Shown piece by piece: positions 1-64,000 of a DNA stretch of 64,000 nt. The first letter of the stretch is position 1. Each line of letters begins with the position of its first letter. Under the pieces are notes generated by a model. It was not told where the DNA came from. It saw only the letters and a list, made by a program, of their open reading frames with translations, and did not search any database. The position numbers and the translations under genes are program-made. This stretch comes from Ruegeria arenilitoris. GTDB lineage: Bacteria > Pseudomonadota > Alphaproteobacteria > Rhodobacterales > Rhodobacteraceae. The stretch lies in assembly GCF_013031355.1 (NCBI RefSeq), contig NZ_WPZO01000001.1, positions 248,001 to 312,000 of the forward strand, in the 5' to 3' direction.

Positions 1-168
1 CGTTGCGCGACAAAAGGTTTCGGTTTGGGGCAAGTTCTTTGGGCAGGTTTCCAGATCCGTGTGGGCCACTGAGGTTTCAAAGACTTCGTATGTCAGCGGC
101 ACCGCAAGATCAGCGGCCAATGCGGTGGTTGCCGTCAAACCGGCGATCAGGGTCAGTGTCATTTTCAT
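1..168 (-). CDS. Secreted protein of unknown function, 3' part cut by window edge
   Basis: The first 56 codons of a minus-strand gene are present and the rest lies beyond the left edge. The protein opens with MKMTLTLIAGLTATTALA, a clear Sec signal peptide with an AxA-type cleavage site near residue 18, so the mature protein should be periplasmic or secreted. The visible mature part has two cysteines (in ETCPKN and TFCRA) that could form a disulfide bridge. I chose the first of two nearby ATG codons; the second, two codons later, is equally possible. It is divergent from ndk. No family can be named from this fragment. Confidence 0.7.
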   Translation of the reverse strand, partial: MKMTLTLIAGLTATTALAADLAVPLTYEVFETSVAHTDLETCPKNLPQTETFCRAT

Positions 169-513
169 CGTGATGCTCTCATTTTGCTTTCTGTCTCTGT
201 TCGCGCAATGCATAGCTGACAAAAAAAGTCGGAAATTAAAAGCTCATACAGAAGACTGCGTCAATCCTTCGCGCTTTCGGGGCTATCATCCTCGGGTATC
301 GGTTCTGCTCCGCCAAGCGCCCGTGGCGCTGTCGGCATTTTGGCCGGGGCCCTGCGCGCATTGGATCGACCAGTTGAACACGGCACTCGACACAATCTGA
401 TCGGCAAATCCACGCCGTTTCATCATTGTACTTTTCATGAGCCAAATACCGTGTTAGGCGGCGCGCGATGGATTTCGGCGCGACCCCGCGCCTTATGTTA
501 AGGAGAGGCCGAC
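169..513. other. Intergenic region upstream of ndk and the divergent secreted-protein gene
   Basis: These 345 bases separate two divergent genes and must hold both promoters. The ndk ribosome binding site AAGGAG lies close to the right end. A 50-codon minus-strand frame at 286-438 has no ribosome binding site and no recognisable product, so I do not call it a gene. I see no RNA gene here. Confidence 0.5.
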
Positions 514-936
514 ATGGCACTGGAACGCACATTCTCGATCATCAAACCCGATGCAACCCGCCGCAACCTGACTGGCAAAATCAACGCCAAGTTCGAAGAA
601 GCCGGCCTGCGTATCGTTGCGCAAAAGCGCATCCACATGACCAAGGAACAAGCCGGCAAGTTCTACGAAGTGCACGCCGAGCGTCCGTTCTATGACGAAC
701 TGTGCGAATTCATGTCGTCGGCTCCGGTCGTTGTTCAGGTTCTGGAAGGCGAAGGCGCCATTGCCAAGAACCGCGAAGTCATGGGCGCAACCAACCCCGC
801 AGATGCAGCCCCCGGCACCATCCGCGCCGAGTTCGCTGAATCGGTTGGTGAAAACTCGGTCCACGGTTCGGACGCTCCGGAAACCGCAGCTGTTGAGATC
901 GCCTACTTCTTCTCGGGCATCGAACTGGTCGGCTAA
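514..936 (+). CDS. ndk: Nucleoside diphosphate kinase
   Basis: This enzyme transfers the gamma phosphate of ATP to nucleoside diphosphates through a phosphohistidine, supplying the (d)NTP pool in the cytoplasm. The 140-residue length is the usual bacterial size. The N-terminus [14 protein letters not shown] is typical, and the active-site segment [12 protein letters not shown] places the phosphorylated histidine at residue 117. A good ribosome binding site (AAGGAG) precedes the ATG. It is a single-gene unit, with a strong terminator 24 bases after the stop codon. Nothing about it is unusual. Confidence 0.98.
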
Positions 937-960
937 TCCGCCATCAGATCGGATTTATGG

Positions 961-990
961 GCCGCTCCCGGTAACGGGTGCGGCTTTTTT
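961..990 (+). terminator. Rho-independent terminator of ndk
   Basis: A stem of about 10 bp (GCCGCTCCCG paired with CGGGTGCGGC, one mismatch, loop GTAA) is followed directly by TTTTTT. The T run touches the 3' end of the convergent TfoX-like gene. Confidence 0.88.
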
Positions 991-1337
991 CATACCGGCT
1001 TGAGGTCGTCCACCGAGACCCGCACGCCGACCGCGTCCAGATCCGAGATCATCTGAGTTTCAGGCGCGGCGCGGACACTGCCCTTGATCGCGTCAAACCT
1101 CTGACGCAGGGCATTTTTCTCATCGCCTTTGCAGTCATTCCACGGCCGTCCCTGCAACCCCATCACCAGCACGTAGTAGCCGATGAAATGTGGCCGGGTT
1201 CCGGCACGCACCAAGCGGGCATAGGCTTCATCTGGACCCAATTCACGCAATTGCTGCGCCGAGTGAATCCCTGCGCGGGCGCAGGCCTGTTCGAAAGCTG
1301 GGCCAAGGTTGCGGATTGAAGAGACGGGATCGGACAT
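990..1337 (-). CDS. TfoX/Sxy C-terminal domain protein
   Basis: From the MSDPVSS start the protein has 115 residues and consists of a TfoX C-terminal domain. Key segments are SSIRNLGPAFEQACARAGI, followed by LGPDEAYARLVRAG and a HFIGYYVLVMGLQGR-type core. This helical domain occurs in competence regulators (TfoX/Sxy) and in many short stand-alone proteins of unknown role. The frame stays open upstream to an ATG at 1430, but that leaves only 26 bases before the divergent operon and has no ribosome binding site, so I prefer the ATG at 1337. Convergent with ndk. The exact role is unknown; a regulatory role is inference. Confidence 0.75.
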   Translation of the reverse strand: MSDPVSSIRNLGPAFEQACARAGIHSAQQLRELGPDEAYARLVRAGTRPHFIGYYVLVMGLQGRPWNDCKGDEKNALRQRFDAIKGSVRAAPETQMISDLDAVGVRVSVDDLKPV

Positions 1338-1456
1338 GCCCAACTCATAGCCCTGTGGAGCAGTGATGTCGACCTGACGCAGGGTTTGTGCAACATCTGA
1401 CTTGCCAGATAGGCTGCCCTGCGATTTCATGACGTTATGCTGTCAGGAGGTTGGCC

Positions 1457-1642
1457 ATGTCAAAGAACACGGAAGCCGGCGAAACGCCTGACAAGAGAAA
1501 AAAGAACACTTCTATTGGGTTGGACGGAGAGACGTTGATAGCCCTCAAGATCCGGGCAATCGAAGAGGGGACGAGCATCCGGAAGATCATCGAGACTTTG
1601 GTGAATGACTATCTGGATACGCCGAAAAAGGGTCATTCGTGA
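1457..1642 (+). CDS. Small ribbon-helix-helix-like protein, first gene of the CHAD-ParA-CYTH operon
   Basis: A 61-residue protein starting at ATG 1457, six bases after a perfect AGGAGG; an in-frame TTG at 1451 overlaps the spacing region and is unlikely. Residues 1-18 are charged and probably disordered, with a basic cluster (DKRKK). The remainder fits a ribbon-helix-helix fold: strand NTSIGLDGETL, helix ALKIRAIEEG, turn, helix TSIRKIIETLVNDYL. Such dimers bind DNA. A basic disordered N-terminal tail before an RHH domain is also the layout of ParG/omega-type partners that stimulate ParA-family ATPases. The stop codon overlaps the next start (TGATG), suggesting translational coupling. DNA binding, autoregulation or ParA partnering are inferences. 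Confidence 0.72.
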   Translation: MSKNTEAGETPDKRKKNTSIGLDGETLIALKIRAIEEGTSIRKIIETLVNDYLDTPKKGHS

Positions 1643-3153
1643 TGGGGCAGGCAAGTGGGTTTTTCATCGTTTCTGGCAAATTCGATCTGGCGGGGTTTGC
1701 CGACGCGCTCAAGGGGCTGACGCCCGAATTCGAGATGCCAGCAACCGCGCGACCGTTTGACCTGCTGGACTGTCATGATCAGTCGCTTCGGTCAGAAGGG
1801 CAGTTGCTGATTGAGGCCGACGGCGCATTGCAATTGCTGCAGGCCGACGGCGATGTTCTGGGGCAGGCCTGTACCGGCAAAGGAAAGTTCGTTCAGGACC
1901 TGCCGGACGGCCCTGTGAAAACGGCGGTGACGGGGTTCCCCAAATTGCGCGCGTTGATATGCATGGGCTCGGGCCTGATCGAATCCGGAAATTTTGCGGT
2001 GTTGGATGACCTGCAAAAGACGCAGGTTCGGGGCAGCGTTGTGACATTATCTACGGAGGAGGGGCAGGCGACCCTTCTGAACGTGCAGCCGATGCGCGGC
2101 TATGACCGTGCCTTTCACGCTGTCTGCGCGGCGCTGAAGACCATGGCGGCCTCGGGGTTTGAGGCGGTGTTTGCAAGCCTGTTTCCTGGCGCCATCCCCT
2201 ATAACGCAAAGCCCGATGTTACTTTGGGCACACAGGAGCCTTCCATCGAAGTGGCGGCGGATATCATTCGCACCTATCTGGCCGTCGCACGCCAGAACGA
2301 GGCTGGCGTGATCGCTGATATCGACACCGAGTTCCTGCACGACTACCGCGTCTCGCTGCGCAGGGTCCGGTCGGTGTTGAGCCTGTTCAAAGGTGTATTC
2401 TCACCGGAACAGACCGAAACTCTGAAACGCGAATTCTCGGATCTGATGGCCCCGACTGGGCGAGTGCGGGATCTGGATGTCTACCTTCTGGAAAAAGACA
2501 TTTACTTCAATTTGATACCGCCCAACCTTCATCAAGGTGCTGAGGCGATGTTCGCCCAATTCGCCAAGGAACGCACCCGCGCGCTGGCCGCGTTGACCCG
2601 GCGTTTTCGCAGCGCGGCTTATGGCAAGAAGATGGAGGAGTTGGCAGCTTTATTCGCCGACTTGAAAGGGTTGGAACCTGGTCCAAATGCGGATCGCGGG
2701 GCCTATAGCTATGCCTGTGCGCTGATCTGGAAACGGTATCGCAAGGTGTGCAAGCTGGCCCGCGGCATCACATCGGAAACACCGGATGAGATCGTGCATG
2801 ACCTGCGGATCGACTGCAAGAAACTGCGCTATTTGATGGAGTTTTTCGGCCCTCTGTTCGACAAGGGTGATTTCAAAACACTCATCAAGCCATTGAAAAA
2901 GTTGCAGGATAATCTGGGCTTGTTCAATGACTACTCGGTCCAGCAAGAGGCGTTGTTGGCGTTCGTGGCATCCCAAAGCAACGCGCAAGGTCGGGCAAAT
3001 GCGCAACTCGCCATGTCTGTCGGCGGGTTGATCGCCGTGCTCGACCAACGCCAAAAGGCCGAGCGCGACCGCGTGATTGCCAATTTCCAGCATTTCGACA
3101 GCCCGGACATCCAGAACCTGTTCCGAACCCTGTTTCACCACAAGGAGGATTGA
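1642..3153 (+). CDS. CHAD domain protein with a CYTH-like degenerate N-terminal region
   Basis: The 503-residue protein carries a C-terminal CHAD (conserved histidine alpha-helical domain) from about residue 210. Its two signature histidines are His233 (FLHDYRVSLRRVRS) and His386 (IVHDLRIDCKKLRYL), each followed by regularly spaced basic residues as expected for polyphosphate binding. CHAD proteins are known to attach to polyphosphate granules. The first 200 residues lack the ExExK motif but the stretch FDLLDCHDQSLRSEGQ resembles the DTxxxxL region of CYTH domains, so this may be a decayed CYTH half of the common CYTH-CHAD fusion. ATG 1642 overlaps the upstream stop; an in-frame GTG at 1639 is the alternative. 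The next gene follows after 3 bases. Confidence 0.88.
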   Translation: MGQASGFFIVSGKFDLAGFADALKGLTPEFEMPATARPFDLLDCHDQSLRSEGQLLIEADGALQLLQADGDVLGQACTGKGKFVQDLPDGPVKTAVTGFPKLRALICMGSGLIESGNFAVLDDLQKTQVRGSVVTLSTEEGQATLLNVQPMRGYDRAFHAVCAALKTMAASGFEAVFASLFPGAIPYNAKPDVTLGTQEPSIEVAADIIRTYLAVARQNEAGVIADIDTEFLHDYRVSLRRVRSVLSLFKGVFSPEQTETLKREFSDLMAPTGRVRDLDVYLLEKDIYFNLIPPNLHQGAEAMFAQFAKERTRALAALTRRFRSAAYGKKMEELAALFADLKGLEPGPNADRGAYSYACALIWKRYRKVCKLARGITSETPDEIVHDLRIDCKKLRYLMEFFGPLFDKGDFKTLIKPLKKLQDNLGLFNDYSVQQEALLAFVASQSNAQGRANAQLAMSVGGLIAVLDQRQKAERDRVIANFQHFDSPDIQNLFRTLFHHKED

Positions 3154-3156
3154 GGA

Positions 3157-3912
3157 GTGAAGATCATTGCCTGCTACAGCAACAAGGGCGGAGTGGGAAA
3201 GACCGCGACCTCGGTGAACCTGGCATATGCCTATGCACAAGCGGGGTACACGGTGCTGCTGTGCGATCTCGATCCGCAGGGGGCGTCGGGGTTCTATTTC
3301 CGGGTGAAACCGTCGAAAAAGCTGACGGACGCGCGGTTCTTTGAAGATGTAGAACGGTTCACCAAGTCGATCCGGGCCAGTGATTTTGCCGGGCTGGACG
3401 TGCTGCCTGCTAACCTAACCTTTCGCGATTTCGACGTCTTCCTCTCGCGGATGCGGAACAAACGGTCGCGCCTGAAAAAGGCCTTGGCCACCGCGGGTAG
3501 TGATTATGACGTGATCATTCTGGATTGCCCGCCGAACTTTTCGACCCTGTCCGAGAATATCTTCAAAGCTGCCGATCAGATTCTCGTGCCTGTTATCCCG
3601 ACGACCCTGTCAGAACGGACGCTTGAACAGCTGGTGAATTTCTTCGACGATCACAAGCTGCCAAGGAAGAAACTCAAGGCGTTCTTTTCGATGGTGCAGC
3701 GGCGCAAAACCCTGCATCTGGAGTCGATGGAGAAGATGCGTAAAGTGTACAAAAAGCGGTTCCTGCACACCGAGATTCCCTTTGCTGCGGATATCGAACG
3801 CATGGGGCAGAACCGCGCCCCGGTCAGTATCTATGCCGGGCGCAGCGCCGCAAATGTCGCCTATCAGGCGCTGTTCGATGAATTGGAAAACGGAGTGATT
3901 TCAACCAAATGA
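3157..3912 (+). CDS. ParA-family ATPase
   Basis: This 251-residue protein is a ParA/MinD-superfamily ATPase. It has the deviant Walker A motif KGGVGKT (residues 10-16, signature lysine at 10), a Walker A' motif CDLDPQG (36-42) and a Walker B motif VIILDCPP. Members bind DNA or membrane as ATP dimers and move or space cargoes such as plasmids, chromosomal origins, carboxysomes and chemoreceptors. It starts at GTG with the ribosome binding site GAGGA and overlaps the next gene by ATGA. No parB, parS-like repeat or replication gene is near, so a chromosome or plasmid partition role is unlikely. Its CHAD and CYTH neighbours point to a polyphosphate-related cargo, which is inference. Confidence 0.93.
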   Translation: MKIIACYSNKGGVGKTATSVNLAYAYAQAGYTVLLCDLDPQGASGFYFRVKPSKKLTDARFFEDVERFTKSIRASDFAGLDVLPANLTFRDFDVFLSRMRNKRSRLKKALATAGSDYDVIILDCPPNFSTLSENIFKAADQILVPVIPTTLSERTLEQLVNFFDDHKLPRKKLKAFFSMVQRRKTLHLESMEKMRKVYKKRFLHTEIPFAADIERMGQNRAPVSIYAGRSAANVAYQALFDELENGVISTK

Positions 3913-4376
3913 GCACCGAAATTGAACGCAAGTTTCTGGTCGCGGACCTGCCGGACCTGAGCAGCGCGGAAAAGGCCGTCGTGCGCCAGGGCTATCTGAC
4001 CGCACCTGACGATTCCACTGAACTGCGTCTGCGTCAGAAAAACGATAGGTACTTTCTGACTCTCAAGGGTGAAGGCGCTTTGGCGCGGGTCGAGCGCGAG
4101 GCTGAAATCTCGGCAGAACAGTTCGATACCTTCTGGCCCGAAACGGACGGGCGCCGGGTGGAAAAGGAACGCTTTACCGGGCAGTTGCCGGATGGGCGGG
4201 TGTTCGAACTGGACGTGTTTCTGGGCGATCTGGCGCCGCTACGTCTGGTCGAGGTCGAGTTTCAGACTGAGGCCGAAGCCGAAGCCTATAATCCGCCTGA
4301 ATGGTTCGGTGCGGATGTGACTGCGGACAGACGATACAAAAACAAGACGATGGCGATCAAAGGTATTCCGGCTTAG
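3909..4376 (+). CDS. Stand-alone CYTH domain phosphatase
   Basis: A 155-residue protein that is a complete CYTH (triphosphate tunnel metalloenzyme) domain. The N-terminal signature ExExK is present as Glu4-Ile-Glu6-Arg-Lys8 (STEIERKFLV), and later basic and acidic strand residues (LRLRQKN, LTLKGEG, VEREAEI, ELDVFLGDL, LVEVEF) fit the tunnel. Family members hydrolyse tripolyphosphate, thiamine triphosphate or make cAMP; short bacterial versions like this are mostly tripolyphosphatases. The start overlaps the parA-like stop by four bases. It is the last gene of the operon and ends with a 4-base convergent overlap with the histidine kinase gene. Substrate cannot be read from sequence. Confidence 0.92.
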   Translation: MSTEIERKFLVADLPDLSSAEKAVVRQGYLTAPDDSTELRLRQKNDRYFLTLKGEGALARVEREAEISAEQFDTFWPETDGRRVEKERFTGQLPDGRVFELDVFLGDLAPLRLVEVEFQTEAEAEAYNPPEWFGADVTADRRYKNKTMAIKGIPA

Positions 4377-5743
4377 GGCTTGCGTGCCAGCTTGATTACC
4401 ACCTCAAGTCCGGGGTCGCAGTTGTGCGCCTCAAACGCGCCGCCGTGCATTCGGGATATCGCGGCAACCAGGGCCAATCCCAATCCGGCATTGCGCTCGG
4501 TCCGGGCCGGGTCGAGCGTGACAAATGGCATTTGCAGACGCGGCAGGTACTCTTGTGGCACGCCCGGACCTCGGTCGCGGACGCTAAGGCTAGTATAAGG
4601 GCCGTCCTCGGATAGGTTGATCGTGACCGTTGTATCCTGCGGGGCATAGCGCATTGCGTTTTCCAGCAGGTTCGACAGTGCCTGGGACAACAGCGGCCGG
4701 TGCCCGGGAATTGACCCGGCGTTGCCCGTAACCTCAAGCCGGATACCCTGATCGTCGGCGACGGGTTCGTAAAGTTCGGCCACATCCTCCACCAGTTGTT
4801 GCAGGTCCACCGGTTCGAACTGTTCCCGGCCGACGCCGGCCTCGGCGCGTGAGATTTCGGTCAGCTGCCCCAGTACGTGCAGCACGTGGTCGATTTCGGT
4901 GCTGGCCCGCGCAACGTCGATCTCACGTTCCTGATCCGTTTTACCGGGGTCGGACAGAGCCTCAACCCGCTGTTTCAGGCGCGAGAGGGGTGAGCGCAGG
5001 TCATGCGCAATGGAATTCGATGTGGTGCGCAGGTTGCTGACCAATTCCTCTATCTTGTCCAGCATAGTGTTGAGCGTACCGGCCACCTGATCGAACTCAT
5101 CTCCAGTGCCGCGCAGAGGCATTCGGCGGGACAGGTCGCCCGAGACGATGTTTTCGGCGGTACTGGCGATATCGGACAGGCGAGAAAAGACCAGACGGGT
5201 GAACAGCCAGCCAGTCAACACGCTCAGCGCCAGCGCAATCGCCAGTGCGATGCCAACCGAGCGCAGCAGCACGCGATCGAACTGTTGCCGCGCCAGCGCG
5301 TCGCGCCCAACCAGCAGGCGTTCGCCGCCGGGCAGGCGGACCGAGGCGGCCGAGATGGGCACCAACTGGTCATTATCGGCGCGGCGCAGCTCAAGGTCGA
5401 CCCAACCGCTGCCCGCCGTGATCCCCTCGGGCCATTGTTTGAGGTTGCCTGCCAGTTTGGCGCCGAACCGATCCGTCAGAAGATAGAGAGCATCCCTTTC
5501 CGAGGCGGTGGGAATGCGCCGTTCAATCGCGGTCATCAATCCGATCAAGCCGCGGCGTTCGTATTCGTCCGCCAATCCGGTCAGTTCCGCCGACACGACC
5601 GAACGGGTCTCGCCCTCAATACTGCGGTTGGCGGTAACATAGACCAATGCCAGCACGGTGGCCGTCAGCAAAGTGCTGAGAACCATGCTGGCCAGTACAA
5701 GGCGTGTGCGAGAATTGTTGAAGGAAAGTCTTATGTTATCCAT
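4373..5743 (-). CDS. Sensor histidine kinase, HAMP type
   Basis: A 456-residue membrane histidine kinase. Transmembrane helix 1 spans about residues 15-38, a roughly 120-residue periplasmic sensor follows, and helix 2 lies near 162-185. A HAMP segment (185-235) is followed by the HisKA helix with phospho-acceptor His247 in SIAHDLRSPL, and the ATPase domain with N box (LLENAMRYA), G1 (DRGPGVP) and G2 (GLGLALV). It should phosphorylate the regulator encoded immediately upstream, whose stop codon it overlaps by 8 bases. The periplasmic sensor matches no named family I recognise. With the nearby htrA gene it probably reports on envelope stress (inference). Confidence 0.93.
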   Translation of the reverse strand: MDNIRLSFNNSRTRLVLASMVLSTLLTATVLALVYVTANRSIEGETRSVVSAELTGLADEYERRGLIGLMTAIERRIPTASERDALYLLTDRFGAKLAGNLKQWPEGITAGSGWVDLELRRADNDQLVPISAASVRLPGGERLLVGRDALARQQFDRVLLRSVGIALAIALALSVLTGWLFTRLVFSRLSDIASTAENIVSGDLSRRMPLRGTGDEFDQVAGTLNTMLDKIEELVSNLRTTSNSIAHDLRSPLSRLKQRVEALSDPGKTDQEREIDVARASTEIDHVLHVLGQLTEISRAEAGVGREQFEPVDLQQLVEDVAELYEPVADDQGIRLEVTGNAGSIPGHRPLLSQALSNLLENAMRYAPQDTTVTINLSEDGPYTSLSVRDRGPGVPQEYLPRLQMPFVTLDPARTERNAGLGLALVAAISRMHGGAFEAHNCDPGLEVVIKLARKP

Positions 5744-6416
5744 CAGATATCATGTAGCCCGCACCCCGGACGGTTTCGATCAACGGCGGTTCCCCGCCTT
5801 CGTCCAGCTGACGCCGCAGCTTTGAGATATGGACGTCGACCACATTGGTATTCGGGTCGAAATGATAATCCCAAACGCCTTCCAGAAGCATAGTACGAGA
5901 CACCACGCGGTTCTTCCGACGCAGGAAGAATTCAAGGATCTGAAACTCGCGCGGGGTTAGGGTGATCTCACGCCCGTTGCGGGTGACCTTGCGGGTCAGC
6001 AAGTCCATCTCTAGGTCACGGCAGGTCAGGGTGGGGCTTTCCTCGGCCTCTTGCGGGCGACGCAGAAGGGCCTCGATCCGGGCGTGCAGTTCTTGGAACG
6101 AGAACGGTTTGACCAGATAGTCATCGGCCCCGGCCCGCAGCCCTTTGACCCGCTCGTCCACGGCGCTCATCGCGGTCAGCATAAGAACCGGGGTTTTCAC
6201 GCCAGCCGCGCGCATCGACTTGATCAGGGACAGTCCATCGAGCCCCGGCAGCATCCGGTCCAGTACCACGGCGTCAAATCCGCCGTCTGTGGCATGGTAC
6301 AGGCCCTCGCGACCGTCCTCGGCTGCTTCGACGACATAGCCTTCTTCACCAAATCCTTTGGCGATGAAATCTCTGGTGTCTGCGTCATCTTCGACGACCA
6401 ACAGGCGACGGCTCAT
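5736..6416 (-). CDS. OmpR-family response regulator
   Basis: A 226-residue two-domain regulator. The receiver domain has the acidic pair at residues 9-11, phospho-acceptor Asp53 (VVLDRMLPGLDG), the threonine of MLTAMS and the lysine of YLVKPF. The C-terminal winged helix (about 128-225) has the OmpR/PhoB hallmarks LTPREFQILEFFLRR and VDVHISKLRRQL. It overlaps the downstream kinase gene and lies 182 bases after htrA on the same strand, with a perfect hairpin between them, so it may be expressed both from its own promoter and by read-through. The likely partner is the adjacent kinase. Confidence 0.95.
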   Translation of the reverse strand: MSRRLLVVEDDADTRDFIAKGFGEEGYVVEAAEDGREGLYHATDGGFDAVVLDRMLPGLDGLSLIKSMRAAGVKTPVLMLTAMSAVDERVKGLRAGADDYLVKPFSFQELHARIEALLRRPQEAEESPTLTCRDLEMDLLTRKVTRNGREITLTPREFQILEFFLRRKNRVVSRTMLLEGVWDYHFDPNTNVVDVHISKLRRQLDEGGEPPLIETVRGAGYMISDG

Positions 6417-6485
6417 GATCCGAATTCCTTTCTACTGGAAGTAAAGCATAGTTTTCGGGCAAAGCACATGGTTTTGCTAAGTAAT

Positions 6486-6515
6486 CTGCCGGGTGCGGAA
6501 TTTCGCACCCGGCAG
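6486..6515 (-). terminator. Perfect 12-bp hairpin between htrA and the response regulator gene
   Basis: CTGCCGGGTGCG pairs with CGCACCCGGCAG around a 6-base loop. Read on the minus strand it follows htrA by about 80 bases. The sequence after the stem (ATTACTTAG) has no strong T run, so it could be a weak terminator, an attenuator or an mRNA-stabilising stem that sets the htrA to regulator ratio. Confidence 0.55.
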
Positions 6516-6598
6516 TCCCGGCGGTTTGCGGACAATTCAAACCCGCCAGGGAGGCGCCCGCCATATTTCCCCATCACGTGGCGCGCGCTGGTGTCAGA

Positions 6599-8029
6599 TC
6601 AGGCGACTTCCACCGCTACGAAGATCTGGTTCCCGCCGCGATTGATCAGCACAAGCGCGGGATCGGTCTTTTCGCTGTCCAGCGCGGCTTTCAACGCGTC
6701 CGGGGTTGCGGTTTCCTGGCCGCCCAGTTTCACGATCACATCGCCACGCTGCAGACCGGCCTTGGCGGCAGGGCTGTCCGGTTTCAGGTCGGTGACGACC
6801 ACACCGGCGACATTTTCTCCCACACCCATTTCGGCGCGGTTGGTGTCGGTCAGCGGGGCTACGGTCACGCCCAATGCGGTGCCCGAGATTGTTTCGTCCA
6901 TGGACTTGTCGATCTCGGCCGAGGCGCTTTGATGCTGGCCAATGGTCAGTTCGATCTGCTGTTCCTTGCCATCGCGCAGAACGGTCAGAACGCTGTCGGT
7001 GCCCACCTTGGTGGTGCCGACAAGGATCGGCAGATCGCTGCTGGAGTCGACGGCCTCATCGTTGAAGGTCAGGATGACATCACCCTGCTTCAACACTCCA
7101 TCCGCCGGGCTGCCATCAACGACGTCTGCAACAAGCGCGCCGTGCGAGGCATCGATGCCCATGGCCGCAGCGATCTCGGGGCTGACGTTCTGGATCGATA
7201 CGCCCAGCCAACCTCGGCTGACCTGACCGTCATCGCGCAGATCAGCTGCGATGTGTTCCACGATATTCGAGGTCACAGCAAAACCCAGACCCACGGACCC
7301 GCCGGTAGGGGAGTAGATGGCCGAGTTCACGCCAACCACTTCGCCTTCCATATTGAACAGCGGACCGCCCGAGTTGCCTTTGTTGATGGCTGCGTCGGTC
7401 TGAATGAATTCGGCATAGGGCCCGGCCGAGATGTTGCGGCCCTTGGCCGACACGATCCCGGTTGTCACGGTCGAATGCAGTCCGAACGGATTGCCGATTG
7501 CCACGACGTCTTCACCCACGCGGATCACGTCGCTGTCGCCCAGGCTGACGGCTTGCAGCGCCTCGTCGGCTTCGATCTTCAGAACGGCGATGTCGGTCAG
7601 CGGGTCGGTGCCGACGACTTCGGCCTCGTAGGTGCGGTCGTCGGACATGCGAACGGTAACCGTTTCGGCTTTGTTGACGACATGGTGGTTGGTGACGATG
7701 TATCCGGCTTCATCCAGAACAAATCCAGAGCCCAGCCCCTGTGCTGGCCCGCGCTGAGGTGCGTTGAACCCTTCGGGTGCGCCAAAGCGTTTGAAGAACT
7801 CTTCAAACGAGTGCTGGTCACGGTTGAAGTTCTGCGCCGGATCCGGTGCCGCGCCCTGTTCCGCGATGATGGTGACGACCGAAGGCGATACGTTTTCGAC
7901 CAGATCGGCCAGAGCTTCGTCGGCCATCGAGGGCAGGGCGGTGGTTGTCAGCATGGCGGCGCTCAGCGCGCCGGCGCCAACCCAACTGGCTGTCCCGGGC
8001 AAAAGAAGAGAGGATTTGCGGATGCTCAT
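6599..8029 (-). CDS. htrA: DegP/HtrA-type periplasmic serine protease (Do family)
   Basis: This 476-residue protein degrades or chaperones misfolded envelope proteins. Residues 1-37 form a long signal peptide ending near SMADE. The trypsin-like domain holds the catalytic triad His116 (TNHHVV), Asp146 (PLTDIAVL) and Ser220 (NKGNSGGPLF). Two PDZ domains follow at about 265-350 and 385-470, the second with the GDVIVKLGGQ motif, giving the usual DegP/DegQ length. Downstream on the same strand is a response regulator/kinase pair, an order that suggests envelope-stress control. Upstream is a long AT-rich region that probably carries its promoter. Confidence 0.95.
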   Translation of the reverse strand: MSIRKSSLLLPGTASWVGAGALSAAMLTTTALPSMADEALADLVENVSPSVVTIIAEQGAAPDPAQNFNRDQHSFEEFFKRFGAPEGFNAPQRGPAQGLGSGFVLDEAGYIVTNHHVVNKAETVTVRMSDDRTYEAEVVGTDPLTDIAVLKIEADEALQAVSLGDSDVIRVGEDVVAIGNPFGLHSTVTTGIVSAKGRNISAGPYAEFIQTDAAINKGNSGGPLFNMEGEVVGVNSAIYSPTGGSVGLGFAVTSNIVEHIAADLRDDGQVSRGWLGVSIQNVSPEIAAAMGIDASHGALVADVVDGSPADGVLKQGDVILTFNDEAVDSSSDLPILVGTTKVGTDSVLTVLRDGKEQQIELTIGQHQSASAEIDKSMDETISGTALGVTVAPLTDTNRAEMGVGENVAGVVVTDLKPDSPAAKAGLQRGDVIVKLGGQETATPDALKAALDSEKTDPALVLINRGGNQIFVAVEVA

Positions 8030-8783
8030 TTTTATCTCCTGTTTATATCACGCGGTTGCGGCCGCGCGTTGGAACAGGAGATGCGCGCTTTGTCTGAGTG
8101 TTTCCTGAGCGAAATGTTAATAAAACTTAATTTTGCCACAAACAGACGGTTCTATGCCGCCGAGTCGAAGGCGGCGATCGGAGGATTTGTGCGAATCACC
8201 GTGTACGAATCGGTGGATTGTTGCCGGTTTGGGTGCCAATAGGCAAAAAGGGTTGAATTGAATCAATTTCGTTAACAAAGCAGCTGCCAAATTATTCCAT
8301 TTTTTGGCGATCTCCCATGAGTTGTGGTCATGCTTGAACATTGACGAAACTCGTAGATGCAATTGATCGCAAAAACGACAGATATCTTCTTAGGTTTGTG
8401 CTTAATGGCGGTTGATGGGGCGTGAGGCGGAAATCCAATTCTCCTTAAGGTTGAATTTCATCTTGGCGATGTTGCGCAAAAACCATTCCAAAAGATGCAA
8501 AATTAACCGTTCTTTCCAATTTTACGTTGTTTGATCGCATCGGATCGGTGACGATGAAAGAGCCCAAGCGAGGGGGAGCCGGTGGCACTAGGGGGTGCCT
8601 AAGGCTTGTCACAGTCACTGGAAACGCTGAGCGGCATGTTAACGAGGGGGTCTTGTTTAGGTTCGGCGGCGGAATAGCCAGGATGCCAATTGGCATTATT
8701 GGCCGCGTTTCCGGGATTGATGAAAAGTGGTAGTCCTGTTTTGGGTACCGGCCCGGTCGACAACGACCGGGCCGCGTTACTTT
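8030..8783. other. Long AT-rich intergenic region upstream of htrA
   Basis: About 750 bases, AT-rich at 8100-8560 compared with its surroundings, separate htrA from the nucleotidyltransferase gene. It must include the htrA promoter. I see a 6-bp stem (GCCGCC/GGCGGC, 8156-8175), a short palindrome TGCCAATTGGCA near 8685 and the hairpin listed separately. Open frames of 68-83 codons on both strands lack convincing start signals and look random. No RNA gene is recognisable, although an unannotated small RNA would fit the low GC content. Confidence 0.5.
8750..8773 (-). terminator. GC hairpin after the MobA-like gene
   Basis: GGCCCGGTCG pairs perfectly with CGACCGGGCC around an ACAA loop, 10 bases past the stop codon of the minus-strand nucleotidyltransferase gene. 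There is no T run on that side, so it is probably a terminator of the T-poor type; the position rather than the tail supports the call. Confidence 0.55.
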
Positions 8784-9383
8784 TCAGGTGGCGCGATTTG
8801 CGCGCCACGCGGCCCAATCCTCGGGCGTGTCCAGATCCAGCAGGGCATTTTGACCGGGCAAGGTGTGCAGATGTACTTTGGCGGCATTGGCGCGGACGAC
8901 GGACTGCGCGCCTTCATCGCCTGACAACCCGCTAAGATGCTCAAACAGGCTGCGATCAAACACGACAGGGTGGCCCGGTTTGCCATTGGCCGTTGCACCG
9001 CGCCAGATCAACTTGTCCGGGTGGGATCGAACCGAACTAAGCATAGCCGTAAGGTCCTCGGTGGTGATTTCTGGTAAGTCCGCCAGCAAGATCATCACAG
9101 CGGGTGCATCGCCTGATACTTGCGCGAGTGCTCCGCGCAGGCTGGCATTCATGCCTTCGCGGGCGTCCGGGATACTGACCCGCTGCAAGTCCAGTCCGTC
9201 CAATACATCATGGCGTTCGTGCGGGGCCGGGGGCAGCGCGACGATTACCGGGGCCGCACGCAGGGCGATCAGGGTCGAGCGGCGCAGCAATGGCACGCCA
9301 TCCACGATCTGCAACAGTTTGTCCTTGCCGCCCATGCGGCTGGATTGTCCGGCGGCCAGCAATAGAATGGGTATGTCCGTCAT
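8784..9383 (-). CDS. MobA-like NTP transferase (molybdenum cofactor cytidylyltransferase type)
   Basis: From the start MTDIPILLL the protein has 199 residues, the usual length for the MobA/MocA-like nucleotidyltransferase family. The nucleotide-binding loop LLLAAGQSSRMGGKDKLL sits at the N-terminus and the metal-binding acidic motif appears as LLADLPEI. Family members attach CMP or GMP to molybdopterin, often for xanthine-dehydrogenase-type enzymes. No molybdoenzyme gene lies nearby, so the acceptor is unknown. It ends the minus-strand run, 31 bases after the FAD dehydrogenase gene; an earlier ATG 20 codons upstream is less likely. Confidence 0.85.
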   Translation of the reverse strand: MTDIPILLLAAGQSSRMGGKDKLLQIVDGVPLLRRSTLIALRAAPVIVALPPAPHERHDVLDGLDLQRVSIPDAREGMNASLRGALAQVSGDAPAVMILLADLPEITTEDLTAMLSSVRSHPDKLIWRGATANGKPGHPVVFDRSLFEHLSGLSGDEGAQSVVRANAAKVHLHTLPGQNALLDLDTPEDWAAWRANRAT

Positions 9384-9414
9384 GCCGCCACCATGCCGCC
9401 GGATCCGTGCGGTG

Positions 9415-11832
9415 TCATCCCCGCATTCGCGTCCCGTCCGCATCGAACAGAGGCTCGGAGATCACCTTAGCTTTGCGCAAATGGCCGAGGATTTCGATTT
9501 CAACCTCCAAGCCGTCGGTCACCCGTTCAGCCGGCAGAAACCCGAGTGCAATCGACTTTTGGGCATAATGCGAGTACCCTCCTGACGTGCAGAATCCCAC
9601 GACTTTGCCGTCCAGCCAGATCGGCTCATACGCGTTCACGTCGGCGTCGTCGGCTACGACCTCAAAGGCCACAAGTTTGCGTGCGGTTCCTTGGGTCCGT
9701 TCCTGTTCAGCTGCGGCCCGACCGATGAAATCTGTGGGTTTCGAGAACGCAATAAACCGGTCCAGCCCCGTTTCGGCAGCGGTGTAATCGGGAGAGAATT
9801 CCCTCATCCATGAGCCAAAGAACTTGTCCAGACGCAGGCTCATCATCGCGCGCATTCCAAAGGGCACCATGCCGTGCGGTTGACCGGCCTGCCACAGTGT
9901 CCACCAGAGCTGCCTCTGCGCCATCGGATCGCAATAAATCTCGTACCCCAGATCGCCGGTATAGCTGACACGCTGTACGATGCAGTCGGTCATGCCAACC
10001 GTTATGCACCGCACGTCGAGGAACCGCAGGTCCGAGATGTTGTCGCGGGTACAGGCGGACAGCACGTCAGAGGCCTTCGGACCGGCGATCTGAAACCCGT
10101 TCAGCCGATCGCTGATGTTTTCGATGGTCACGCCGTCTTGTTGGTGTTGCAGGAACCAACGCATATGGAACGCCTGCGCACCATAGGAGGCCGTTAGTTG
10201 GAATTCAGTCTCACTCAGGCAGGAGACAGTGAAATCTCCGATCAGCTTGCCCTTGGGGGACAGCATCGGTGTCAGGGAGACCCGACCAGGTTGCGGAATC
10301 CGCCCCGCCATGATCCGGTCCAGCCAGGCGCGAGCTGCAGGGCCGGAGATGCGATATTTGCCGAAATTGTGAACCTCGTTGATGCCGACACCATTGCGGA
10401 CCGCGCGCACTTCACGCCCCGTTGCGTCGAACGCGTCCGAGCGACGGAATGAGGGTGTTTCGTATCCGGGTTCGTCGTCCTGCGCGAAATAGTTCGGCAC
10501 TTCCAGCCCGTATTGCTGACCCCAGACCGCGCCCAGATCGCTGAAGATGTCGTACATCGGGGTCGTGCGGTTCGGGCGGGCAGCGGGCAGTTCCTCGTTC
10601 GGATAGGCGACGCTGAACCGTTTCTGATAGTTCTCGATTACTTTCGGCCGGGTGTAGCCGGGGCTGATCCAGTCGCCGAACCGGGCAACGTCCATGGCGA
10701 ACACATCGCGTTCGGGTTCGCCCTCGATCATCCATTGCGCCAGCGTTAAGCCCACACCACCGCCTTGGCTAAACCCGGCCATCACACCACAGGCCGACCA
10801 GTAGTTGCGTATCCCCGGTACCGGCCCGACCAACGGGTTGCCGTCAGGTGCAAAAGTGAACGGCCCGTGGATCACCGATTTCACCCCGGCCTCGGCCAGA
10901 ACGGGGAAGCGTTTATAGGCGAACTCGATGCTGTCAGTGATCTTGTCGTAGTCGTCCGGCAGCAGCTCGTGTCCGAACTCCCACGGAGTACCGTCCACCG
11001 CCCAAGGCTTACAGGGCTGTTCATAGAACCCAATGCACAGACCGCGCCCTTCCTGCCGCAGATAGCTTTCTCCGGCGGGGTCCATTACATGTGGGTGCTC
11101 GCCACCGGCGTCGATGATCGCCTCAATCTGGGGGATCGAGTCCGTGACCAGATATTGATGCTCCATCGGGTGCAGCGGGAAATAGACGCCCGCCATGGCA
11201 CCGACCTCACGTGCCCAGAGACCCCCCGCGTTGACCACATGTTCGGCATGAACGGTGCCCTTGTCAGTGACCACGTCCCAAGTGCCATCGGGGCGCTGGT
11301 TTGTTTCGCGCACCATGCAATGGGTTTCGATGGTTGCGCCGCCCATCCGCGCCGCTTTGGCATAGGCGTGGGTGGTGCCCGATGGGTCAAGATGTCCGTC
11401 TAGCGGATCGTAAAGCGCGCCGATGATGCCGTCAGTATTAGTAATCGGGGCGATCTTCTTAATCTCTTCCGGTCCGACGATCTCGGTTTCCAGCCCCATG
11501 AACCGGTGCTTGGCACGTTCGGCCAACAGCATGTCGAACCGGTCCTGATTGTCGGCCAGAGTTACCCCACCTACATGGTGCAGGCCGCAGGACATGCCGG
11601 TGATCTCTTCCAGTTCTTTATACAGGCGGATGGTATAGCCCTGCAGCGCAGCCATGTTGGTGTCGCCGTTCAGAGTGTGGAACCCTCCGGCTGCGTGCCA
11701 CGTGGACCCGCTGGTCAGTTCCGACCGTTCCAGCAGCATGACGTCGGACCAACCCAGCTTGGTCAGGTGGTAGAGCACCGAACACCCGACAACGCCGCCC
11801 CCGATGACGGCTACCTGAGTTGTGGTCTTCAT
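9415..11832 (-). CDS. FAD-dependent dehydrogenase with GcvT domain (dimethylglycine/sarcosine dehydrogenase family)
   Basis: An 805-residue fusion of an N-terminal DAO-type FAD domain and a C-terminal aminomethyltransferase (GcvT) fold. The dinucleotide motif VIGGGVVGCS is near residue 9, and SGSTWHAAGGFH matches the site where dimethylglycine and sarcosine dehydrogenases carry covalently bound FAD on histidine. A linker domain and the GcvT half (from about 420) follow, with YTGDLGYEIY typical of the folate-binding part. Such enzymes demethylate N-methylglycines and pass the one-carbon unit to tetrahydrofolate. ATG 11832 is preceded by GGAGACAGG, which makes it better than the ATG 15 bases upstream. 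The exact amine substrate is not evident. Confidence 0.88.
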   Translation of the reverse strand: MKTTTQVAVIGGGVVGCSVLYHLTKLGWSDVMLLERSELTSGSTWHAAGGFHTLNGDTNMAALQGYTIRLYKELEEITGMSCGLHHVGGVTLADNQDRFDMLLAERAKHRFMGLETEIVGPEEIKKIAPITNTDGIIGALYDPLDGHLDPSGTTHAYAKAARMGGATIETHCMVRETNQRPDGTWDVVTDKGTVHAEHVVNAGGLWAREVGAMAGVYFPLHPMEHQYLVTDSIPQIEAIIDAGGEHPHVMDPAGESYLRQEGRGLCIGFYEQPCKPWAVDGTPWEFGHELLPDDYDKITDSIEFAYKRFPVLAEAGVKSVIHGPFTFAPDGNPLVGPVPGIRNYWSACGVMAGFSQGGGVGLTLAQWMIEGEPERDVFAMDVARFGDWISPGYTRPKVIENYQKRFSVAYPNEELPAARPNRTTPMYDIFSDLGAVWGQQYGLEVPNYFAQDDEPGYETPSFRRSDAFDATGREVRAVRNGVGINEVHNFGKYRISGPAARAWLDRIMAGRIPQPGRVSLTPMLSPKGKLIGDFTVSCLSETEFQLTASYGAQAFHMRWFLQHQQDGVTIENISDRLNGFQIAGPKASDVLSACTRDNISDLRFLDVRCITVGMTDCIVQRVSYTGDLGYEIYCDPMAQRQLWWTLWQAGQPHGMVPFGMRAMMSLRLDKFFGSWMREFSPDYTAAETGLDRFIAFSKPTDFIGRAAAEQERTQGTARKLVAFEVVADDADVNAYEPIWLDGKVVGFCTSGGYSHYAQKSIALGFLPAERVTDGLEVEIEILGHLRKAKVISEPLFDADGTRMRG

Positions 11833-11924
11833 GTTCCTGTCTCCCATACATTTTGACCAAAGACTGCAGGCGCGCGGCAGGGCGGGCTGTTCCGTTCACG
11901 ACATCGCTTGTCGCTGAACAAGGT

Positions 11925-13232
11925 TCAGAGCGGGCGGATTTTCAGCTCGGTAATCCGGTTGCCTTCGCGTGCAGTGACTTCGAAACGAAACCCGTGGAAC
12001 GAGAACACCTGACCGGTCACCGGGATCATCTGCGCCTCGTGAATAACCAATCCGGCGATTGTGTTGGCTTCTTCATCGGGCAGCGACCAGTCCATCGCCC
12101 GGTTGGCGTCGCGGATCGTCATCGCGCCTTCAACAAGGAATTGGCCGTCCTCGGTGCGGGTTACGGGGACGTCTTCTTCGATGTCGAACTCGTCGGCGAT
12201 TTCGCCCACGATTTCCTCGAGGATGTCCTCCAGCGTGATCAAGCCACGCAGCGAGCCATATTCATCCACCACCAGCGCAAAGTGGCTGTGCATCCGTAGG
12301 AACTCTCGCATCTGATCGTCCAGCGTGGTGGTTTCGGGCACGAAATAAGGGTCGTTTGCCACCTTCGAGATGTCGAAGGATTTCAGCCGGTCGCTGTCTT
12401 CCTCGCTGGCGCCCGCATGTGCGTACATCGCGCGGAACAGGTCCTTGGCGTGCACCACGCCCACGATGTTCTCCTGCTCATCCCGGAACACGGGCAGGCG
12501 AGTGTGCGGGCTTTTCAGACATTGCTGCAGAATGGCCTCGGGAGCGTCGTCGGCATCGATCATCTCGATATTCGAGCGGTGCAGCATGATTTCTTCGACC
12601 GTGCGGTCACCCAGATCAAGGGCGCCCAGAATACGGTCGCGGTCTTCCTTTTCGACCACACCTTCCGAGTGGCCCAGATGCAGCGCTCCGGCGATCTCCT
12701 CGCGTACGGCAAGGATGTTGCTATCGGGGTCGATCTGCACGCCGAACAGCCGCAGCACGCCGCGTACCAGCAAGCGAACCGCCGCAACCATGGGTGAGAA
12801 AACCTTCACCACAACGCTGATTATCGGCGCCACAAGGGCGGCTGCTTTTTCCGCGTTGGTGATGGCGTAGGTTTTGGGCAGGACCTCGGCAAAGATCAGA
12901 ACCAGCAGCGTCATCACCAGCGTTGCCAGCGCCACGCCGCTTTCGCCGAACAGCCGCGTGAACAGCGCGGTCGCCAGCGAGGCCGCAAGGATGTTCACAA
13001 GGTTGTTGCCCAGCAGGACCGAACCGATCAGCCGTTCGTTGTCATCGGTGATATCCAGCGCCTTTTGCGCCCCGCGCGAACCCTTGTCGGCCTGCGCCCG
13101 CAACTTACCGCGCGACGAGGCGGTCAATGCCGTTTCAGAACCCGAGAAAAAGCCCGACAGGACAAGCAAAAGCAGAATGGCGCCTGTGGTAAACCAGAAT
13201 GCGCCGTCGATCAGAGAAGAAGAGGGTTCCAT
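11925..13232 (-). CDS. CNNM/HlyC-CorC family membrane protein
   Basis: A 435-residue protein with a DUF21 transmembrane domain (about residues 10-200, containing FFSGSETALTASSRGKL), a pair of CBS domains (about 215-345) and a C-terminal CorC_HlyC transporter-associated domain (about 350-435, TIAGLVIHEAQ). This is the architecture of CNNM-type magnesium or cobalt transport and tolerance proteins in the inner membrane. The hemolysin name often given is historical. It lies 63 bases after xerD on the same strand, an arrangement seen in other Rhodobacterales as far as I recall. Confidence 0.92.
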   Translation of the reverse strand: MEPSSSLIDGAFWFTTGAILLLLVLSGFFSGSETALTASSRGKLRAQADKGSRGAQKALDITDDNERLIGSVLLGNNLVNILAASLATALFTRLFGESGVALATLVMTLLVLIFAEVLPKTYAITNAEKAAALVAPIISVVVKVFSPMVAAVRLLVRGVLRLFGVQIDPDSNILAVREEIAGALHLGHSEGVVEKEDRDRILGALDLGDRTVEEIMLHRSNIEMIDADDAPEAILQQCLKSPHTRLPVFRDEQENIVGVVHAKDLFRAMYAHAGASEEDSDRLKSFDISKVANDPYFVPETTTLDDQMREFLRMHSHFALVVDEYGSLRGLITLEDILEEIVGEIADEFDIEEDVPVTRTEDGQFLVEGAMTIRDANRAMDWSLPDEEANTIAGLVIHEAQMIPVTGQVFSFHGFRFEVTAREGNRITELKIRPL

Positions 13233-13295
13233 CGGTCCTTGGTTATTGGTGTTGCTGCATCCGTTATGGGGGCGCGTCCCCTGCGGATCAAGGGG

Positions 13296-14249
13296 TTAGC
13301 CCTTGTCTTCGGGGTCTTTGGCCAGCGGGTGGTGCTCCAGCACCAGTTCGGCCAGACGTTCGTCCAGAACATGAGTGTAGATTTCGGTGGTCGCCACATC
13401 GGCATGGCCCAGCAGCGTTTGGATCGACCGCAGGTCAGCTCCGTTGGCTAGCAGGTGCGTGGCGAAAGCATGGCGCAGCGTGTGCGGCGTGACCTTTTCC
13501 GGGGAAACGCCGCCCTGAACCGCCAGTTCCTTGACCAGCAGAAAAAACATGTGGCGCGTCAGGTGCCCGGATTTCCCACGAGACGGAAACAGGAACCTGG
13601 ATCGCTGGCCACCATCGGCGACCACTTGATCCTCGGCCTCGTCCCGGACGATCAGCCACGCGGCCAGCGCCTCTCGGGCGGGGGGCGAGAGCGGCACCAT
13701 GCGTTCCTTGCCGCCCTTACCCAGAACCAGAAGCATTCGGGGATCGCCGCGCGCGGATGAAACCGGCAGCGAGACCAGCTCGGTTACCCGCATACCGGTG
13801 GCGTAGAGCACCTCCATCAGGCAGGTGTTGCGCACCCGGTCGCCCTTGGTGCGTCCGGTCTGACGAGCGGCCTGCAGCAGCCGGTCGACCTCGGGCACGT
13901 CCAGAGTTTTGGGCAGGCGCTTCTGCCGTCCGGGGCCTTTGATCTGAATGGCAGGGTTGGTGTCGCGCCAGCCCTCTTCGAAGGCGAAACGATAGATTTG
14001 CTTGATCGCTGAAAGACGCCGCGCACGGGTGGATTGCGCCAGCCCCTGCGCGTCACAGTCGATCAGATAGTCTTCGATCCGATCACGCTCAGCCTCGGCG
14101 AACCCGATTTTTTGGCGTTCCAACCAGGCGGCAAAATCCTTCAGGTCACGCCCATAGGCCAGCAGAGTGTTGTTGGCCGCCCCAAGCTCGGCGGCTTGCG
14201 CCTGCAGGAAGGTGGAGATCCACAGATCCGAGGTTGCCGGGGCCACCAT
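13296..14249 (-). CDS. xerD: Tyrosine recombinase XerD
   Basis: A 317-residue site-specific recombinase which with XerC resolves chromosome dimers at dif. It has an N-terminal SAM-like core-binding domain (TFLQAQAAELGAANNTLLAYGRDL) and a C-terminal catalytic domain with all active residues: Arg in TGMRVTEL, Lys in GKGGKERMVP, His-x-x-Arg in HTLRHAFATHLL, His in LLGHADVATTEIYTHV and the tyrosine nucleophile in the same motif. The length fits a housekeeping Xer rather than an element integrase, and no attachment site or mobile genes lie nearby. It follows the 507-residue protein gene after 2 bases. Confidence 0.95.
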   Translation of the reverse strand: MVAPATSDLWISTFLQAQAAELGAANNTLLAYGRDLKDFAAWLERQKIGFAEAERDRIEDYLIDCDAQGLAQSTRARRLSAIKQIYRFAFEEGWRDTNPAIQIKGPGRQKRLPKTLDVPEVDRLLQAARQTGRTKGDRVRNTCLMEVLYATGMRVTELVSLPVSSARGDPRMLLVLGKGGKERMVPLSPPAREALAAWLIVRDEAEDQVVADGGQRSRFLFPSRGKSGHLTRHMFFLLVKELAVQGGVSPEKVTPHTLRHAFATHLLANGADLRSIQTLLGHADVATTEIYTHVLDERLAELVLEHHPLAKDPEDKG

Positions 14250-14251
14250 GG

Positions 14252-15775
14252 TCAGGTGTCCTGCAAGATCAGAAGGTTCAAGGCGGCGCGACGGGCGGTG
14301 TCCTCAAGGCCTACACGACGCAGGGTTGCAACGGCAGCAGTCAGATCGACAAGGTTACCACGCGCGCCGTGTGCAAACAGTTCCATTGTTTCCAGAATAG
14401 CCTCGCCCAGCTGACCGTTAGTCAGCATCGCATCAATGTCTGAAGGCACAGGCGCAGCCCAGGCAAATCCTTCAGCCACCGCATCAGCCCAAGGTGACGG
14501 GCTTCGCGTCCGCCCCGGATCGCCCTGCGCGAGTGCGGCCAGGAACTGAGTCTCTACCGAGTCATCGGGTGGCGACAGAGCGGCGGTTTCATAAAGTTCG
14601 GATAACAGCAGAATCCGCCACCGCAGGTTTTCGGCGGCCGTATCGGGCAGGGTCATCTGCGATAGTCGATCGGCGAACAGTTCCGCAAAAGGAACCTCCA
14701 GACCGACGCTGCGCATTTGTTCCCAGACTTTGGGCAACGCTTTGGCAACTGCGCCGGGTTTGCCGCTTTCCAGTGCGCTTTCGAACTTTTGCACCGCTGC
14801 GACCCGGTCCCAAACCGCGCCAGAGGCTGCGGGAGAGCGTTCGGTATACAGGCCGAGCAATTGGTTGGGGGTCAGCGCGCCGATCCGCGTCAGGCGCTCG
14901 GCTGCCTCGATCTGTGCTTTCCATCCGGCGACGTCTCGCAGGTCAGCATTTGCGAATGCGCGCGGCAGCGGGGTCGAGGGCAACCGTTCACCAATGGCTT
15001 CGAACAGGCGAAAGCTCAGCGGGTCGGGGTTGTCGGGCTGCGGCAGATACTCGGCTTCTTCGTAAAGCTCGGGGCTGAGGAACCGGTCCAGCACATCCAG
15101 ATCCTCGGGCGGCAGAACCTGCAGCGCATGGGCGGCCTCAAGCGTCAGCGCAGCCGAGCTCCAGTCTCCCCGACGGGCCTTGCAGAAGATTTGCGCGGCA
15201 TAATCCAGAGACAGATGTGGATGTGCGATTAGCGAGGTACAGCTGCGATCCTCGTCTCCGGTCAGAAGCGTCGCATCGAACCAGCGCTGAAACCGCTCGC
15301 GGCTATCGGTGGGGCCGGCCAGCTGCACCAGCGATTGCACCGGGTCGGCAGCCCCCAGTTGCATCAGACGGTCGAGCCGTGCCAGCAGTAATGTTTCTTG
15401 CGCATTCGGTCCGGCAGGAGCGCGGGCTTCGGTCAGCAGAAGGGTGAACAACAGGCGCTGCATCGCCGGGTTGTACTTGACCGGCACGCGGGCGATCAGT
15501 TGCGCCAGACGGTCGGGGTCGCTGTTCTGCCACAGGTCCACTGGCAGCCCGGTCACAGTGGATGACACCAACCCCAGCGGCGGCGACAGCGCTTCAAGCG
15601 GTGTGACCTCGACATCCGGCTGAACACCGGTCTGCGTCACGGGCGGTTCCAGCAACACAGTCCCCGGCAGGTTCTCTGGCGGGTCGCTTAGCCATTCTAT
15701 GACGGAAAGAGGTTCCTGCTGTGCCTGCGCCGAACCGGCCAGAAACAGCGCAACCACTGCGGCCTTATTCGACAT
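14252..15775 (-). CDS. Exported helical protein of unknown function
   Basis: A 507-residue protein with a signal peptide (MSNKAAVVALFLAGSAQAQQ, cleavage after AQA). The mature part is rich in Ala, Leu and Glu and looks all-helical, possibly repeat-like (for example LARLDRLMQLGAADPVQ and AAVATLRRVGLEDTARRAAL), but I do not recognise a named domain. Two cysteines close together (DRSCTSLIAH and AQIFCKARRG) may form a disulfide. Its start overlaps the stop of an upstream 49-codon membrane-protein gene by 11 bases, and xerD follows 2 bases after its stop. The three are probably one transcript. Confidence 0.85.
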   Translation of the reverse strand: MSNKAAVVALFLAGSAQAQQEPLSVIEWLSDPPENLPGTVLLEPPVTQTGVQPDVEVTPLEALSPPLGLVSSTVTGLPVDLWQNSDPDRLAQLIARVPVKYNPAMQRLLFTLLLTEARAPAGPNAQETLLLARLDRLMQLGAADPVQSLVQLAGPTDSRERFQRWFDATLLTGDEDRSCTSLIAHPHLSLDYAAQIFCKARRGDWSSAALTLEAAHALQVLPPEDLDVLDRFLSPELYEEAEYLPQPDNPDPLSFRLFEAIGERLPSTPLPRAFANADLRDVAGWKAQIEAAERLTRIGALTPNQLLGLYTERSPAASGAVWDRVAAVQKFESALESGKPGAVAKALPKVWEQMRSVGLEVPFAELFADRLSQMTLPDTAAENLRWRILLLSELYETAALSPPDDSVETQFLAALAQGDPGRTRSPSPWADAVAEGFAWAAPVPSDIDAMLTNGQLGEAILETMELFAHGARGNLVDLTAAVATLRRVGLEDTARRAALNLLILQDT

Positions 15776-15914
15776 TCAGGATTACCGGCTCTCGTATCTC
15801 TTCTTGCGGCGCCGAAAAGTCGACGCCGAAGAACGGGCCCAGATAGGCGTATGCCACCAGCCCGATGAAACCCAGGCAAATCAGATATAACAGGAACTTG
15901 ATCAGACGGCCCAT
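15765..15914 (-). CDS. Small single-span membrane protein (49 residues)
   Basis: The protein begins MGRLIKFLLYLICLGFIGLV and continues with AYAYLGPFFGVDF, giving a basic N-terminus, one hydrophobic helix (about residues 5-26) and a short acidic tail (SAPQEEIREP). This predicts an inner-membrane anchor with its C-terminus outside. Its stop codon lies inside the next gene in a second frame (11-base overlap, ATGTCGAATAA), typical of translational coupling. It is too short for routine gene finders. It is the first gene of the run leading to xerD and is divergent from aroK, 79 bases away. Confidence 0.75.
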   Translation of the reverse strand: MGRLIKFLLYLICLGFIGLVAYAYLGPFFGVDFSAPQEEIREPVILNVE

Positions 15915-15993
15915 TGCTCAACGCTGCCCCAATTTTCTCTTTTGTCGTAGTTATAGCTAGCATTTTTCCTAAGATCACGTCATTCACGGTGAA

Positions 15994-16581
15994 ATGAGCG
16001 AAATTAAGCATAACACCTCCAACTCGGACCCGAATGCGGGCTTTGCACTGCACAAAACAGTGGTTCTTGTTGGTATGATGGGCGCAGGCAAGACGGCTGT
16101 GGGCCGTGCGCTGGCCGCGCGGCTGGGTGTTCCCTTCCTCGACAGCGATGCCGAGATCGAATCGGCTGCCAACATGACCATCCCCGAGATATTCGCCCGC
16201 GACGGAGAGCCGTTTTTCCGCACCAAGGAAAGTCAGGTCATCGGGCGCCTGCTGGATGAGGAAAAAGGCATCTTGTCCACCGGTGGCGGTGCCTTTTTGG
16301 CCGAACAGAACCGCACGATGATTACCGAGCGCGGTGTGTCGGTCTGGTTGCGGGCCGATCTTGACGTTCTGTGGAACCGGGTCAAACACAAGGACACGCG
16401 CCCATTGCTGCGTACGGCTGACCCATATGCGACCTTGCGCGCCTTGTACGAGGACCGTGTGCCGGTTTATGCGCAGGCCGACCTGATCGCTGAATCGGAC
16501 GGCGAAACCTCGATCGAGAATATGGTGAACCGGGTGTTGGATGCCCTGGCAACACGCCCCGATGTTTTGGAACGGAAATAA
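15994..16581 (+). CDS. aroK: Shikimate kinase
   Basis: Catalyses ATP-dependent 3-phosphorylation of shikimate in the chorismate pathway. The 195-residue protein has the P-loop GMMGAGKTAVGRALA, the shikimate-binding LDSDAEIE segment, the GGGAFL motif and the lid arginines (RPLL). A stretch of about 20 residues before the kinase fold is an alphaproteobacterial feature. It overlaps aroB by one base (TAATG), and the two form an operon divergent from the 49-residue membrane-protein gene. Confidence 0.97.
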   Translation: MSEIKHNTSNSDPNAGFALHKTVVLVGMMGAGKTAVGRALAARLGVPFLDSDAEIESAANMTIPEIFARDGEPFFRTKESQVIGRLLDEEKGILSTGGGAFLAEQNRTMITERGVSVWLRADLDVLWNRVKHKDTRPLLRTADPYATLRALYEDRVPVYAQADLIAESDGETSIENMVNRVLDALATRPDVLERK

Positions 16582-17693
16582 TGCACCAAACCGTACATGT
16601 AGAGCTGGGCGAACGCTCGTATGACGTGGAAATCGGTCCAGACCTGCTGGCGCAGGCAGGCACCCGGATCGCGCCGTTGCTGCACCGCCCCAAAGTGGCC
16701 GTTGTCACCGATGAAAACGTGAGCGCGCTGCATCTGGACGCTCTGCGCGACGGGTTGGCCGCTGCTGGGATCGAAATGACGTCGCTGACCTTGCCTGCGG
16801 GTGAGGCCACCAAAAGCTGGCCGCATTTTGAATGCACGGTCGAATGGCTGCTGGCGGAAAAGGTTGAACGTCGGGATGTAGTCATCGCCTTCGGCGGAGG
16901 TGTCATCGGTGATCTGGTCGGCTTTGCCGCTGCGGTTCTGCGGCGTGGAGTGCGGTTCGTGCAGATCCCGACCTCGCTGCTGGCGCAGGTGGACAGTTCG
17001 GTCGGCGGCAAGACCGGGATCAACGCACCGCAGGGTAAGAACCTGATTGGCGCGTTCCATCAGCCGTCTCTGGTGCTGGCCGATACTTCGGTTCTTGGCA
17101 CAATGACCCAGCGCGATTTCCTGTCGGGTTATGGCGAGGTGGTGAAATACGGCCTGCTGGGCGATGCGGCGTTTTTCGAGTGGCTTGAGCAAAACGGAAC
17201 GGATGTTTCGGGCGGAGACATGGCCGCGCGGGTGCGGGCCGTGACTCGCTCGGTTCAGATGAAGGCCGATATCGTGGCGCGGGATGAGACTGAGCAGGGC
17301 GACCGCGCGCTGCTGAACCTCGGCCATACATTCTGTCACGCGCTTGAGGCTGCGACCGGCTATTCCGACCGCCTGCTGCACGGCGAAGGCGTAGCCATCG
17401 GTTGTGCGCTGGCGTTCGAATTGTCTTCGCGCCTTGGCCTGTGCTCGCAAGAGGACCCAAGCCGCGTTCGCGCCCATCTACGGGCGATGGGGATGAAAAC
17501 CGATCTGGCCGACATTCCCGGAGAATTGCCGGGGGCCGAGGCGCTGGTCGATCTGATGGCGCAGGACAAGAAGGTTATCGACGGCCAGTTGCGGTTCATC
17601 CTGGCGCGCGGAATTGGTGAAGCGTTCGTCACCTCGGACGTCCCGCGTGAGGCGGTGATTTCCGTGCTGGAAGACGCTTTGGCGACGGTCTGA
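16581..17693 (+). CDS. aroB: 3-dehydroquinate synthase
   Basis: Converts DAHP to 3-dehydroquinate, the second step of the shikimate pathway, with NAD and a divalent metal. The 370-residue protein carries GGGVIGDLVGFAAA, the substrate loop SSVGGKTGIN, GKNLIGAFHQP, and the metal ligands in YGEVVKYG, LNLGHTFCHALE and LLHGEGVAIG. All expected residues are present. It is coupled to aroK, and its stop codon abuts that of the convergent M50 protease gene with no spacer. Confidence 0.97.
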   Translation: MHQTVHVELGERSYDVEIGPDLLAQAGTRIAPLLHRPKVAVVTDENVSALHLDALRDGLAAAGIEMTSLTLPAGEATKSWPHFECTVEWLLAEKVERRDVVIAFGGGVIGDLVGFAAAVLRRGVRFVQIPTSLLAQVDSSVGGKTGINAPQGKNLIGAFHQPSLVLADTSVLGTMTQRDFLSGYGEVVKYGLLGDAAFFEWLEQNGTDVSGGDMAARVRAVTRSVQMKADIVARDETEQGDRALLNLGHTFCHALEAATGYSDRLLHGEGVAIGCALAFELSSRLGLCSQEDPSRVRAHLRAMGMKTDLADIPGELPGAEALVDLMAQDKKVIDGQLRFILARGIGEAFVTSDVPREAVISVLEDALATV

Positions 17694-18764
17694 TCAGCGC
17701 CCGCGGATCACCATCAATTCACCGATGTTTTCGCGGGTGATATAGCCAACCATGTTCCCGGCTTGCGTACAGACCGCGATGGCCGGGGCGCCTTTGTGCA
17801 GCCCGTCCAGAACCGTCTCGAGCCCACTGGTCAGCTGCACCTGCGGAATATCCGTCACCATGACCAAGGTCGCCGGTTCCGAACGCGGAGCGTCCCCGGC
17901 CAAGGCGGTGAACAGCCGGTCGCGGGTGACGAAGCCCAAAAGATCGCCCGCTGAATCCAGCACCGGAAATTCATGTTGTGTGGTGTGAATGACGGCCTGA
18001 GCCGCGGTGGCCAGCGTGTCGGTCGGGGTCAGAGCGTGGAACTCGGTAATCATCGCATCCCGCGCCAGAACGCGCCGCACGATCGAGCGCATGGCCACGT
18101 CCTGGCTTTCGGAAGTGGCGGCGACAAAGACGAAAACTGCGATCAGGACCAAGATCGGGTTGCCGACGCTCAGACCCCAGAAACCGAACGCCACGGCGAC
18201 GATCTGACCGGCGAGGGCGGCGACTTTTGTGGCCTTGACCCGGTCCATCTTCAGGCACAGCAGGGCGCGGAACACCCGGCCACCATCCATTGGAAAGGCC
18301 GGGATCATGTTGAACGCCGCCAGCAGCAGGTTGACATAGGCCAGTCGGTTCAAAAGCCCGGGGCCGGTCGAGTCGATCTGTGCCAAGGTATCAAGCGGCA
18401 TACCTGCGCCGAGAACGACCAGTATCATCCAGATCACAAAGTTCACGGCAGGCCCGGCAAGGGCGACCCAGACCTCTTGCATCGGCTTTTCCGGCATCCG
18501 TTCCAGCCGGGCCAGCCCACCAATGGGCAGCAGGGTGATATCGGGGGTCTTGATACCATAGCGCCGCGCCATCAGCGCGTGGCCGAACTCATGCGCGACG
18601 ACACAGGCAAACAGCGCCAACACGAAGATCAGGTTTTCGATGGCCGCTGGAACTCCACCGCTGGAATAGGCGGCAAAACCGACCCAAGCCAGCAGCAGGA
18701 AAAAGGTGACATGGACCCTCAGTTCCGACCCCAGTATCCGGCCGAGTGAGAAGGACCATGTCAT
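17694..18764 (-). CDS. Site-2-protease-family (M50) metalloprotease with CBS pair
   Basis: A 356-residue intramembrane metalloprotease. The zinc site HEFGH is at residues 58-62 in a transmembrane helix, and the second ligand motif is NMIPAFPMDGGRVFRALL around residue 165. About six hydrophobic helices precede two C-terminal CBS domains (about 225-350; LLGFVTRDRL and MVGYITREN). This matches the Rip3/YwhC-like subgroup, in which CBS domains may sense an adenine nucleotide. The substrate is unknown; family members cleave anti-sigma factors or membrane regulators. It sits 18 bases beyond ssb on the same strand. Confidence 0.92.
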   Translation of the reverse strand: MTWSFSLGRILGSELRVHVTFFLLLAWVGFAAYSSGGVPAAIENLIFVLALFACVVAHEFGHALMARRYGIKTPDITLLPIGGLARLERMPEKPMQEVWVALAGPAVNFVIWMILVVLGAGMPLDTLAQIDSTGPGLLNRLAYVNLLLAAFNMIPAFPMDGGRVFRALLCLKMDRVKATKVAALAGQIVAVAFGFWGLSVGNPILVLIAVFVFVAATSESQDVAMRSIVRRVLARDAMITEFHALTPTDTLATAAQAVIHTTQHEFPVLDSAGDLLGFVTRDRLFTALAGDAPRSEPATLVMVTDIPQVQLTSGLETVLDGLHKGAPAIAVCTQAGNMVGYITRENIGELMVIRGR

Positions 18765-18782
18765 GATATGTCTCCGTTTGGT

Positions 18783-19289
18783 TTAGAACGGGATCTCGTC
18801 GTCGTCGATGCCGCCGGATGCCGGAGCAGGGGCACTGGACGGACCACCGTAGGGGTCGCCATAGCCGCCACCGGCCTGACCGCCGCCATAGCCGCCCGAC
18901 TGGCCACCATAGCTTCCGCCGCCGCCACCACCTTCACCGCGGGCGTCCAGCATCACCAGGGTCGAACCGAATCCTTGTAGGACCACCTCGGTCGAGTACC
19001 GATCCTGACCGGATTGATCCTGCCATTTGCGGGTCTGCAACTGGCCTTCAAGGTAAACTTTGGACCCTTTGCGCAGGTACTGCTCGGCCACGCGGACAAG
19101 CCCTTCGTTGAAAATCGCGACCGAGTGCCATTCGGTGCGCTCGCGGCGTTCACCGGTGTTGCGGTCTTTCCAGGTCTCGGACGTGGCGATGCGCAGGTTG
19201 CACACCTTGCCGCCGTTCTGGAATGTCCGGACCTCGGGATCGCGGCCAAGATTTCCGACCAGAATAACCTTGTTGACTGAACCCGCCAT
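18783..19289 (-). CDS. ssb: Single-stranded DNA-binding protein
   Basis: A 168-residue SSB. The OB fold (residues 1-110, beginning [20 protein letters not shown]) is followed by a glycine-rich linker ([18 protein letters not shown]) and the acidic tip DDDEIPF, which recruits replication and repair proteins. ATG 19289, preceded by GGGGA, is the normal SSB start; an in-frame ATG 19 codons earlier is not needed. It serves replication, recombination and repair. The lytic transglycosylase gene is divergent from it. Confidence 0.97.
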
Positions 19290-19496
19290 GTATTTCCCCG
19301 TTCTGAATTGACGTTTGCGCGCCCGAATCTGGCGCAGTGTTTCCAAGCGACCCTATACGGCCTGCGTCGTGGTTGAAACACGGTTGATGTGGGTAACACT
19401 CAGCAAGAAAATACCAAGGCTTAGTTTACCAAGCTTTCATTTTTAAGTGAAATATCTATACTCCACAGAGTTCCTGAACGAGCGAGATTGGCGTTA

Positions 19497-20081
19497 ATGC
19501 GATTTCTGGTTAGTGGTTTTTTGATTATGTGCTTTGCTCTGGTCTCGGTTCCGGTGACTGCGCAGACGCTGTCGACAAAAAGCCGGAAGGACATTTTTCT
19601 TAAGCAAGCCAAGGTGTTGGATTCGCGTGCCGCAACCCAGTACCGCGATTCCGAGCGGCTAAAGCCCAAAAAAGCAAAGACCAGTGACAGCTTCAACAAG
19701 CGCTACACTGGTAAATACCGGGGACAGTATATGACCCTAGCCCGTCAGGCCGCGCGCAAGCACAACGTCCCGGAAGAACTCTTCCTACGTCTGGTACAGC
19801 AGGAAAGCGGCTGGAACCCCCATGCGAAATCGCACAAGGGCGCTTTGGGGCTGGCGCAGCTGATGCCCGGCACGGCGCGACTATTGGGTGTGAACCCGCA
19901 TGATCCGAAGCAGAACCTGGAAGGCGGGGCGCGGTATTTGTCCTGGCAGTATCGCAAGTTCAAATCCTGGCGTCTGGCGCTGGCTGCTTATAACGCCGGG
20001 CCGCAGGCTGTTGAAAAGCATGGCGGCATTCCCCCGTACAAAGAAACCCAGAACTATGTGAAAGTGATCTGGGGCGGCTAA
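19497..20081 (+). CDS. Secreted lytic transglycosylase (SLT family)
   Basis: From ATG 19497 the protein has 194 residues. A signal peptide (about residues 1-22, ending VTAQ) leads to a basic linker rich in Lys and Arg (30-80), then a Slt-type domain. The catalytic glutamate is Glu103 in [10 protein letters not shown]; the supporting motifs [22 protein letters not shown] and [12 protein letters not shown] are all present. It cleaves peptidoglycan glycan strands in the periplasm. A TTG three codons earlier is a weaker start. It is a single gene between divergent ssb and the convergent MFS gene. Confidence 0.93.
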
Positions 20082-20094
20082 GCGTTCTTTTTTG

Positions 20095-21276
20095 TCACGT
20101 TGCACCGACTTCGCCGCGCTTGCGGAGTCTGGCCGTGATCAGCAATACCGTCAGCGCGCAGAGCATGGGCAGGCAAGCTGCAAGGATGGCGGTCTGGAAA
20201 CTGGAAAACTGCGCGATCATCCCAACCGACGGTCCGGCGATCAGGGCTCCGATAAACAGGCTGTTGACATAAAGCGCATTTGCCCGGGCCATGCGTCCGT
20301 TCGCGTAGCTCTGCACATAGGTTAGACTTACCCCGGCAAACAAACCGTAATAGGCGCCTTCAAGTGCGGCCCCGACGGCCATCGCGGACAACCCCGAGAC
20401 CTGCGACAAGACCAGAAATGCGCACAAACCCAGACCTCCGGACAGGATCAGCCCGGAAATGGGCGCAACCCGGCGCAGCAAGATCGGCGTGGCCAGGATG
20501 ATCATAATTTCGGTGGCCGTCTTGATCGAAAAGGACAAGCCGGGTGCGAAATCGGGCAGCCCGGCTTCGCGCACATAAAACAGGGGCAGAGCGCTGCTGC
20601 ACAGCACATGCGCGGCGGAAAAGAACAGGCAGGCGGTTACCGCCAGCCTCAAGGCGCGGTCGGCTCCCGAGTTGGTCTGGTGTGGTTTCTCGGCCATCTC
20701 GGCCCGGGCCGTGCGCGGCATTGTACGCCACCAGAGTGTCGCCCAGATTGCGGCCGCACCCAGCGCAAAGACAAATGTCCGATCCGCGCCCCATTGCCCA
20801 GCGACAAAAAACGCCAGCGCCGGACCCATCATCCAACCCAGCGAGGTCATCGCCCGCAGCCAAGCGTTGAACGAGGGTATGTCGAACCCAAAACGCTCGG
20901 CGCTGATGCGTCCGAAACTGTACATCGTCGACAACGAGCTGCTGCTGATGCTGAACCCCAGTACCCCGACGGTGACCAGCGTCCAGTAAGACGGCCAGAC
21001 CAGAACGGACAGCAATGCAACGACATACCCCGCGATAGACAGGCCGACCAGCGGCGCAAATCGCTGACCATTGTCCAGACGCGCGGCAAATTGACGGTTA
21101 AGCGTCACGGTCAACAGGATTGCCAGCGCGCTGTAGATACTGATTTGCCAGGGCGGGTGGCCCAGCTCTTGTACGATGTAAAACGGAATGAACGGAGCCG
21201 TCATGCTGGCGCAAAACGTGCCGGACAGGTGCAGGCCCAATATGGCCCGCGCGCGACCGTCGGAGAGGAGTGTCAT
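20095..21276 (-). CDS. MFS transporter, sugar-efflux (SetA) type
   Basis: From MTLLSDGRAR the protein has 393 residues with about 12 transmembrane helices. The overall pattern, including SMTAPFIPFYIVQELG in helix 1, FGRISAERFGFDIPSFNAWLRAMTSLGWMMGPALA and the second-half SIKTATEIMIILATP, resembles the sugar efflux transporter (SetA/SotA) branch of the major facilitator family. Substrate is not predictable. An upstream ATG at 21360 would add 28 polar residues with no ribosome binding site, so I use the later start. It converges on the transglycosylase gene 13 bases away. Confidence 0.85.
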   Translation of the reverse strand: MTLLSDGRARAILGLHLSGTFCASMTAPFIPFYIVQELGHPPWQISIYSALAILLTVTLNRQFAARLDNGQRFAPLVGLSIAGYVVALLSVLVWPSYWTLVTVGVLGFSISSSSLSTMYSFGRISAERFGFDIPSFNAWLRAMTSLGWMMGPALAFFVAGQWGADRTFVFALGAAAIWATLWWRTMPRTARAEMAEKPHQTNSGADRALRLAVTACLFFSAAHVLCSSALPLFYVREAGLPDFAPGLSFSIKTATEIMIILATPILLRRVAPISGLILSGGLGLCAFLVLSQVSGLSAMAVGAALEGAYYGLFAGVSLTYVQSYANGRMARANALYVNSLFIGALIAGPSVGMIAQFSSFQTAILAACLPMLCALTVLLITARLRKRGEVGAT

Positions 21277-21361
21277 AAAATGCTCGCTATGAAATCGTGA
21301 CCACCAATTGCAAACCGGCGGAGTTCTAAGCGCTATTAGAGCTACGTTTAAAAATATCACA

Positions 21362-21390
21362 AGGGGCGCCGGTGTGTTTCCGACGCCCCT
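21362..21390 (-). terminator. Terminator of the oligopeptide ABC operon
   Basis: An 11-bp stem with one mismatch (AGGGGCGCCGG against CCGACGCCCCT) and a 7-base loop lies 19 bases past the ATPase stop codon. Read on the minus strand it is followed by TTGTGATATTTTT. Confidence 0.75.
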
Positions 21391-21408
21391 GATCTGTGGT
21401 TTCTTGAT

Positions 21409-23496
21409 TTACTCGGCTGCGATTTTAATGACCGGCTCCATGCGGGCCAGAATCTCTTCGGACAGGTGGCATTTGACCTGATGACCGTCGGCCAGAGTTT
21501 TCACTGGCGGCACATCGCGCTCACACATCCCGCCCGGAACTTCGGACTTCCACCGGCACCGCGTCTGAAATGGACACCCCGGGGGTGGGTTCATTGCCGA
21601 CGGGATATCCCCTTCCAGCACGATATGCTGCTTTTCAATCGATGTGTCCGCGATGGGAACAGCGCTCAGCAACGCTTCGGTATAGGGGTGGTAGGGTGGG
21701 GCAAAGACCTGGTCCGTTGTGCCTAGTTCGACCACGTGGCCCAGATACATCACCATCACCCGGTCACTGAGATAGCGGACAATGGACAGGTCGTGGCTGA
21801 TGAACAGCAGCGTGGTCTTGTGCTCGCGCTGAATCTCCATCAGCAGATCAGTCACCGCCGCCTGCACGGACACGTCCAACGCCGAGACCGGTTCGTCCGC
21901 AACCACGATCCGGGCATCCCCGGCAAAGGCGCGGGCGATCCCGACGCGCTGTTTCTGCCCGCCCGACAATTGGCGGGGCATTCGCTCTGCAAAGGCGCGG
22001 GGCAGTTTTACCAGATCCAGCAGTTCCAGCATCCGCTTCTTACGCTCGGCCTCGGACTTGCCGACGCCGAAGATTTCCAGCGCGCGGATGATTTGACGGC
22101 CCACGGTCATCGAGGGATTCAAAGTGTCAAACGGGTTCTGGAACACCATCTGCACTTCGCCCACGGTCTTGGCGTCGCGTTCCTCGATTGGCACGGCCTC
22201 GATATTTCGGTTGTCCAACAGGATTTGGCCATCCGTGGCTGTCTCAAGCCCCATCAACACCTTGGCGAAGGTGGACTTGCCGCAGCCGGATTCACCCACG
22301 ATGGCCAGCGTCTCAGACTCATGCGCCTCGAAACTGAGCGTTTCGTTGGCTTTGACCACCTTGGTCTCGCCACCGCCGAACAGGGCATTCGCGGCCACCT
22401 CATAGTATTTCTTGAGGTTGTCCATCTTCAGCACGGTGCGGCCGATTTCGCCTTTTTCTTTCTGCTCACCCACGGTGATCGGAGCGTTCCAGTCGATCTC
22501 CTTGAACTTCAGACATCGCGTGTGGTGGCGGTCATTGCCCGGCACCGGCTCCATCAGAATGTTCTGAGCATCACAACGACCTTCTTCGAAATAGTCGCAG
22601 CGCGGGCCAAAGTTACAGCCAGGCGGACGTTCGTGGGGCAGGGGAAAGTTCCCCGGAATGGCCACCAGCGGGCGCGCGTTCTTGTCCGCCCCTGGCAGAG
22701 GGATCGAGCGGAACAGCGCCTGGGTATAGGGGTGCTGCATCTCGTCGAACACATCGTGGATCGAGCCGCGCTCGACCGCCTCACCCGAATACATCACACA
22801 CAGTCGGTCGCAGGTTTCCAGAACCAGCCCGAGGTTGTGTGAGATAAACAGCATCGACGTGCCGTATTTCTTGCCCAGATCCTTAACCAGTTCGACCACG
22901 GCGGCCTCAACCGTCACGTCCAGAGCAGTGGTCGGTTCGTCCAGGATCAACAGCGCCGGTTTTGACATTAGCGCCATCGCGATGACAATCCGCTGCTGCT
23001 GGCCGCCCGACAACTGGTGTGGGAACGAATTCAACATCCGCTCGGGGTCGGGCAGGCGGACGTCGGTGACCACTTCCAGCGCGCGGGCATAAGCCTCGTC
23101 CTTGCTGACGCCCTCGTGGATCATCGGCACTTCCATCAACTGCTTGCCGATCTTCATCGCAGGGTTCAGTGAGGCCATCGGCTCCTGATAGATCATCGCG
23201 ATTTCGTTGCCGCGAATGTCGCGCAACTCTTCGGTGGTCATTTCCGAAAGGTCGCGGCCCTTGAACTTGATCGAGCCACCAACGATGCGGCCGTTCTTGC
23301 CAAGGTCTTGCATGACCCCCAAGGCCACGGTGGACTTGCCACAGCCGGACTCGCCCACCAATCCGACGGCTTCGCCGGGCTGAACACTGACCGAGAAATC
23401 CATCACGGCAGGGATTTCCCTCAGACGGGTGAAAAACGAAATCGAGAGCTTGTCGATCTCTAGAATAGGCCCGTCATAATCCGCCAGTTTGTTCAT
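21409..23496 (-). CDS. Fused dual-ATPase subunit of an oligopeptide-type ABC importer
   Basis: A 695-residue protein made of two complete DppD/DppF-type ATPases in tandem. The first (about residues 10-330) has Walker A VGESGCGKST and signature LSGGQQQR; the second (about 355-690) has Walker A VGESGCGKST and signature LSGGQKQR. Each half ends with the oligopeptide-binding C-terminal extension, including the cysteine-containing motifs PPGCNFGPRC and PPGCPFQTRC, which in some homologues hold an iron-sulfur cluster. It energises the two permeases encoded upstream. It is the last gene of the operon and is separated from the permease gene by a GC hairpin. Confidence 0.95.
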   Translation of the reverse strand: MNKLADYDGPILEIDKLSISFFTRLREIPAVMDFSVSVQPGEAVGLVGESGCGKSTVALGVMQDLGKNGRIVGGSIKFKGRDLSEMTTEELRDIRGNEIAMIYQEPMASLNPAMKIGKQLMEVPMIHEGVSKDEAYARALEVVTDVRLPDPERMLNSFPHQLSGGQQQRIVIAMALMSKPALLILDEPTTALDVTVEAAVVELVKDLGKKYGTSMLFISHNLGLVLETCDRLCVMYSGEAVERGSIHDVFDEMQHPYTQALFRSIPLPGADKNARPLVAIPGNFPLPHERPPGCNFGPRCDYFEEGRCDAQNILMEPVPGNDRHHTRCLKFKEIDWNAPITVGEQKEKGEIGRTVLKMDNLKKYYEVAANALFGGGETKVVKANETLSFEAHESETLAIVGESGCGKSTFAKVLMGLETATDGQILLDNRNIEAVPIEERDAKTVGEVQMVFQNPFDTLNPSMTVGRQIIRALEIFGVGKSEAERKKRMLELLDLVKLPRAFAERMPRQLSGGQKQRVGIARAFAGDARIVVADEPVSALDVSVQAAVTDLLMEIQREHKTTLLFISHDLSIVRYLSDRVMVMYLGHVVELGTTDQVFAPPYHPYTEALLSAVPIADTSIEKQHIVLEGDIPSAMNPPPGCPFQTRCRWKSEVPGGMCERDVPPVKTLADGHQVKCHLSEEILARMEPVIKIAAE

Positions 23497-23543
23497 CTGT
23501 GTTTCTCCTTGCGAGAGTCAGGGGCGTCCCCGTCATCTGGCTA

Positions 23544-23580
23544 AAAATATCTCGGGGGTCCGGGGGCAGAGCCCCCGGCC
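23544..23580. repeat. Roseobacter-type intergenic GC hairpin
   Basis: An 8-bp perfect stem (CCGGGGGC/GCCCCCGG, 3-base loop) flanked by a TATCTCGGGGGT tail with a T-rich stretch on the minus strand. I recognise this combination as a motif that recurs between genes in Rhodobacterales. Only this copy is in the window. Here it separates the permease from the ATPase gene and may act as a partial terminator or mRNA stabiliser. Confidence 0.5.
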
Positions 23581-23589
23581 GCGATCACA

Positions 23590-25053
23590 TCAGTCTTTCA
23601 GACTTTCTTCGCGCAGACCGTCAGCCAGCAGGTTCAAACCAAGAACCAGTGACAACAGCGCCAGCGCGGGCGGCAGGGCCGGGTGCAGATAGATCGACAA
23701 TAGCTTGCGCCCCTCGTTGATCGTCGAACCCCAATCCGGGCTTTCCGGCGGCAGTCCAAGGCCAAAGAAGCCCAAGGTTCCCAAAAGGATGGTGGTGTAG
23801 CCAATCCGCAGACAGAAATCGACGATCAGCGGACCACGGGCGTTGGGGAGGATCTCCCACAGCATGATGTACCATGGGCCCTCACCACGGGTCTGCGCCG
23901 CAGCCACGTAGTCACGCGTTTTGATGTCCAACGCCAGGCCACGGACGATACGGAACACAGTAGGCGAGTTCACGAATACCACCGAGACGAACACCACAAG
24001 GATGCCTCCGGGGATGTCGAACAGATCCAGATAGGTCGGCAGACCCCAGATTCCGTAAGTGTCGGTATTGATGATGTAGCCACCGGTCGAGATCAGCGAC
24101 AGGTACAGCCACAACGCGATGCCCAATACTCCGATCAACAGCGGGGTGCGGAAGCTCGGCCTTGTGTAAAAGCGCGAGTTCAGCAGGACCGCGAGGAACA
24201 GGATCGGGAACACAAACAACACCGCCGCCATGTAGTTCGGCACTCCGGTCGCCACGATTTCCGGCGTGACCAGCAGATAGAACAGCAAGATCACCGGGAA
24301 GGCGAGGATCAGGTTGGCGAGGAACGACAGGAAGGTGTCCAGACGACCGCCATAGAACCCGGCGGGCAGGCCCAGAGTGATCCCGACCATGAAGGCAAAC
24401 ATGGTCGCAAGCGGAGCAATCTGCACCACGATCCATGCGCCCTTGACCATACGGCTGAACACATCGCGGGCGAGGTTGTCGCCGCCCAGCAGGTACCAGG
24501 CATATTCACCCTCACCGACAGAAGGCAGCGGCGTTCCGGGGACCTTGTTCTTCATGCCCGACACCTGATCCAGAGGGTCATGGGTGATGATCAGGTCCAT
24601 GGCGCCGAAGATGCCGGTAAAGACCCAGAACATCACAAGGCCAAAGCCGATCATACCAATGGGGCTGTCGAACAGTTTGCCGTACAGGCCCAGCTTGCGT
24701 TTGAATGCAATCGACATGGCAAACAGGATGACCAGCGACAGCCAGACAGGCAGGAACTGCTGTGAGATCGCGCCGATGATGCCCGCGCTGGTGCCCATGA
24801 GGATGCCCAGCACGATATAGGCCAAGGCCAGCGCAACACAGGCCGCAAAGCTGTATCGCAGCGCCTTCTGCGTCAGTCCGCGCAGCCCCGAGCCTGAGCT
24901 GATCGTACCATCGACATTCACGCTGACCGGGGTTTCCGGCAGCACGATACTGCCGAGGATCCAGACAACGAGCGATACCAGAAGAGCCGCAATCGCGATC
25001 ATCAGCAACGGGTTCAGGAGGGCGATAGAGCCGGTCCAGGTAAGTGGTTCCAT
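23590..25053 (-). CDS. ABC importer permease, DppC-like, with extended N-terminus
   Basis: A 487-residue membrane subunit of the oligopeptide-type importer. The C-terminal half has the EAA-type coupling loop (DYVAAAQTRGEGPWYIMLWEILPN) and the DppC ending (LGFFGLGLPPESPDWGS, NLLADGLREE). It is about 180 residues longer than standard DppC: four extra hydrophobic helices precede the usual N-terminal segment, and there is a hydrophobic insertion around residues 270-360 with the loop STGGYIINTDTYGIW. The last ten residues are standard. It sits 13 bases after the partner permease gene. Confidence 0.92.
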   Translation of the reverse strand: MEPLTWTGSIALLNPLLMIAIAALLVSLVVWILGSIVLPETPVSVNVDGTISSGSGLRGLTQKALRYSFAACVALALAYIVLGILMGTSAGIIGAISQQFLPVWLSLVILFAMSIAFKRKLGLYGKLFDSPIGMIGFGLVMFWVFTGIFGAMDLIITHDPLDQVSGMKNKVPGTPLPSVGEGEYAWYLLGGDNLARDVFSRMVKGAWIVVQIAPLATMFAFMVGITLGLPAGFYGGRLDTFLSFLANLILAFPVILLFYLLVTPEIVATGVPNYMAAVLFVFPILFLAVLLNSRFYTRPSFRTPLLIGVLGIALWLYLSLISTGGYIINTDTYGIWGLPTYLDLFDIPGGILVVFVSVVFVNSPTVFRIVRGLALDIKTRDYVAAAQTRGEGPWYIMLWEILPNARGPLIVDFCLRIGYTTILLGTLGFFGLGLPPESPDWGSTINEGRKLLSIYLHPALPPALALLSLVLGLNLLADGLREESLKD

Positions 25054-25066
25054 GATCTATCCCTCC

Positions 25067-26113
25067 TTACGAAATACGGATGCGCGGGTTGAGGTAGACA
25101 TAGCCGATATCCGAGATCAGCTGCGTCACCAGCACCACAAAGACCGACACGACCGAGATCGCCAGCAGCAGCTGAATGTCGTTGTTGCCCGCCGCCTGAA
25201 CCAGCGCCCAGCCAAAGCCCTTGTAGTTGAACAGGGTCTCGACGATCACGACGCCGTTCAGCAGCCAGGGGAACTGCAGCATGATGACGGTAAAGGGCGC
25301 GATCAGCGCGTTGCGCAGCGCGTGTTTCATCACGATGTTCGAGAAGGACACACCTTTCAGGCGCGCGGTTCGGATATATTGCGCCGTCATCACCTCGGTC
25401 ATCGAAGCACGGGTCATTCGGGCGATATAGCCCATCCCATAAAGCGCAATGGTCAAAACCGGCAGGAAGAAGTTCTCAAAAGTTGGGTTCTCCATCGCCT
25501 GTGTTGCCGTGCCTTTGAACCATTTCAAGCCCACGGCGGATGAGGTGAAGATGGCGATGAAAATCACGCCCGACACATATTCCGGTGTCGCCGTGGTGGT
25601 GATCGCAAAGGTCGACAGGGTCCGGTCGGTGGCCGAACCTTCCTTCATTCCAGCCAGAACGCCAAGGATCAGTGCCGAAGGGACCATCAGCAACATCACC
25701 CAGAACATCAGCCTGCCGGTCAAGCCCAGACGGGTTCCAACAACGGTCGACACTTCCTGTTTGAAAACAGTGGAGTAGCCCCAATACCCTTGCAGGATGC
25801 CGCAGAACCTGGGGGCATCTTCTGCGGACTGACCCGGCAAAATACATCTGCCCAGAACCGTGCCGTCCTCATTCGTGTGCCGATAGGACGGAAGAACGCC
25901 CAGCCATTCGCCGTATTTGACCGGCATCGGCTGAAGATACCCGTTCTTTTCCAGATAGCTTTCAACCTGCTCATCCGACATCCGGAAATTGCCCTGCGTT
26001 TTCGCGAGCTTTTCAAGGTTCGGATATAGGTTTGTAAGGAAAAAGACTAAGAATGTCAGACATAATGCTGTCATGAGCATGATGCCGACACGCTTTAGAA
26101 TGAAAAGTCCCAT
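25067..26113 (-). CDS. ABC importer permease, DppB-like
   Basis: A 348-residue inner-membrane permease starting MGLFILKRVGIML, the typical DppB opening; the in-frame ATG 15 codons upstream is rejected for that reason. A large periplasmic loop (about residues 30-135) includes two cysteines (GRCILPG and PRFCGIL) that could pair. The coupling motif lies in YIRTARLKGVSFSNIVMKHALRN, and the protein ends with the usual DppB tail (DIGYVYLNPRIRIS). It pairs with the DppC-like subunit downstream. Confidence 0.94.
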   Translation of the reverse strand: MGLFILKRVGIMLMTALCLTFLVFFLTNLYPNLEKLAKTQGNFRMSDEQVESYLEKNGYLQPMPVKYGEWLGVLPSYRHTNEDGTVLGRCILPGQSAEDAPRFCGILQGYWGYSTVFKQEVSTVVGTRLGLTGRLMFWVMLLMVPSALILGVLAGMKEGSATDRTLSTFAITTTATPEYVSGVIFIAIFTSSAVGLKWFKGTATQAMENPTFENFFLPVLTIALYGMGYIARMTRASMTEVMTAQYIRTARLKGVSFSNIVMKHALRNALIAPFTVIMLQFPWLLNGVVIVETLFNYKGFGWALVQAAGNNDIQLLLAISVVSVFVVLVTQLISDIGYVYLNPRIRIS

Positions 26114-26196
26114 ATTGGCCCCTGTTGGTAGGCTAGCGCCAAGGCCGTTCGGCCCCACGCGTTGCTGTTTTTTTTGTCGCCGCGTTCAGGACGAAA

Positions 26197-26221
26197 AGGC
26201 CGCGCCGTTGTGGCGCGGCCT
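26197..26221 (-). terminator. Attenuating terminator between binding-protein and permease genes
   Basis: A perfect 10-bp stem (AGGCCGCGCC/GGCGCGGCCT, 5-base loop) lies 15 bases after the stop codon of the binding-protein gene and is followed on the minus strand by TTTTCGT. Partial termination here would give more binding protein than permease, as is usual for ABC importers. Confidence 0.8.
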
Positions 26222-26235
26222 GCTCAGGTTTCGGC

Positions 26236-27906
26236 TTAGCCCATGACGCCGAATTTATAGATCTGGGGCAGGTCGGCGATGTGCTTTTCGACACCCACCA
26301 GATTGTCGCGGTGGTGACGCATCGCGGTGCGCCAATAGGGCTGGATCACCACACCCTCGTCGATCATGATCGCCTGCAGCTTGCCCATCACTTCGCGACG
26401 CTTGTCCACGTCGGAGATCGAGTTCGCCTCGGCCAGCAGGGTATCGAACTCAGCGTTCGCGAAGCCGGACTCGTTCCACGCAACACCCGACTTGTAGGCC
26501 AGCGCAAGGATCTGCGTGCCCAGCGGACGGTGGTTCCAGTTGGTCGACGAATAGGCGTATTTGGTCCAGTCGTTCCAGAAGGTCGAACCGGGCAGAACCG
26601 TGTGCTTGGCTTTGATGCCCGCGTCGTTCAACTGGGCAACAACTGCCGCTGTGGTGTTGCGGCGCCAGTCGTCGTCGATGGATTGAACTTCGTGCTCGAA
26701 GTCGCCCATGCCGGCCTCGTCCATAAGCGCCTTGGCAGCGGCCGGGTCGTATGGGATGCGGACGACAGAAGAGTCGTGTTCGGGGTGCATCGGGCCGACA
26801 TGGCTGTTTTCGGCAACAATGCCGTAACCGGACATGCCAAGCTCCAGGCAGACCGCGTTGTCGACGGCCATGGCAAGCGCCTGACGTACACGTTTGTCGC
26901 CATAGATCTTGTTGCCGTTGGCATCTTCCGCCAACTGGTTCGGACGGATGACGATGGTAAAGCCCGATGGGATTTCGGACCGGGTCAGGCCGATGCCGTC
27001 GAAGATGTCGACGAATTCGCCAACCGACTCCCAGTTCATGTCGATCTCTTCCGCCTCGTAGGCGGCCAGGAACGCGGCGGGGTCGGTGCCGTAGTCGATA
27101 AACTCGATCCGGTCGACATAACCACCCTTGCCAGCGGCATAGCCCCACCATTCAAAGTCTTCGTTGCGCACCAGAACGCCTTTGACGCCAACCTCGTGGC
27201 TTTCCGGCAGCATGAAGCCGGTGCCGATGGGATTGGCCAGCATGTTAGCCGGGTCGTGGCTGCTGTGAACGATGGCACCCGGATAGTCCGCCATACCAGG
27301 AATGATGGTGATATCGGGCGACTGGCAGACCAGCTTGACCGTGTGCGCATCGACAACCGTGATGGCGCCGTCTGCGGCCTTCTGGGTTTCAGGATCGATC
27401 AACGACGCCATGCGCGACGCCATCGAGTTGCCTTCAACCGATTGGTCGCACCACATCTCGATGTTGCGGGCGACATCTTCTGCGGTGAAGTCGTCACCGT
27501 TGTTCCACTTCACGCCCTGGCGAACATTCAGAGTGTATTCGGTGGCATTGTCGTTGGCTTCCCAGCTTTCCAGCAGCATGGGCTGGAACGAGCCGTCATT
27601 GTTGTACTCGACCAGATATTCCAGCCAGCCAGCGGTGAAGGTGGCGATCTGTGTCCAGTCAAAGGTCCGCGGATCTTTCAGCGCGCGCACTTCCATCTGA
27701 TAGCGGATGGTACCGCCCCGCGGGGGCTCTTGCGCCGCAGCAGGTGATTGCAGGCCGATCATCCCGTAGGCCGCTGGCACGGCAACACCCAGCGCGGTGG
27801 CGCGGGCCAGGAATTCTCGCCGGTTCAGTTTGCCGTCCCGATACTCCTGAGCGTGCATTTCTGCGGCCCAGTGAGTCGGTGCTCCGGTGATGGTTTGGTT
27901 TTTCAT
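26236..27906 (-). CDS. Oligopeptide-type ABC substrate-binding protein, Tat-exported
   Basis: A 556-residue cluster C (SBP_bac_5) binding protein. It has a long N-region and a twin-arginine signal ([20 protein letters not shown], about residues 27-47) with cleavage near AAAQEPP, so it is probably exported folded by the Tat system. Domain landmarks are [20 protein letters not shown] and [13 protein letters not shown]. Such proteins bind peptides, opines or other bulky solutes, and the ligand cannot be read here. The gene leads the operon SBP-permease-permease-dual ATPase, and a terminator-like hairpin after it probably raises its level over the membrane parts. Confidence 0.93.
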
Positions 27907-28215
27907 TAATGTCTCTCCCTGATGACATGTATTGTTTTGAAGAAGTCTGGAACCGCTCGAACCGGTCAGTTTCCGGCAGCAGGTTCTCGGATTGTCTGAG
28001 TTCTTGGTGTCCCCATGACACCATTCGGCCCCAGAAATCTGATGAGGTCAATGTTCGAAATCGTCATCTATTGCACAAAAACGACATCAACGAAGGTTGT
28101 TTACCGTCGCGGCAGGTTTGGTCCGGGGTGAAACCGCCAATGTATACTGTCGTAAACTGGAAATTCCGCTTTTGGCGGGGAATCGTTCAAAAATACATCT
28201 TAAGAAAATTGTGTA
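27907..28215. other. Intergenic region upstream of the ABC operon
   Basis: About 310 AT-rich bases between the end of miaA and the ABC operon, both on the minus strand. It should hold the operon promoter and any miaA terminator. An imperfect stem lies near 28163-28183 (ATTCCGC against GCGGGGAAT), without a clear T run. I see no gene. Confidence 0.5.
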
Positions 28216-29109
28216 TCATTTTGAGAAGTCGATCTGTTTCCATTTTTTCATGCGCGCGCGGAACCAGGTACGTTGGCGCTTGGCGAACTGACGGGTCGAG
28301 ATTGTCGCACGCTCGCGGGCGACATCCAAAGTCATCCTGCCGTCCAGATAGGCCATCAACTCGGGAACGCCGATGGCCTTGAAGGCAGGCAACGATGGAT
28401 CATAGAGGTCGCGCATCGCCTCGACCTCTTGCAAGGCGCCGGTATCTAGCATCTGGTCGAACCGCCGGGTGATGCGATCCAGCAGCCATTCCTTGTCCAC
28501 ATCAAAGACGATCGGGACCGTGTCAGACAGGTCCAGAACCGGAGGCGGGGTGTCGGCCTGCCAGTCGCTCAGGCTGCGCCCGGTGGCCTGTTGCACTTCC
28601 CAGGCGCGCTGAACGCGAGCACGGTTTTGTGTGTCGATCCGGTTCAGTGTTTTTTCGTCGATACCAGCGATCAGTGAGGACAGGTCCATCTGATCTGCCT
28701 CAGCCCGAACTTCGGGTGGCGTGGCAGGGATGTCGGCCATCCCTTCAGTCAGGGCCGAAAAATAAAGGCCGGTGCCACCGACGATGATCGGACGCTGGCC
28801 CCCGGACAGCAGCGGTGTCACCTCACGCAGCCAGTGTCCGGTTGAGTACTCCTGATCATGGGCGATGTGACCATACAGCAGATGCGGCGCACGGGATTCT
28901 TCTTCAACCGAAGGACGCGCCGAAATCACCCGCCAGCAATCATAGACCTGGCTGGCGTCCGCATTCACGATCACACCGCCATAGGTTTCGGCGATCTGCA
29001 AGGCCAGCGCCGATTTTCCCGAGGCTGTCGGTCCCGCGATCAGCACAGGCTGATCCTCATTAATCGGGGGCAGACGGTCCCAAATCTGCGAACTTTCGTT
29101 ATTGGCCAT
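28216..29109 (-). CDS. miaA: tRNA dimethylallyltransferase
   Basis: Adds the isopentenyl group to A37 of tRNAs reading UNN codons. The 297-residue protein has the P-loop [16 protein letters not shown], the substrate segment [29 protein letters not shown], and the C-terminal [13 protein letters not shown] motif. ATG 29109 is chosen because the five extra codons at an upstream ATG are not conserved in type. It is divergent from pyrH with about 100 bases between, which must contain both promoters. Confidence 0.96.
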
Positions 29110-29206
29110 CCGGGTACGCCCCAATCCTCACCATCCGCATTGAACCTGCGGAGTTTTTGCTTCATTTTGCGCCGGAAATTAACCCCGTGCCAGCCCGGAG
29201 CGCAAC

Positions 29207-29959
29207 ATGAGCCTGACCGAAACACTCGAAACAACCGAGACCCCAAAAGCGAAGTACAATCGCGTGATGCTAAAAATCTCTGGCGAAGCGCTGATGGGGG
29301 ATCAGGGTTTTGGCCTGCACCCGCCCACCGTCCAGCGCATCGCGCAAGAGGTCAAGTCGGTGCACGATCTGGGTGTTGAAATCTGCATGGTGATCGGCGG
29401 CGGCAACATCTTCCGCGGCCTCAGCGGCTCGGCACAGGGGATGGAGCGCACAACCGCCGACTACATGGGGATGCTGGCAACGGTGATGAACGCGCTGGGG
29501 ATGCAGTCGGCACTGGAAGAGATCGGCGTCTTCACCCGTGTCATCTCGGCCATTCGCATGGATGAAGTGTGTGAGCCCTACATCCGCCGCCGCGCCGTTA
29601 GGCACCTTGAAAAAAAGCGGGTCTGCATCTTTGCCGCTGGAACGGGCAACCCGTATTTCACCACGGACACGGCAGCGACCCTGCGCGCCAACGAAATGGC
29701 CTGCGAGGCGATTTTCATGGGCAAGAACGGCGTTGATGGCGTCTACGACAAGGACCCGAAGGTTCACGCCGACGCGGTACGTTATGACACGGTCACCTAT
29801 GATGACGTTCTGGCCAAACGGCTGCGTGTCATGGACGCTTCGGCCATTGCGCTGGCGCGGGACAACAACCTGCCGCTGATCGTCTTTGGATTGGATGAAC
29901 CCGGCGGGTTCCGCGGCATCCTGGCGGGTGAGGGGACCTACACCAAGGTTCAGGGCTAA
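29207..29959 (+). CDS. pyrH: UMP kinase
   Basis: Phosphorylates UMP to UDP in pyrimidine nucleotide synthesis. The 250-residue amino-acid-kinase-fold protein has [31 protein letters not shown] and [13 protein letters not shown], all standard for bacterial PyrH, with about 13 extra N-terminal residues. A strong terminator follows at once. Elsewhere in bacteria pyrH is usually next to frr, tsf and rpsB, but those genes are not in this window and the BCCT transporter lies downstream instead. Confidence 0.97.
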
Positions 29960-29980
29960 TTCCGACGAACCGAATGCTCA

Positions 29981-30008
29981 GGCCGGGTCGACAGCCCGGC
30001 CTTTTTTT
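29981..30008 (+). terminator. Rho-independent terminator of pyrH
   Basis: GGCCGGG pairs with CCCGGCC around a 7-base loop and is followed by a run of seven T. It lies 21 bases after the pyrH stop codon. Downstream frr is therefore not cotranscribed and in fact is absent here. Confidence 0.92.
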
Positions 30009-30170
30009 GTCTGCGAAGGTCCAGGCTTTTGGAGCAAATTCTCATTAAATTCACGTGTCGGTTTTTGTGATTTTTGTCGCTTTTTAGCGATAGGTGGTCT
30101 TCTCAGCCAACCCGTTTCGGCGCGGGATATTGAAAGTCCTGAGCACCGAATATGGGAAGGAAGAGAAACT

Positions 30171-31757
30171 ATGTCAGACAACACGGAGACTGACTATGAA
30201 GTCGGTCAGGACAACGTCCAGATTATGGGGCTGGACGTTCACAATCCGGTCTTTGCTGTTTCGGGGCTCACCATCATTGCATTCGTGTTTTTCTCGCTCG
30301 TGTTCCGCGAGCAGGCGGCCGAATTCTTTGGGTGGCTTCGACCGGCACTGACCAGCCAGTTCGACTGGGTGTTCATGATCGCAGCCAACATCTTTGTGGT
30401 GTTTTCGCTTTTGCTGATCGTCACGCCTTATGGCTCGATCCGCTTGGGCGGCGACGATGCCAAACCGGATTACAGTTATGCCGGTTGGTTCTCGATGCTG
30501 TTTGCTGCGGGCATGGGCATCGGCTTGGTATTTTGGGGTGTGGCTGAGCCGATCTCGCACTACGGATCATCCATTGGCGGCGTCGCTGTCGGTGAAGATG
30601 GTGTGCGCACCGACTGGGCGCCGTTGGGGGCCGGGCTGGAAGACCCGGAAGCCTCGAAAAAGCTGGCAATGGCTGCGACCATCTTCCATTGGGGTATGCA
30701 CCCCTGGGCCGTTTATGCCGTCGTGGCGCTGGCATTGGCGTTTTTCAGCTTTAACCGGGGTCTGCCGCTGACCATGCGGTCGGTGTTCTACCCGCTGTTT
30801 GGTGAGGCGACCTGGGGTCCGCTGGGGCACATCATTGACGTTCTGGCCGTATTTGCCACCATCTTCGGTCTGGCGACCTCGCTGGGTCTGGGGGCGACGC
30901 AGGCGCTGGCTGGTCTGAACTATCTGTTTGATGTTCCGATCACGGACGGCATGAAAGTGCTGTTGATCGGGTTGATCACTGTGTTTGCTCTGATCTCGGT
31001 TGTTGCCGGCCTCGACAAAGGGGTCAAGCGTCTGTCCGAGGCCAACATGATCCTGGCCGCGGCTTTGCTGTTACTGGTGCTGATCGTCGGCCCGACCGTC
31101 GCAATTCTGACCGGCTTTTTCGACAGCATGATCGAGTACTTCATCGCGTTGCCCGCCCTGTCGAACTGGGTCGGTCGTGAAGACACCAACTTCATGCAGG
31201 GCTGGACCACGTTCTACTGGGCCTGGTGGATTTCCTGGTCGCCGTTCGTTGGCATGTTCATCGCCCGCATTTCGCGCGGCCGTACCGTGCGCGAATTCGT
31301 GATCTGCGTGATCCTGATCCCGACCGTTGTTGGTGCGCTGTGGATGAGCGTTTTCGGTGGCGCGGCGCTGGATCAGGTGATGTCCGGTTCGGGGCAGGGC
31401 CTGTCGGATGCGGCGCTTGAGCTGAAGATGTTCAAGATGTTTGAAGCTTTCCCGATGACCGGTCTGCTGTCCTTTGTCGGCATCATCCTGGTTGTCGTGT
31501 TCTTCGTGACCAGCTCGGACTCGGGCTCGCTAGTGATCGATACGATTACGGCTGGCGGCAAGACCGATGCCCCTACGGCGCAGCGCGTGTTCTGGTGCAT
31601 TCTGGAAGGTGCGATTGCTGTTGTGCTGTTGCTAGGCGGTGGGCTTGGTGCCTTGCAGGCCGCCGCGATTGCAACCGGCTTTCCGTTTGCGATCGTGCTT
31701 GTGCTGATGTGCGTATCGATCTTCATCGGTCTGGCGAACGAAAAACGCCGCCGCTGA
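30171..31757 (+). CDS. BCCT-family betaine/choline/carnitine-type transporter
   Basis: A 528-residue sodium- or proton-coupled symporter with 12 hydrophobic helices. The family hallmarks are MFAAGMGIGLVFWGVAEP in helix 3, HWGMHPWAVYAVVAL in helix 5 and TFYWAWWISWSPFVGMFIA in helix 8, the last including the Trp-rich box that binds quaternary ammonium groups. Members carry glycine betaine, choline, carnitine or DMSP, and no sequence feature visible here decides between them. ATG 30171 has the ribosome binding site AAGGAAGAG; the frame stays open well upstream over the pyrH terminator but without a start signal. A terminator follows, so it is a single-gene unit. Confidence 0.94.
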   Translation: MSDNTETDYEVGQDNVQIMGLDVHNPVFAVSGLTIIAFVFFSLVFREQAAEFFGWLRPALTSQFDWVFMIAANIFVVFSLLLIVTPYGSIRLGGDDAKPDYSYAGWFSMLFAAGMGIGLVFWGVAEPISHYGSSIGGVAVGEDGVRTDWAPLGAGLEDPEASKKLAMAATIFHWGMHPWAVYAVVALALAFFSFNRGLPLTMRSVFYPLFGEATWGPLGHIIDVLAVFATIFGLATSLGLGATQALAGLNYLFDVPITDGMKVLLIGLITVFALISVVAGLDKGVKRLSEANMILAAALLLLVLIVGPTVAILTGFFDSMIEYFIALPALSNWVGREDTNFMQGWTTFYWAWWISWSPFVGMFIARISRGRTVREFVICVILIPTVVGALWMSVFGGAALDQVMSGSGQGLSDAALELKMFKMFEAFPMTGLLSFVGIILVVVFFVTSSDSGSLVIDTITAGGKTDAPTAQRVFWCILEGAIAVVLLLGGGLGALQAAAIATGFPFAIVLVLMCVSIFIGLANEKRRR

Positions 31758-31773
31758 GTTCAACTTCACTACG

Positions 31774-31805
31774 AAAAGCCCCGGCCATGCGTCGGGGCTT
31801 TTTTC
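31774..31805 (+). terminator. Rho-independent terminator of the BCCT gene
   Basis: AAGCCCC pairs with GGGGCTT around an 11-base loop and runs into TTTTTT, 17 bases after the stop codon. Confidence 0.9.
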
Positions 31806-32013
31806 TATTGGGCTGGGTTGACCGATGTCCTCGCCCTTGTCTAAGTATCCGCGTCCTTCGGGTGGCCCGTTCTGCCCGGAAAGACTGCCCCTGCCTTTGG
31901 TTTCGACCGAGGGCTGTGGTTGGGCTGGAAGACCTGCCGTGATTTCCGAGTTGTCCGAAATCATGCGCGGGCATCGTATCGGAACAAGCTGCATGAATGA
32001 GGAGAGGTGTGCC

Positions 32014-33240
32014 ATGAGCACTCTGGATATCAATTTCGTTCGGGATCAGTTCCCGGCTTTTTCCGAGCCCAGCCTGCAAGGGCAGGCGTTCTTTGAAAAC
32101 GCGGGCGGATCATACACTTGCAAACCGGTGCTGGACCGGCTGACCCGTTATTACACGCAGCGCAAGGTACAGCCCTATGGCCCCTATGACGCCAGCCGTC
32201 TGGCGGGCGAAGAGATGGACGAGGCCCGCGCACGCATGGCCGCGATACTGGGCGTGGATACCGACGAGCTCAGCTTTGGGCCTTCGACCACGCAAAACAC
32301 CTATGTCCTTGCGCAGGCGTTTCGTCAGTGGATGAAACCCGGTGATGCCATCGTGGTGACCAATCAGGATCACGAGGCCAATTCCGGCCCGTGGCGGCGT
32401 TTGGCCGAAGACGGCATCGAAATCCGCGAATGGCAGATTGATCCGGAAACCGGATCGCTGAACCCGCAGGATCTGGAAAACATGCTGGACGAAAAGGTCC
32501 GTCTGGTCTGCTTTCCGCACTGTTCCAATGTGATCGGAGAGATCAACCCGGTGACCGAAATCACCTCGATCGCCCATGCGGCCGGTGCGTTCGTCTGTGT
32601 TGACGGTGTTTCATACGCGCCGCACGGGTTTCCGAATGTCGGCCATATGGGTCCGGATATCTACCTGTTCTCGGCCTATAAAACCTATGGACCGCATCAG
32701 GGGTGCATGGTGATCCGGCGCGCGTTGGGAGAGCTGCTACCCAATCAGGCGCATTTTTTCAACGGCGACGTGCTGTACAAGCGGTTTACCCCCGCCGGGC
32801 CAGATCATGCCCAAATCGCGGCCAGTGCGGGCATGGCGGACTATGTCGATCTGCTGTGCGATCACCATAACGGCCCCGAAGGCGATGCGACCCAACGCGG
32901 AGCTTTCGTGCATGACCTGATGCGCGGGCAAGAGGTGGCCTTGCTGCAGCCGGTGCTGGATGCGGTCAAGGATCGCAATGCCGTGCGTCTGATTGGTACA
33001 TCGGATGCGGCACGCCGCGCGCCGACCGTTGCGCTGGCCCTGAACCGGAATGCAGAGGCAGTTGCGGCCGAGCTTGTCAGCCACGGGATCATGGCGGGTG
33101 GTGGTGACTTCTACGCCGTACGCCCGCTGACTGCGATGGGGGTCGATCTGGATCAGGGCGTGCTGCGGGTCAGCTTCACGCACTATACCTCGCAACAAGA
33201 AATTGATCAGTTATTGAACGCACTTGACGCTGTTTTGTGA
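32014..33240 (+). CDS. Class V aminotransferase / cysteine-desulfurase-like protein
   Basis: A 408-residue PLP enzyme of the class V aminotransferase fold. The PLP lysine lies in LFSAYKTYGPHQG, and substrate-side segments are FFENAGGSY, FGPSTTQNTY and NQDHEANSGPWRRL. Its makeup fits the cysteine-desulfurase-like subgroup of unknown substrate rather than IscS or SufS, which have an active-site cysteine loop that I do not see here. ATG 32014 follows GAGGAGAGG. Its stop codon forms part of a putative promoter for the photolyase gene. Reaction unknown. Confidence 0.87.
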   Translation: MSTLDINFVRDQFPAFSEPSLQGQAFFENAGGSYTCKPVLDRLTRYYTQRKVQPYGPYDASRLAGEEMDEARARMAAILGVDTDELSFGPSTTQNTYVLAQAFRQWMKPGDAIVVTNQDHEANSGPWRRLAEDGIEIREWQIDPETGSLNPQDLENMLDEKVRLVCFPHCSNVIGEINPVTEITSIAHAAGAFVCVDGVSYAPHGFPNVGHMGPDIYLFSAYKTYGPHQGCMVIRRALGELLPNQAHFFNGDVLYKRFTPAGPDHAQIAASAGMADYVDLLCDHHNGPEGDATQRGAFVHDLMRGQEVALLQPVLDAVKDRNAVRLIGTSDAARRAPTVALALNRNAEAVAAELVSHGIMAGGGDFYAVRPLTAMGVDLDQGVLRVSFTHYTSQQEIDQLLNALDAVL

Positions 33241-33267
33241 TCCGGTTTCCGTTCGGCTTCGTAATGC
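33238..33267 (+). promoter_or_regulatory. Possible ECF (RpoE/ChrR-type) promoter of the photolyase-cfa pair
   Basis: TGATCC at 33238-33243 and CGTAA at 33260-33264 are spaced by 16 bases, and the -10 element lies about 22 bases before the photolyase ATG. This fits the promoter type I know for the singlet-oxygen sigma factor RpoE of Rhodobacter sphaeroides, whose regulon includes a photolyase (phrA) and a cyclopropane synthase (cfaA). The TGA of TGATCC is the stop codon of the preceding gene. Match is by eye. Confidence 0.5.
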
Positions 33268-33288
33268 GAAGAAAACAACCGGGCGGTC

Positions 33289-34713
33289 ATGGAAAACACT
33301 CAATCTCCGATCATCATGTGGTTCCGACGGGACTTGCGCCTGTCGGACCATCCCGCGTTAAGCGCGGCGGTCCGGACCGGACGTCCAGTGATCCCGGTCT
33401 TTATTCTGGACGACTTGGCCGAGGCGTTGGGCGCGGCACCAAAGTGGCGGCTTGGGCTTGGGTTAAAGGTCTTTGCGCAGTCCCTTGAAAGGGCCGGCAG
33501 TCGCCTGATCCTGCGGCGCGGAGACGCCCTGACAGCATTGCAGAACCTGATCGCGGACACTGGTGCCACGACCGTGTATTGGTCAAGGGCCTATGATCCG
33601 GATGCCATTTCGCGGGATACCCGTATCAAGGCAGCTCTGACCAGAGAGGACGTAGAAACCACGTCTTTTGAAGGTCACCTTTTGTTCGAACCATGGACCG
33701 TAGCCACCAAGACCGGTCAGCCTTTTCGTGTGTTCACTCCGATGTGGCGGGCAGTTCAGGGCCGGGACGTCGCCGCGCCCGAGGTCGCGCCATCAGCGAT
33801 CCCCGCACCGCAACATTGGCCGGTTTCCGATGACTTGGCAGAATGGAAGCTGGGCGTGGCAATGAACAGAGGTGCCGCGATTGTCGCGCCATATGTACAG
33901 CCCGGTGAAAGTGCGGCTTTTGATGCTATGCACGGGTTTTTGGACCGAATCTCAGGCTATTCTGCGGATCGGGACCGTCTCGATCTGGATGGCACATCGG
34001 ATTTGTCCGAATACCTGTCTTTGGGAGAGATAGGCCCGCGCAGCGTCTGGCACGCGGTCCAGCGCGCCGCAATGACGGGCGCGCAGGGTACCGAGGCTTA
34101 TCTGCGCCAACTGGTCTGGCGCGAGTTTGCCTATCATCTCATGTTCCATACGCCGCACTTGCTGACCGAAAACTGGAAGCCGGAATGGGACGCATTCCCG
34201 TGGAATACCGATGCCAGCCACCCCGACGTTGTCGCATGGCAGCAGGGCCGTACTGGTATTCCGGCGGTGGATGCCGGTTTACGTCAAATGTACGTGACCG
34301 GTCGTATGCACAATCGCGCCCGCATGATCGTGGCCAGCTATCTGACCAAGCATCTGATGACACACTGGAAAATCGGTATGGACTGGTTCGCGGAGTGCCT
34401 GATCGACAGGGACCCGGCAGCAAATGCGATGGGTTGGCAGTGGGTTGCAGGGTCGGGGCCTGACGCCGCGCCGTTCTTTCGGATTTTCAACCCGCTGACG
34501 CAACAGGAAAAATTCGATCCCGACGGAACTTACCTGAACCGGTGGATCGCCGAAGGGCAGGCCGCACCTTCGGTCACGGCACTGTCCTATTTCGAGGCAG
34601 TGCCGCGATCATGGGCGTTGGACCCTGCCTCTGCTTACCCGGAACCCGTGGTCAATCTTGCCGCTGGCCGGGCGCGGGCTTTGGTGGCCTATGAAGGCCG
34701 AAAAACCGGGTAA
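33289..34713 (+). CDS. phr: Deoxyribodipyrimidine photolyase (class I cryptochrome/photolyase family)
   Basis: A 474-residue light-driven DNA repair enzyme. The N-terminal antenna domain starts PIIMWFRRDLRLSDHPAL; the C-terminal FAD domain has RQLVWREFAYHLMF, NWKPEWDAFPWN, GIPAVDAGLRQMYVTGRMHN and DRDPAANAMGWQWVAGSG. These contain the tryptophans of the electron-transfer chain and the Asn facing FAD N5, all as in CPD photolyases of the E. coli type. Cyclopropane synthase follows 69 bases downstream. The pairing and the ECF-like promoter suggest induction by singlet oxygen or light stress. Confidence 0.93.
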   Translation: MENTQSPIIMWFRRDLRLSDHPALSAAVRTGRPVIPVFILDDLAEALGAAPKWRLGLGLKVFAQSLERAGSRLILRRGDALTALQNLIADTGATTVYWSRAYDPDAISRDTRIKAALTREDVETTSFEGHLLFEPWTVATKTGQPFRVFTPMWRAVQGRDVAAPEVAPSAIPAPQHWPVSDDLAEWKLGVAMNRGAAIVAPYVQPGESAAFDAMHGFLDRISGYSADRDRLDLDGTSDLSEYLSLGEIGPRSVWHAVQRAAMTGAQGTEAYLRQLVWREFAYHLMFHTPHLLTENWKPEWDAFPWNTDASHPDVVAWQQGRTGIPAVDAGLRQMYVTGRMHNRARMIVASYLTKHLMTHWKIGMDWFAECLIDRDPAANAMGWQWVAGSGPDAAPFFRIFNPLTQQEKFDPDGTYLNRWIAEGQAAPSVTALSYFEAVPRSWALDPASAYPEPVVNLAAGRARALVAYEGRKTG

Positions 34714-34782
34714 GGAACTGAAAACTTGCCAGAAACACAAACTCGGCCTAGCTTTGAACCAAGGCCGCACAGGGGAGAGCGG

Positions 34783-35991
34783 ATGATCCTGACGACAACC
34801 GAAGGGCAGAAAGACCTGCCCAGATACTTTGCTCAAGTCTTCAAGATGCTGAACCGGATGGAGTCCGGTCGGATGGACATCGCCTTGCCTGATGGCCGGA
34901 TTTTTCGGTCCGAAGGGGCCAAACCCGGGCCGGTCGCCCGAGTTGATATCCACGACCCGGACGTCTTTGCGCGATTGATCCGTGAGGGCGAGTTGGGCTT
35001 TTCCGATGCCTATCTGGAGGGCGATTGGAGTACCCCGGATCTACGATCCTTCATGGATCTGGTGCATCTGGGCACTGAGACCGTGTATGACGATTTCACC
35101 GGCATGTTCCTTGTGCAGGCATACGAACGCCTGCGTTTTTGGCTGCACCGAAACCATCGGCGGCAGGCCAAGAAAAACATCTCGTATCACTACGATCTCG
35201 GAAATGATTTCTACGGATTGTGGCTGGATGACACCATGACCTATTCCAGCGCCCTGTTCGAGACAGGACAGGAAAGTCTGGAAAAAGCACAGACCGCGAA
35301 ATACGCCAGTCTGGTCGATGAAATGGGCGCAAAGCCCGGGGATCACATCCTTGAGATAGGTTGCGGCTGGGGTGGTTTCGCCGAATATGCCGCGAAAGAG
35401 CGTGGCCTACGGGTCACAGGTCTGACGATCAGTCAGGAACAGTTGAGCTTTGCGAGGCAGAGGATTGAAAAAGCAGGGCTTTCCGACCTTGTTGAGTTCA
35501 AATTGCAGGACTACCGCGATGAACGGGGTCTGTATGACGGGATCGCCTCGATCGAGATGTTCGAGGCCGTCGGGCAGAAATACTGGCCGGTCTACTTCGA
35601 GACTGTACGTGAGCGCCTGAAACCCGGTGCTCAGGCGACGTTGCAAATCATTACCGTCGCGGATCATCGGTGGGACATCTACAAGAATGGTGTTGATTTC
35701 ATTCAGAAATATATCTTCCCCGGCGGAATGCTCCCGACGCCCTCGATTCTGAAACAACAGGTTTCAGAGGCGGGGCTGAACGTGGTGAAATCTCGGGAAT
35801 TCGGCAAAAGCTATGATCTGACCCTGCGTCGTTGGTACGACACGTTCAACGACAAATGGGACGAAATTGCCGAAATGGGGTTTGATGAGCGTTTCCGCCG
35901 CATGTGGAACTATTATTTGACCGCATGTGGCGCAGCCTTTGACACTGGTAACTGCGATGTGACACAGATCACTATAGCAAAACCCAGTTAA
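34783..35991 (+). CDS. cfa: Cyclopropane-fatty-acyl-phospholipid synthase
   Basis: A 402-residue SAM-dependent enzyme that methylenates unsaturated phospholipid chains in the inner membrane. Motif I is ILEIGCGWGGFAEYA; upstream are SYHYDLGNDFYGLWLDDTMTYSSALFE and downstream SIEMFEAVGQKYW and the FIQKYIFPGGMLP segment, all standard. The start is ATG 34783 after GGGGAGAG; an in-frame TTG at 34726 would add 19 residues but has no ribosome binding site. In R. sphaeroides, cfaA belongs to the singlet-oxygen regulon, which fits the photolyase neighbour. Confidence 0.95.
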   Translation: MILTTTEGQKDLPRYFAQVFKMLNRMESGRMDIALPDGRIFRSEGAKPGPVARVDIHDPDVFARLIREGELGFSDAYLEGDWSTPDLRSFMDLVHLGTETVYDDFTGMFLVQAYERLRFWLHRNHRRQAKKNISYHYDLGNDFYGLWLDDTMTYSSALFETGQESLEKAQTAKYASLVDEMGAKPGDHILEIGCGWGGFAEYAAKERGLRVTGLTISQEQLSFARQRIEKAGLSDLVEFKLQDYRDERGLYDGIASIEMFEAVGQKYWPVYFETVRERLKPGAQATLQIITVADHRWDIYKNGVDFIQKYIFPGGMLPTPSILKQQVSEAGLNVVKSREFGKSYDLTLRRWYDTFNDKWDEIAEMGFDERFRRMWNYYLTACGAAFDTGNCDVTQITIAKPS

Positions 35992-36007
35992 CAAACGGAA
36001 ATACCGA

Positions 36008-36448
36008 ATGCCCAGTGCTCCGCGTCTCGTTGCTGCAATTTGTCTTTTGGTCGTGGCCTTTCTCGTATCGGGCATGATCATCGACAACGGCGAAGAGGGT
36101 AAGGACTACGGTGCGTTCACGACAGTCAACATGATCATCGGCCTGGTATGCGGGTGGATGATCATGGGCAAACGGGTCGGCCGGGGTTGGACCGGAGCGG
36201 TCAATAACGGGCTTACGGGTATGGCTGCGCTAGTGTTCTGGGGTCTTTTTGTTCAGGGCTGCAATGAGATGATCCGGCTGGCCATGCGTCACCGGTATGA
36301 TGGACCTTTCGACGCGCTGATCTCTATTTTCAAGATCGGGATCGAATACAGCCAATTTTTGCTGGCGCCGGAAATTCTGTGGACTTTGGCGATCGGAGCA
36401 CTTATCGCCGGGCTAGCAACCGAAGAAGCCGGCCGTCGCTGGCGGTAA
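36008..36448 (+). CDS. trgA: TrgA-family membrane protein, tellurite resistance
   Basis: A 146-residue inner-membrane protein with about four hydrophobic segments (residues 6-24, 40-55, 72-92 and 118-137). It matches the TrgA family, named for the R. sphaeroides trgAB locus that raises tellurite resistance by an unknown mechanism. The downstream neighbours trgB and cysK reproduce the order of that locus. The gene starts 16 bases after cfa. Function beyond the genetic phenotype is not known. Confidence 0.85.
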   Translation: MPSAPRLVAAICLLVVAFLVSGMIIDNGEEGKDYGAFTTVNMIIGLVCGWMIMGKRVGRGWTGAVNNGLTGMAALVFWGLFVQGCNEMIRLAMRHRYDGPFDALISIFKIGIEYSQFLLAPEILWTLAIGALIAGLATEEAGRRWR

Positions 36449-36479
36449 CCTTCTGGAATTCAGCGCGAGTTTCAATCAA

Positions 36480-37595
36480 GTGCCCGATTTGTTCTTTTAC
36501 GGCACGCTCAGGCATCAGCCGCTGCTAGAGCTTGTGCTTGGCCGACCTTTGTCCCAATTGACTGTGTCCCAGGCTGTGCTGCCGGATCATGCGGTTTATG
36601 CTGTGGCGGGGCAGGCTTTCCCGATGATCGTGCCGGAAAAAGGCAGCAAGGCCGAAGGTCTGCTGGTGCAGGGCTTTACACCAGAGGATCTGAAAAGGCT
36701 GGCCTACTACGAAGGTGGGTTTGACTATGATCTCAGCCCGCAAAGCGTGCAGCTTGCCGACGGATCAAGTGCTGCTGCCAGCGTGTTCTTTCCTGAACCG
36801 GGCCTCTGGACGCCGGACGGGCCGTGGTCGTTGCAGGGTTGGGTCGATGAATGGGCCGAGGTGACCTTGCTGGCTGCACAGGAAGAGCTTGCCTACTATG
36901 GCAGGGTCGATGCGACCACGATTGCCCGCAACTTCGCGCCGATCCGCACCCGCGCCTGGGCCCGGCTGGCCGCGCGCAAAAGGCGGACAGGCGATCCACG
37001 CGACACGACCAAAGATGTCATCGTCCAAAGCCACCGGCGCGCCTATGTGAACTATTTCGGATTGGAAGAGCTTGAGGTCCAGCACCGCCAGCACGACGGG
37101 ACAATGGGGCCTGTTTCGCATCGCAGCGGGCTGATGCAGGGGGCCGCCGTAGTAGTTCTGCCCTATGATCCGGTTCGTGATGCGGTTCTGCTGGTCGAAC
37201 AATTCCGCGCGCCCGTGTTTCTGATCGACGATCCCGAACCGTGGATGTGGGAACCGGTGGCTGGCATGATCGACCCTGGAGAAACCCCGGAACAGGCCGC
37301 CTATCGTGAAGCGCAGGAAGAGGCGCAGGTAACACTGGATACATTGGAATACGCTGGCGGGGCCTATTCCTCGAGCGGATCGTCGACCGAGTATATTTAC
37401 CTTTATGTCGGGCTGGGTGGCCTGACCCGGACCATCGACAATGGCGGGTTGGCCTCGGAAGGGGAAGATATCCGCACGCAAATCCTGCCTTATGACACCT
37501 TCATGCAGAAGGTGGATAACAATGAATTCAAGGATTTGCCCCTGCTGTCGCTGGCCAACTGGCTGGCCCGGCATCGCGACCGCTTGCGGGGGTAA
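36480..37595 (+). CDS. trgB: TrgB: gamma-glutamylcyclotransferase-like domain fused to Nudix hydrolase
   Basis: A 371-residue two-domain protein starting at GTG. The N-terminal half has the gamma-glutamylcyclotransferase-like signature LFFYGTLRHQPLLELVLGR. The C-terminal half (about residues 190-371) is a Nudix domain of the ADP-ribose pyrophosphatase type with a full box GMIDPGETPEQAAYREAQEE. This fits TrgB of the tellurite-resistance locus. The combination suggests a link to glutathione or gamma-glutamyl compounds and to nucleotide-sugar turnover under oxidative stress, but no reaction is established by the sequence. Confidence 0.87.
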   Translation: MPDLFFYGTLRHQPLLELVLGRPLSQLTVSQAVLPDHAVYAVAGQAFPMIVPEKGSKAEGLLVQGFTPEDLKRLAYYEGGFDYDLSPQSVQLADGSSAAASVFFPEPGLWTPDGPWSLQGWVDEWAEVTLLAAQEELAYYGRVDATTIARNFAPIRTRAWARLAARKRRTGDPRDTTKDVIVQSHRRAYVNYFGLEELEVQHRQHDGTMGPVSHRSGLMQGAAVVVLPYDPVRDAVLLVEQFRAPVFLIDDPEPWMWEPVAGMIDPGETPEQAAYREAQEEAQVTLDTLEYAGGAYSSSGSSTEYIYLYVGLGGLTRTIDNGGLASEGEDIRTQILPYDTFMQKVDNNEFKDLPLLSLANWLARHRDRLRG

Positions 37596-37664
37596 GGATC
37601 GCCGCTTGTGGTTGTCGCACGGCATCTGTAAATCTTCGTTGATACGTAATGATATGAGGGCGCC

Positions 37665-38699
37665 ATGCGCATTGCACGAGACCTTGCCGACGCAGTCGGG
37701 AAAACACCGCTGATCCGGCTGAAGCGCATCAGTGAAGAGACCGGGTGCGAGATTCTCGGCAAGGCCGAGTTCATGAATCCGGGCCAATCGGTCAAGGATC
37801 GCGCGGCGTTGTACATCATCCGTGATGCCATCGCGCGCGGTGATCTCAAACCCGGCGGCACCATTGTCGAGGGCACGGCGGGCAATACCGGCATCGGTTT
37901 GGCGCTGGTCGGCGCGTCGATGGGGTTCAAGACCGTGATCGTGATCCCGGAAACCCAGTCCGAAGAAAAGAAAGATATGCTGCGCCTGGCAGGCGCGCAA
38001 CTGGTGCAGGTTCCGGCCGCGCCGTACCGTAACCCTAACAATTTCGTGCATTACTCGCGCCGTCTGGCCGAAGAACTGGCGCAGACCGAGCCCAATGGCG
38101 CGATCTGGGCGAACCAGTTCGACAACGTCGCCAACCGGCAGGCTCATGTCGAAACCACCGGCCCGGAAATCTGGGAACAGACCGGTGGCAAGGTTGATGG
38201 CTTTGTCAGTGCTGTGGGCTCGGGCGGGACGCTGGCAGGTGTGGCCGACGCGTTGCAGCCCAAGGGCGTCAAGATCGCTCTGGTCGATCCGATGGGGGCG
38301 GGGCTCTATTCCTATTACACCACCGGTGAGATCGCGATGGAGGGTAGCTCGATCGCCGAAGGAATCGGCCAGGTGCGGATCACCAAGAACCTCGAAGGGT
38401 TCAAGCCCGACTACGCTTATCAGATGACCGACAACGAGGCGCTGCCCTATATCTTTGACCTGCTACGCGAGGAAGGTCTGGTCATGGGCGGTTCGACGGC
38501 GATCAACATGGCGGGCGCTGTGCGTCTGGCCAAGGATCTGGGACCGGGCCACACTATCGTGACGATCCTGTGCGACTATGGCACGCGCTATCAATCCAAA
38601 CTGTTCAACCCCGAATTCCTGCGTGAAAAGGAACTGCCGGTGCCGGATTGGATGACCGAAGCTCCGCGCAGCATTCCCGGCGTGTTCGAGGACGTATGA
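37665..38699 (+). CDS. cysK: Cysteine synthase A
   Basis: A 344-residue PLP enzyme making cysteine from O-acetylserine and sulfide. The PLP lysine is in GQSVKDRAALY, the substrate loop is EGTAGNTGIGLALV, and the cofactor phosphate loop GSGGTLAG is present; the C-terminal extension beyond the normal CysK length (about 310) is seen in several alphaproteobacteria. In R. sphaeroides cysK is linked to trgAB and contributes to tellurite resistance. Its stop overlaps the start of the MscS gene by four bases. Confidence 0.93.
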   Translation: MRIARDLADAVGKTPLIRLKRISEETGCEILGKAEFMNPGQSVKDRAALYIIRDAIARGDLKPGGTIVEGTAGNTGIGLALVGASMGFKTVIVIPETQSEEKKDMLRLAGAQLVQVPAAPYRNPNNFVHYSRRLAEELAQTEPNGAIWANQFDNVANRQAHVETTGPEIWEQTGGKVDGFVSAVGSGGTLAGVADALQPKGVKIALVDPMGAGLYSYYTTGEIAMEGSSIAEGIGQVRITKNLEGFKPDYAYQMTDNEALPYIFDLLREEGLVMGGSTAINMAGAVRLAKDLGPGHTIVTILCDYGTRYQSKLFNPEFLREKELPVPDWMTEAPRSIPGVFEDV

Positions 38700-41140
38700 T
38701 GCTGCGGCAGGTCCGCCTGTTTCTAGCGCTCTTTCTGGTTTGCTTTGCCATGCTGGGCGGCCCCGTTGCCGCCGAGCTGACCGATCAGCAAAGCGAGTAC
38801 TACCAGAAATGGCTTGCAACGGCGGACCGTGCCGAGACCGAGATCGAAGCCGACAGGACCTCAAACGCCGCGCTTGAGAACCTGCGGTCCGAAATCCACA
38901 ACTATCGCGAAGAATTCAATCAGGCGCGCAGCGCCAACACGGATCGTATCCAGACCCTGGATGCCCAGATCAAGGCCCTTGGTCCTGCGCCCGAAGGGGA
39001 CGCAACCGAGCCCGAGGAAATCGCCCGGCTGCGCGCCCATCTGGAAGATCAACTGACCAGCCTTCAGGTTCCGCAGATCATCTCGGAAGAGGCATTCAGC
39101 CGCGCCAACGGTCTGATCAGCGAGATCGACCGGCTGTTGCGCGACAGGCAAAAGAAAGAGCTGCTTGAACGCGGGCCATCCCCGATGAACCCGGCATATT
39201 GGGGCCCGGCTTGGACCGACATCGTCGAAGCCGTACGGGGGCTGATCACTGAATCGGCACAAAACCTGAAGGCCAATATCGTACAGGACCGTCTGAGAGA
39301 TCGTGGTCTGGGCATCCTCTTCCTGACCCTCGCAGCGGGTGTGTTGCTGTATTACGGGCGCTACTGGTCCGAGGCCGCAGGTGAATATCTGCGCAACCTT
39401 GGGGGCCGCGGCATTGGCGTCTGGTCGTTTTTGGTATCGCTGTTGCGCATTCTGCTGCCTTGGCTGGGCGTCTGGCTGCTGGTGCAGGCGGTCATCATGA
39501 CTGGCCTTATGGGGCTGCGCGGCTCGTTGCTGATCCAGAACGTGCCGTCTTGGGCTGCCCTAATCTTTTACTACGACTGGATCGGGCGTCAGCTGTATCT
39601 GTCGCAGGCGGCCCAAGGCTTCAATCGCTTGTCCCGCAAGAATGTCACCGAGTTGCGGGTATATCTCGATATTCTGGCGGTTTTTCTGATCACTTATGAA
39701 TTCGGGCTGCTGTTCGATCAGATCGAGAATATCTCGGACGCAACCCGAGCGGTCATCAGCTTTCCGGTGGTGGTTGGAACCGCTCTGATCTTGTTGCGCA
39801 TTCGTCGTATTCGGACCAGTAGGCCCGAAACAGACGAAGCCGAGGCCAGTGAAAAGCCGCGCAGTGGCGGTCTGACACAGATCATGGAGTTCCTGCGCCG
39901 GGCTTTGTTCCTGCTGGGGATGGTTAGCCCTATCCTGGCGCTTGTCGGCTATACCAATGCGGCCGAGGCGATTGTTTTCCCGGCGGTAAAAACGCTTGTG
40001 CTGTTTGCGGCCTTGGCGATCTTCCATCGGTTCCTGACCTCGGTCTACGGCTGGCTCAGCGGGCAGGGCGATGCCGCGCGAGATTCGCTGTTTTCCGTGC
40101 TGACTGCGTTTGTTATCGCGATCTTGTCTCTGCCAATTCTGGCCCTTTACTGGGGCGCGCGGGAAACCGATCTGCTCGAGGTCTGGTCGCGCCTGTTGCT
40201 GGGTTTTGACATTGGCGGCGTCAGGATCTCGCCCAGCAACTTCTTTACCTTCGTCATTGTCTTTATCATCGGTTACGCGCTGACACGACTGTTGCAGAGC
40301 GGGCTGCGGAACTCGCTACTACCCAAGACAAGTATTGACCCCGGCGGGCAGAATGCAATTGCGGCGGGCACCGGCTATGTCGGGATTTTCCTGGCGGCCT
40401 TGGTTGCGATCATGATCGCAGGTTTTGACCTGTCGTCGCTGGCGATTGTTGCGGGTGCGTTGTCGGTCGGTATTGGCTTTGGATTGCAGACAATCGTCTC
40501 GAATTTCGTTTCGGGGATTATCCTTCTGGTCGAACGTCCGATCTCGAAGGGCGATTGGATCGATGTGAACGGGATGATGGGCTATGTGCGCGACATCTCG
40601 GTTCGGTCCACGCGGATTGAGACGTTTGACCGGACGGATGTGATCGTCCCGAACTCGGACCTGATTAGCGGCGTGGTCACCAACTACACCCGCGGCAACA
40701 CCATTGGGCGGGTTATCGTACCGGTCGGGGTGGCCTATGGCACCGACACCCGCGTGGTCGAGAAAATCCTGGGCGAAGTGGCAAATTCGCACCCCATGGT
40801 TCTGGCGCATCCGGCCCCCAGCGTGGTGTTTCAGGGGTTCGGCGCGGATTCGCTGGATTTCGAGATTCGCGCCATTCTGCGTGACGTGAACTGGGTGCTG
40901 TCGGTGAAGTCTGACATGAACCACGAAATCAACCGCCGCTTTGTCGAAGAGGGGATCGAGATTCCGTTCGCACAACGCGATGTCTGGCTGCGCAACCCCG
41001 AGGCCTTGCAGGGTAAACCATCAGCACCGCAGCAGAATCCCGAGAGCGACGCAGTGCAACCGTCCTCAAATCAGCCATCCTCAGCGCCGGTCGAGATGAC
41101 CGAGGCCGATCTGGGCGATGGGGACGGCGACGAGATCTGA
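38696..41140 (+). CDS. Large MscS-family mechanosensitive channel with DUF3772
   Basis: An 814-residue membrane protein. It has a signal peptide (ending GPVAAE), a coiled-coil periplasmic domain (about 25-190, the DUF3772 region), some ten transmembrane helices, and a C-terminal MscS core (about 560-770). The pore helix and beta domain are seen in VGIGFGLQTIVSNFVSGIIL, RPISKGDWIDVNG and DVIVPNSDLIS. A polar Ser/Gln/Pro tail ends in an acidic run (GDGDGDE). This is the MscK/YbiO-like size class that releases solutes on hypo-osmotic shock. ATG 38696 overlaps the cysK stop; ATG 38699 is equally possible. Confidence 0.92.
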   Translation: MMLRQVRLFLALFLVCFAMLGGPVAAELTDQQSEYYQKWLATADRAETEIEADRTSNAALENLRSEIHNYREEFNQARSANTDRIQTLDAQIKALGPAPEGDATEPEEIARLRAHLEDQLTSLQVPQIISEEAFSRANGLISEIDRLLRDRQKKELLERGPSPMNPAYWGPAWTDIVEAVRGLITESAQNLKANIVQDRLRDRGLGILFLTLAAGVLLYYGRYWSEAAGEYLRNLGGRGIGVWSFLVSLLRILLPWLGVWLLVQAVIMTGLMGLRGSLLIQNVPSWAALIFYYDWIGRQLYLSQAAQGFNRLSRKNVTELRVYLDILAVFLITYEFGLLFDQIENISDATRAVISFPVVVGTALILLRIRRIRTSRPETDEAEASEKPRSGGLTQIMEFLRRALFLLGMVSPILALVGYTNAAEAIVFPAVKTLVLFAALAIFHRFLTSVYGWLSGQGDAARDSLFSVLTAFVIAILSLPILALYWGARETDLLEVWSRLLLGFDIGGVRISPSNFFTFVIVFIIGYALTRLLQSGLRNSLLPKTSIDPGGQNAIAAGTGYVGIFLAALVAIMIAGFDLSSLAIVAGALSVGIGFGLQTIVSNFVSGIILLVERPISKGDWIDVNGMMGYVRDISVRSTRIETFDRTDVIVPNSDLISGVVTNYTRGNTIGRVIVPVGVAYGTDTRVVEKILGEVANSHPMVLAHPAPSVVFQGFGADSLDFEIRAILRDVNWVLSVKSDMNHEINRRFVEEGIEIPFAQRDVWLRNPEALQGKPSAPQQNPESDAVQPSSNQPSSAPVEMTEADLGDGDGDEI

Positions 41141-41230
41141 CTGTATGTGTGGCGGAACTGCGGAAGGTTGAAATTTCGCTTTAATCGCCCCTTGCAAATC
41201 CCCCGGCGATGGTCCAAATATCGCGCCCAC

Positions 41231-41320
41231 GGAGAGGTGGCCGAGTGGTCGAAGGCGCACGCCTGGAAAGTGTGTAGGCGGGAAACCGTCTCCAGGGTTC
41301 GAATCCCTGTCTCTCCGCCA
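41231..41320 (+). tRNA. tRNA-Ser (anticodon GGA)
   Basis: A 90-base class II tRNA with encoded CCA. The acceptor stem pairs GGAGAGG with the 3' end (G7 wobbles), the D-arm is typical of serine (TGGCCGAGTGG), the anticodon stem CACGC/GTGTG encloses CTGGAAA giving anticodon GGA, a long variable arm follows, and the T-arm is GGGTTCGAATCCC. Reads UCC and UCU serine codons. Confidence 0.97.
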
Positions 41321-41352
41321 TACCCCACATTTTTGCAGCGATTTAGCGAGCA

Positions 41353-42060
41353 TCAGACCGAGCGGGTAATGCCGCCGTCGACGCGGATGTTCTGGCCGGT
41401 GATGTATGCGCCACCGGCCGAGGCCAGAAAGGCCACGGTGGCGGCGATCTCGTCATAGGCCTTGCCGTAACGCTCCATCGGGATGCGCGCTTTCCATTCC
41501 GGGTTTTCCGGCAGGCTGTCGATAAAGCCCGGAAGCACGTTGTTCATGCGCACATTGTCGGGGGCGTATTTGTCGGCAAACAGCTTGCTATAGGCCGCAA
41601 GCCCGGCACGCATCACGCCAGAGGTCGGGAACACCGGGTCCGGCTCGAACGCGGCAAAAGTCGAGATGTTGATGATCGTGCCGGACTTCTGCTCGATCAT
41701 GATGGGCGCGACAATCCGCGTGGCGCGTACGGCGTTGAGGAAATAGACCTCCATCCCTTCGTGCCAGTCTGCGTCGCTGATTTCCAGAACCGGTGCGCGT
41801 GGGCCGTGGCCAGCCGAGTTCACCAGCACATCCACGCGGCCCCATTTGTCCATGACCGCATCCACAAGATGCTGCATGTCCGCACTGGACCGGTTGGTGC
41901 CGGTCGCGCCAATGCCGCCAAGCTCAGCCGCCAGAGCTTCGCCTTTGCCCGAAGACGACAGGATCGCGACGTTGAACCCATCGGCTGCCAGTCGGCGCGC
42001 GCTTTCTGCGCCCATACCGCTGCCACCGCCCATGATGATCGCAACTTTCTTATCAGCCAT
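41353..42060 (-). CDS. Short-chain dehydrogenase-like protein with altered catalytic residues
   Basis: A 235-residue Rossmann-fold SDR. The cofactor loop is GGGSGMG, the NSAG motif is VNSAGHG, and IRVDGGI is at the end. The usual active site is changed: the position of the catalytic serine is Thr134 (NISTF), the tyrosine position is Ser147 and the lysine position is Arg151 (TSGVMRAGL), with no other YxxxK. The fold is well conserved nearby (LFADKYAPDNVRMNNVLPGF). It may bind NAD(P) without normal SDR chemistry. ATG 42060 has GGGGG upstream. The LysR gene is divergent and may control it. Confidence 0.85.
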   Translation of the reverse strand: MADKKVAIIMGGGSGMGAESARRLAADGFNVAILSSSGKGEALAAELGGIGATGTNRSSADMQHLVDAVMDKWGRVDVLVNSAGHGPRAPVLEISDADWHEGMEVYFLNAVRATRIVAPIMIEQKSGTIINISTFAAFEPDPVFPTSGVMRAGLAAYSKLFADKYAPDNVRMNNVLPGFIDSLPENPEWKARIPMERYGKAYDEIAATVAFLASAGGAYITGQNIRVDGGITRSV

Positions 42061-42134
42061 GTTTGCCCCCATTCAGCTGGTGTCCTTAATCTGTCATCAA
42101 AATGGGGCAGGGCGCGGCGTTTGACCAATCAGTA

Positions 42135-42157
42135 ATTCTGTCTTAACTCTGTAGAAT
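42135..42157. promoter_or_regulatory. Candidate LysR operator between SDR and LysR genes
   Basis: ATTCT and AGAAT form a 5-bp inverted repeat with 13 bases between in the 122-base divergent intergenic region. LysR regulators usually bind such imperfect palindromes next to their own gene. The match is weak and may be by chance. Confidence 0.35.
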
Positions 42158-42182
42158 AACTATCGAGTAAGGCGCTTGGACC

Positions 42183-43055
42183 ATGCGCAAACTGCCGCCT
42201 TTGAACGCGCTCAAGGCTTTTGAGGCCTCGGGGCGCCATCTGAATTTCAGCCGGGCCGCCGAGGAGCTTGGCGTGACGCAGGGTGCCGTCGCTCAACATG
42301 TGAGGTCGCTTGAAGAGTTATTGAAGATCAAACTCTTCGACCGAAAGCCCAGAGGCTTGTCCTTGACAGATGAGGGACGGAAATATCTTGCTCCGATCCG
42401 CCGTGCCTTTGACATGATGGCTGAGGCAACGGTCAATCTGTCGCCGCAGGACGCCGTAGTCACAATCAGCACGACACCGTCTTTTGCTACACGCTGGCTG
42501 GTGCCAAGGCTGGGGGCATTCGCGCAGGATCATCCTGATATCCGGTTGCGTCTGGATGCGTCAAACGCGCTGGCGAACTTTCAGACGGATGGGGTGGATA
42601 TCGCGGTTCGGCAGGGGAAACCGCCATTTGGCCCCGGTCTGGTCGCCGAACCCTTGTTTGCAGCCGACCTGATCGCGGTGTGTCATCCTGATCTGACCCA
42701 AGGGGACAGCCCGATCCAATCGTCCGCAGATTTGCTAGACCATGTCTTGCTGGAAGATACGCATGGCCAATGGCCCCTGTTTCTCGAGGCCGCATTGGGA
42801 GAGGCACCGCCCGCCGGTTTGAAAACGATGGCGTTCAGCCAGACCTCTCTGGCCATCGATGCGGCTATTGCAGGGCAGGGTGTGGCGTTGGCCAATCGTG
42901 AATTTGTCGCGGATGACCTTCAAGCAAAGCGTCTGTGTCAGCCGGTCTCATTTTCGACCGAAGTGCAGGAGGGGTACCACCTTGTCACCCCGCGCGACCA
43001 CAGAAAGCCACGGATTGTTGCCGCTGTTCGGGCGTGGCTTCTTGCCCAGGTCTGA
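42183..43055 (+). CDS. LysR-family regulator, GcvA-like
   Basis: A 290-residue regulator. Residues 1-60 form the winged helix (FSRAAEELGVTQGAVAQHVRSLEE), and the remainder is the periplasmic-binding-like effector domain (TRWLVPRLGAFAQDHPDIRLRL; FQTDGVDIAVRQG). The opening LPPLNALKAFEASGRH is typical of the GcvA/AmpR branch. It is divergent from the SDR-like gene, its probable target. The inducer is unknown. Confidence 0.9.
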   Translation: MRKLPPLNALKAFEASGRHLNFSRAAEELGVTQGAVAQHVRSLEELLKIKLFDRKPRGLSLTDEGRKYLAPIRRAFDMMAEATVNLSPQDAVVTISTTPSFATRWLVPRLGAFAQDHPDIRLRLDASNALANFQTDGVDIAVRQGKPPFGPGLVAEPLFAADLIAVCHPDLTQGDSPIQSSADLLDHVLLEDTHGQWPLFLEAALGEAPPAGLKTMAFSQTSLAIDAAIAGQGVALANREFVADDLQAKRLCQPVSFSTEVQEGYHLVTPRDHRKPRIVAAVRAWLLAQV

Positions 43056-43368
43056 CGGCCTGAGCAAAGCCGGAACATCGGTATGGAAGCAACCCGACCA
43101 ATGCCGCAGGAAGGGCGTATTGCTGCCATAACCCGGGTGCAAAATTGCAGCAAACAAGGCGCGGTGACACTCATGGCGGTTATTCGGGTCGAGTTATGTG
43201 TCGCAACGGTAACGACGCCCCGAAATTTCGCGCTGGCCAATTAGCGAAAGCCGATTGTTGGGATATCAAGAGCCGCAAGTACAAATGAAACAAATTGCAC
43301 GAGCAGCCAGATCCGAAAGACCGCGACCTGATCGCGGGGCTTTGGACATATTCTCGGTCGGAGGTCCA
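43056..43368 (+). other. Intergenic region upstream of the gtrB operon
   Basis: These 313 bases contain no gene I can support. They should hold the promoter of the glycosylation operon. The frame upstream of the gtrB start stays open from 43255 but has no ribosome binding site there. Confidence 0.45.
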
Positions 43369-44328
43369 ATGTTACTGTCCGTTGTCGTTCCCTGCATGAA
43401 CGAGGAGGCCTCGATCCCCATGCTGGTCGAGCGCTTGATCGCTGCAACCGAGGCTTGGCGGGGTGATACCGAGATTGTGCTGGTCGATGATGGATCGACC
43501 GATGACACCTGGAGCGCGATTTGCGCGCAGTGTGCAGAGCATTCCGCGATCCGGGGTTTGAAACTGTCGATGAACCGCGGACATCAGGTGGCTTTGACGG
43601 CTGGGCTGATGGCAGCCAAGGGCGAGCGGATCTTCATGCTCGACGCCGATTTGCAGGACCCGCCCGAGCTGTTGTCTGACATGATGGCAATGATGGATCG
43701 CGGCTATGACGTGGTTTACGGGCGCCGCAGTGAGCGGAAGGGCGAAAGCTGGTTCAAGAAGGTCACCGCCCACGGGTTCTACCGCGTGCTGAACCGGCTG
43801 TCCGATGTGCCGATCCCCAACGATACCGGCGATTTTCGTCTGGTGACCCGGCGGGCGCTGGACGCGGTTCTGCAAATGCCCGAGCGAGCGCGCTTCATTC
43901 GGGGGATGTTCGCGTGGGCCGGATTCCGGCAGATCGGCATCGAATATATCCGCGATCCGCGAGTGGCGGGCGAAACCAAATACCCGCTGTCCAAGATGAT
44001 CCGGTTTGCCTTTGACGCAATGGCCAGTTTCTCGATCAAGCCGCTGCAAATCGCGACGCGGATGGCCTTTCTGACTTTGATCGTTGCCGCCTTGATGGGC
44101 GTCTACGTGTTTGGGTCTCTGATCCTCTATAACACCGTCGCTGGTTGGGCCTCGACCGTTCTGATCATCAGCTTTTTCTCGGGCATCCAGTTGCTGACAC
44201 TGGGCATCATGGGGGAATATCTGGGCCGTCTTTATGTCGAGGCCAAGGGCCGACCGCTGTTCTTTGTGGACGAGCAAGCCGGAGACACTGTCGAACCCGT
44301 CGTTGAGAAAATTGCCAACCACCAATGA
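43369..44328 (+). CDS. GtrB-like polyprenyl-phosphate glycosyltransferase
   Basis: A 319-residue family 2 glycosyltransferase with a cytoplasmic GT-A domain (VVVPCMNEEASIPMLVERL start; DxD-type motif in MLDADLQDPPELL) and two C-terminal transmembrane helices (about 225-250 and 260-285) joined by SLILYNTVAG. These features define GtrB/Dpm1-type enzymes that load glucose or mannose onto undecaprenyl phosphate. ATG 43369 follows a GGAGG site. The gene overlaps gtrA-like by ATGA, so the lipid-linked sugar is probably flipped by that protein. Confidence 0.9.
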   Translation: MLLSVVVPCMNEEASIPMLVERLIAATEAWRGDTEIVLVDDGSTDDTWSAICAQCAEHSAIRGLKLSMNRGHQVALTAGLMAAKGERIFMLDADLQDPPELLSDMMAMMDRGYDVVYGRRSERKGESWFKKVTAHGFYRVLNRLSDVPIPNDTGDFRLVTRRALDAVLQMPERARFIRGMFAWAGFRQIGIEYIRDPRVAGETKYPLSKMIRFAFDAMASFSIKPLQIATRMAFLTLIVAALMGVYVFGSLILYNTVAGWASTVLIISFFSGIQLLTLGIMGEYLGRLYVEAKGRPLFFVDEQAGDTVEPVVEKIANHQ

Positions 44329-44711
44329 CCGAACGCCGTCGCATATTCCGTTTTGCGGTCGTCGGGACCGGGGTGGCCGCCTATTACATGGTGGCTTATC
44401 TGGGTTTGCTGCACCTGTTGGGATCGCCCTGGATCGCGAACCTGCTGGCCTTTGGCTCTGCGATCCTGATCCAATATGTCGGTCAGACTGTTTGGACCTT
44501 TGGCAAACATCTTGCAGCCCCGGCCCAGTTCGGACGCTTCCTTTGCATGATCGGGGTCGGTCTGGTCGTGTCCTCTGCAATTACCGGGATCATCGGCCCG
44601 CGTCTGGGGCTGCCCGAGACCGTCTCGGCCGCTTCGGTCGTCGTGATCCTGCCGGTCCTCAACTTTGTGATCCTTCGTCTTTGGGTCTACCGCGAACAAA
44701 ATTCAATCTAG
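44325..44711 (+). CDS. GtrA-family flippase-like membrane protein
   Basis: A 128-residue protein with four hydrophobic segments (about 8-30, 38-58, 72-92 and 100-120), the layout of GtrA proteins, which are thought to flip the undecaprenyl-phosphate-linked sugar to the periplasm. It begins FRFAVVGTGVAAYYMV, as in the family. It is translationally coupled to the glycosyltransferase before it and followed by a methyltransferase gene after 9 bases. Confidence 0.87.
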   Translation: MTERRRIFRFAVVGTGVAAYYMVAYLGLLHLLGSPWIANLLAFGSAILIQYVGQTVWTFGKHLAAPAQFGRFLCMIGVGLVVSSAITGIIGPRLGLPETVSAASVVVILPVLNFVILRLWVYREQNSI

Positions 44712-44720
44712 AGATCAGCC

Positions 44721-45461
44721 ATGTCGCATATCTATTCCAACGAGTTCTTTGACTATATCGACCAAGGCGCGCGGCGTTCGGCCAACAGCCTGATCCGGTG
44801 TCTGCAGTCGTGGGTCAAACCGGAAAGCGTGGTCGACTTCGGATGCGGGCGGGGGGTCTGGTTGTCTGAATGGTCGGCGGCGGGGTGTACGGATATCGCG
44901 GGCGTCGATGGTGACTATGTAGATCGCGAACGGCTGGCCATCCCGGCGGATGCCTTTTTCGGCAAGGACCTTGTCCAGCCAATCGATCTGGGGCGGCGGT
45001 TTGATCTGGCCCAATCGCTGGAGGTCGGAGAGCACCTACCGCATGAGGCCTCGGTCAGTCTGGTGCAAAGCCTGACGCACCATGCCGATCTGGTCCTGTT
45101 CTCGGCGGCCGTACCGGGGCAGGGTGGCGAGTTTCACATCAACGAACAACCGCTTTCGTTCTGGCAGGGCCTGTTCGCCGAGCGCGGATACACCGCCTAT
45201 GACTGCCTGCGTCCGGAGTTGTTCGACGATGCAAGCATCGAGCCCTGGTATCGCTATAACTCGGTTCTCTATGCCAACGAAACCGGCACGGCCAAACTAC
45301 CGCCCGAGGTGCTGAAGACCAAAACCGACGGGGTGCTGAAAGAGGTGGGCACCTTCGGTTGGAACCTGCGGAAGATGGTCGTGCGCCGCTTGCCGCGCAC
45401 AACGGTCACTGCGATCGCACAGGCGCGGGCGTCGATCATTGCCCGTTCATACAGGGGGTAA
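44721..45461 (+). CDS. SAM-dependent methyltransferase, class I
   Basis: A 246-residue protein with a SAM-binding Rossmann fold: motif I is VVDFGCGRGVWLSEW, motif II is IAGVDGDYVDRERL, and SLEVGEHLPHEASVSLVQ supplies motif post-I. The fold resembles the methyltransferase-type proteins found in envelope polysaccharide clusters. The basic C-terminus (FGWNLRKMVVRRLPR) may bind the membrane. It is in the gtr operon, so a sugar or lipid acceptor is likely, but the substrate is unknown. Confidence 0.85.
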   Translation: MSHIYSNEFFDYIDQGARRSANSLIRCLQSWVKPESVVDFGCGRGVWLSEWSAAGCTDIAGVDGDYVDRERLAIPADAFFGKDLVQPIDLGRRFDLAQSLEVGEHLPHEASVSLVQSLTHHADLVLFSAAVPGQGGEFHINEQPLSFWQGLFAERGYTAYDCLRPELFDDASIEPWYRYNSVLYANETGTAKLPPEVLKTKTDGVLKEVGTFGWNLRKMVVRRLPRTTVTAIAQARASIIARSYRG

Positions 45462-45464
45462 GGA

Positions 45465-46874
45465 ATGAACACCCGACCCCTGGGGCATGAGTTCGCGCGC
45501 CTGTTCGTGTTATGCTTTTCCGTTCTGGTCTTGGTATACCTGCCGCTGATCCAGGACCCTTTCGTTCGGCATGACGACTTTCCCGCGCTGCTTGGTACGC
45601 GCAGGGCCGCGTTGTTGAAGACGCTCGATGAGGGTCGCTGGCTGAATTACTGGTGGCAGTTCCGGCCGGTTTTCCTGCCATCTCCGGTCCATTTTGTCCT
45701 CTACTTGGTTGGATGGTCGCTTTTCTCTGCCGCTACGGCGCTGAGCCTTTTGGACCGTGACGTTGATGGCTGGTATAAGGGGTTTCTTGCCATTTTTGTG
45801 GCTCTTTCGGTCCCCGCCTACCTGATGTCCTTCTGGTTCAATACTCTGCTGCCGGGTGTCTGGGTGGTCGCACTTTTTGCGGTGGCGGTCCTTTACCTTC
45901 CGCACCGCACAGCGCTTGCGTTGATGGTTGTGGCGGTGCCGTTGTCCTTTATGGCCTATACGACCTATCCGTTTCTGCTGGTTACTCTTGTCCTGCTTTC
46001 CCGCAAGGCGCCCAAAACCTATAAAAGCATGGCGATCACGCTGGGTGTGTTCGTCGTTAGTCTCGCCCTCGGTGTGCTGGCGGTGTATTCGTTGAACTAC
46101 ATCTATCACGGAGTGTTCGGCATTCCGGTTGCCCAATGGCGCGAGCCGACCGAGGTGAACTCCTTTGCCGATCTGCTGGCGAACATCGAAAAGCAGAAGG
46201 TTTACCTGCACAAAACCCTTGAACAAATGGGTGGGGGCGATGCGACGCACGGTGTCGTCATACCGCTCATGTTCCTTGCGGCCTGGCTGGCCCTGTTTAT
46301 CTGGAACAGGATTATTGCCATCGGCATTCTTGCGGCCGTTCTGGTGGGGCTGGCACCGCTTGTAGGCAAGGCTCTGATGTCTGGTGTTCAGGTTCCGCTG
46401 CGGACTTTGGGCTGGGTTTGGGTCTTGTTCGGCTTCTGTATCGTCTCTGTTGCCGTTCACTTGTCGAAGTCCAGTGACAGATGGTTGAGTCTTGCCCGCA
46501 TCGCGATTCTATGTGTGTTGTTGTTCAACATTCTGGCAATCGCGAAGACCTCGTACTTTGCGTTCCCGCCGTGGCAGGACACAACACGTAAAATGGCCAG
46601 CTCTGTGCCGGAAGGTACTGAAACCATCTATGTCTTCGGGGATTATATGGAGGTTCATGGGGCGCGAAAGGCGGCAATTCAACAAACCCGAGGGCTGCAA
46701 CTTCGGTTGGCCTACCTGACAGGGGCCACGGTGTTCATCTGCGATGACAAGCCAAAGGGTTGCAATGATGTCGAGCCACCCTTCGATGCGAAAGGCCCGG
46801 AAGAAGCCCCGGTCGTCAAACCTGTGGGGCAGGATGTGTTCATTCTGCTGCCCGAGCCCGACACCGTTTCCTGA
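45465..46874 (+). CDS. GT-C type membrane glycosyltransferase, putative
   Basis: A 469-residue protein with about ten transmembrane helices between residues 10 and 355. A periplasmic acidic loop after the first helix reads IQDPFVRHDDFPALLG, matching the Asp-Asp motif of GT-C enzymes such as GtrII-type glucosyltransferases. A soluble C-terminal part follows (about 375-469). With GtrB and GtrA upstream it would complete a three-part system that transfers a lipid-linked sugar to an envelope glycan. The family is too variable to name the acceptor. It ends 35 bases from the convergent LysR gene. Confidence 0.75.
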   Translation: MNTRPLGHEFARLFVLCFSVLVLVYLPLIQDPFVRHDDFPALLGTRRAALLKTLDEGRWLNYWWQFRPVFLPSPVHFVLYLVGWSLFSAATALSLLDRDVDGWYKGFLAIFVALSVPAYLMSFWFNTLLPGVWVVALFAVAVLYLPHRTALALMVVAVPLSFMAYTTYPFLLVTLVLLSRKAPKTYKSMAITLGVFVVSLALGVLAVYSLNYIYHGVFGIPVAQWREPTEVNSFADLLANIEKQKVYLHKTLEQMGGGDATHGVVIPLMFLAAWLALFIWNRIIAIGILAAVLVGLAPLVGKALMSGVQVPLRTLGWVWVLFGFCIVSVAVHLSKSSDRWLSLARIAILCVLLFNILAIAKTSYFAFPPWQDTTRKMASSVPEGTETIYVFGDYMEVHGARKAAIQQTRGLQLRLAYLTGATVFICDDKPKGCNDVEPPFDAKGPEEAPVVKPVGQDVFILLPEPDTVS

Positions 46875-46909
46875 AATGCCTGTACGGGCCCTTTGAAGGT
46901 ACGTTAGGC

Positions 46910-47779
46910 TCAGCCCGCGATACGTAAAGGTATGGCGCTTTCAACTTCTTTACGGATCTCTTCGATCAGTGCCATTGCGGCAGGGTTCCGTCGTTTCAGG
47001 TGTGTCCGCGCAACATAGGCAATGTCGGGCGGGTCGGGGAACAGGTCGTCAATGATCTCCATATCCGGGGTGACATGCAGGCCGTTCAGCAGCGCAACAC
47101 CCAACCCCGAGCGCACTGCCGACTGGATACCGGCGGCACTTGGGCATTCCAGAACATTGTCGAACCGATGCGGCCCGTGACCCATGCCCCAGAGCCGGTA
47201 AAAGCACTGGCTGTCGAAGGACAGGAACGGCACAGGGGCGGTGAGGTCGACGTGAAACTCGGGCGATTTGACCCAATGCAGATCGTCCTCGAACAGGATC
47301 AGGTCATCGGGCAGCACGTCGTGGCGAAAGATCTGCATGACCGCCACGTCCAGCTCTCCGGCCTTTAACCAGGCCTGCACGTTCAGGCTTTGGCTGGTAC
47401 GAGTTCGGACCTGAACGTCGGGATAAAGCCGCGTGAAGCGGCCCAGAATTCGGGCGATGCCACTGGTGGTGGTGTCTTCGGTCATCCCCAGACGAATGCT
47501 GCCGGACAGAGGTTTCTTACCCAATGTTGCCAAGGCTTCGTCATGCAACTCGGTAATCCGCCGGGCGTAGTCGCACAGCCGCTGACCGGCGTCTGTGAAC
47601 AGTGGGCCTCCGGAACGGCGGGCCAGAAGATCGCAGTCCAGCGCCTGTTCCAATCGCCGGATCTTGTGGCTGACCGCCGATTGCGACAGCGCCAGATGTT
47701 CCGCCGCCCGTGTCACGCCGCCATGGGCTGCGATGGCGAGCAAGGCCCGAAGGGCGTCGATTTCCAAACGTTCGTTCAT
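46910..47779 (-). CDS. LysR-family transcriptional regulator
   Basis: A 289-residue LysR regulator: winged helix (GGVTRAAEHLALSQSAVSHKIRRLEQAL) followed by the effector-binding domain (SGSIRLGMTEDTTTSGIARILGRF). I use ATG 47779; a GTG two codons upstream is possible. It is divergent from the dehalogenase-like hydrolase gene with 106 bases between them, including repeats that look like operators, so the hydrolase is the likely target. Confidence 0.9.
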   Translation of the reverse strand: MNERLEIDALRALLAIAAHGGVTRAAEHLALSQSAVSHKIRRLEQALDCDLLARRSGGPLFTDAGQRLCDYARRITELHDEALATLGKKPLSGSIRLGMTEDTTTSGIARILGRFTRLYPDVQVRTRTSQSLNVQAWLKAGELDVAVMQIFRHDVLPDDLILFEDDLHWVKSPEFHVDLTAPVPFLSFDSQCFYRLWGMGHGPHRFDNVLECPSAAGIQSAVRSGLGVALLNGLHVTPDMEIIDDLFPDPPDIAYVARTHLKRRNPAAMALIEEIRKEVESAIPLRIAG

Positions 47780-47839
47780 TTGCACTCACATGACAAAATC
47801 AGATGGACGAATGACAATCATTCATTTGAGTCACATCCT
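47775..47839. promoter_or_regulatory. Palindrome and direct repeats in the LysR/hydrolase divergent region
   Basis: A perfect inverted repeat GAATGA-CAA-TCATTC lies at 47809-47823. It is flanked by two near-identical copies of TTCATTTG...TCACAT, at 47775-47791 and 47821-47836. This fits a LysR-type recognition and activation site pair. The first copy overlaps the start codon of the LysR gene, which would allow autorepression. Confidence 0.5.
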
Positions 47840-47885
47840 AGCGTCGGTTTAACCACGAGGAAAGACAAATCACCGGAGACCAACC

Positions 47886-48728
47886 ATGTCACTACTCGTC
47901 ACCGACCATGCTCTGATCAACAACACTCGCATCGCGCATGGCACCTATGGCACAGGCGAACCCGTCGTGCTGATCCACGGCACGCCGTCCTCATCCTATA
48001 TCTGGCGCAACGTGCTGCCGGTTCTGGTTGATGCAGGCTACAAGGTTCATATCTACGACCTGCTGGGCTTTGGTCTGTCCGAACGCCCCTGCGACCCGTC
48101 GGTTGATACATCAGTCACCGCGCAGGTTCCGATCCTCGAGGGGCTGCTGGACCTGTGGGGACTGGATGACCTGCACGTGATCTCGCACGATATCGGCGGC
48201 GCGGTGGCCCCGCGTTTTGCCGTCCAGTCGCCCGGCCGGGTGCGGTCGTTGACCTTGATCGACGTCGTCAGCTTTGACAGCTGGCCTTCGAAACGAACCA
48301 AGGAGCAGATGCAAGCAGGTCTGCAACCTCTGATCGATGCACCTGATACCCGGCACCGGGAACACTTTCGCGAGTGGCTTTTCTCGACCGTGGTGAACAA
48401 ACAGCTGCTGGCCGATACCGCGATGGAAACATATCTGGACTTTATCAGCGGCCCCATCGGGCAGGGCAGTCTGTTCCAGCATCAGGTCCGTCACTACGAC
48501 CCCAAGCACACCAACAGCATCGACTATGCGAAACTCGGTGCATTGCCGGTTCAACTGATCTGGGGGGAGGATGACGCGTGGCAGGTGGTCGACTGGGCGC
48601 ACAAGCTACATGACACCATTCCGGGGTCGGAACTGCACATTCTGGAAAACTGCGGTCATTTCGCGATGGAGGACCAGCCCGAACAGATATCGGCCCTATT
48701 GGTCGATTTCCTCAAGCGGAGAGGGTGA
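47886..48728 (+). CDS. Alpha/beta hydrolase with aspartate nucleophile (dehalogenase/epoxide-hydrolase type)
   Basis: A 280-residue alpha/beta hydrolase. The oxyanion motif is LIHGTPSSSYIW (residues 30-40). The nucleophile elbow reads VISHDIGGAVA, so the nucleophile is Asp102, not serine; this marks haloalkane dehalogenases, haloacetate dehalogenases and epoxide hydrolases. The acid is in WGEDDAW and the base is in NCGHFAMEDQP. The residue after Asp102 is isoleucine, not the halide-binding tryptophan of typical haloalkane dehalogenases, so the substrate is open. Divergent from a LysR gene, and followed after 3 bases by a small membrane-protein gene. Confidence 0.88.
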   Translation: MSLLVTDHALINNTRIAHGTYGTGEPVVLIHGTPSSSYIWRNVLPVLVDAGYKVHIYDLLGFGLSERPCDPSVDTSVTAQVPILEGLLDLWGLDDLHVISHDIGGAVAPRFAVQSPGRVRSLTLIDVVSFDSWPSKRTKEQMQAGLQPLIDAPDTRHREHFREWLFSTVVNKQLLADTAMETYLDFISGPIGQGSLFQHQVRHYDPKHTNSIDYAKLGALPVQLIWGEDDAWQVVDWAHKLHDTIPGSELHILENCGHFAMEDQPEQISALLVDFLKRRG

Positions 48729-48731
48729 GGC

Positions 48732-48980
48732 ATGGCAAAGATCAACACTTCTCGCCGTGGCCTGACGACTGTGTTTGAAGTCACCGGATCGGTGCTGGCC
48801 ATGGCCTATGCCCTGCTGATCGCGTCGAACACAGGGGCGGAGCTTCTGGGCTTTGCGCTGTTGCTGTTGTCCGCTGGCCTGTTCGCAGCCTGGGCAGCGA
48901 TCGACCGGCGCTGGACCTTTTTGTTGCTGCAGGGGTTTTACGCGACCTCGGCAATTATCGGGCTGATCCGCTGGGCGTAA
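48732..48980 (+). CDS. Small membrane protein of unknown function
   Basis: An 82-residue protein with a short basic N-terminus and two or three hydrophobic helices (about 15-35, 38-57 and 61-80; VTGSVLAMAYALLIASNTG, LLGFALLLLSAGLFAAWAA, FLLLQGFYATSAIIGLI). No family recognised. It starts 3 bases after the hydrolase stop with a GAGAGGGTGAGGC ribosome binding region, so the two are an operon. Confidence 0.75.
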   Translation: MAKINTSRRGLTTVFEVTGSVLAMAYALLIASNTGAELLGFALLLLSAGLFAAWAAIDRRWTFLLLQGFYATSAIIGLIRWA

Positions 48981-49023
48981 ACTTCGCATGGGGCTGCCGT
49001 GGTTTTCCTGCTAGTACAGCCCT

Positions 49024-50028
49024 ATGCGCGATGGAAACAGAATCGAGATCGGCTTTTTGCTGTTTGACGGCTTTCCCATGGCCTGCCTGACCTCGGTGAT
49101 CGAGCCGTTGCGGGCGGCCAACGAAATCGCCGGGCAAGAGGCGTTCTGCTGGTCGCTGATTTCAGAACGCGGTCAAAAGGTTCAATCCAGCGCCGGGGTC
49201 GGGTTTGAGGCTGAACGGTCGCTGGTCGACTGCAAGGACATCGGCATTCTGTTCCTGCTCAGCAGCCCGACCTCGGTTTTCGATAATCCGACGGCCGGGA
49301 ATGGCGTGTTGCGCAGCCTTGGTCGGCACGGAACGGTTCTTGGCGGTATCAGCGCCGGGGTCTTTCCCTTGGTGCGATCAGGGGTCATGCAAGGTCACCC
49401 GGTTTCGGTCCATTGGTGTTATGAGGCCGCGTTCGAGGCCGAGTTTCCTGACTTGGATACTCGCAGCGAAGTGATCGTCAAAAGCACCGGCCGATACACG
49501 GTGTCCGGTGCCGCGGCGGGTTTTGACTTGGCTTTGCACCTGATTGAGGATCGGCTCGGCGGTGATGTGGCGCATGAGGTTGCCTGTTGGTTCCAGCACC
49601 CGATGATGCGCGGGGCAGGGGTTCGACAACAGGTACCTAGTGCCAATGCGCCCGGTACGGGTGACAGCCTGCCGCCGTTGGTGTCCCGCTGTGTTGGGCT
49701 GTTTGCAGCACATATGAGCCAGCCGATCTCAATCGCGGACGTAGCGCAACAGACTGGTGTCACGCCTCGCCAGATCGAACGCGCCTTCAAGCAAGCGACA
49801 GGGCAGAGCCCCAGCCACTATTACCGCGCCATGCGCATGAAGGCGGCGCGGCAGATGGTAGTTTATACCAAGGACCCGATCCCCGAGATCGCCGAGGCCG
49901 TCGGATACAGCTCGGTCTCGCCTCTGGTGACCCACTACCGCGCGGCCTTCGGGCTCAGCCCTAGCGAGGACAGGCGTCGCATCAACCGTTTTCGGGTCGA
50001 AGACAACGCTCCTCTGCCCTCGGTCTGA
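49024..50028 (+). CDS. GlxA-family AraC-type regulator
   Basis: A 334-residue regulator with an N-terminal DJ-1/PfpI-like domain (residues 1-190; IGFLLFDGFPMACLTSVIEPL) and a C-terminal AraC helix-turn-helix pair (about 225-325; ISIADVAQQTGVTPRQIERAFKQATG and DPIPEIAEAVGYSSVSPLVTHYRAAFG). This is the layout of GbdR and SouR, which control betaine, dimethylglycine and sarcosine catabolism in Pseudomonas. Its stop is 3 bases from the convergent soxG stop. Its target is therefore plausibly the sox genes, but this is inference from family and position. Confidence 0.9.
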   Translation: MRDGNRIEIGFLLFDGFPMACLTSVIEPLRAANEIAGQEAFCWSLISERGQKVQSSAGVGFEAERSLVDCKDIGILFLLSSPTSVFDNPTAGNGVLRSLGRHGTVLGGISAGVFPLVRSGVMQGHPVSVHWCYEAAFEAEFPDLDTRSEVIVKSTGRYTVSGAAAGFDLALHLIEDRLGGDVAHEVACWFQHPMMRGAGVRQQVPSANAPGTGDSLPPLVSRCVGLFAAHMSQPISIADVAQQTGVTPRQIERAFKQATGQSPSHYYRAMRMKAARQMVVYTKDPIPEIAEAVGYSSVSPLVTHYRAAFGLSPSEDRRRINRFRVEDNAPLPSV

Positions 50029-50031
50029 GGG

Positions 50032-50592
50032 TTATTGCACCGAGCGCATCGCCGTGACGATTGCGTGGTGCAGCGAACCGGCCGAAGATCGCGGACCGTA
50101 TAGGCTGACCATCTCGGGCGACCGGCATAGTACGAAACAGCCCACGTGATGGATCGAACACCGCGCAGCGCTGCCCTCATCAAACTTGCGCAGATCAAGC
50201 TGGCACAGCAGTTCCAGCACCGCTTTGATGCCTTCACCGCTTAGATCAAACCGCGCCCACGCGTCAGTCTGTTCCGTCACCGAAGCCGCATCCTCAACGG
50301 TTGCCTTGACCTGAGCTGCAAGGTCTTCGTGGCTGTCGAACGGGGCTTCGGCCATCCATTGGTCCTGCCCAACCCAAAACGCTGTGACGGTCGTGCCAGC
50401 CCAGCGGCCAACCTCCGGCGCGGGCGCATCAATCAGCTTGGCAAGTGCCTTGGTGGCGTTGATTTCCTGTCCCATGCGCGCGGCGACCGATGCCAGCGCT
50501 ACTTCTGGGGTTTCGGTGCATGTGACGCCACCTAGGGAGTCTACACGCGGCTCAGTTCCGCCAAGGGCGGTTATCGCTACAAGATCATGCAC
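50032..50592 (-). CDS. soxG: Sarcosine oxidase-like subunit gamma
   Basis: A 186-residue gamma subunit with the expected order after soxA. It starts at GTG 50592, inside the end of soxA (8-base overlap), preceded by GGAGAACG; an in-frame ATG at 50646 would add 18 residues inside soxA and is less likely. Recognisable segments are WVGQDQWMAEAP and CQLDLRKFDEGSAARCSIHHVGC. It contacts the folate domain of the alpha subunit in known heterotetramers. It is the last gene of soxBDAG. Confidence 0.88.
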   Translation of the reverse strand: MHDLVAITALGGTEPRVDSLGGVTCTETPEVALASVAARMGQEINATKALAKLIDAPAPEVGRWAGTTVTAFWVGQDQWMAEAPFDSHEDLAAQVKATVEDAASVTEQTDAWARFDLSGEGIKAVLELLCQLDLRKFDEGSAARCSIHHVGCFVLCRSPEMVSLYGPRSSAGSLHHAIVTAMRSVQ

Positions 50593-53530
50593 GCAGACGT
50601 TCTCCTTCAGGGTCAACGAAATGGGCCGAGACAAGTTCCACCTCAACAGTCAGGTTGGTCAGGGGTGAAACCAGACGCATTTTCTCACCCAGCCTTTCCG
50701 AGCCGTTTTTGACCAGACCCAGGCCAATGTTGCTGTTCAGGATCGGTGAATAAACGGCCGAGGTGACATAGCCCTGATCATGGGCTGCATCGACTGGACC
50801 GTCGGCATTCATCAGGTGACCACCTGCGGTGATCTTGTTCTCGGCCTCCAGAGGTTTGATCCCAACAAGCCGCAACCCATCCGGTTCAACCAGTGCCTCG
50901 CGTTCCGAAAGGATCGAGCCGATGCTGTCCTTCTTCTTTGACACCATCTTACCCAGCCCAAGGTTCAGCGCCGTTGTGGTGCCGTTCAACTCGCTTCCGG
51001 CCGCGTGGCCCTTTTCAACCCGCATCACGCCCAGCGCTTCGGTGCCGTAAGGCACAACGTCGAACTCTTCGCCTTCTGCCATCAGACGCCGCATCAGCGC
51101 ATCGCCATAGCGCGAGGGGACGGCGATCTCATAGGCCAGCTCGCCCGAGAAAGAGATCCGGAACAGCCGCGCCCGCAGCCCGCCGCAGACGGTGACGTTG
51201 CCGCAAGCCATAAAGGGGAACGCCTCGTTCGAGATGTCGAACTCGGGATCGACGATCTTTTGCAGCAGCTTGCGCGCGTTGGGTCCAGCCACGGCGTATT
51301 GCGCCCAGCCTTCGGTGGTCGAGATCAGTTGCACGTCCATGTCGGGGCACAGGCATTGGCGCACAAATTCCATGTGGCGATAGACACTTACGGCGTTGGC
51401 TGTGGTCGTGGTGACGACGAAGTGATCTTCGGCCAGCCGCGCGGCGGTACCGTCGTCCATGACCATCCCGTCTTCGCGCAGCATCAGACCATATCTGGTT
51501 TTACCCACGGCCAGTTTGGCAAAGCCGTTGGCATAGATGCGGTTCAGGAACTCGGCGGCATCCGTGCCTTGGACATCGATTTTACCCAACGTGGTGCAGT
51601 CGCACACCCCGACAGATGCTCGGGTCTGGCGCACCTCACGGTCCACTGATTCCCGCCAGTGTGTCTCACCGGGTTGGGGGAACCACTGCGCGCGCAGCCA
51701 GTTGCCAACCTCGACAAACACCGCGCCGCGTTCCTTGGCCCAGAAGTGTGAGGGCGTCAGGCGGGTCGGGTGGAATTCCTGCCCCTTCATCCGGCCCGCG
51801 AAGGTGGCAATTGGAACCGGCGTGTAAGGCGGGCGGAAAATCGTGGTGCCGACCTCGGGGATCGACTTACCGGCCACTTCGGCCATGATCGCCAGCCCGG
51901 TGATGTTCGAGGTCTTGCCCTGATCGGTCGCCATGCCCAGTGTGGTATAGCGTTTCAGGTGCTCGACCGAGCGAAAGCCTTCCTGATAGCTCAGCTTCAC
52001 ATCCTTGACGGTCACGTCGTTCTGCTGGTCGACCCATGCGCGCTTGCAACCCTGCACATACCAGAAGGGTGTCTGCGCGATCGGAGCGTCCTCGGCCTCG
52101 GGCAGGTCGGGAAGGGCATCGGTCAGGTCCAGCGCCTTGGCCGCGCCCTCTGCACCGGATTGCAGAGCGCCATAGGTCGACATGATTCCGTTTGCCGCGC
52201 CTGCCACGGACATGCCCACGGGCAGTTCGCCACCGGGAACAAAAGCCGCCAGCGCTTCGTTCCAGACCGGGCGACCACGCTGGTGGCAGGTCAGGTGGAC
52301 ATTCGGGTTCCAGCCCCCAGACACACCCAGTGCACCGCAATCCAAGGTTCGGGTCGAGCCATCGGGCAAGGAGACTTCGACAAAGCTCAACCCGTGGCGG
52401 CCTTTGGTATTCGTGACCTGAGCGCCCTTCAACACTTCGTAGTCATAGCTGGAGGGCGCGTCCTCGCGCACATCCACCACAGCGGCGATCCTGACGCCCT
52501 TGGCGTGCAGATCAGCGGCGGTCCGGTGGCCGTCGTCGTTGTTGGTGAAAATCGCCACGCGCTGCGACGCCGTGACCGCGAAGCGGTTTGCATAGGTGCG
52601 CAAGGCGCTGGCCATCATGATGCCGGGCCGGTCGTTGTTTTCGAACGCAATCGGGCGTTCCGTGGCCCCGGCACACAACAACGCCTTTTGCGTGTAGATG
52701 CGCCACAGGATCTGGCGCGGTTTTCCCTCCGGCAGGGTGGCCAGGTGATCTCCGGTCCGCTCCACCGCGCCATAGATGCCATGATCGAATGCGCCGATCA
52801 CGGTTGTGCGCGGCATCAGGCAGACGTTGGGCATCGAAGACAGTTCAGCCACCGCCTGCGTGGCCCAGTCCGAAGCGCTGTGGTCGCCGACCGTAAAGGT
52901 CTCGCTGTTCAGACGCCCGCCGAGGGCGAAGTCCTCATCGGCCAGGATGACATCGGCGCCAGCACGACCAGCGGTCAGAGCCGCCATCAGACCAGCAGGA
53001 CCGGCCCCGATGATCAGCAAATCGCAGTGGCGGAATCCCTTGTCGTACTCGTCCGGATCGGCCTCCATCGACAGAGACCCCAAGCCAGCAGCGCGACGGA
53101 TTATTGGCTCGTAGAGCTTTTCCCAAAACGCCGCAGGCCACATGAAGGTCTTGTAGTAGAACCCCGCCGACAGGAAGTTCGAGAACATGTCGTTCACCGC
53201 CAGCGCATCGAATTTGAGGCTGGGCCAGCGGTTCTGCGAATAGGCCTCCAGCCCGTCGAACATCTCAATGGTTGTAGCGCGGGTGTTGGGTTCTTTCCGG
53301 GCACCAGTGCGCAGTTCGACCATGCCGTTGGGTTCCTCTGACCCTGCGGTCAGCAACCCACGCGGGCGGTGGTATTTGAACGACCGCCCGATCAGGCGCA
53401 CATCGTTGGCCAGCAGGGCCGAGGCCAGAGTGTCACCAGAGTGGGCGGTAAGGTTGCGCCCGTCGAAACGGAAGCTCAGAGAAGTGTTGCGATCGATCTG
53501 ACCGCCATCAAGCCTGTTGGTTTGTGTCAT
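50585..53530 (-). CDS. soxA: Sarcosine oxidase-like subunit alpha
   Basis: A 981-residue multidomain subunit. The N-terminal Fer2-like part (about 15-110; FDGRNLTAHSGDTLASALLA and FKYHRPRG) precedes an NAD-binding domain (about 168-400; LLIIGAGPAGLMAALTAGRA), a linker, and a GcvT-like folate domain (about 620-975; YGLMLREDGMVMDDGTAARL). Such subunits transfer the methyl carbon of N-methylated amino acids to tetrahydrofolate. It overlaps soxD by 4 bases and soxG by 8. In Rhodobacterales, N-methylglutamate dehydrogenase is built from the same four subunits, so the substrate need not be sarcosine. Confidence 0.92.
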   Translation of the reverse strand: MTQTNRLDGGQIDRNTSLSFRFDGRNLTAHSGDTLASALLANDVRLIGRSFKYHRPRGLLTAGSEEPNGMVELRTGARKEPNTRATTIEMFDGLEAYSQNRWPSLKFDALAVNDMFSNFLSAGFYYKTFMWPAAFWEKLYEPIIRRAAGLGSLSMEADPDEYDKGFRHCDLLIIGAGPAGLMAALTAGRAGADVILADEDFALGGRLNSETFTVGDHSASDWATQAVAELSSMPNVCLMPRTTVIGAFDHGIYGAVERTGDHLATLPEGKPRQILWRIYTQKALLCAGATERPIAFENNDRPGIMMASALRTYANRFAVTASQRVAIFTNNDDGHRTAADLHAKGVRIAAVVDVREDAPSSYDYEVLKGAQVTNTKGRHGLSFVEVSLPDGSTRTLDCGALGVSGGWNPNVHLTCHQRGRPVWNEALAAFVPGGELPVGMSVAGAANGIMSTYGALQSGAEGAAKALDLTDALPDLPEAEDAPIAQTPFWYVQGCKRAWVDQQNDVTVKDVKLSYQEGFRSVEHLKRYTTLGMATDQGKTSNITGLAIMAEVAGKSIPEVGTTIFRPPYTPVPIATFAGRMKGQEFHPTRLTPSHFWAKERGAVFVEVGNWLRAQWFPQPGETHWRESVDREVRQTRASVGVCDCTTLGKIDVQGTDAAEFLNRIYANGFAKLAVGKTRYGLMLREDGMVMDDGTAARLAEDHFVVTTTTANAVSVYRHMEFVRQCLCPDMDVQLISTTEGWAQYAVAGPNARKLLQKIVDPEFDISNEAFPFMACGNVTVCGGLRARLFRISFSGELAYEIAVPSRYGDALMRRLMAEGEEFDVVPYGTEALGVMRVEKGHAAGSELNGTTTALNLGLGKMVSKKKDSIGSILSEREALVEPDGLRLVGIKPLEAENKITAGGHLMNADGPVDAAHDQGYVTSAVYSPILNSNIGLGLVKNGSERLGEKMRLVSPLTNLTVEVELVSAHFVDPEGERLRA

Positions 53531-53814
53531 TTGGATCGCCCCCGAGCGCGGGCCACGTCGCGGGCCATTTCCACCTTCGAAATCTCATGTGTCAGCGTGT
53601 TACGCGTGACGACCAGCCAAGAGCGATCTCCGGCCTCGTGATACCAAAGCTCCTGATGCTCTCCGGCGGGATTGTCGCGCAGATAGCCGTATTCATAGTA
53701 TGCCTCGGCTGCGTTCTCGTCCTGCCAATCGGGGCGGTCGATCAGGGATGCGTCGCCCAGATAGGTGAATTCTGACGCGTCACGCGGGCCCAGAAGGGGA
53801 TGGTTGATAATCAT
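53527..53814 (-). CDS. soxD: Sarcosine oxidase-like subunit delta lacking zinc cysteines
   Basis: A 95-residue delta subunit by position and length and by the shared YGYLRDNPAG, ELWYHEAGDRSW and HEIS segments. Typical delta subunits bind zinc with a CPxCG motif near the start and a later cysteine pair. Here the first site reads NHPLLGPRDASEF and the second HEAGDRSW, and the protein contains no cysteine at all. Zinc binding by cysteines is therefore excluded, yet the gene is intact and coupled to soxA. It may be a distinct, metal-free paralogue group. Confidence 0.85.
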   Translation of the reverse strand: MIINHPLLGPRDASEFTYLGDASLIDRPDWQDENAAEAYYEYGYLRDNPAGEHQELWYHEAGDRSWLVVTRNTLTHEISKVEMARDVARARGRSK

Positions 53815-53826
53815 GGAACGGTCCCC

Positions 53827-55077
53827 TCAGTGCAGGTTGGGCTGGTTGCCCACGCCTTTTTCGTCGATCATCCGGCCGGTCTGGAACCGGTCGAGGCGAT
53901 AGGCGGTGGCAACCGGGTGTGGTTCGTCCTTCGCCAGAAGATGCGCAAAGCAATGGCCTGAGGCCGGGGTCGCCTTGAACCCGCCGTAACACCAGCCACC
54001 GTTGAAATAGAGCCCTTCGACCGGGGTGCGGTCGATGATGGGCGATCCATCCATCGACATGTCCATCACGCCGCCCCACATCCGCAGCAGGCGCGCGCGC
54101 CCGATCATCGGCATCAGAGCGATACCGCCTTCGCAAACATCCTCGACCACCGGCAAGTTGCCGCGTTGGGCATAGGTGTTGTAGCCGTCGATATCGCCGC
54201 CAAAGACCAGCCCGCCCTTGTCAGACTGGCTGACGTAAAAGTGGCCCGCGCCAAAGGTGATGACGCTGGGCAGAACGGGTTTCAGGCCCTCGGATACAAA
54301 GGCCTGCAGGACGTGGCTTTCGATCGGCAGGCGCATCCCGGCCATTCCCATCACTCGGCTGGAACTGCCTGCAACCGCGCAACCCACTTTGTTCGCGCCG
54401 ATGAAGCCCTTGGTGGTCTCCACGCCCAGACATTTTCCGTTCTCGATCCGTAGACCGGTGACCTCGCAGTTCTGGATGATATCCACGCCGTGCAGGTCAG
54501 CCGACCGCGCAAAGCCCCAGGCCACCGCATCGTGGCGGGCTGTACCTGCACGTCGCTGCACCAGGCCGCCTTTGATTGGAAAGCGGGCGTCGTCGAAGTT
54601 CAGGTAGGGGTGCTCCTTGCGCACTTGGTCAGCATCCAACAGCTCGGCATCCGCGCCGTTCAGGATCATCGCATTACCACGTCGTGTATAGGCGTCGCGC
54701 TGGCCGTCGGTGTGGAACAGGTTGATGATCCCGCGTTGGCTCATCATGGCGTTGTAGTTCAGGTCTTGCTCAAGCCCTTCCCACAGCTTCATCGAGAACT
54801 CGTAAAACGGTTCGTTCCCGTCGAGCATGTAATTCGAGCGGACAATCGTCGTGTTCCGCCCCACATTGCCACCGCCGATCCAGCCTTTTTCGACCACGGC
54901 CACGTTGCGATGACCATAGACCTTGGACAAGTAGTGCGCTGTAGCAAGGCCATGGCCTCCGCCACCGATCACGACGATGTCGTAATGCGCCTTGGGTTCG
55001 GGTTCGCGCCAGACCGGTTTCCACCCTTTGTGGCCGGTAAGCGCCTCTTTGATGACTCGAAAGCCGGAATATCGCAT
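53827..55077 (-). CDS. soxB: Sarcosine oxidase-like subunit beta
   Basis: A 416-residue flavoprotein subunit of the DAO family. The dinucleotide motif is VVIGGGGHGLATAHYL (near residue 35), RNTTIVRSNYML follows, and RRAGTARHDAVAWGFA carries His182, the position at which FMN is covalently bound in characterised heterotetramers as I recall. It oxidises the N-methyl group. It leads soxBDAG, 77 bases after the stop of a LysR gene on the same strand; the LysR may be cotranscribed or the regulator of this operon. Confidence 0.93.
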   Translation of the reverse strand: MRYSGFRVIKEALTGHKGWKPVWREPEPKAHYDIVVIGGGGHGLATAHYLSKVYGHRNVAVVEKGWIGGGNVGRNTTIVRSNYMLDGNEPFYEFSMKLWEGLEQDLNYNAMMSQRGIINLFHTDGQRDAYTRRGNAMILNGADAELLDADQVRKEHPYLNFDDARFPIKGGLVQRRAGTARHDAVAWGFARSADLHGVDIIQNCEVTGLRIENGKCLGVETTKGFIGANKVGCAVAGSSSRVMGMAGMRLPIESHVLQAFVSEGLKPVLPSVITFGAGHFYVSQSDKGGLVFGGDIDGYNTYAQRGNLPVVEDVCEGGIALMPMIGRARLLRMWGGVMDMSMDGSPIIDRTPVEGLYFNGGWCYGGFKATPASGHCFAHLLAKDEPHPVATAYRLDRFQTGRMIDEKGVGNQPNLH

Positions 55078-55154
55078 GAATCGGACCTTTTTCGCCAGAA
55101 TTCACTATTCAGAGGTATTTGGATATCCTCAGATGCGACATCGGCTTGCCTGAA

Positions 55155-56018
55155 TCAGACTTGCGCGTTTGTCTCATCGCGCTGAATTTCGGTAAACCAT
55201 TGCACAAAGGCATCAACCTCGGGCGAGCGCCGTTGCACTGCAAGAAAGTACCCTTCGCTGGCCGCAGCAGAGGCATCGGATGCAAGCACGACCTGACCGG
55301 TTTGCAGGGCATGACCGGCGATCAGAGCGTTGACCAAAGCAACACCGTTACCAGTTGTGGCCAATTGCAGGGCAAGGCCATAGGAATCGACATAGAACGC
55401 AGGGGCACCGACCGGTAGATTTGTCGCTTCGGCCCACGACCCCCAATTGTCCGATGTTCCAACAGTTCCGATCAGCGGCAGGTCTTGCAGGCCGCCCGAA
55501 AGCTGTGGTGCTTTCACTGCGATCAGGTGATTGGGCCGCAGTGCTGTCGCATCCCGACCAACCTGCTTTTCAGACCCGAACCGAATCTCGACATCCGCGC
55601 GAGAAGCTGCGAATTCATCGGGCCAGATTGTACTGACGAACCGCACGGACGTATCAGAGTTTTGCTTCTGAAACTGGGGCAGTGCCGGGGAAATCACCCA
55701 TTCCAGCACACTGACTGAGGCCGCAACGGTAATATGCCGCGCCCGTTCCTCCGCCAGATAGGGCGAGGCGGCGGAATGTAACATCTCAAGCGCGGCCTCG
55801 ACCTGTGGCAGAAGCTTGCGGCCTTCGTCGGTCAGGGACAGCCCGCGCGCATGGCGGTGAAACAGCACCACGCCCAACCGGGTTTCCAACGACCTGATCT
55901 GCTGGCTGACGGCGGATTGGGTCAGCCCGATCTCCTCGGCGGCGGCAGTCGAACTGAGCCGTCGGGCCGCGGCTTCGAACGATCTGAACCAAGTCAGCGG
56001 GGGCAGGGATTTCGACAT
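55155..56018 (-). CDS. LysR-family regulator of the catabolic island
   Basis: A 287-residue GcvA-type LysR regulator: MSKSLPPLTWFRSFEAAAR, helix-turn-helix (STAAAEEIGLTQSAVSQQIRSLE) and effector domain (VSVLEWVISPALPQFQKQN). It sits between the sox operon (same strand, 77 bases downstream) and the divergent DUF1185-to-DUF1989 operon, with an AT-rich palindrome in the divergent region, so it may control both. I use ATG 56018; an earlier ATG at 56042 adds 8 residues and would overlap the palindrome. Confidence 0.9.
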   Translation of the reverse strand: MSKSLPPLTWFRSFEAAARRLSSTAAAEEIGLTQSAVSQQIRSLETRLGVVLFHRHARGLSLTDEGRKLLPQVEAALEMLHSAASPYLAEERARHITVAASVSVLEWVISPALPQFQKQNSDTSVRFVSTIWPDEFAASRADVEIRFGSEKQVGRDATALRPNHLIAVKAPQLSGGLQDLPLIGTVGTSDNWGSWAEATNLPVGAPAFYVDSYGLALQLATTGNGVALVNALIAGHALQTGQVVLASDASAAASEGYFLAVQRRSPEVDAFVQWFTEIQRDETNAQV

Positions 56019-56030
56019 TGGTAACCTACA

Positions 56031-56047
56031 TATTAGAGTCATTAATA
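56031..56047. promoter_or_regulatory. Candidate LysR operator of the N-heterocycle operon
   Basis: TATTA and TAATA form a perfect inverted repeat with 7 bases between, in a GC-rich genome and inside the 108-base divergent region upstream of the LysR and DUF1185 genes. This is the likely binding site of the LysR regulator and would sit near the -35 of both promoters. Confidence 0.45.
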
Positions 56048-56126
56048 CCTAAGACCGAAGTTCTTTCGTTTGTCAAAGCGGCCCCTGGGCGAGGATAGTT
56101 TGTCAACGACAGAAAAGGGGGCGCCT

Positions 56127-56726
56127 GTGGAGCCAAATATTCGGAAAATCGTGACCTATGACGAAGAGGTTCTGGTCGAAGGATTTCGCAAGGCCGAGCG
56201 CCCGTGGCGGATGTTCGCAGTGGCCGCAGTGGTGTCGAACCCGTGGGCGGGCCGCTATGTCGAAGACCTGCGCCCCGAGATTCTGAGTTTTGCCCCGATC
56301 CTGGGCGAAGAACTGACCAGTCGGATGATCGCTTTGGCGGGCAGCGGTGATGCCATCGAAGCCTATGGCAAGGCCGCCGTTGTGGGGCTGGATGGCGAGG
56401 TCGAGCACGCCTCGGGCCTGATCCATACGCTGCATTTCGGCAATCACTTCCGGCAGGCAGTGGCGGCGAAATCCTACCTGTCCTTCACCAACACACGTGG
56501 TCCGGCAAACGCGCCGATCATGGTGCCGTTGATGGACAAGAACGATGCGGGTCGTCGGTCTCACTACCTGACGCTGCAATTCGCCATTCCCGATGCACCG
56601 CGCGCGGATGAGGTGGTGATCGTGCTGGGCGGTGCAACCTCGGGGCGGCCTCATCATCGGATCGGAGACCGGTATCAGGACTTGAAGGATCTGGGTCATG
56701 ACGTGGACAACCCGGCCTCGGTCTGA
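56127..56726 (+). CDS. DUF1185 (amino acid synthesis family) protein
   Basis: A 199-residue protein matching the DUF1185 family (the AA_synth name says nothing firm about function). Landmarks are IRKIVTYDEEVLVEG, AVAAVVSNPWAGRY, GKAAVVGLDGEVEHASGLIHT and VVIVLGGATSGRPHHRIGD. GTG 56127 has a GGGG site 8 bases before it and gives the family-typical start; TTG codons at 56070 and 56100 are alternatives. It is the first gene of the operon and overlaps the hydrolase gene by 29 bases. A role with the ring-cleavage enzymes is inferred from position. Confidence 0.82.
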   Translation: MEPNIRKIVTYDEEVLVEGFRKAERPWRMFAVAAVVSNPWAGRYVEDLRPEILSFAPILGEELTSRMIALAGSGDAIEAYGKAAVVGLDGEVEHASGLIHTLHFGNHFRQAVAAKSYLSFTNTRGPANAPIMVPLMDKNDAGRRSHYLTLQFAIPDAPRADEVVIVLGGATSGRPHHRIGDRYQDLKDLGHDVDNPASV

Positions 56727-57477
56727 ATACGGCGAACTGGCCGCGATTGACGCGGGCACGGGGCCTCTGGTCGTTCTTTTGCACGGCGTCGGCTTGCGGG
56801 CCGAGGCGTGGGGCGCACAGATCGAACCGCTGGCCTCTGCCGGGTATCGCGTACTGTGCCCGGATATGCCCGGGCATGGCGAAACGCCGCTCACTGCGGT
56901 CGACGGGCTGGACAGCTATGCCGCGCCGGTTGCCGCGTTGATACATGAACCCGCCGTATTGATCGGGCATTCGATGGGGGCGCTGATTGCGACCTACATC
57001 GCGGCCTCGGGAAACCCGAACATCAAAGGCGTTGCCGCCCTGAATGCAATTTTTCAGCGGCCGGAGGCAGCCCGAAAAGCGGTCCTGTCGCGGGCGTATG
57101 CGTTGGATGAAACGCAATCGAACGATCCGACGGTCACTCTGCAACGGTGGTTTGCCGAGGAGGCGTCAGCGGAACGCGACGCCTGCGCGCGCTGGCTGCA
57201 AGAGGTCGATCCGCGAGCCTATAAGGCCGCCTACACGGTGTTCGCCGAAAGCGATGGGCCGTCGGGCGCGCAATTGGCAGCAATAAAATGCCCGGCCTTG
57301 TTTCTGACTGGCGCGGATGAGCCGAACTCAACCCCTCAAATGTCGCGCGACATGGCCGGGTTGGCGCCACGGGGACAGGCCGAAATCATCCCGAACGCGG
57401 CGCATATGATGCCGATGACCCATGCAGATGCGGTCAACGCCGTCCTGTTGCGCTTTCTGCAGGAGTGTTTGCCATGA
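56698..57477 (+). CDS. Alpha/beta hydrolase of the N-heterocycle operon (serine type)
   Basis: A 259-residue alpha/beta hydrolase. The oxyanion motif is VVLLHGVGLRAEAW, the nucleophile serine lies in VLIGHSMGALIA, the acid is in LTGADEPNS and the base is in IPNAAHMMPMTH. Homologous enzymes hydrolyse acyl-aminomethylene-succinates in pyridoxine and trigonelline breakdown (TgnD type), which fits the flavin monooxygenase and aldehyde dehydrogenase encoded downstream. It overlaps the reductase gene by ATGA. The exact substrate is inferred. Confidence 0.88.
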   Translation: MTWTTRPRSEYGELAAIDAGTGPLVVLLHGVGLRAEAWGAQIEPLASAGYRVLCPDMPGHGETPLTAVDGLDSYAAPVAALIHEPAVLIGHSMGALIATYIAASGNPNIKGVAALNAIFQRPEAARKAVLSRAYALDETQSNDPTVTLQRWFAEEASAERDACARWLQEVDPRAYKAAYTVFAESDGPSGAQLAAIKCPALFLTGADEPNSTPQMSRDMAGLAPRGQAEIIPNAAHMMPMTHADAVNAVLLRFLQECLP

Positions 57478-58382
57478 CGATGCTTGACCCAAGAGCCCTG
57501 CGTGATGCCTTTGGCAGCTTCATGACTGGTGTGACAGTGGTGACAACACGTGACGCAACCGGCGCTCCGGTCGGATTCACGGCCAATTCCTTTTCCTCGG
57601 TGTCCCTTGATCCGCCGCTGTTGCTGGTCTGTCCGGGCAAGTTCCTGTCCAGCTATGAGGTTTTTACCAACTGCCGACACTTCGCCGTCAATATTCTTGC
57701 CGAGGGTCAACAGGACGTCTCGAACACCTTTGCCGGATACAAGGGAGATCGCTTCGCGAAAGTGGCTCACCGGAACGGTTTGCACAATCTGCCGCTGATC
57801 GACGGAGCGCTGGCGCAGTTCTGTTGCGAAACGCATCAGGCCGTCCCGGCGGGCGACCACACCGTTCTAATGGGACGGGTGCTTGAGTTCTCGCACGCTG
57901 CGGGTGACGGCCTTGGTTATGTAAGCGGCTCGTATTTCAGCCTTGGGTTGGAGCGTGAGATCGACTCGAAAGTGCCGACGCTTTGCGGAGCTATCATCGT
58001 TTCAGGTGACAAGGTTCTGCTGGAGCATCATGACGGGCATTTGCGTCCCGTCCAGGTCGCGGGGGCCGAACCCGGTGGCCAGCGAAACAGGCTGGCACAG
58101 GGGTTGGCCGAGCGGGGCATTCAGGCGCGGATCGATCAGGTCTATTCCGCGTTCAATGATGTGGACACCAAGCTGCACTACACTTTCTTTCTGGCATCGG
58201 CCGAACAGGCCGCACCGCCCGAAAACACCCGTTGGGTCGCGGTCGAGGACCTGCCCAACTTGACCTATGTCACACCTGGCATTCACCACATGATGACCCG
58301 CTTTGCGCGCGAGGCCCAGACCGGCGATTTCGCCCTCTATCTGGGCGACGCAGAGCGGGGCGACATTCACAGTTTTCGCTAA
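57474..58382 (+). CDS. Flavin reductase fused to a degenerate Nudix-like domain
   Basis: A 302-residue protein. Residues 1-163 are an NADH:flavin reductase-like split-barrel (AFGSFMTGVTVVTT, GFTANSFSSVSLDPPLLLV and GDHTVLMGRVLEF). Residues 165-302 form a Nudix-like fold (LCGAIIVSGDKVLLEHHDGH start). The Nudix box near 198-216 reads GAEPGGQRNRLAQGLAERG, so most catalytic Glu residues of the REUxEE motif are missing. The domain probably binds a nucleotide or flavin without hydrolysing it. The reductase would feed FMNH2 to the monooxygenase encoded next. Start ATG 57474 overlaps the previous stop and follows GGAG. Confidence 0.88.
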   Translation: MTMLDPRALRDAFGSFMTGVTVVTTRDATGAPVGFTANSFSSVSLDPPLLLVCPGKFLSSYEVFTNCRHFAVNILAEGQQDVSNTFAGYKGDRFAKVAHRNGLHNLPLIDGALAQFCCETHQAVPAGDHTVLMGRVLEFSHAAGDGLGYVSGSYFSLGLEREIDSKVPTLCGAIIVSGDKVLLEHHDGHLRPVQVAGAEPGGQRNRLAQGLAERGIQARIDQVYSAFNDVDTKLHYTFFLASAEQAAPPENTRWVAVEDLPNLTYVTPGIHHMMTRFAREAQTGDFALYLGDAERGDIHSFR

Positions 58383-58391
58383 AGGAGCCGG

Positions 58392-59429
58392 ATGATGGAG
58401 TTTTCTCTGTTTGCCCATATGGAGCGTCTGACGCCCGACCAGCCTCATGACGTTCTCTACGACGAATTCGTGGGTCTGGCGAAGATGGCCGACGAGGGCG
58501 GCATGCGCGCGGTCTGGACTGGTGAACATCACGGGATGGAATTCACCATTGCGCCTAACCCGTTCTTGCCTCTGGTCGATCTGGCGCACCACACCAAAAA
58601 CGTTCGCCTTGGCACCGGCACCGTGATCGCGCCGTTCTGGCATCCGATCAAACTTGCGGGCGAGGCCGCGGCGGCGGACCAGATCACAAAGGGCCGCATC
58701 GAGTTGGGGGTCGCACGCGGGGCGTATTCGTTTGAATATGAGCGTCTGGCGCCGGGCATGGATGCGTGGGAGGCCGGTCAAAAGATGCGCGAATCCACGC
58801 CTCTGCTGCCGAAGATCTGGGAAGGCGACTGTTCGCACGAGGGCGAGTTCTATTCCTTCCCGGCGACGACCTCGGCCCCGAAACCGCTGCAGGATGGTGG
58901 ACCTCCGATCTGGATCGCGGCGCGTGATCCCAATAGTCACGAGTTCGGCGTGCACAACGGGTTCAACATTCAGGTCACACCGCTGTGGCAGGGGATGGAA
59001 GAGATCGAGACTCTGATGGGCCGTTTCAACGATGCCTGCGACAGCTATGCCGGGCCGCGCCCCAAAATCATGCTGCTGCACCACACCTACGTCGGCAAAG
59101 ACGACGCTGATGTTGCGCAAGGGGTCGAGGATTTACGGCGCTATTACAACTACTTCGGCGCTTGGTTCCTGAACAAGCGACCCATTCAGCAGGGGTTGAT
59201 CGAACCGATCTCTCCTGAGGAAATGGACGCAAATCCGATGTACACCACCGAGAAGCTGGGCCAGGACCTGACCGTCGGGACGGCGCAGCAGGTGATCGAC
59301 CGGATCAAACGCTATGAGGATCTGGGCTATGATGAGTTTTCGTTCTGGGTCGACAGTGGCATGACCAACGACCGCAAACGCGCCTCGCTGGCGCGGTTCA
59401 TCGACGACGTCATGCCAGCCTTTCAGTGA
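58392..59429 (+). CDS. Luciferase-like flavin monooxygenase (LLM class)
   Basis: A 345-residue TIM-barrel LLM oxygenase. It begins MEFSLFAHMERL, and has the family segments AVWTGEHHGMEF, LGTGTVIAPFWHP, RIELGVARGAY and IWIAARDPNSHEFG. It uses reduced FMN supplied by the adjacent reductase. In the trigonelline pathway such an oxygenase (TgnB) opens the pyridinium ring. A GGAG site precedes the ATG. This is the key candidate for ring cleavage in the operon; which N-heterocycle it attacks is unknown. Confidence 0.92.
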   Translation: MMEFSLFAHMERLTPDQPHDVLYDEFVGLAKMADEGGMRAVWTGEHHGMEFTIAPNPFLPLVDLAHHTKNVRLGTGTVIAPFWHPIKLAGEAAAADQITKGRIELGVARGAYSFEYERLAPGMDAWEAGQKMRESTPLLPKIWEGDCSHEGEFYSFPATTSAPKPLQDGGPPIWIAARDPNSHEFGVHNGFNIQVTPLWQGMEEIETLMGRFNDACDSYAGPRPKIMLLHHTYVGKDDADVAQGVEDLRRYYNYFGAWFLNKRPIQQGLIEPISPEEMDANPMYTTEKLGQDLTVGTAQQVIDRIKRYEDLGYDEFSFWVDSGMTNDRKRASLARFIDDVMPAFQ

Positions 59430-59437
59430 GGATCACT

Positions 59438-60916
59438 ATGGGAAACCTACCACATTTTCAGCTGTTCATTGATGGGGATTGGACCGAGGGGTCGGATGGT
59501 CAGGTCATGACATCCGAGAACCCAGCGACCGGGCAGGGGTGGGCCACTTTTGCCTGCGCCTCGGCCGGTGATGTCGATCGCGCAATTGCCGCAGCCAAAC
59601 GGGTTCTTGACGATCCGACATGGCGCGACATGACGCAAACCGCGCGGGGAAAGCTGCTGTATCGTCTGGCCGATCTGGTGGCGGAAAATGCCAGACGATT
59701 GGGAGAATTGGAGACCACAGACAGCGGCAAGCTGCTGGCAGAGACTTCGGCGCAGACGGGATATGTTGCGGACTATTACCGTTATTTCGCAGGGCTGGCG
59801 GATAAGATCGAAGGCACAGTTCTGCCCATCGACAAGCCCGACATGCACGTTTTCACAACGCGAGAACCGATCGGCGTTGTGGCGGCCATCGTGCCGTGGA
59901 ATGCGCAGATGTTCCTGACGGCCACAAAACTGGGTCCGGCCTTGGCCGCGGGGTGTTCGGTGGTGCTGAAAGCCTCGGAAATCGCGCCTGCGCCGATGCT
60001 GGAGTTTGCGCGTCTGATCGAACAGGCCGGGTTTCCGCCCGGCGTCGTCTCGGTCATCACCGGCGACGCCGAGAATTGCGCCATTCCGTTGACCCGCCAT
60101 CCAGATGTCGACCGGATTGCCTTTACCGGAGGGCCGGAAACCGCGCGGCATGTGGTGCGCAACTCGGCCGAGAACTTTGCGGTGACTTCGTTAGAGCTGG
60201 GCGGCAAGTCCCCGATCCTTGTGTTCGATGACGCTGATCTGGACGGCGCGGCAAACGGGCTGATCGCAGGGAACTTTGGCGCTTCGGGTCAAAGCTGTGT
60301 GGCGGGGACGCGCGGGCTGGTGCATCGGTCCATTCTGGAGCCGTTGATCGAACGGATAGAACAGAAAGCCAGCGCCATTCGGTTGGGCGATCCGCTGCAC
60401 TCTGATACGCATGTCGGCCCGCTCTGTACCGCTGCTCAGGTACGCAAGATTGAGGCGACCTTGGCTGCGGCGCAGGGGCAGGGCGCGGTGATCCGATTTG
60501 GCGGTGCGCCTGCGGATCGTCCGGGCAACTACATGAGGCCGACACTGGTTCAATGCGCCTCACCCGAGACCGAAACGCTGAAGGTTGAGATGTTCGGACC
60601 CGTGATGTCTCTGCTGCCTTTCGACACCGAAGACGAGGCCATCGCGTTGGCAAACAGCACGCCCTACGGTTTGGGTTCGGGGGTCTTCACGCAGAATCTG
60701 GCGCGGGCGCATCGGGTGTCAAAACGCATCAAGGCAGGGATCTGCTGGGTGAATACCTACCGAGCGATCTCTCCGATTGCGCCTTTTGGCGGGTTCAATC
60801 AGTCGGGCTATGGGCGGGAAGCTGGGGTCGAGGCGATCCTCGACTATACCCGAACCAAGACAACCTGGATCAGCACCGCGCAAGAGCCGATGGCGAACCC
60901 GTTTGTAATGCGTTAA
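59438..60916 (+). CDS. Aldehyde dehydrogenase of the N-heterocycle operon
   Basis: A 492-residue NAD(P)-dependent aldehyde dehydrogenase with the catalytic glutamate in SLELGGKSPILVF and catalytic Cys287 in GASGQSCVAGTRG. The cofactor segment IVPWNAQMFLTATKLGPAL and the C-terminal PFGGFNQSGYGREAG are standard. In the Tgn pathway an ALDH (TgnC) oxidises the ring-opened aldehyde. ATG 59438 follows GAGGA; a GTG at 59426 overlaps the previous stop and is less likely. Confidence 0.93.
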   Translation: MGNLPHFQLFIDGDWTEGSDGQVMTSENPATGQGWATFACASAGDVDRAIAAAKRVLDDPTWRDMTQTARGKLLYRLADLVAENARRLGELETTDSGKLLAETSAQTGYVADYYRYFAGLADKIEGTVLPIDKPDMHVFTTREPIGVVAAIVPWNAQMFLTATKLGPALAAGCSVVLKASEIAPAPMLEFARLIEQAGFPPGVVSVITGDAENCAIPLTRHPDVDRIAFTGGPETARHVVRNSAENFAVTSLELGGKSPILVFDDADLDGAANGLIAGNFGASGQSCVAGTRGLVHRSILEPLIERIEQKASAIRLGDPLHSDTHVGPLCTAAQVRKIEATLAAAQGQGAVIRFGGAPADRPGNYMRPTLVQCASPETETLKVEMFGPVMSLLPFDTEDEAIALANSTPYGLGSGVFTQNLARAHRVSKRIKAGICWVNTYRAISPIAPFGGFNQSGYGREAGVEAILDYTRTKTTWISTAQEPMANPFVMR

Positions 60917-60944
60917 GCCTGTGTAAACGCAGGGGAGGGCGCTC

Positions 60945-61811
60945 ATGAAACTGGAAAAACCAAACTTCGCGGCACCAGCGGACGCGGAGGAGCGCAAGGT
61001 CATTCCTCCGGTCATCTGCTACCCGCCCGAGACGTTGGAGCAACCGGATATGGCTGCACTGACCACGCTGCGGAATGGGGCCAGCAAAACCGCCGAGGCC
61101 ATCGCAGCGCCGCGGGATGCCGCCTGCATCGACGTGCCTGCTGGGGCGTTTGTTCGGGTGTTGTCGGTCGATGGCCCTCAGGTCGGCGACCTGAATATGT
61201 GGAACAAACACGACCTGACCGAGCGGTTTTATTCCGGCAAGACCCGCGCCCTGCATGGGACCCACCTGTCGACCGGAGACCGTATGTGGTCGAGCTTTCC
61301 CAATATGCGCCCGATGGCGACCATCGTGAACGACACGCTGGACTGGTATGGGTTCGATGCCTTTGGCGGTTCGGTCCATGACGTGATCGGCACGCGCTGT
61401 GATCCCTATACCGGGCGGTTGCTGTCGGGCGATGACTATCACTATTGCTGCCATTCCAACCTGACCCGCGCGTTGGCCAGCCATTGCGATCTACCGCTGC
61501 ACGAGGCCGAGATGCTGGTCCATGATGTGCTCAATGTCTTCATGTGCACCGGCTTCACACGCGACACCGGCCAGTACTTCATGAAGGCCAGTCCGGTGCG
61601 TCCGGGGGACTACCTGGAATTCTACGCCGAGATCGACCTGATCGTTGGGCTCTCGGCCTGTCCCGGAGGCGATTGTTCGTCCGAGCACTCCTCGGACGTC
61701 GCCGCCTGTTACCCGTTGGTGATGGAGGTCTATGATCCGGGCGAAGACGCCCGCGCGGCGCATGTTCAGCCGCCGCGATCCGCCTATGACCGGACACATG
61801 GAGCGGGTTAA
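60945..61811 (+). CDS. DUF1989 (urea carboxylase-associated) protein
   Basis: A 288-residue DUF1989 protein. The conserved core has GDLNMWNKHD, YHYCCHSNLTRAL and LSACPGGDCSSEHSSD, in which cysteines and histidines look like metal ligands. Relatives are encoded beside urea or guanidine carboxylase and related amide-hydrolysis genes; no urea-type carboxylase is present here. It is the last plus-strand gene of the operon, 28 bases after the aldehyde dehydrogenase gene, and overlaps the convergent M20 gene by 4 bases. The reaction is unknown. Confidence 0.88.
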   Translation: MKLEKPNFAAPADAEERKVIPPVICYPPETLEQPDMAALTTLRNGASKTAEAIAAPRDAACIDVPAGAFVRVLSVDGPQVGDLNMWNKHDLTERFYSGKTRALHGTHLSTGDRMWSSFPNMRPMATIVNDTLDWYGFDAFGGSVHDVIGTRCDPYTGRLLSGDDYHYCCHSNLTRALASHCDLPLHEAEMLVHDVLNVFMCTGFTRDTGQYFMKASPVRPGDYLEFYAEIDLIVGLSACPGGDCSSEHSSDVAACYPLVMEVYDPGEDARAAHVQPPRSAYDRTHGAG

Positions 61812-62965
61812 GACGTCAGGCGACGCCTCAAACGGTCCAGCATCCGGCAGCACAGGTCGAGCTGTTCGATCTCGACATATTCATCCGCTTTGTGCGCCTG
61901 CGTGATCGAACCCGGCCCGCAGACAATTGCATGCACGCCCAGTTGCTGGAACAACCCGGCTTCGGTGGCAAAGGCGACAACGCCGGTGCCGTTCGCGCCG
62001 GTCAATTCGGCGACCAATTCGCGGGCGGTGTTTTCGTCCATGGGTTCAAGTCCCTGAACCTCGGCGACCGCCTCCTGCGTGATGTTAGCCTCGGGGTGGA
62101 CCGCCTGCATGTCGGGCAGCAGCGTGTGTTGCACATAGTCCGACAGGGTTTTGCGCACCAGTTCCGCATCGCTGGATTGAACGGGGCGCATTTCCCACGC
62201 AACTTCGGCCTTGCTAGCGATCACGTTATGAGCAACGCCGCCCGAGATGCGCCCGACATTGACCGTGGTCCACGGTGGCTCGAACGGGCTGCCCTTCGGT
62301 GCGCGGGATTTCAGGATGTGGCGCAATTCCAGCAGCTTGCCGATATAGCGCGCCGCGTATTCTGCGGCATTCACACCGTCATCCGGGGCCGAGCTGTGGC
62401 CTTCGAGGCCGACAAAGCTGGTGGTGTATTCGAAGCAACCCTTATGCCCCTCGATCACCCGCATCTCGGTAGGTTCGCCAATGATGGCGATATCCGGAAC
62501 GATACCGCGCTTGGACAGGTCGTCCACGAGGTTCTGTGCGCCCAGGCAGCCGGTTTCCTCGTCATAGGTAAAGGCAAAATGAAGCGGTTGGGTAAGTTTG
62601 CTGATGTCCAGCGTCTCGGCAAAGGCCAGTGCTGCGGCGATGAAGCCTTTCATGTCACAGGTGCCGCGACCATAAAGTCGACCGTCCTTCTCGGTCATCT
62701 GAAATGGGTCGGTGGTCCAGTCTTGATCTGCCACCGGAACCACATCCGTGTGGCCGGACAGCAGGATGCCTCCGGGCATGTTCGGCCCCAGCGTAGCAAA
62801 GACATTCGCCTTGGCTCCGGTCGCATCCCGCGTTTCGATGCAGAGCGCGCCCAGCGCCTCCAGCCGTTCGGTCAGATAGCGGATGATCTCAAGGTTGCTG
62901 TCGGTGGACACCGTTTCAAAGGCGATCAGGTCGGCAAGGATTTCGGTGGTTCTCAGCAGGGTCAT
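61808..62965 (-). CDS. M20-family deacetylase, ArgE-like
   Basis: A 385-residue zinc hydrolase of the ArgE/DapE family. Metal and catalytic residues appear in SGHTDVVPV, GRGTCDMKGF, TYDEETGC, IGEPTEM and the late histidine of ITQAHKADEYV. It removes acyl groups from amino acids, acetylornithine being the type substrate. Its start overlaps the M24 gene stop (ATGA), so the two act together. Position next to an ectoine-hydrolase-like gene suggests an N-acetyl amino acid that this enzyme would free, but this is inference. Confidence 0.88.
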   Translation of the reverse strand: MTLLRTTEILADLIAFETVSTDSNLEIIRYLTERLEALGALCIETRDATGAKANVFATLGPNMPGGILLSGHTDVVPVADQDWTTDPFQMTEKDGRLYGRGTCDMKGFIAAALAFAETLDISKLTQPLHFAFTYDEETGCLGAQNLVDDLSKRGIVPDIAIIGEPTEMRVIEGHKGCFEYTTSFVGLEGHSSAPDDGVNAAEYAARYIGKLLELRHILKSRAPKGSPFEPPWTTVNVGRISGGVAHNVIASKAEVAWEMRPVQSSDAELVRKTLSDYVQHTLLPDMQAVHPEANITQEAVAEVQGLEPMDENTARELVAELTGANGTGVVAFATEAGLFQQLGVHAIVCGPGSITQAHKADEYVEIEQLDLCCRMLDRLRRRLTS

Positions 62966-64000
62966 GGTTTCACAAATAGTTTGCGGGGCCGGTTACAGAA
63001 ACACTCGGCAGGTCCGGTTTCGGTGATCAGGATCGACTCGGTGATCTCAAGGCCCCAGTCATCCATCCAGAGGCCGGGCATGAAGTGGAAGGTCATGCCG
63101 GGTTCAAGAACGGTCTCATCCTCGGGGCGCAGGGATATGGTGCGTTCACCCCAATCCGGCGGATAGCTGAGACCCACCGGATAGCCGCAGCGCGCGCCGC
63201 GTTCGATCCCGGCGCGTTCCAGCGGGGCGGCCAGCGCCAACGCGATGTCTCGCGCTTGGTTGCCGGCACGGGCGGCGTCCAACCCGGCCTCGAGCCCTTC
63301 GGCTAGCGCAGCCTCGGCCCGTAACAAATGATCGGGCGGCTGGCCCAGAAAGACAGATCGGCAGAATGGCGTGTGATAGCGACGGTAACAGCCGGACAGT
63401 TCGAAGAATGTACACTCGCCGGATTTGAAAGGCGCGCCATCCCAAGTCAGATGCGGGGCGGCGGCATCCGGACCCGAGGGCAGCAGGGGCACGATGGCGG
63501 CGTAGTCCCCCCAATCGTCCCCCACGCCCGAGATCGCGTCGTGGTAAATCTGCGCAACCAACTCGTTCTTGCGCAGCCCGGGTTCAACCCGCTCCAGCAC
63601 GCCGTCGATCACGTGTTCTGAAATCCGGGCAGCCTTACGCATCAAGGCAATTTCTTCACCGGACTTCACAGCGCGCTGCCAGTTCACCAGCGCGTTCGCG
63701 TCGACCAGTTCAGCCTGCGGAAGTTCTGCCAGCAAAGTCAGATGCGCCTTGGCCGAGTAGTAATAATTGTCCAACTCGACTCCAATCCGGCCTGCAGCCA
63801 ATCCGCAGTCTCGGATCAATGCCGCAAGGTCCTGCATCGGGTGCCGGAGGGTTGATTGCACAAAGTGGTCCGCATAGCCGAATATCCGATCGTCCGGCAT
63901 CCAGACCGTCCGCCGTGCGCCATTGGCGTCCTGATTGCGCCCCCACCAGATCGGGTCGCGGTCATGCAGGACCAGAACGCCTTGATGTACGTAAAAGGAC
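62962..64000 (-). CDS. M24-family ectoine-hydrolase-like (DoeA/EutD) enzyme, 5' end cut by window edge
   Basis: At least 346 residues are visible; the gene continues past the right edge. The creatinase/Xaa-Pro-peptidase fold has the segments SFYVHQGVLVLHDRD, PDDRIFGYADHFVQS, VELDNYYYSA, WQRAVKSGEE, PHLTWDGAPF, GYPVGLSYPPDWGERTISL and PGMTFHFMPGLWMDDWGLEI. These match, in my memory, ectoine hydrolase DoeA/EutD, which opens ectoine to N-acetyl-diaminobutyrate; creatinase has the same fold but lacks this pattern. The typical M24 metal ligands are not obvious. It is coupled to the ArgE-like M20 gene rather than to doeB, so it may be a paralogue acting on another cyclic amidine or amide. Confidence 0.8.
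   Translation of the reverse strand, partial: SFYVHQGVLVLHDRDPIWWGRNQDANGARRTVWMPDDRIFGYADHFVQSTLRHPMQDLAALIRDCGLAAGRIGVELDNYYYSAKAHLTLLAELPQAELVDANALVNWQRAVKSGEEIALMRKAARISEHVIDGVLERVEPGLRKNELVAQIYHDAISGVGDDWGDYAAIVPLLPSGPDAAAPHLTWDGAPFKSGECTFFELSGCYRRYHTPFCRSVFLGQPPDHLLRAEAALAEGLEAGLDAARAGNQARDIALALAAPLERAGIERGARCGYPVGLSYPPDWGERTISLRPEDETVLEPGMTFHFMPGLWMDDWGLEITESILITETGPAECFCNRPRKLFVKP

Follow-up and report, generated by a model that had tools for sequence, protein, structure and literature searches.

The locus described here occupies positions 1457-4376 of a 64,000-nucleotide stretch of the Ruegeria arenilitoris genome (the window), in which the reading frames of a ribbon-helix-helix (RHH) protein, a CHAD protein, a ParA ATPase, and a CYTH protein are packed head to tail (Table 1). 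The first-pass annotation had described a tight four-gene operon with no parB nearby, and both observations were borne out. The RHH and CHAD genes overlap by 1 base (TGATG), the CHAD and ParA genes are 3 bases apart, and the ParA and CYTH genes overlap by 4 bases (ATGA). No ParB gene was found near the cassette, all five ParB_N matches in the same genome being on other contigs, and none of the window genes at 0.5-9.4 kb was recognized as a replication gene. Pfam matches over cut-off were obtained for CHAD (207 bits), AAA_31 (134 bits), and CYTH (33.7 bits).

Table 1. Genes and sites of the cassette, in window coordinates
Feature	Position	Strand	Description
Decayed operator-like site ATGACGTTATGCTGTCA	1429..1445	.	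5' of RHH gene
RHH	1457-1642	+	61 aa; ParG/CopG-like RHH protein, small, Lys-rich tail; probable autoregulator
CHAD protein	1642-3153	+	503 aa; pseudo-TTM half plus long-type CHAD; proposed cargo adaptor and ParA partner
CHAD codons 126-154	2017..2103	+	K126-T127-x-x-R130 ... R152-G153-Y154; proposed ParA contact
ParA	3157-3912	+	251 aa, GTG start; ParA/MinD-type ATPase with KGGVGKT, without N-terminal HTH extension
CYTH	3909-4376	+	155 aa; CYTH/TTM protein with EIERK; likely tripolyphosphatase; NE1496 relative

The KGGVGKT and CDLDPQG motifs originally read in ParA also stood up to alignment: K10-T16, C36-G42, and D123-C124 are invariant in 14 rows including the window sequence, which places the protein in the deviant-Walker-A family. 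ParA/Soj-type entries rank above FleN among its solved relatives. ParA is under purifying selection, including in genomes that lack RHH (dN/dS of 0.03-0.11 in 11 pairs, four of which compared two RHH-less genomes).

Conservation and spread of the cassette

The four-gene cassette occurs in many unrelated bacteria, with a gene order conserved beyond chance expectation. The CHAD-ParA(-CYTH) arrangement, which the first-pass annotation had proposed to look for across Rhodobacterales, extends well beyond that order. In the 80 best ParA relatives on GTDB contigs, drawn from several proteobacterial classes, CHAD lay immediately 5' of ParA in every case, with at most 80 bases between the end of the CHAD frame and the ParA start in 80/80 named loci, and CYTH lay 3' of ParA in 66. 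Within the genus, all 27 ParA-bearing genomes among the 41 searched shared the order CHAD-ParA-CYTH-histidine kinase. At the level of the order (244 genomes searched), ParA was directly preceded by CHAD in 23 of the 26 genomes with a CHAD match at E < 1e-50. The surroundings of the cassette vary between genomes, and Paracoccus copies also occur on plasmids.

The linkage has limits in both directions. Among phylum loci, CHAD adjoined ParA in 6/29 and was absent from flanks of up to 1.5 kb in 23/29. ParA relatives without an adjoining CHAD comprised four paralogues of 57-60% that share one conserved place beside a gyrA-like gene, as well as a relative at a contig end (G200). Conversely, CHAD was kept without ParA in five genus genomes, and no ParA neighbor was seen at the five loci viewed for lower-scoring CHAD genes of the order. 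A Fisher test of long CHAD against adjacent ParA was discarded as circular.

The CHAD protein and its companions

The CHAD protein is divided into a pseudo-TTM domain (about residues 1-200) and a CHAD domain (about 205-498). Residues that matter for polyphosphate binding in the Chlorobium protein CtCHAD are H253, R256, R260, R296, R418, and Y419 (PMC6537752). All six have counterparts in the window protein (positions 233, 236, 240, 276, 396, and 397), and across 47 rows five are invariant and one is present in 46. The predicted model of the protein matches the CtCHAD-polyphosphate complex 6qva with a TM score of 0.94 by target. This agrees with its initial assignment as a polyphosphate-type protein, and we would expect the window CHAD protein to bind polyphosphate.

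By fold, the predicted N-terminal half matches TTM enzymes; the ExExK motif of active TTM/CYTH proteins, however, is found within the first 60 residues in 0/47 rows. This half is a dead triphosphate-tunnel domain, a new finding here. In the 47 ParA-linked rows, positions 130 and 152 are always R or K and Y154 is invariant, whereas among five ParA-less orthologues position 130 was changed in three, 152 in three, and Y154 in four; one ParA-less orthologue (locus L130) retains the entire motif. Eight distant ParA-linked loci all carry (R/K)GY, and four of them carry R130. R130, R152, and Y154 are therefore proposed, from these alignments, as diagnostic residues of a putative ParA-contact surface. 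K126 was withdrawn from this patch on recount because it is kept in 4/5 ParA-less orthologues, and G153, kept in 5/5, is likewise not diagnostic.

Of 16 conserved N-terminal positions, four were changed in at least 2 of the 5 ParA-less orthologues, a count matched by 0/500 held-out sets of five ParA-linked rows in both controls. The corresponding CHAD-domain count (2/87) was matched by 132/500 sets drawn from a 36-row pool and by 0/500 drawn from the eight most distant rows. The five sequences compared probably represent about three independent losses, as estimated from context. General decay of the N-terminal half after ParA loss was ruled out, as overall identity fell on the common line (residuals of -0.1 to -0.4 sd) and only conserved N-terminal positions were hit. 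A mirror-tree correlation between ParA and CHAD of 0.63 (0.59 without Ruegeria) was moderate and uncontrolled and is not counted as support. Since R152-G153-Y154 is kept with ParA and Y154 is lost in four of five proteins without it, the CHAD protein is likely the ParA partner, by way of a contact that its N-terminal pseudo-enzyme domain would make, and is a better candidate for this role than RHH.

The CYTH protein of the window matches PDB entry 2fbl at E = 2e-55, with EIERK at residues 4-8. That structure, together with 3typ, is of crystallized NE1496 from Nitrosomonas europaea, itself the CYTH member of a ParA/CHAD cassette (locus L209). NE1496 is a tripolyphosphatase (NeuTTM), and this close relationship is in keeping with the tripolyphosphate-type activity first suggested for the window protein, which is likely a short NE1496-type tripolyphosphatase judging from its sequence. 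The ParA and CHAD neighbors go unmentioned in the available excerpts of the NE1496 literature.

The RHH protein had been put forward as a ParG/omega-like partner of ParA with a basic, disordered N-terminal tail, or else as a regulator. The tail is predicted to be disordered (pLDDT of about 48-57 at residues 1-20). The ParG match, at 19.2 bits, falls under the Pfam cut-off of 21.4, and ParG (1p94) is the best fold match but at E = 1.2. Of the 28 proteins in the family, RHH_1 recognizes 26 and ParG recognizes 7 at E <= 1, and the window protein departs from the family at 5/12 nearly invariant positions. RHH matches (E up to 0.01) were found in 9/41 genus genomes, all nine inside the cassette, with no second RHH detected outside it at that threshold. 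RHH is dispensable, because it is intact in only 6/27 ParA-bearing genus genomes (absent, fragmentary, or strongly diverged in 21/27) while ParA stays under purifying selection; owing to this loss, the reading of RHH as an essential ParA partner was rejected as the main one. The regulatory alternative fared better, as exact TGACGTCA lies upstream of 32/34 intact RHH genes compared with 4/44 loci without RHH. The family form of the site is ATGA-N4-ATGACGTCAT-N4-TCAT; the window version, ATGACGTTATGCTGTCA, has one mismatch in TGACGTCA and overlaps the start codon of a divergent TfoX_C gene. RHH thus looks like an autoregulator that would act on an operator of its own and repress the operon, and a second, ParG-like role may also exist. 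A wider regulon is unsupported: exact matches to the extended pattern, present in 9 of 12 genomes, occupied 10 places, nine of them at the operon head and one outside the cassette.

A candidate polyphosphate-positioning system and its alternatives

We consider the chances about even that the cassette lets ParA position or segregate polyphosphate. In the proposed model, the CHAD protein would serve as adaptor between cargo and ATPase, with polyphosphate gripped by the CHAD domain at its C terminus while its dead N-terminal TTM-fold domain touches nucleoid-bound ParA-ATP via the R130/R152-G153-Y154 surface and sets off ATP hydrolysis. Polyphosphate bodies would then be spread over the nucleoid or divided up along it, as carboxysomes are by McdA/McdB, with the separate CYTH enzyme clearing tripolyphosphate ends or by-products and RHH repressing the operon via the TGACGTCA-centered operator. 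The complete version of this reading, in which a dead TTM domain serves as an ATPase-activating ParA partner, the fused CHAD domain makes a one-protein adaptor for ParA-based positioning and segregation of polyphosphate bodies, and the system has spread across proteobacterial classes and plasmids with RHH optional, is held more tentatively, at somewhat less than even.

The cassette resembles McdA/McdB in linking a ParA-type ATPase to the gene of an adaptor for non-DNA cargo (80/80 loci among the best relatives and 6/29 phylum loci). Unlike McdB, the adaptor is a two-domain pseudo-TTM-CHAD protein, the cargo would be polyphosphate, and the cassette also encodes an RHH regulator and a CYTH enzyme. 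With CHAD phosins (Ralstonia CHAD proteins, CtCHAD, YgiF, and PptA) it shares the polyphosphate-contact residues and the TTM-CHAD layout; the cassette protein differs in a TTM half with RGY instead of ExExK and in its linked parA gene. CHAD-parA adjacency is already in print for the Acidithiobacillus folD-ppk-parA-CHAD cluster, in which a CYTH-CHAD gene lies with parA and ppk1 (PMC10892726, PMC6416229), and the excerpts of these papers give it no positioning reading. A histone-like DNA-binding protein that evenly spaces polyphosphate granules performs the task proposed here, and the word ParA is absent from the paper on it. Excerpts of a 2025 review describe positioning of the ParA type for carboxysomes; for PHB granules they name proteins that are not homologous to ParA, and for polyphosphate granules AlgP and, in Caulobacter, dependence on chromosome segregation (PMC13052382). 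For the spacing and inheritance of polyphosphate granules, the cassette, which may distribute polyphosphate stores within the cell or divide them between cells, supplies a specific ParA-based candidate that can be studied in culturable bacteria; it names an adaptor and mutable residues and gives the enzyme NE1496 a genetic context.

Other roles for ParA were weighed against this model. ParA-family regulators such as FleN control transcription factors, and ParA might similarly be an ATP-dependent switch on CHAD, governing for example polyphosphate access, or might couple CYTH to the energy state. We regard this as unlikely: the linkage and N-terminal motif data would suit any direct CHAD-ParA contact, and metabolic genes (NUDIX, SixA-NUDIX, CofD-like, and PhoU-like) lie near the cassette in 13/80 loci, but the ranking of ParA/Soj-type entries above FleN and the invariant KGGVGKT signature, both still compatible with a switch, point the other way. 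A very improbable reading is DNA partition by a ParF/ParG-like module made up of RHH, its operator, and ParA, with TGACGTCA as centromere and CHAD and CYTH as passengers. ParF/ParG and delta/omega (type Ib) systems combine a short ParA without HTH, an RHH protein with a basic disordered tail, and an operator-like head site, all shared with the cassette; RHH resembles ParG, the site hardly occurs outside the operon head, and some cassettes are plasmid-borne. However, many genus genomes have lost RHH and the site or carry decayed versions of them while ParA stays under purifying selection, the constant neighbor of ParA is CHAD (80/80) and not RHH (34/80 by our own criteria), and a replicon is not evident from the window genes.

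It is decidedly doubtful, too, that ParA positions something else held by CHAD, for instance chromatin or enzymes bound to polyphosphate, in place of storage granules. The genus favors this reading in that PPK1 was missing from 12/12 sampled genomes, so that any granules or long-chain polyphosphate would come from PPK2; PPK1 was also missing more often from cassette genomes (14/23) than from others (18/221). Nevertheless, PPK2 is sufficient for granule formation in Pseudomonas and, when overexpressed, in Ralstonia, according to excerpts of PMC8776046; three proteins of the R. arenilitoris genome score as PPK2 above the TIGR03707 cut-off; and the parA and CHAD genes of Acidithiobacillus adjoin ppk1. 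PPK2 was present in 41/41 genus genomes searched, and no report of polyphosphate granules in Ruegeria was recognized among the literature matches listed; this and the missing PPK1 count against the polyphosphate-positioning model as well. The association of PPK1 absence with the cassette comes mostly from one genus; when Ruegeria was left out, PPK1 was missing from 4/13 cassette genomes compared with 16/219 others (p = 0.017).

Distribution of the CHAD-ParA pairing

The RHH, CHAD, ParA, and CYTH genes form a head-to-tail row on one strand of a 4.9-Mb genome. The row is bordered at one end by ndk and TfoX_C, the latter divergent, and at the other by a convergent histidine kinase gene. Five ParB_N matches were found in this genome, none of them on the contig of the window.

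Genes of the cassette, with positions in the window
Gene	Position	Strand	Domain support
RHH	1457-1642	+	ParG match below Pfam cut-off
CHAD	1642-3153	+	Pfam, over cut-off
ParA	3157-3912	+	Pfam, over cut-off
CYTH	3909-4376	+	Pfam, over cut-off

The first-pass annotation had proposed a ParA system with a CHAD adaptor, and this core idea survived a broad test of CHAD-ParA linkage that extended beyond the Rhodobacterales. Within the genus, ParA was present at at least 80% identity in 27 of 41 genomes, all of which kept the order CHAD, ParA, CYTH, kinase; CHAD exceeded its cut-off in 31 of the 41, so that four genomes carry CHAD without ParA, and a fifth (G067) came from the order sample. Among the 244 genomes of that sample, ParA (E <= 1e-40) was found in 25 and CHAD in 55. 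ParA adjoined CHAD in 23 of the 26 genomes having a CHAD match at E < 1e-50, the others being G067, G147, and G258, and ParA at E <= 1e-40 was found in none of the remaining 29 CHAD genomes. G147 and G258 encode a CYTH-CHAD protein that keeps ExExK. The ParA genomes beyond the 23 were G200 and G147, the latter with a ParA (44% identity) lacking CHAD within 12 kb.

Among named GTDB loci holding the best 80 of 377 ParA relatives (63-96% identity), CHAD lay directly upstream of ParA in all 80 and CYTH just downstream in 66, a conserved order of the kind that the earlier reading had suggested looking for. The names, which are those of the records and may in some cases be wrong, include Rhodobacterales, Cohaesibacter, Neiella, Colwellia, gammaproteobacterial MAGs, Nitrosomonas europaea, and Alcaligenaceae. 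At locus L177 (3375-5001), the CHAD frame is broken into two overlapping frames in that assembly. Nine plasmid records matched ParA at E up to 1e-40 (six from Paracoccus at 62-67% identity, three others at 38-46%), and a small ORF, CHAD, ParA, CYTH, and NUDIX were consecutive in both Paracoccus records examined. At greater distance the link thins: with flanks of up to 1.5 kb, CHAD adjoined ParA in three of seven class-level loci and in 6 of 29 phylum-level loci examined, the latter being a minority of the places in a search that matched ParA in 82 of 398 genomes.

ParA paralogues with 57-60% identity to the window protein occur in four genus genomes (L032-L035, in G011, G022, G004, and G033), and CHAD was absent from the 11.5-12 kb stretches covered. 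All four share one conserved place, between presumed gyrA-like and M32-type carboxypeptidase-like genes. Near three distant stand-alone proteobacterial ParA genes (L249, L252, and L256) we take RnfH-like genes to be present, along with a presumed truA-like gene in two of the three and a presumed PiT-like phosphate transporter at L256.

The CHAD protein as candidate adaptor

The closest solved relative of the window CHAD protein is CtCHAD of Chlorobium, in which, according to excerpts of the source paper, polyphosphate binding is weakened by changes at H253, R256, R260, R296, and R418/Y419 (PMC6537752). All six contact residues are present in the window protein (H233, R236, R240, R276, R396, and Y397, by an alignment counted by hand); over 47 aligned rows five are invariant and H233 is kept in 46. 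The predicted model (mean pLDDT 91.8) matched the CtCHAD-polyphosphate complex 6qva with a TM score of 0.94 by target length, and its N-terminal half matched TTM-fold enzymes (YgiF, thiamine triphosphatase) with lower scores. ExExK was found in the first 60 residues of none of the 47 rows, which leads us to read this half as a pseudo-enzyme.

Positions conserved in 93% of the 47 ParA-linked rows were compared with five ParA-less orthologues (L054-L057 and L130). Changes in at least two of the five affected 4 of 16 conserved positions in the N-terminal domain (T127, R130, R152, and Y154) and 2 of 87 in the CHAD domain. As controls, 500 held-out sets of five ParA-linked rows were drawn from each of two pools, either 36 rows with CHAD-domain identity below 0.70 or the eight most distant rows. 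Four N-terminal changes appeared in 0 of 500 sets from either pool, and two CHAD-domain changes in 132 of 500 sets from the larger pool and 0 of 500 from the smaller. Against either pool the N-terminal domain shows a clear excess of changes; the CHAD-domain count is ordinary against the 36-row pool and high against the eight-row pool.

All 47 ParA-linked rows have R or K at 130 and 152 and Y at 154; among the five ParA-less orthologues, four differ at Y154, three at R130, three at R152, and none at G153. K126 was dropped as a diagnostic residue since only one of the five alters it. The motif is complete in L130, whose ParA-less genome retains both CHAD and CYTH. In a separate check of eight distant ParA-linked proteins outside the set defining the motif, (R/K)GY was present in all eight and R130 in four, and the two CYTH-CHAD proteins without ParA carry SGD instead of (R/K)GY. 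From this small test, in which the losses are not all independent, we infer that a CHAD-protein hairpin with R130 and R152-G153-Y154 touches ParA, which would add a specific adaptor and candidate contact residues to the first idea.

The RHH gene and its upstream site

A role for RHH as the ParA partner was not borne out. Of the 27 genus genomes with ParA, six hold an intact gene, G004 an open frame that has diverged strongly, and G010 and G028 fragments; at E up to 0.01 the other 18 gave no match, nor did any genus genome searched give one outside the cassette. ParA dN/dS was 0.03-0.11 in all 11 pairs compared, four of them between RHH-less genomes. RHH_1 was matched by 26 of 28 members of the family, and the window protein deviates at 5 of 12 nearly invariant family positions, R21 and K28 among them. 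Against the R. arenilitoris locus L137, dN/dS was 0.48 for RHH, based on only 16 changes, and 0.05-0.13 for ParA, CHAD, and CYTH.

Among the best 80 of 377 ParA relatives, RHH (E < 1e-20, NTS motif, upstream Met) was called in 34 loci: 8 from the Ruegeria group, which makes up the first 29, and 26 from the other 51. The operator-like core TGACGTCA lay at most 160 bases upstream of RHH in 32 of the 34, versus 4 of 44 loci without RHH (450 bases before CHAD searched), three of these four having RHH remnants; with one mismatch allowed, the counts were 33 of 34 versus 15 of 44. Background counts were two sites over 338 kb and seven over 448 kb. The exact extended site occurred at 10 places in 9 of 12 genomes, and nine of these places were assigned to the cassette by manual comparison of positions. 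A decayed operator-like site stands at 1429-1445 of the window. The simplest reading of this pattern is autoregulation by RHH, which may also act in a second, ParG-like way. At L070 (3725-4066), a different, longer protein of 113 aa with a basic tail and a weak RHH_9 match below cut-off occupies the usual RHH place upstream of CHAD.

Phosphate context and the proposed mechanism

NE1496 of Nitrosomonas europaea (2fbl, 3typ) is a match of the window CYTH, with E about 1e-55, and over the aligned stretch it does not differ from the CYTH encoded in the Nitrosomonas cassette L209. Going by the title of the 2011 work by Delvaux et al., as listed in PMC4641920, the Nitrosomonas enzyme is reportedly a specific inorganic triphosphatase, and we take 2fbl to be its structure. 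In 13 of the loci holding the best 80 of 377 ParA relatives, a NUDIX, SixA-NUDIX, CofD-like, or PhoU-like gene is located no more than about 5 kb away. A CofD-like gene is upstream of the cassette in L062 and L067 (both by Pfam PF01933) and in L185 and L198 (both by similarity). PPK1 was found in 212 of the 244 order genomes and in none of 12 sampled genomes of the genus, and PPK2 in all 41 genus genomes with three to five matches each; four lie in the genome of the window, and three of these exceed the TIGR03707 cut-off. Excerpts of a review state that PPK2A alone supports granules in Pseudomonas, as does overexpressed PPK2c in Ralstonia (PMC8776046).

Polyphosphate positioning is the best-supported mechanism for the cassette, and we give it about an even chance of being correct; the main rival is an ATPase switch with no positional function. 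No report of ParA-driven polyphosphate positioning was recognised in the open-licence PMC papers searched. Excerpts on Acidithiobacillus note parA with CHAD and ppk and do not propose positioning there (PMC10892726, PMC6416229), and the AlgP paper mentions CHAD proteins and not ParA. A carboxysome paper notes that a McdA-overproducing strain may contain polyphosphate bodies, an observation that we counted neither for nor against. Elsewhere in the window, an Rfam match to the Ruegeria cis52 sRNA lies at 25312-25490 (126.6 bits).
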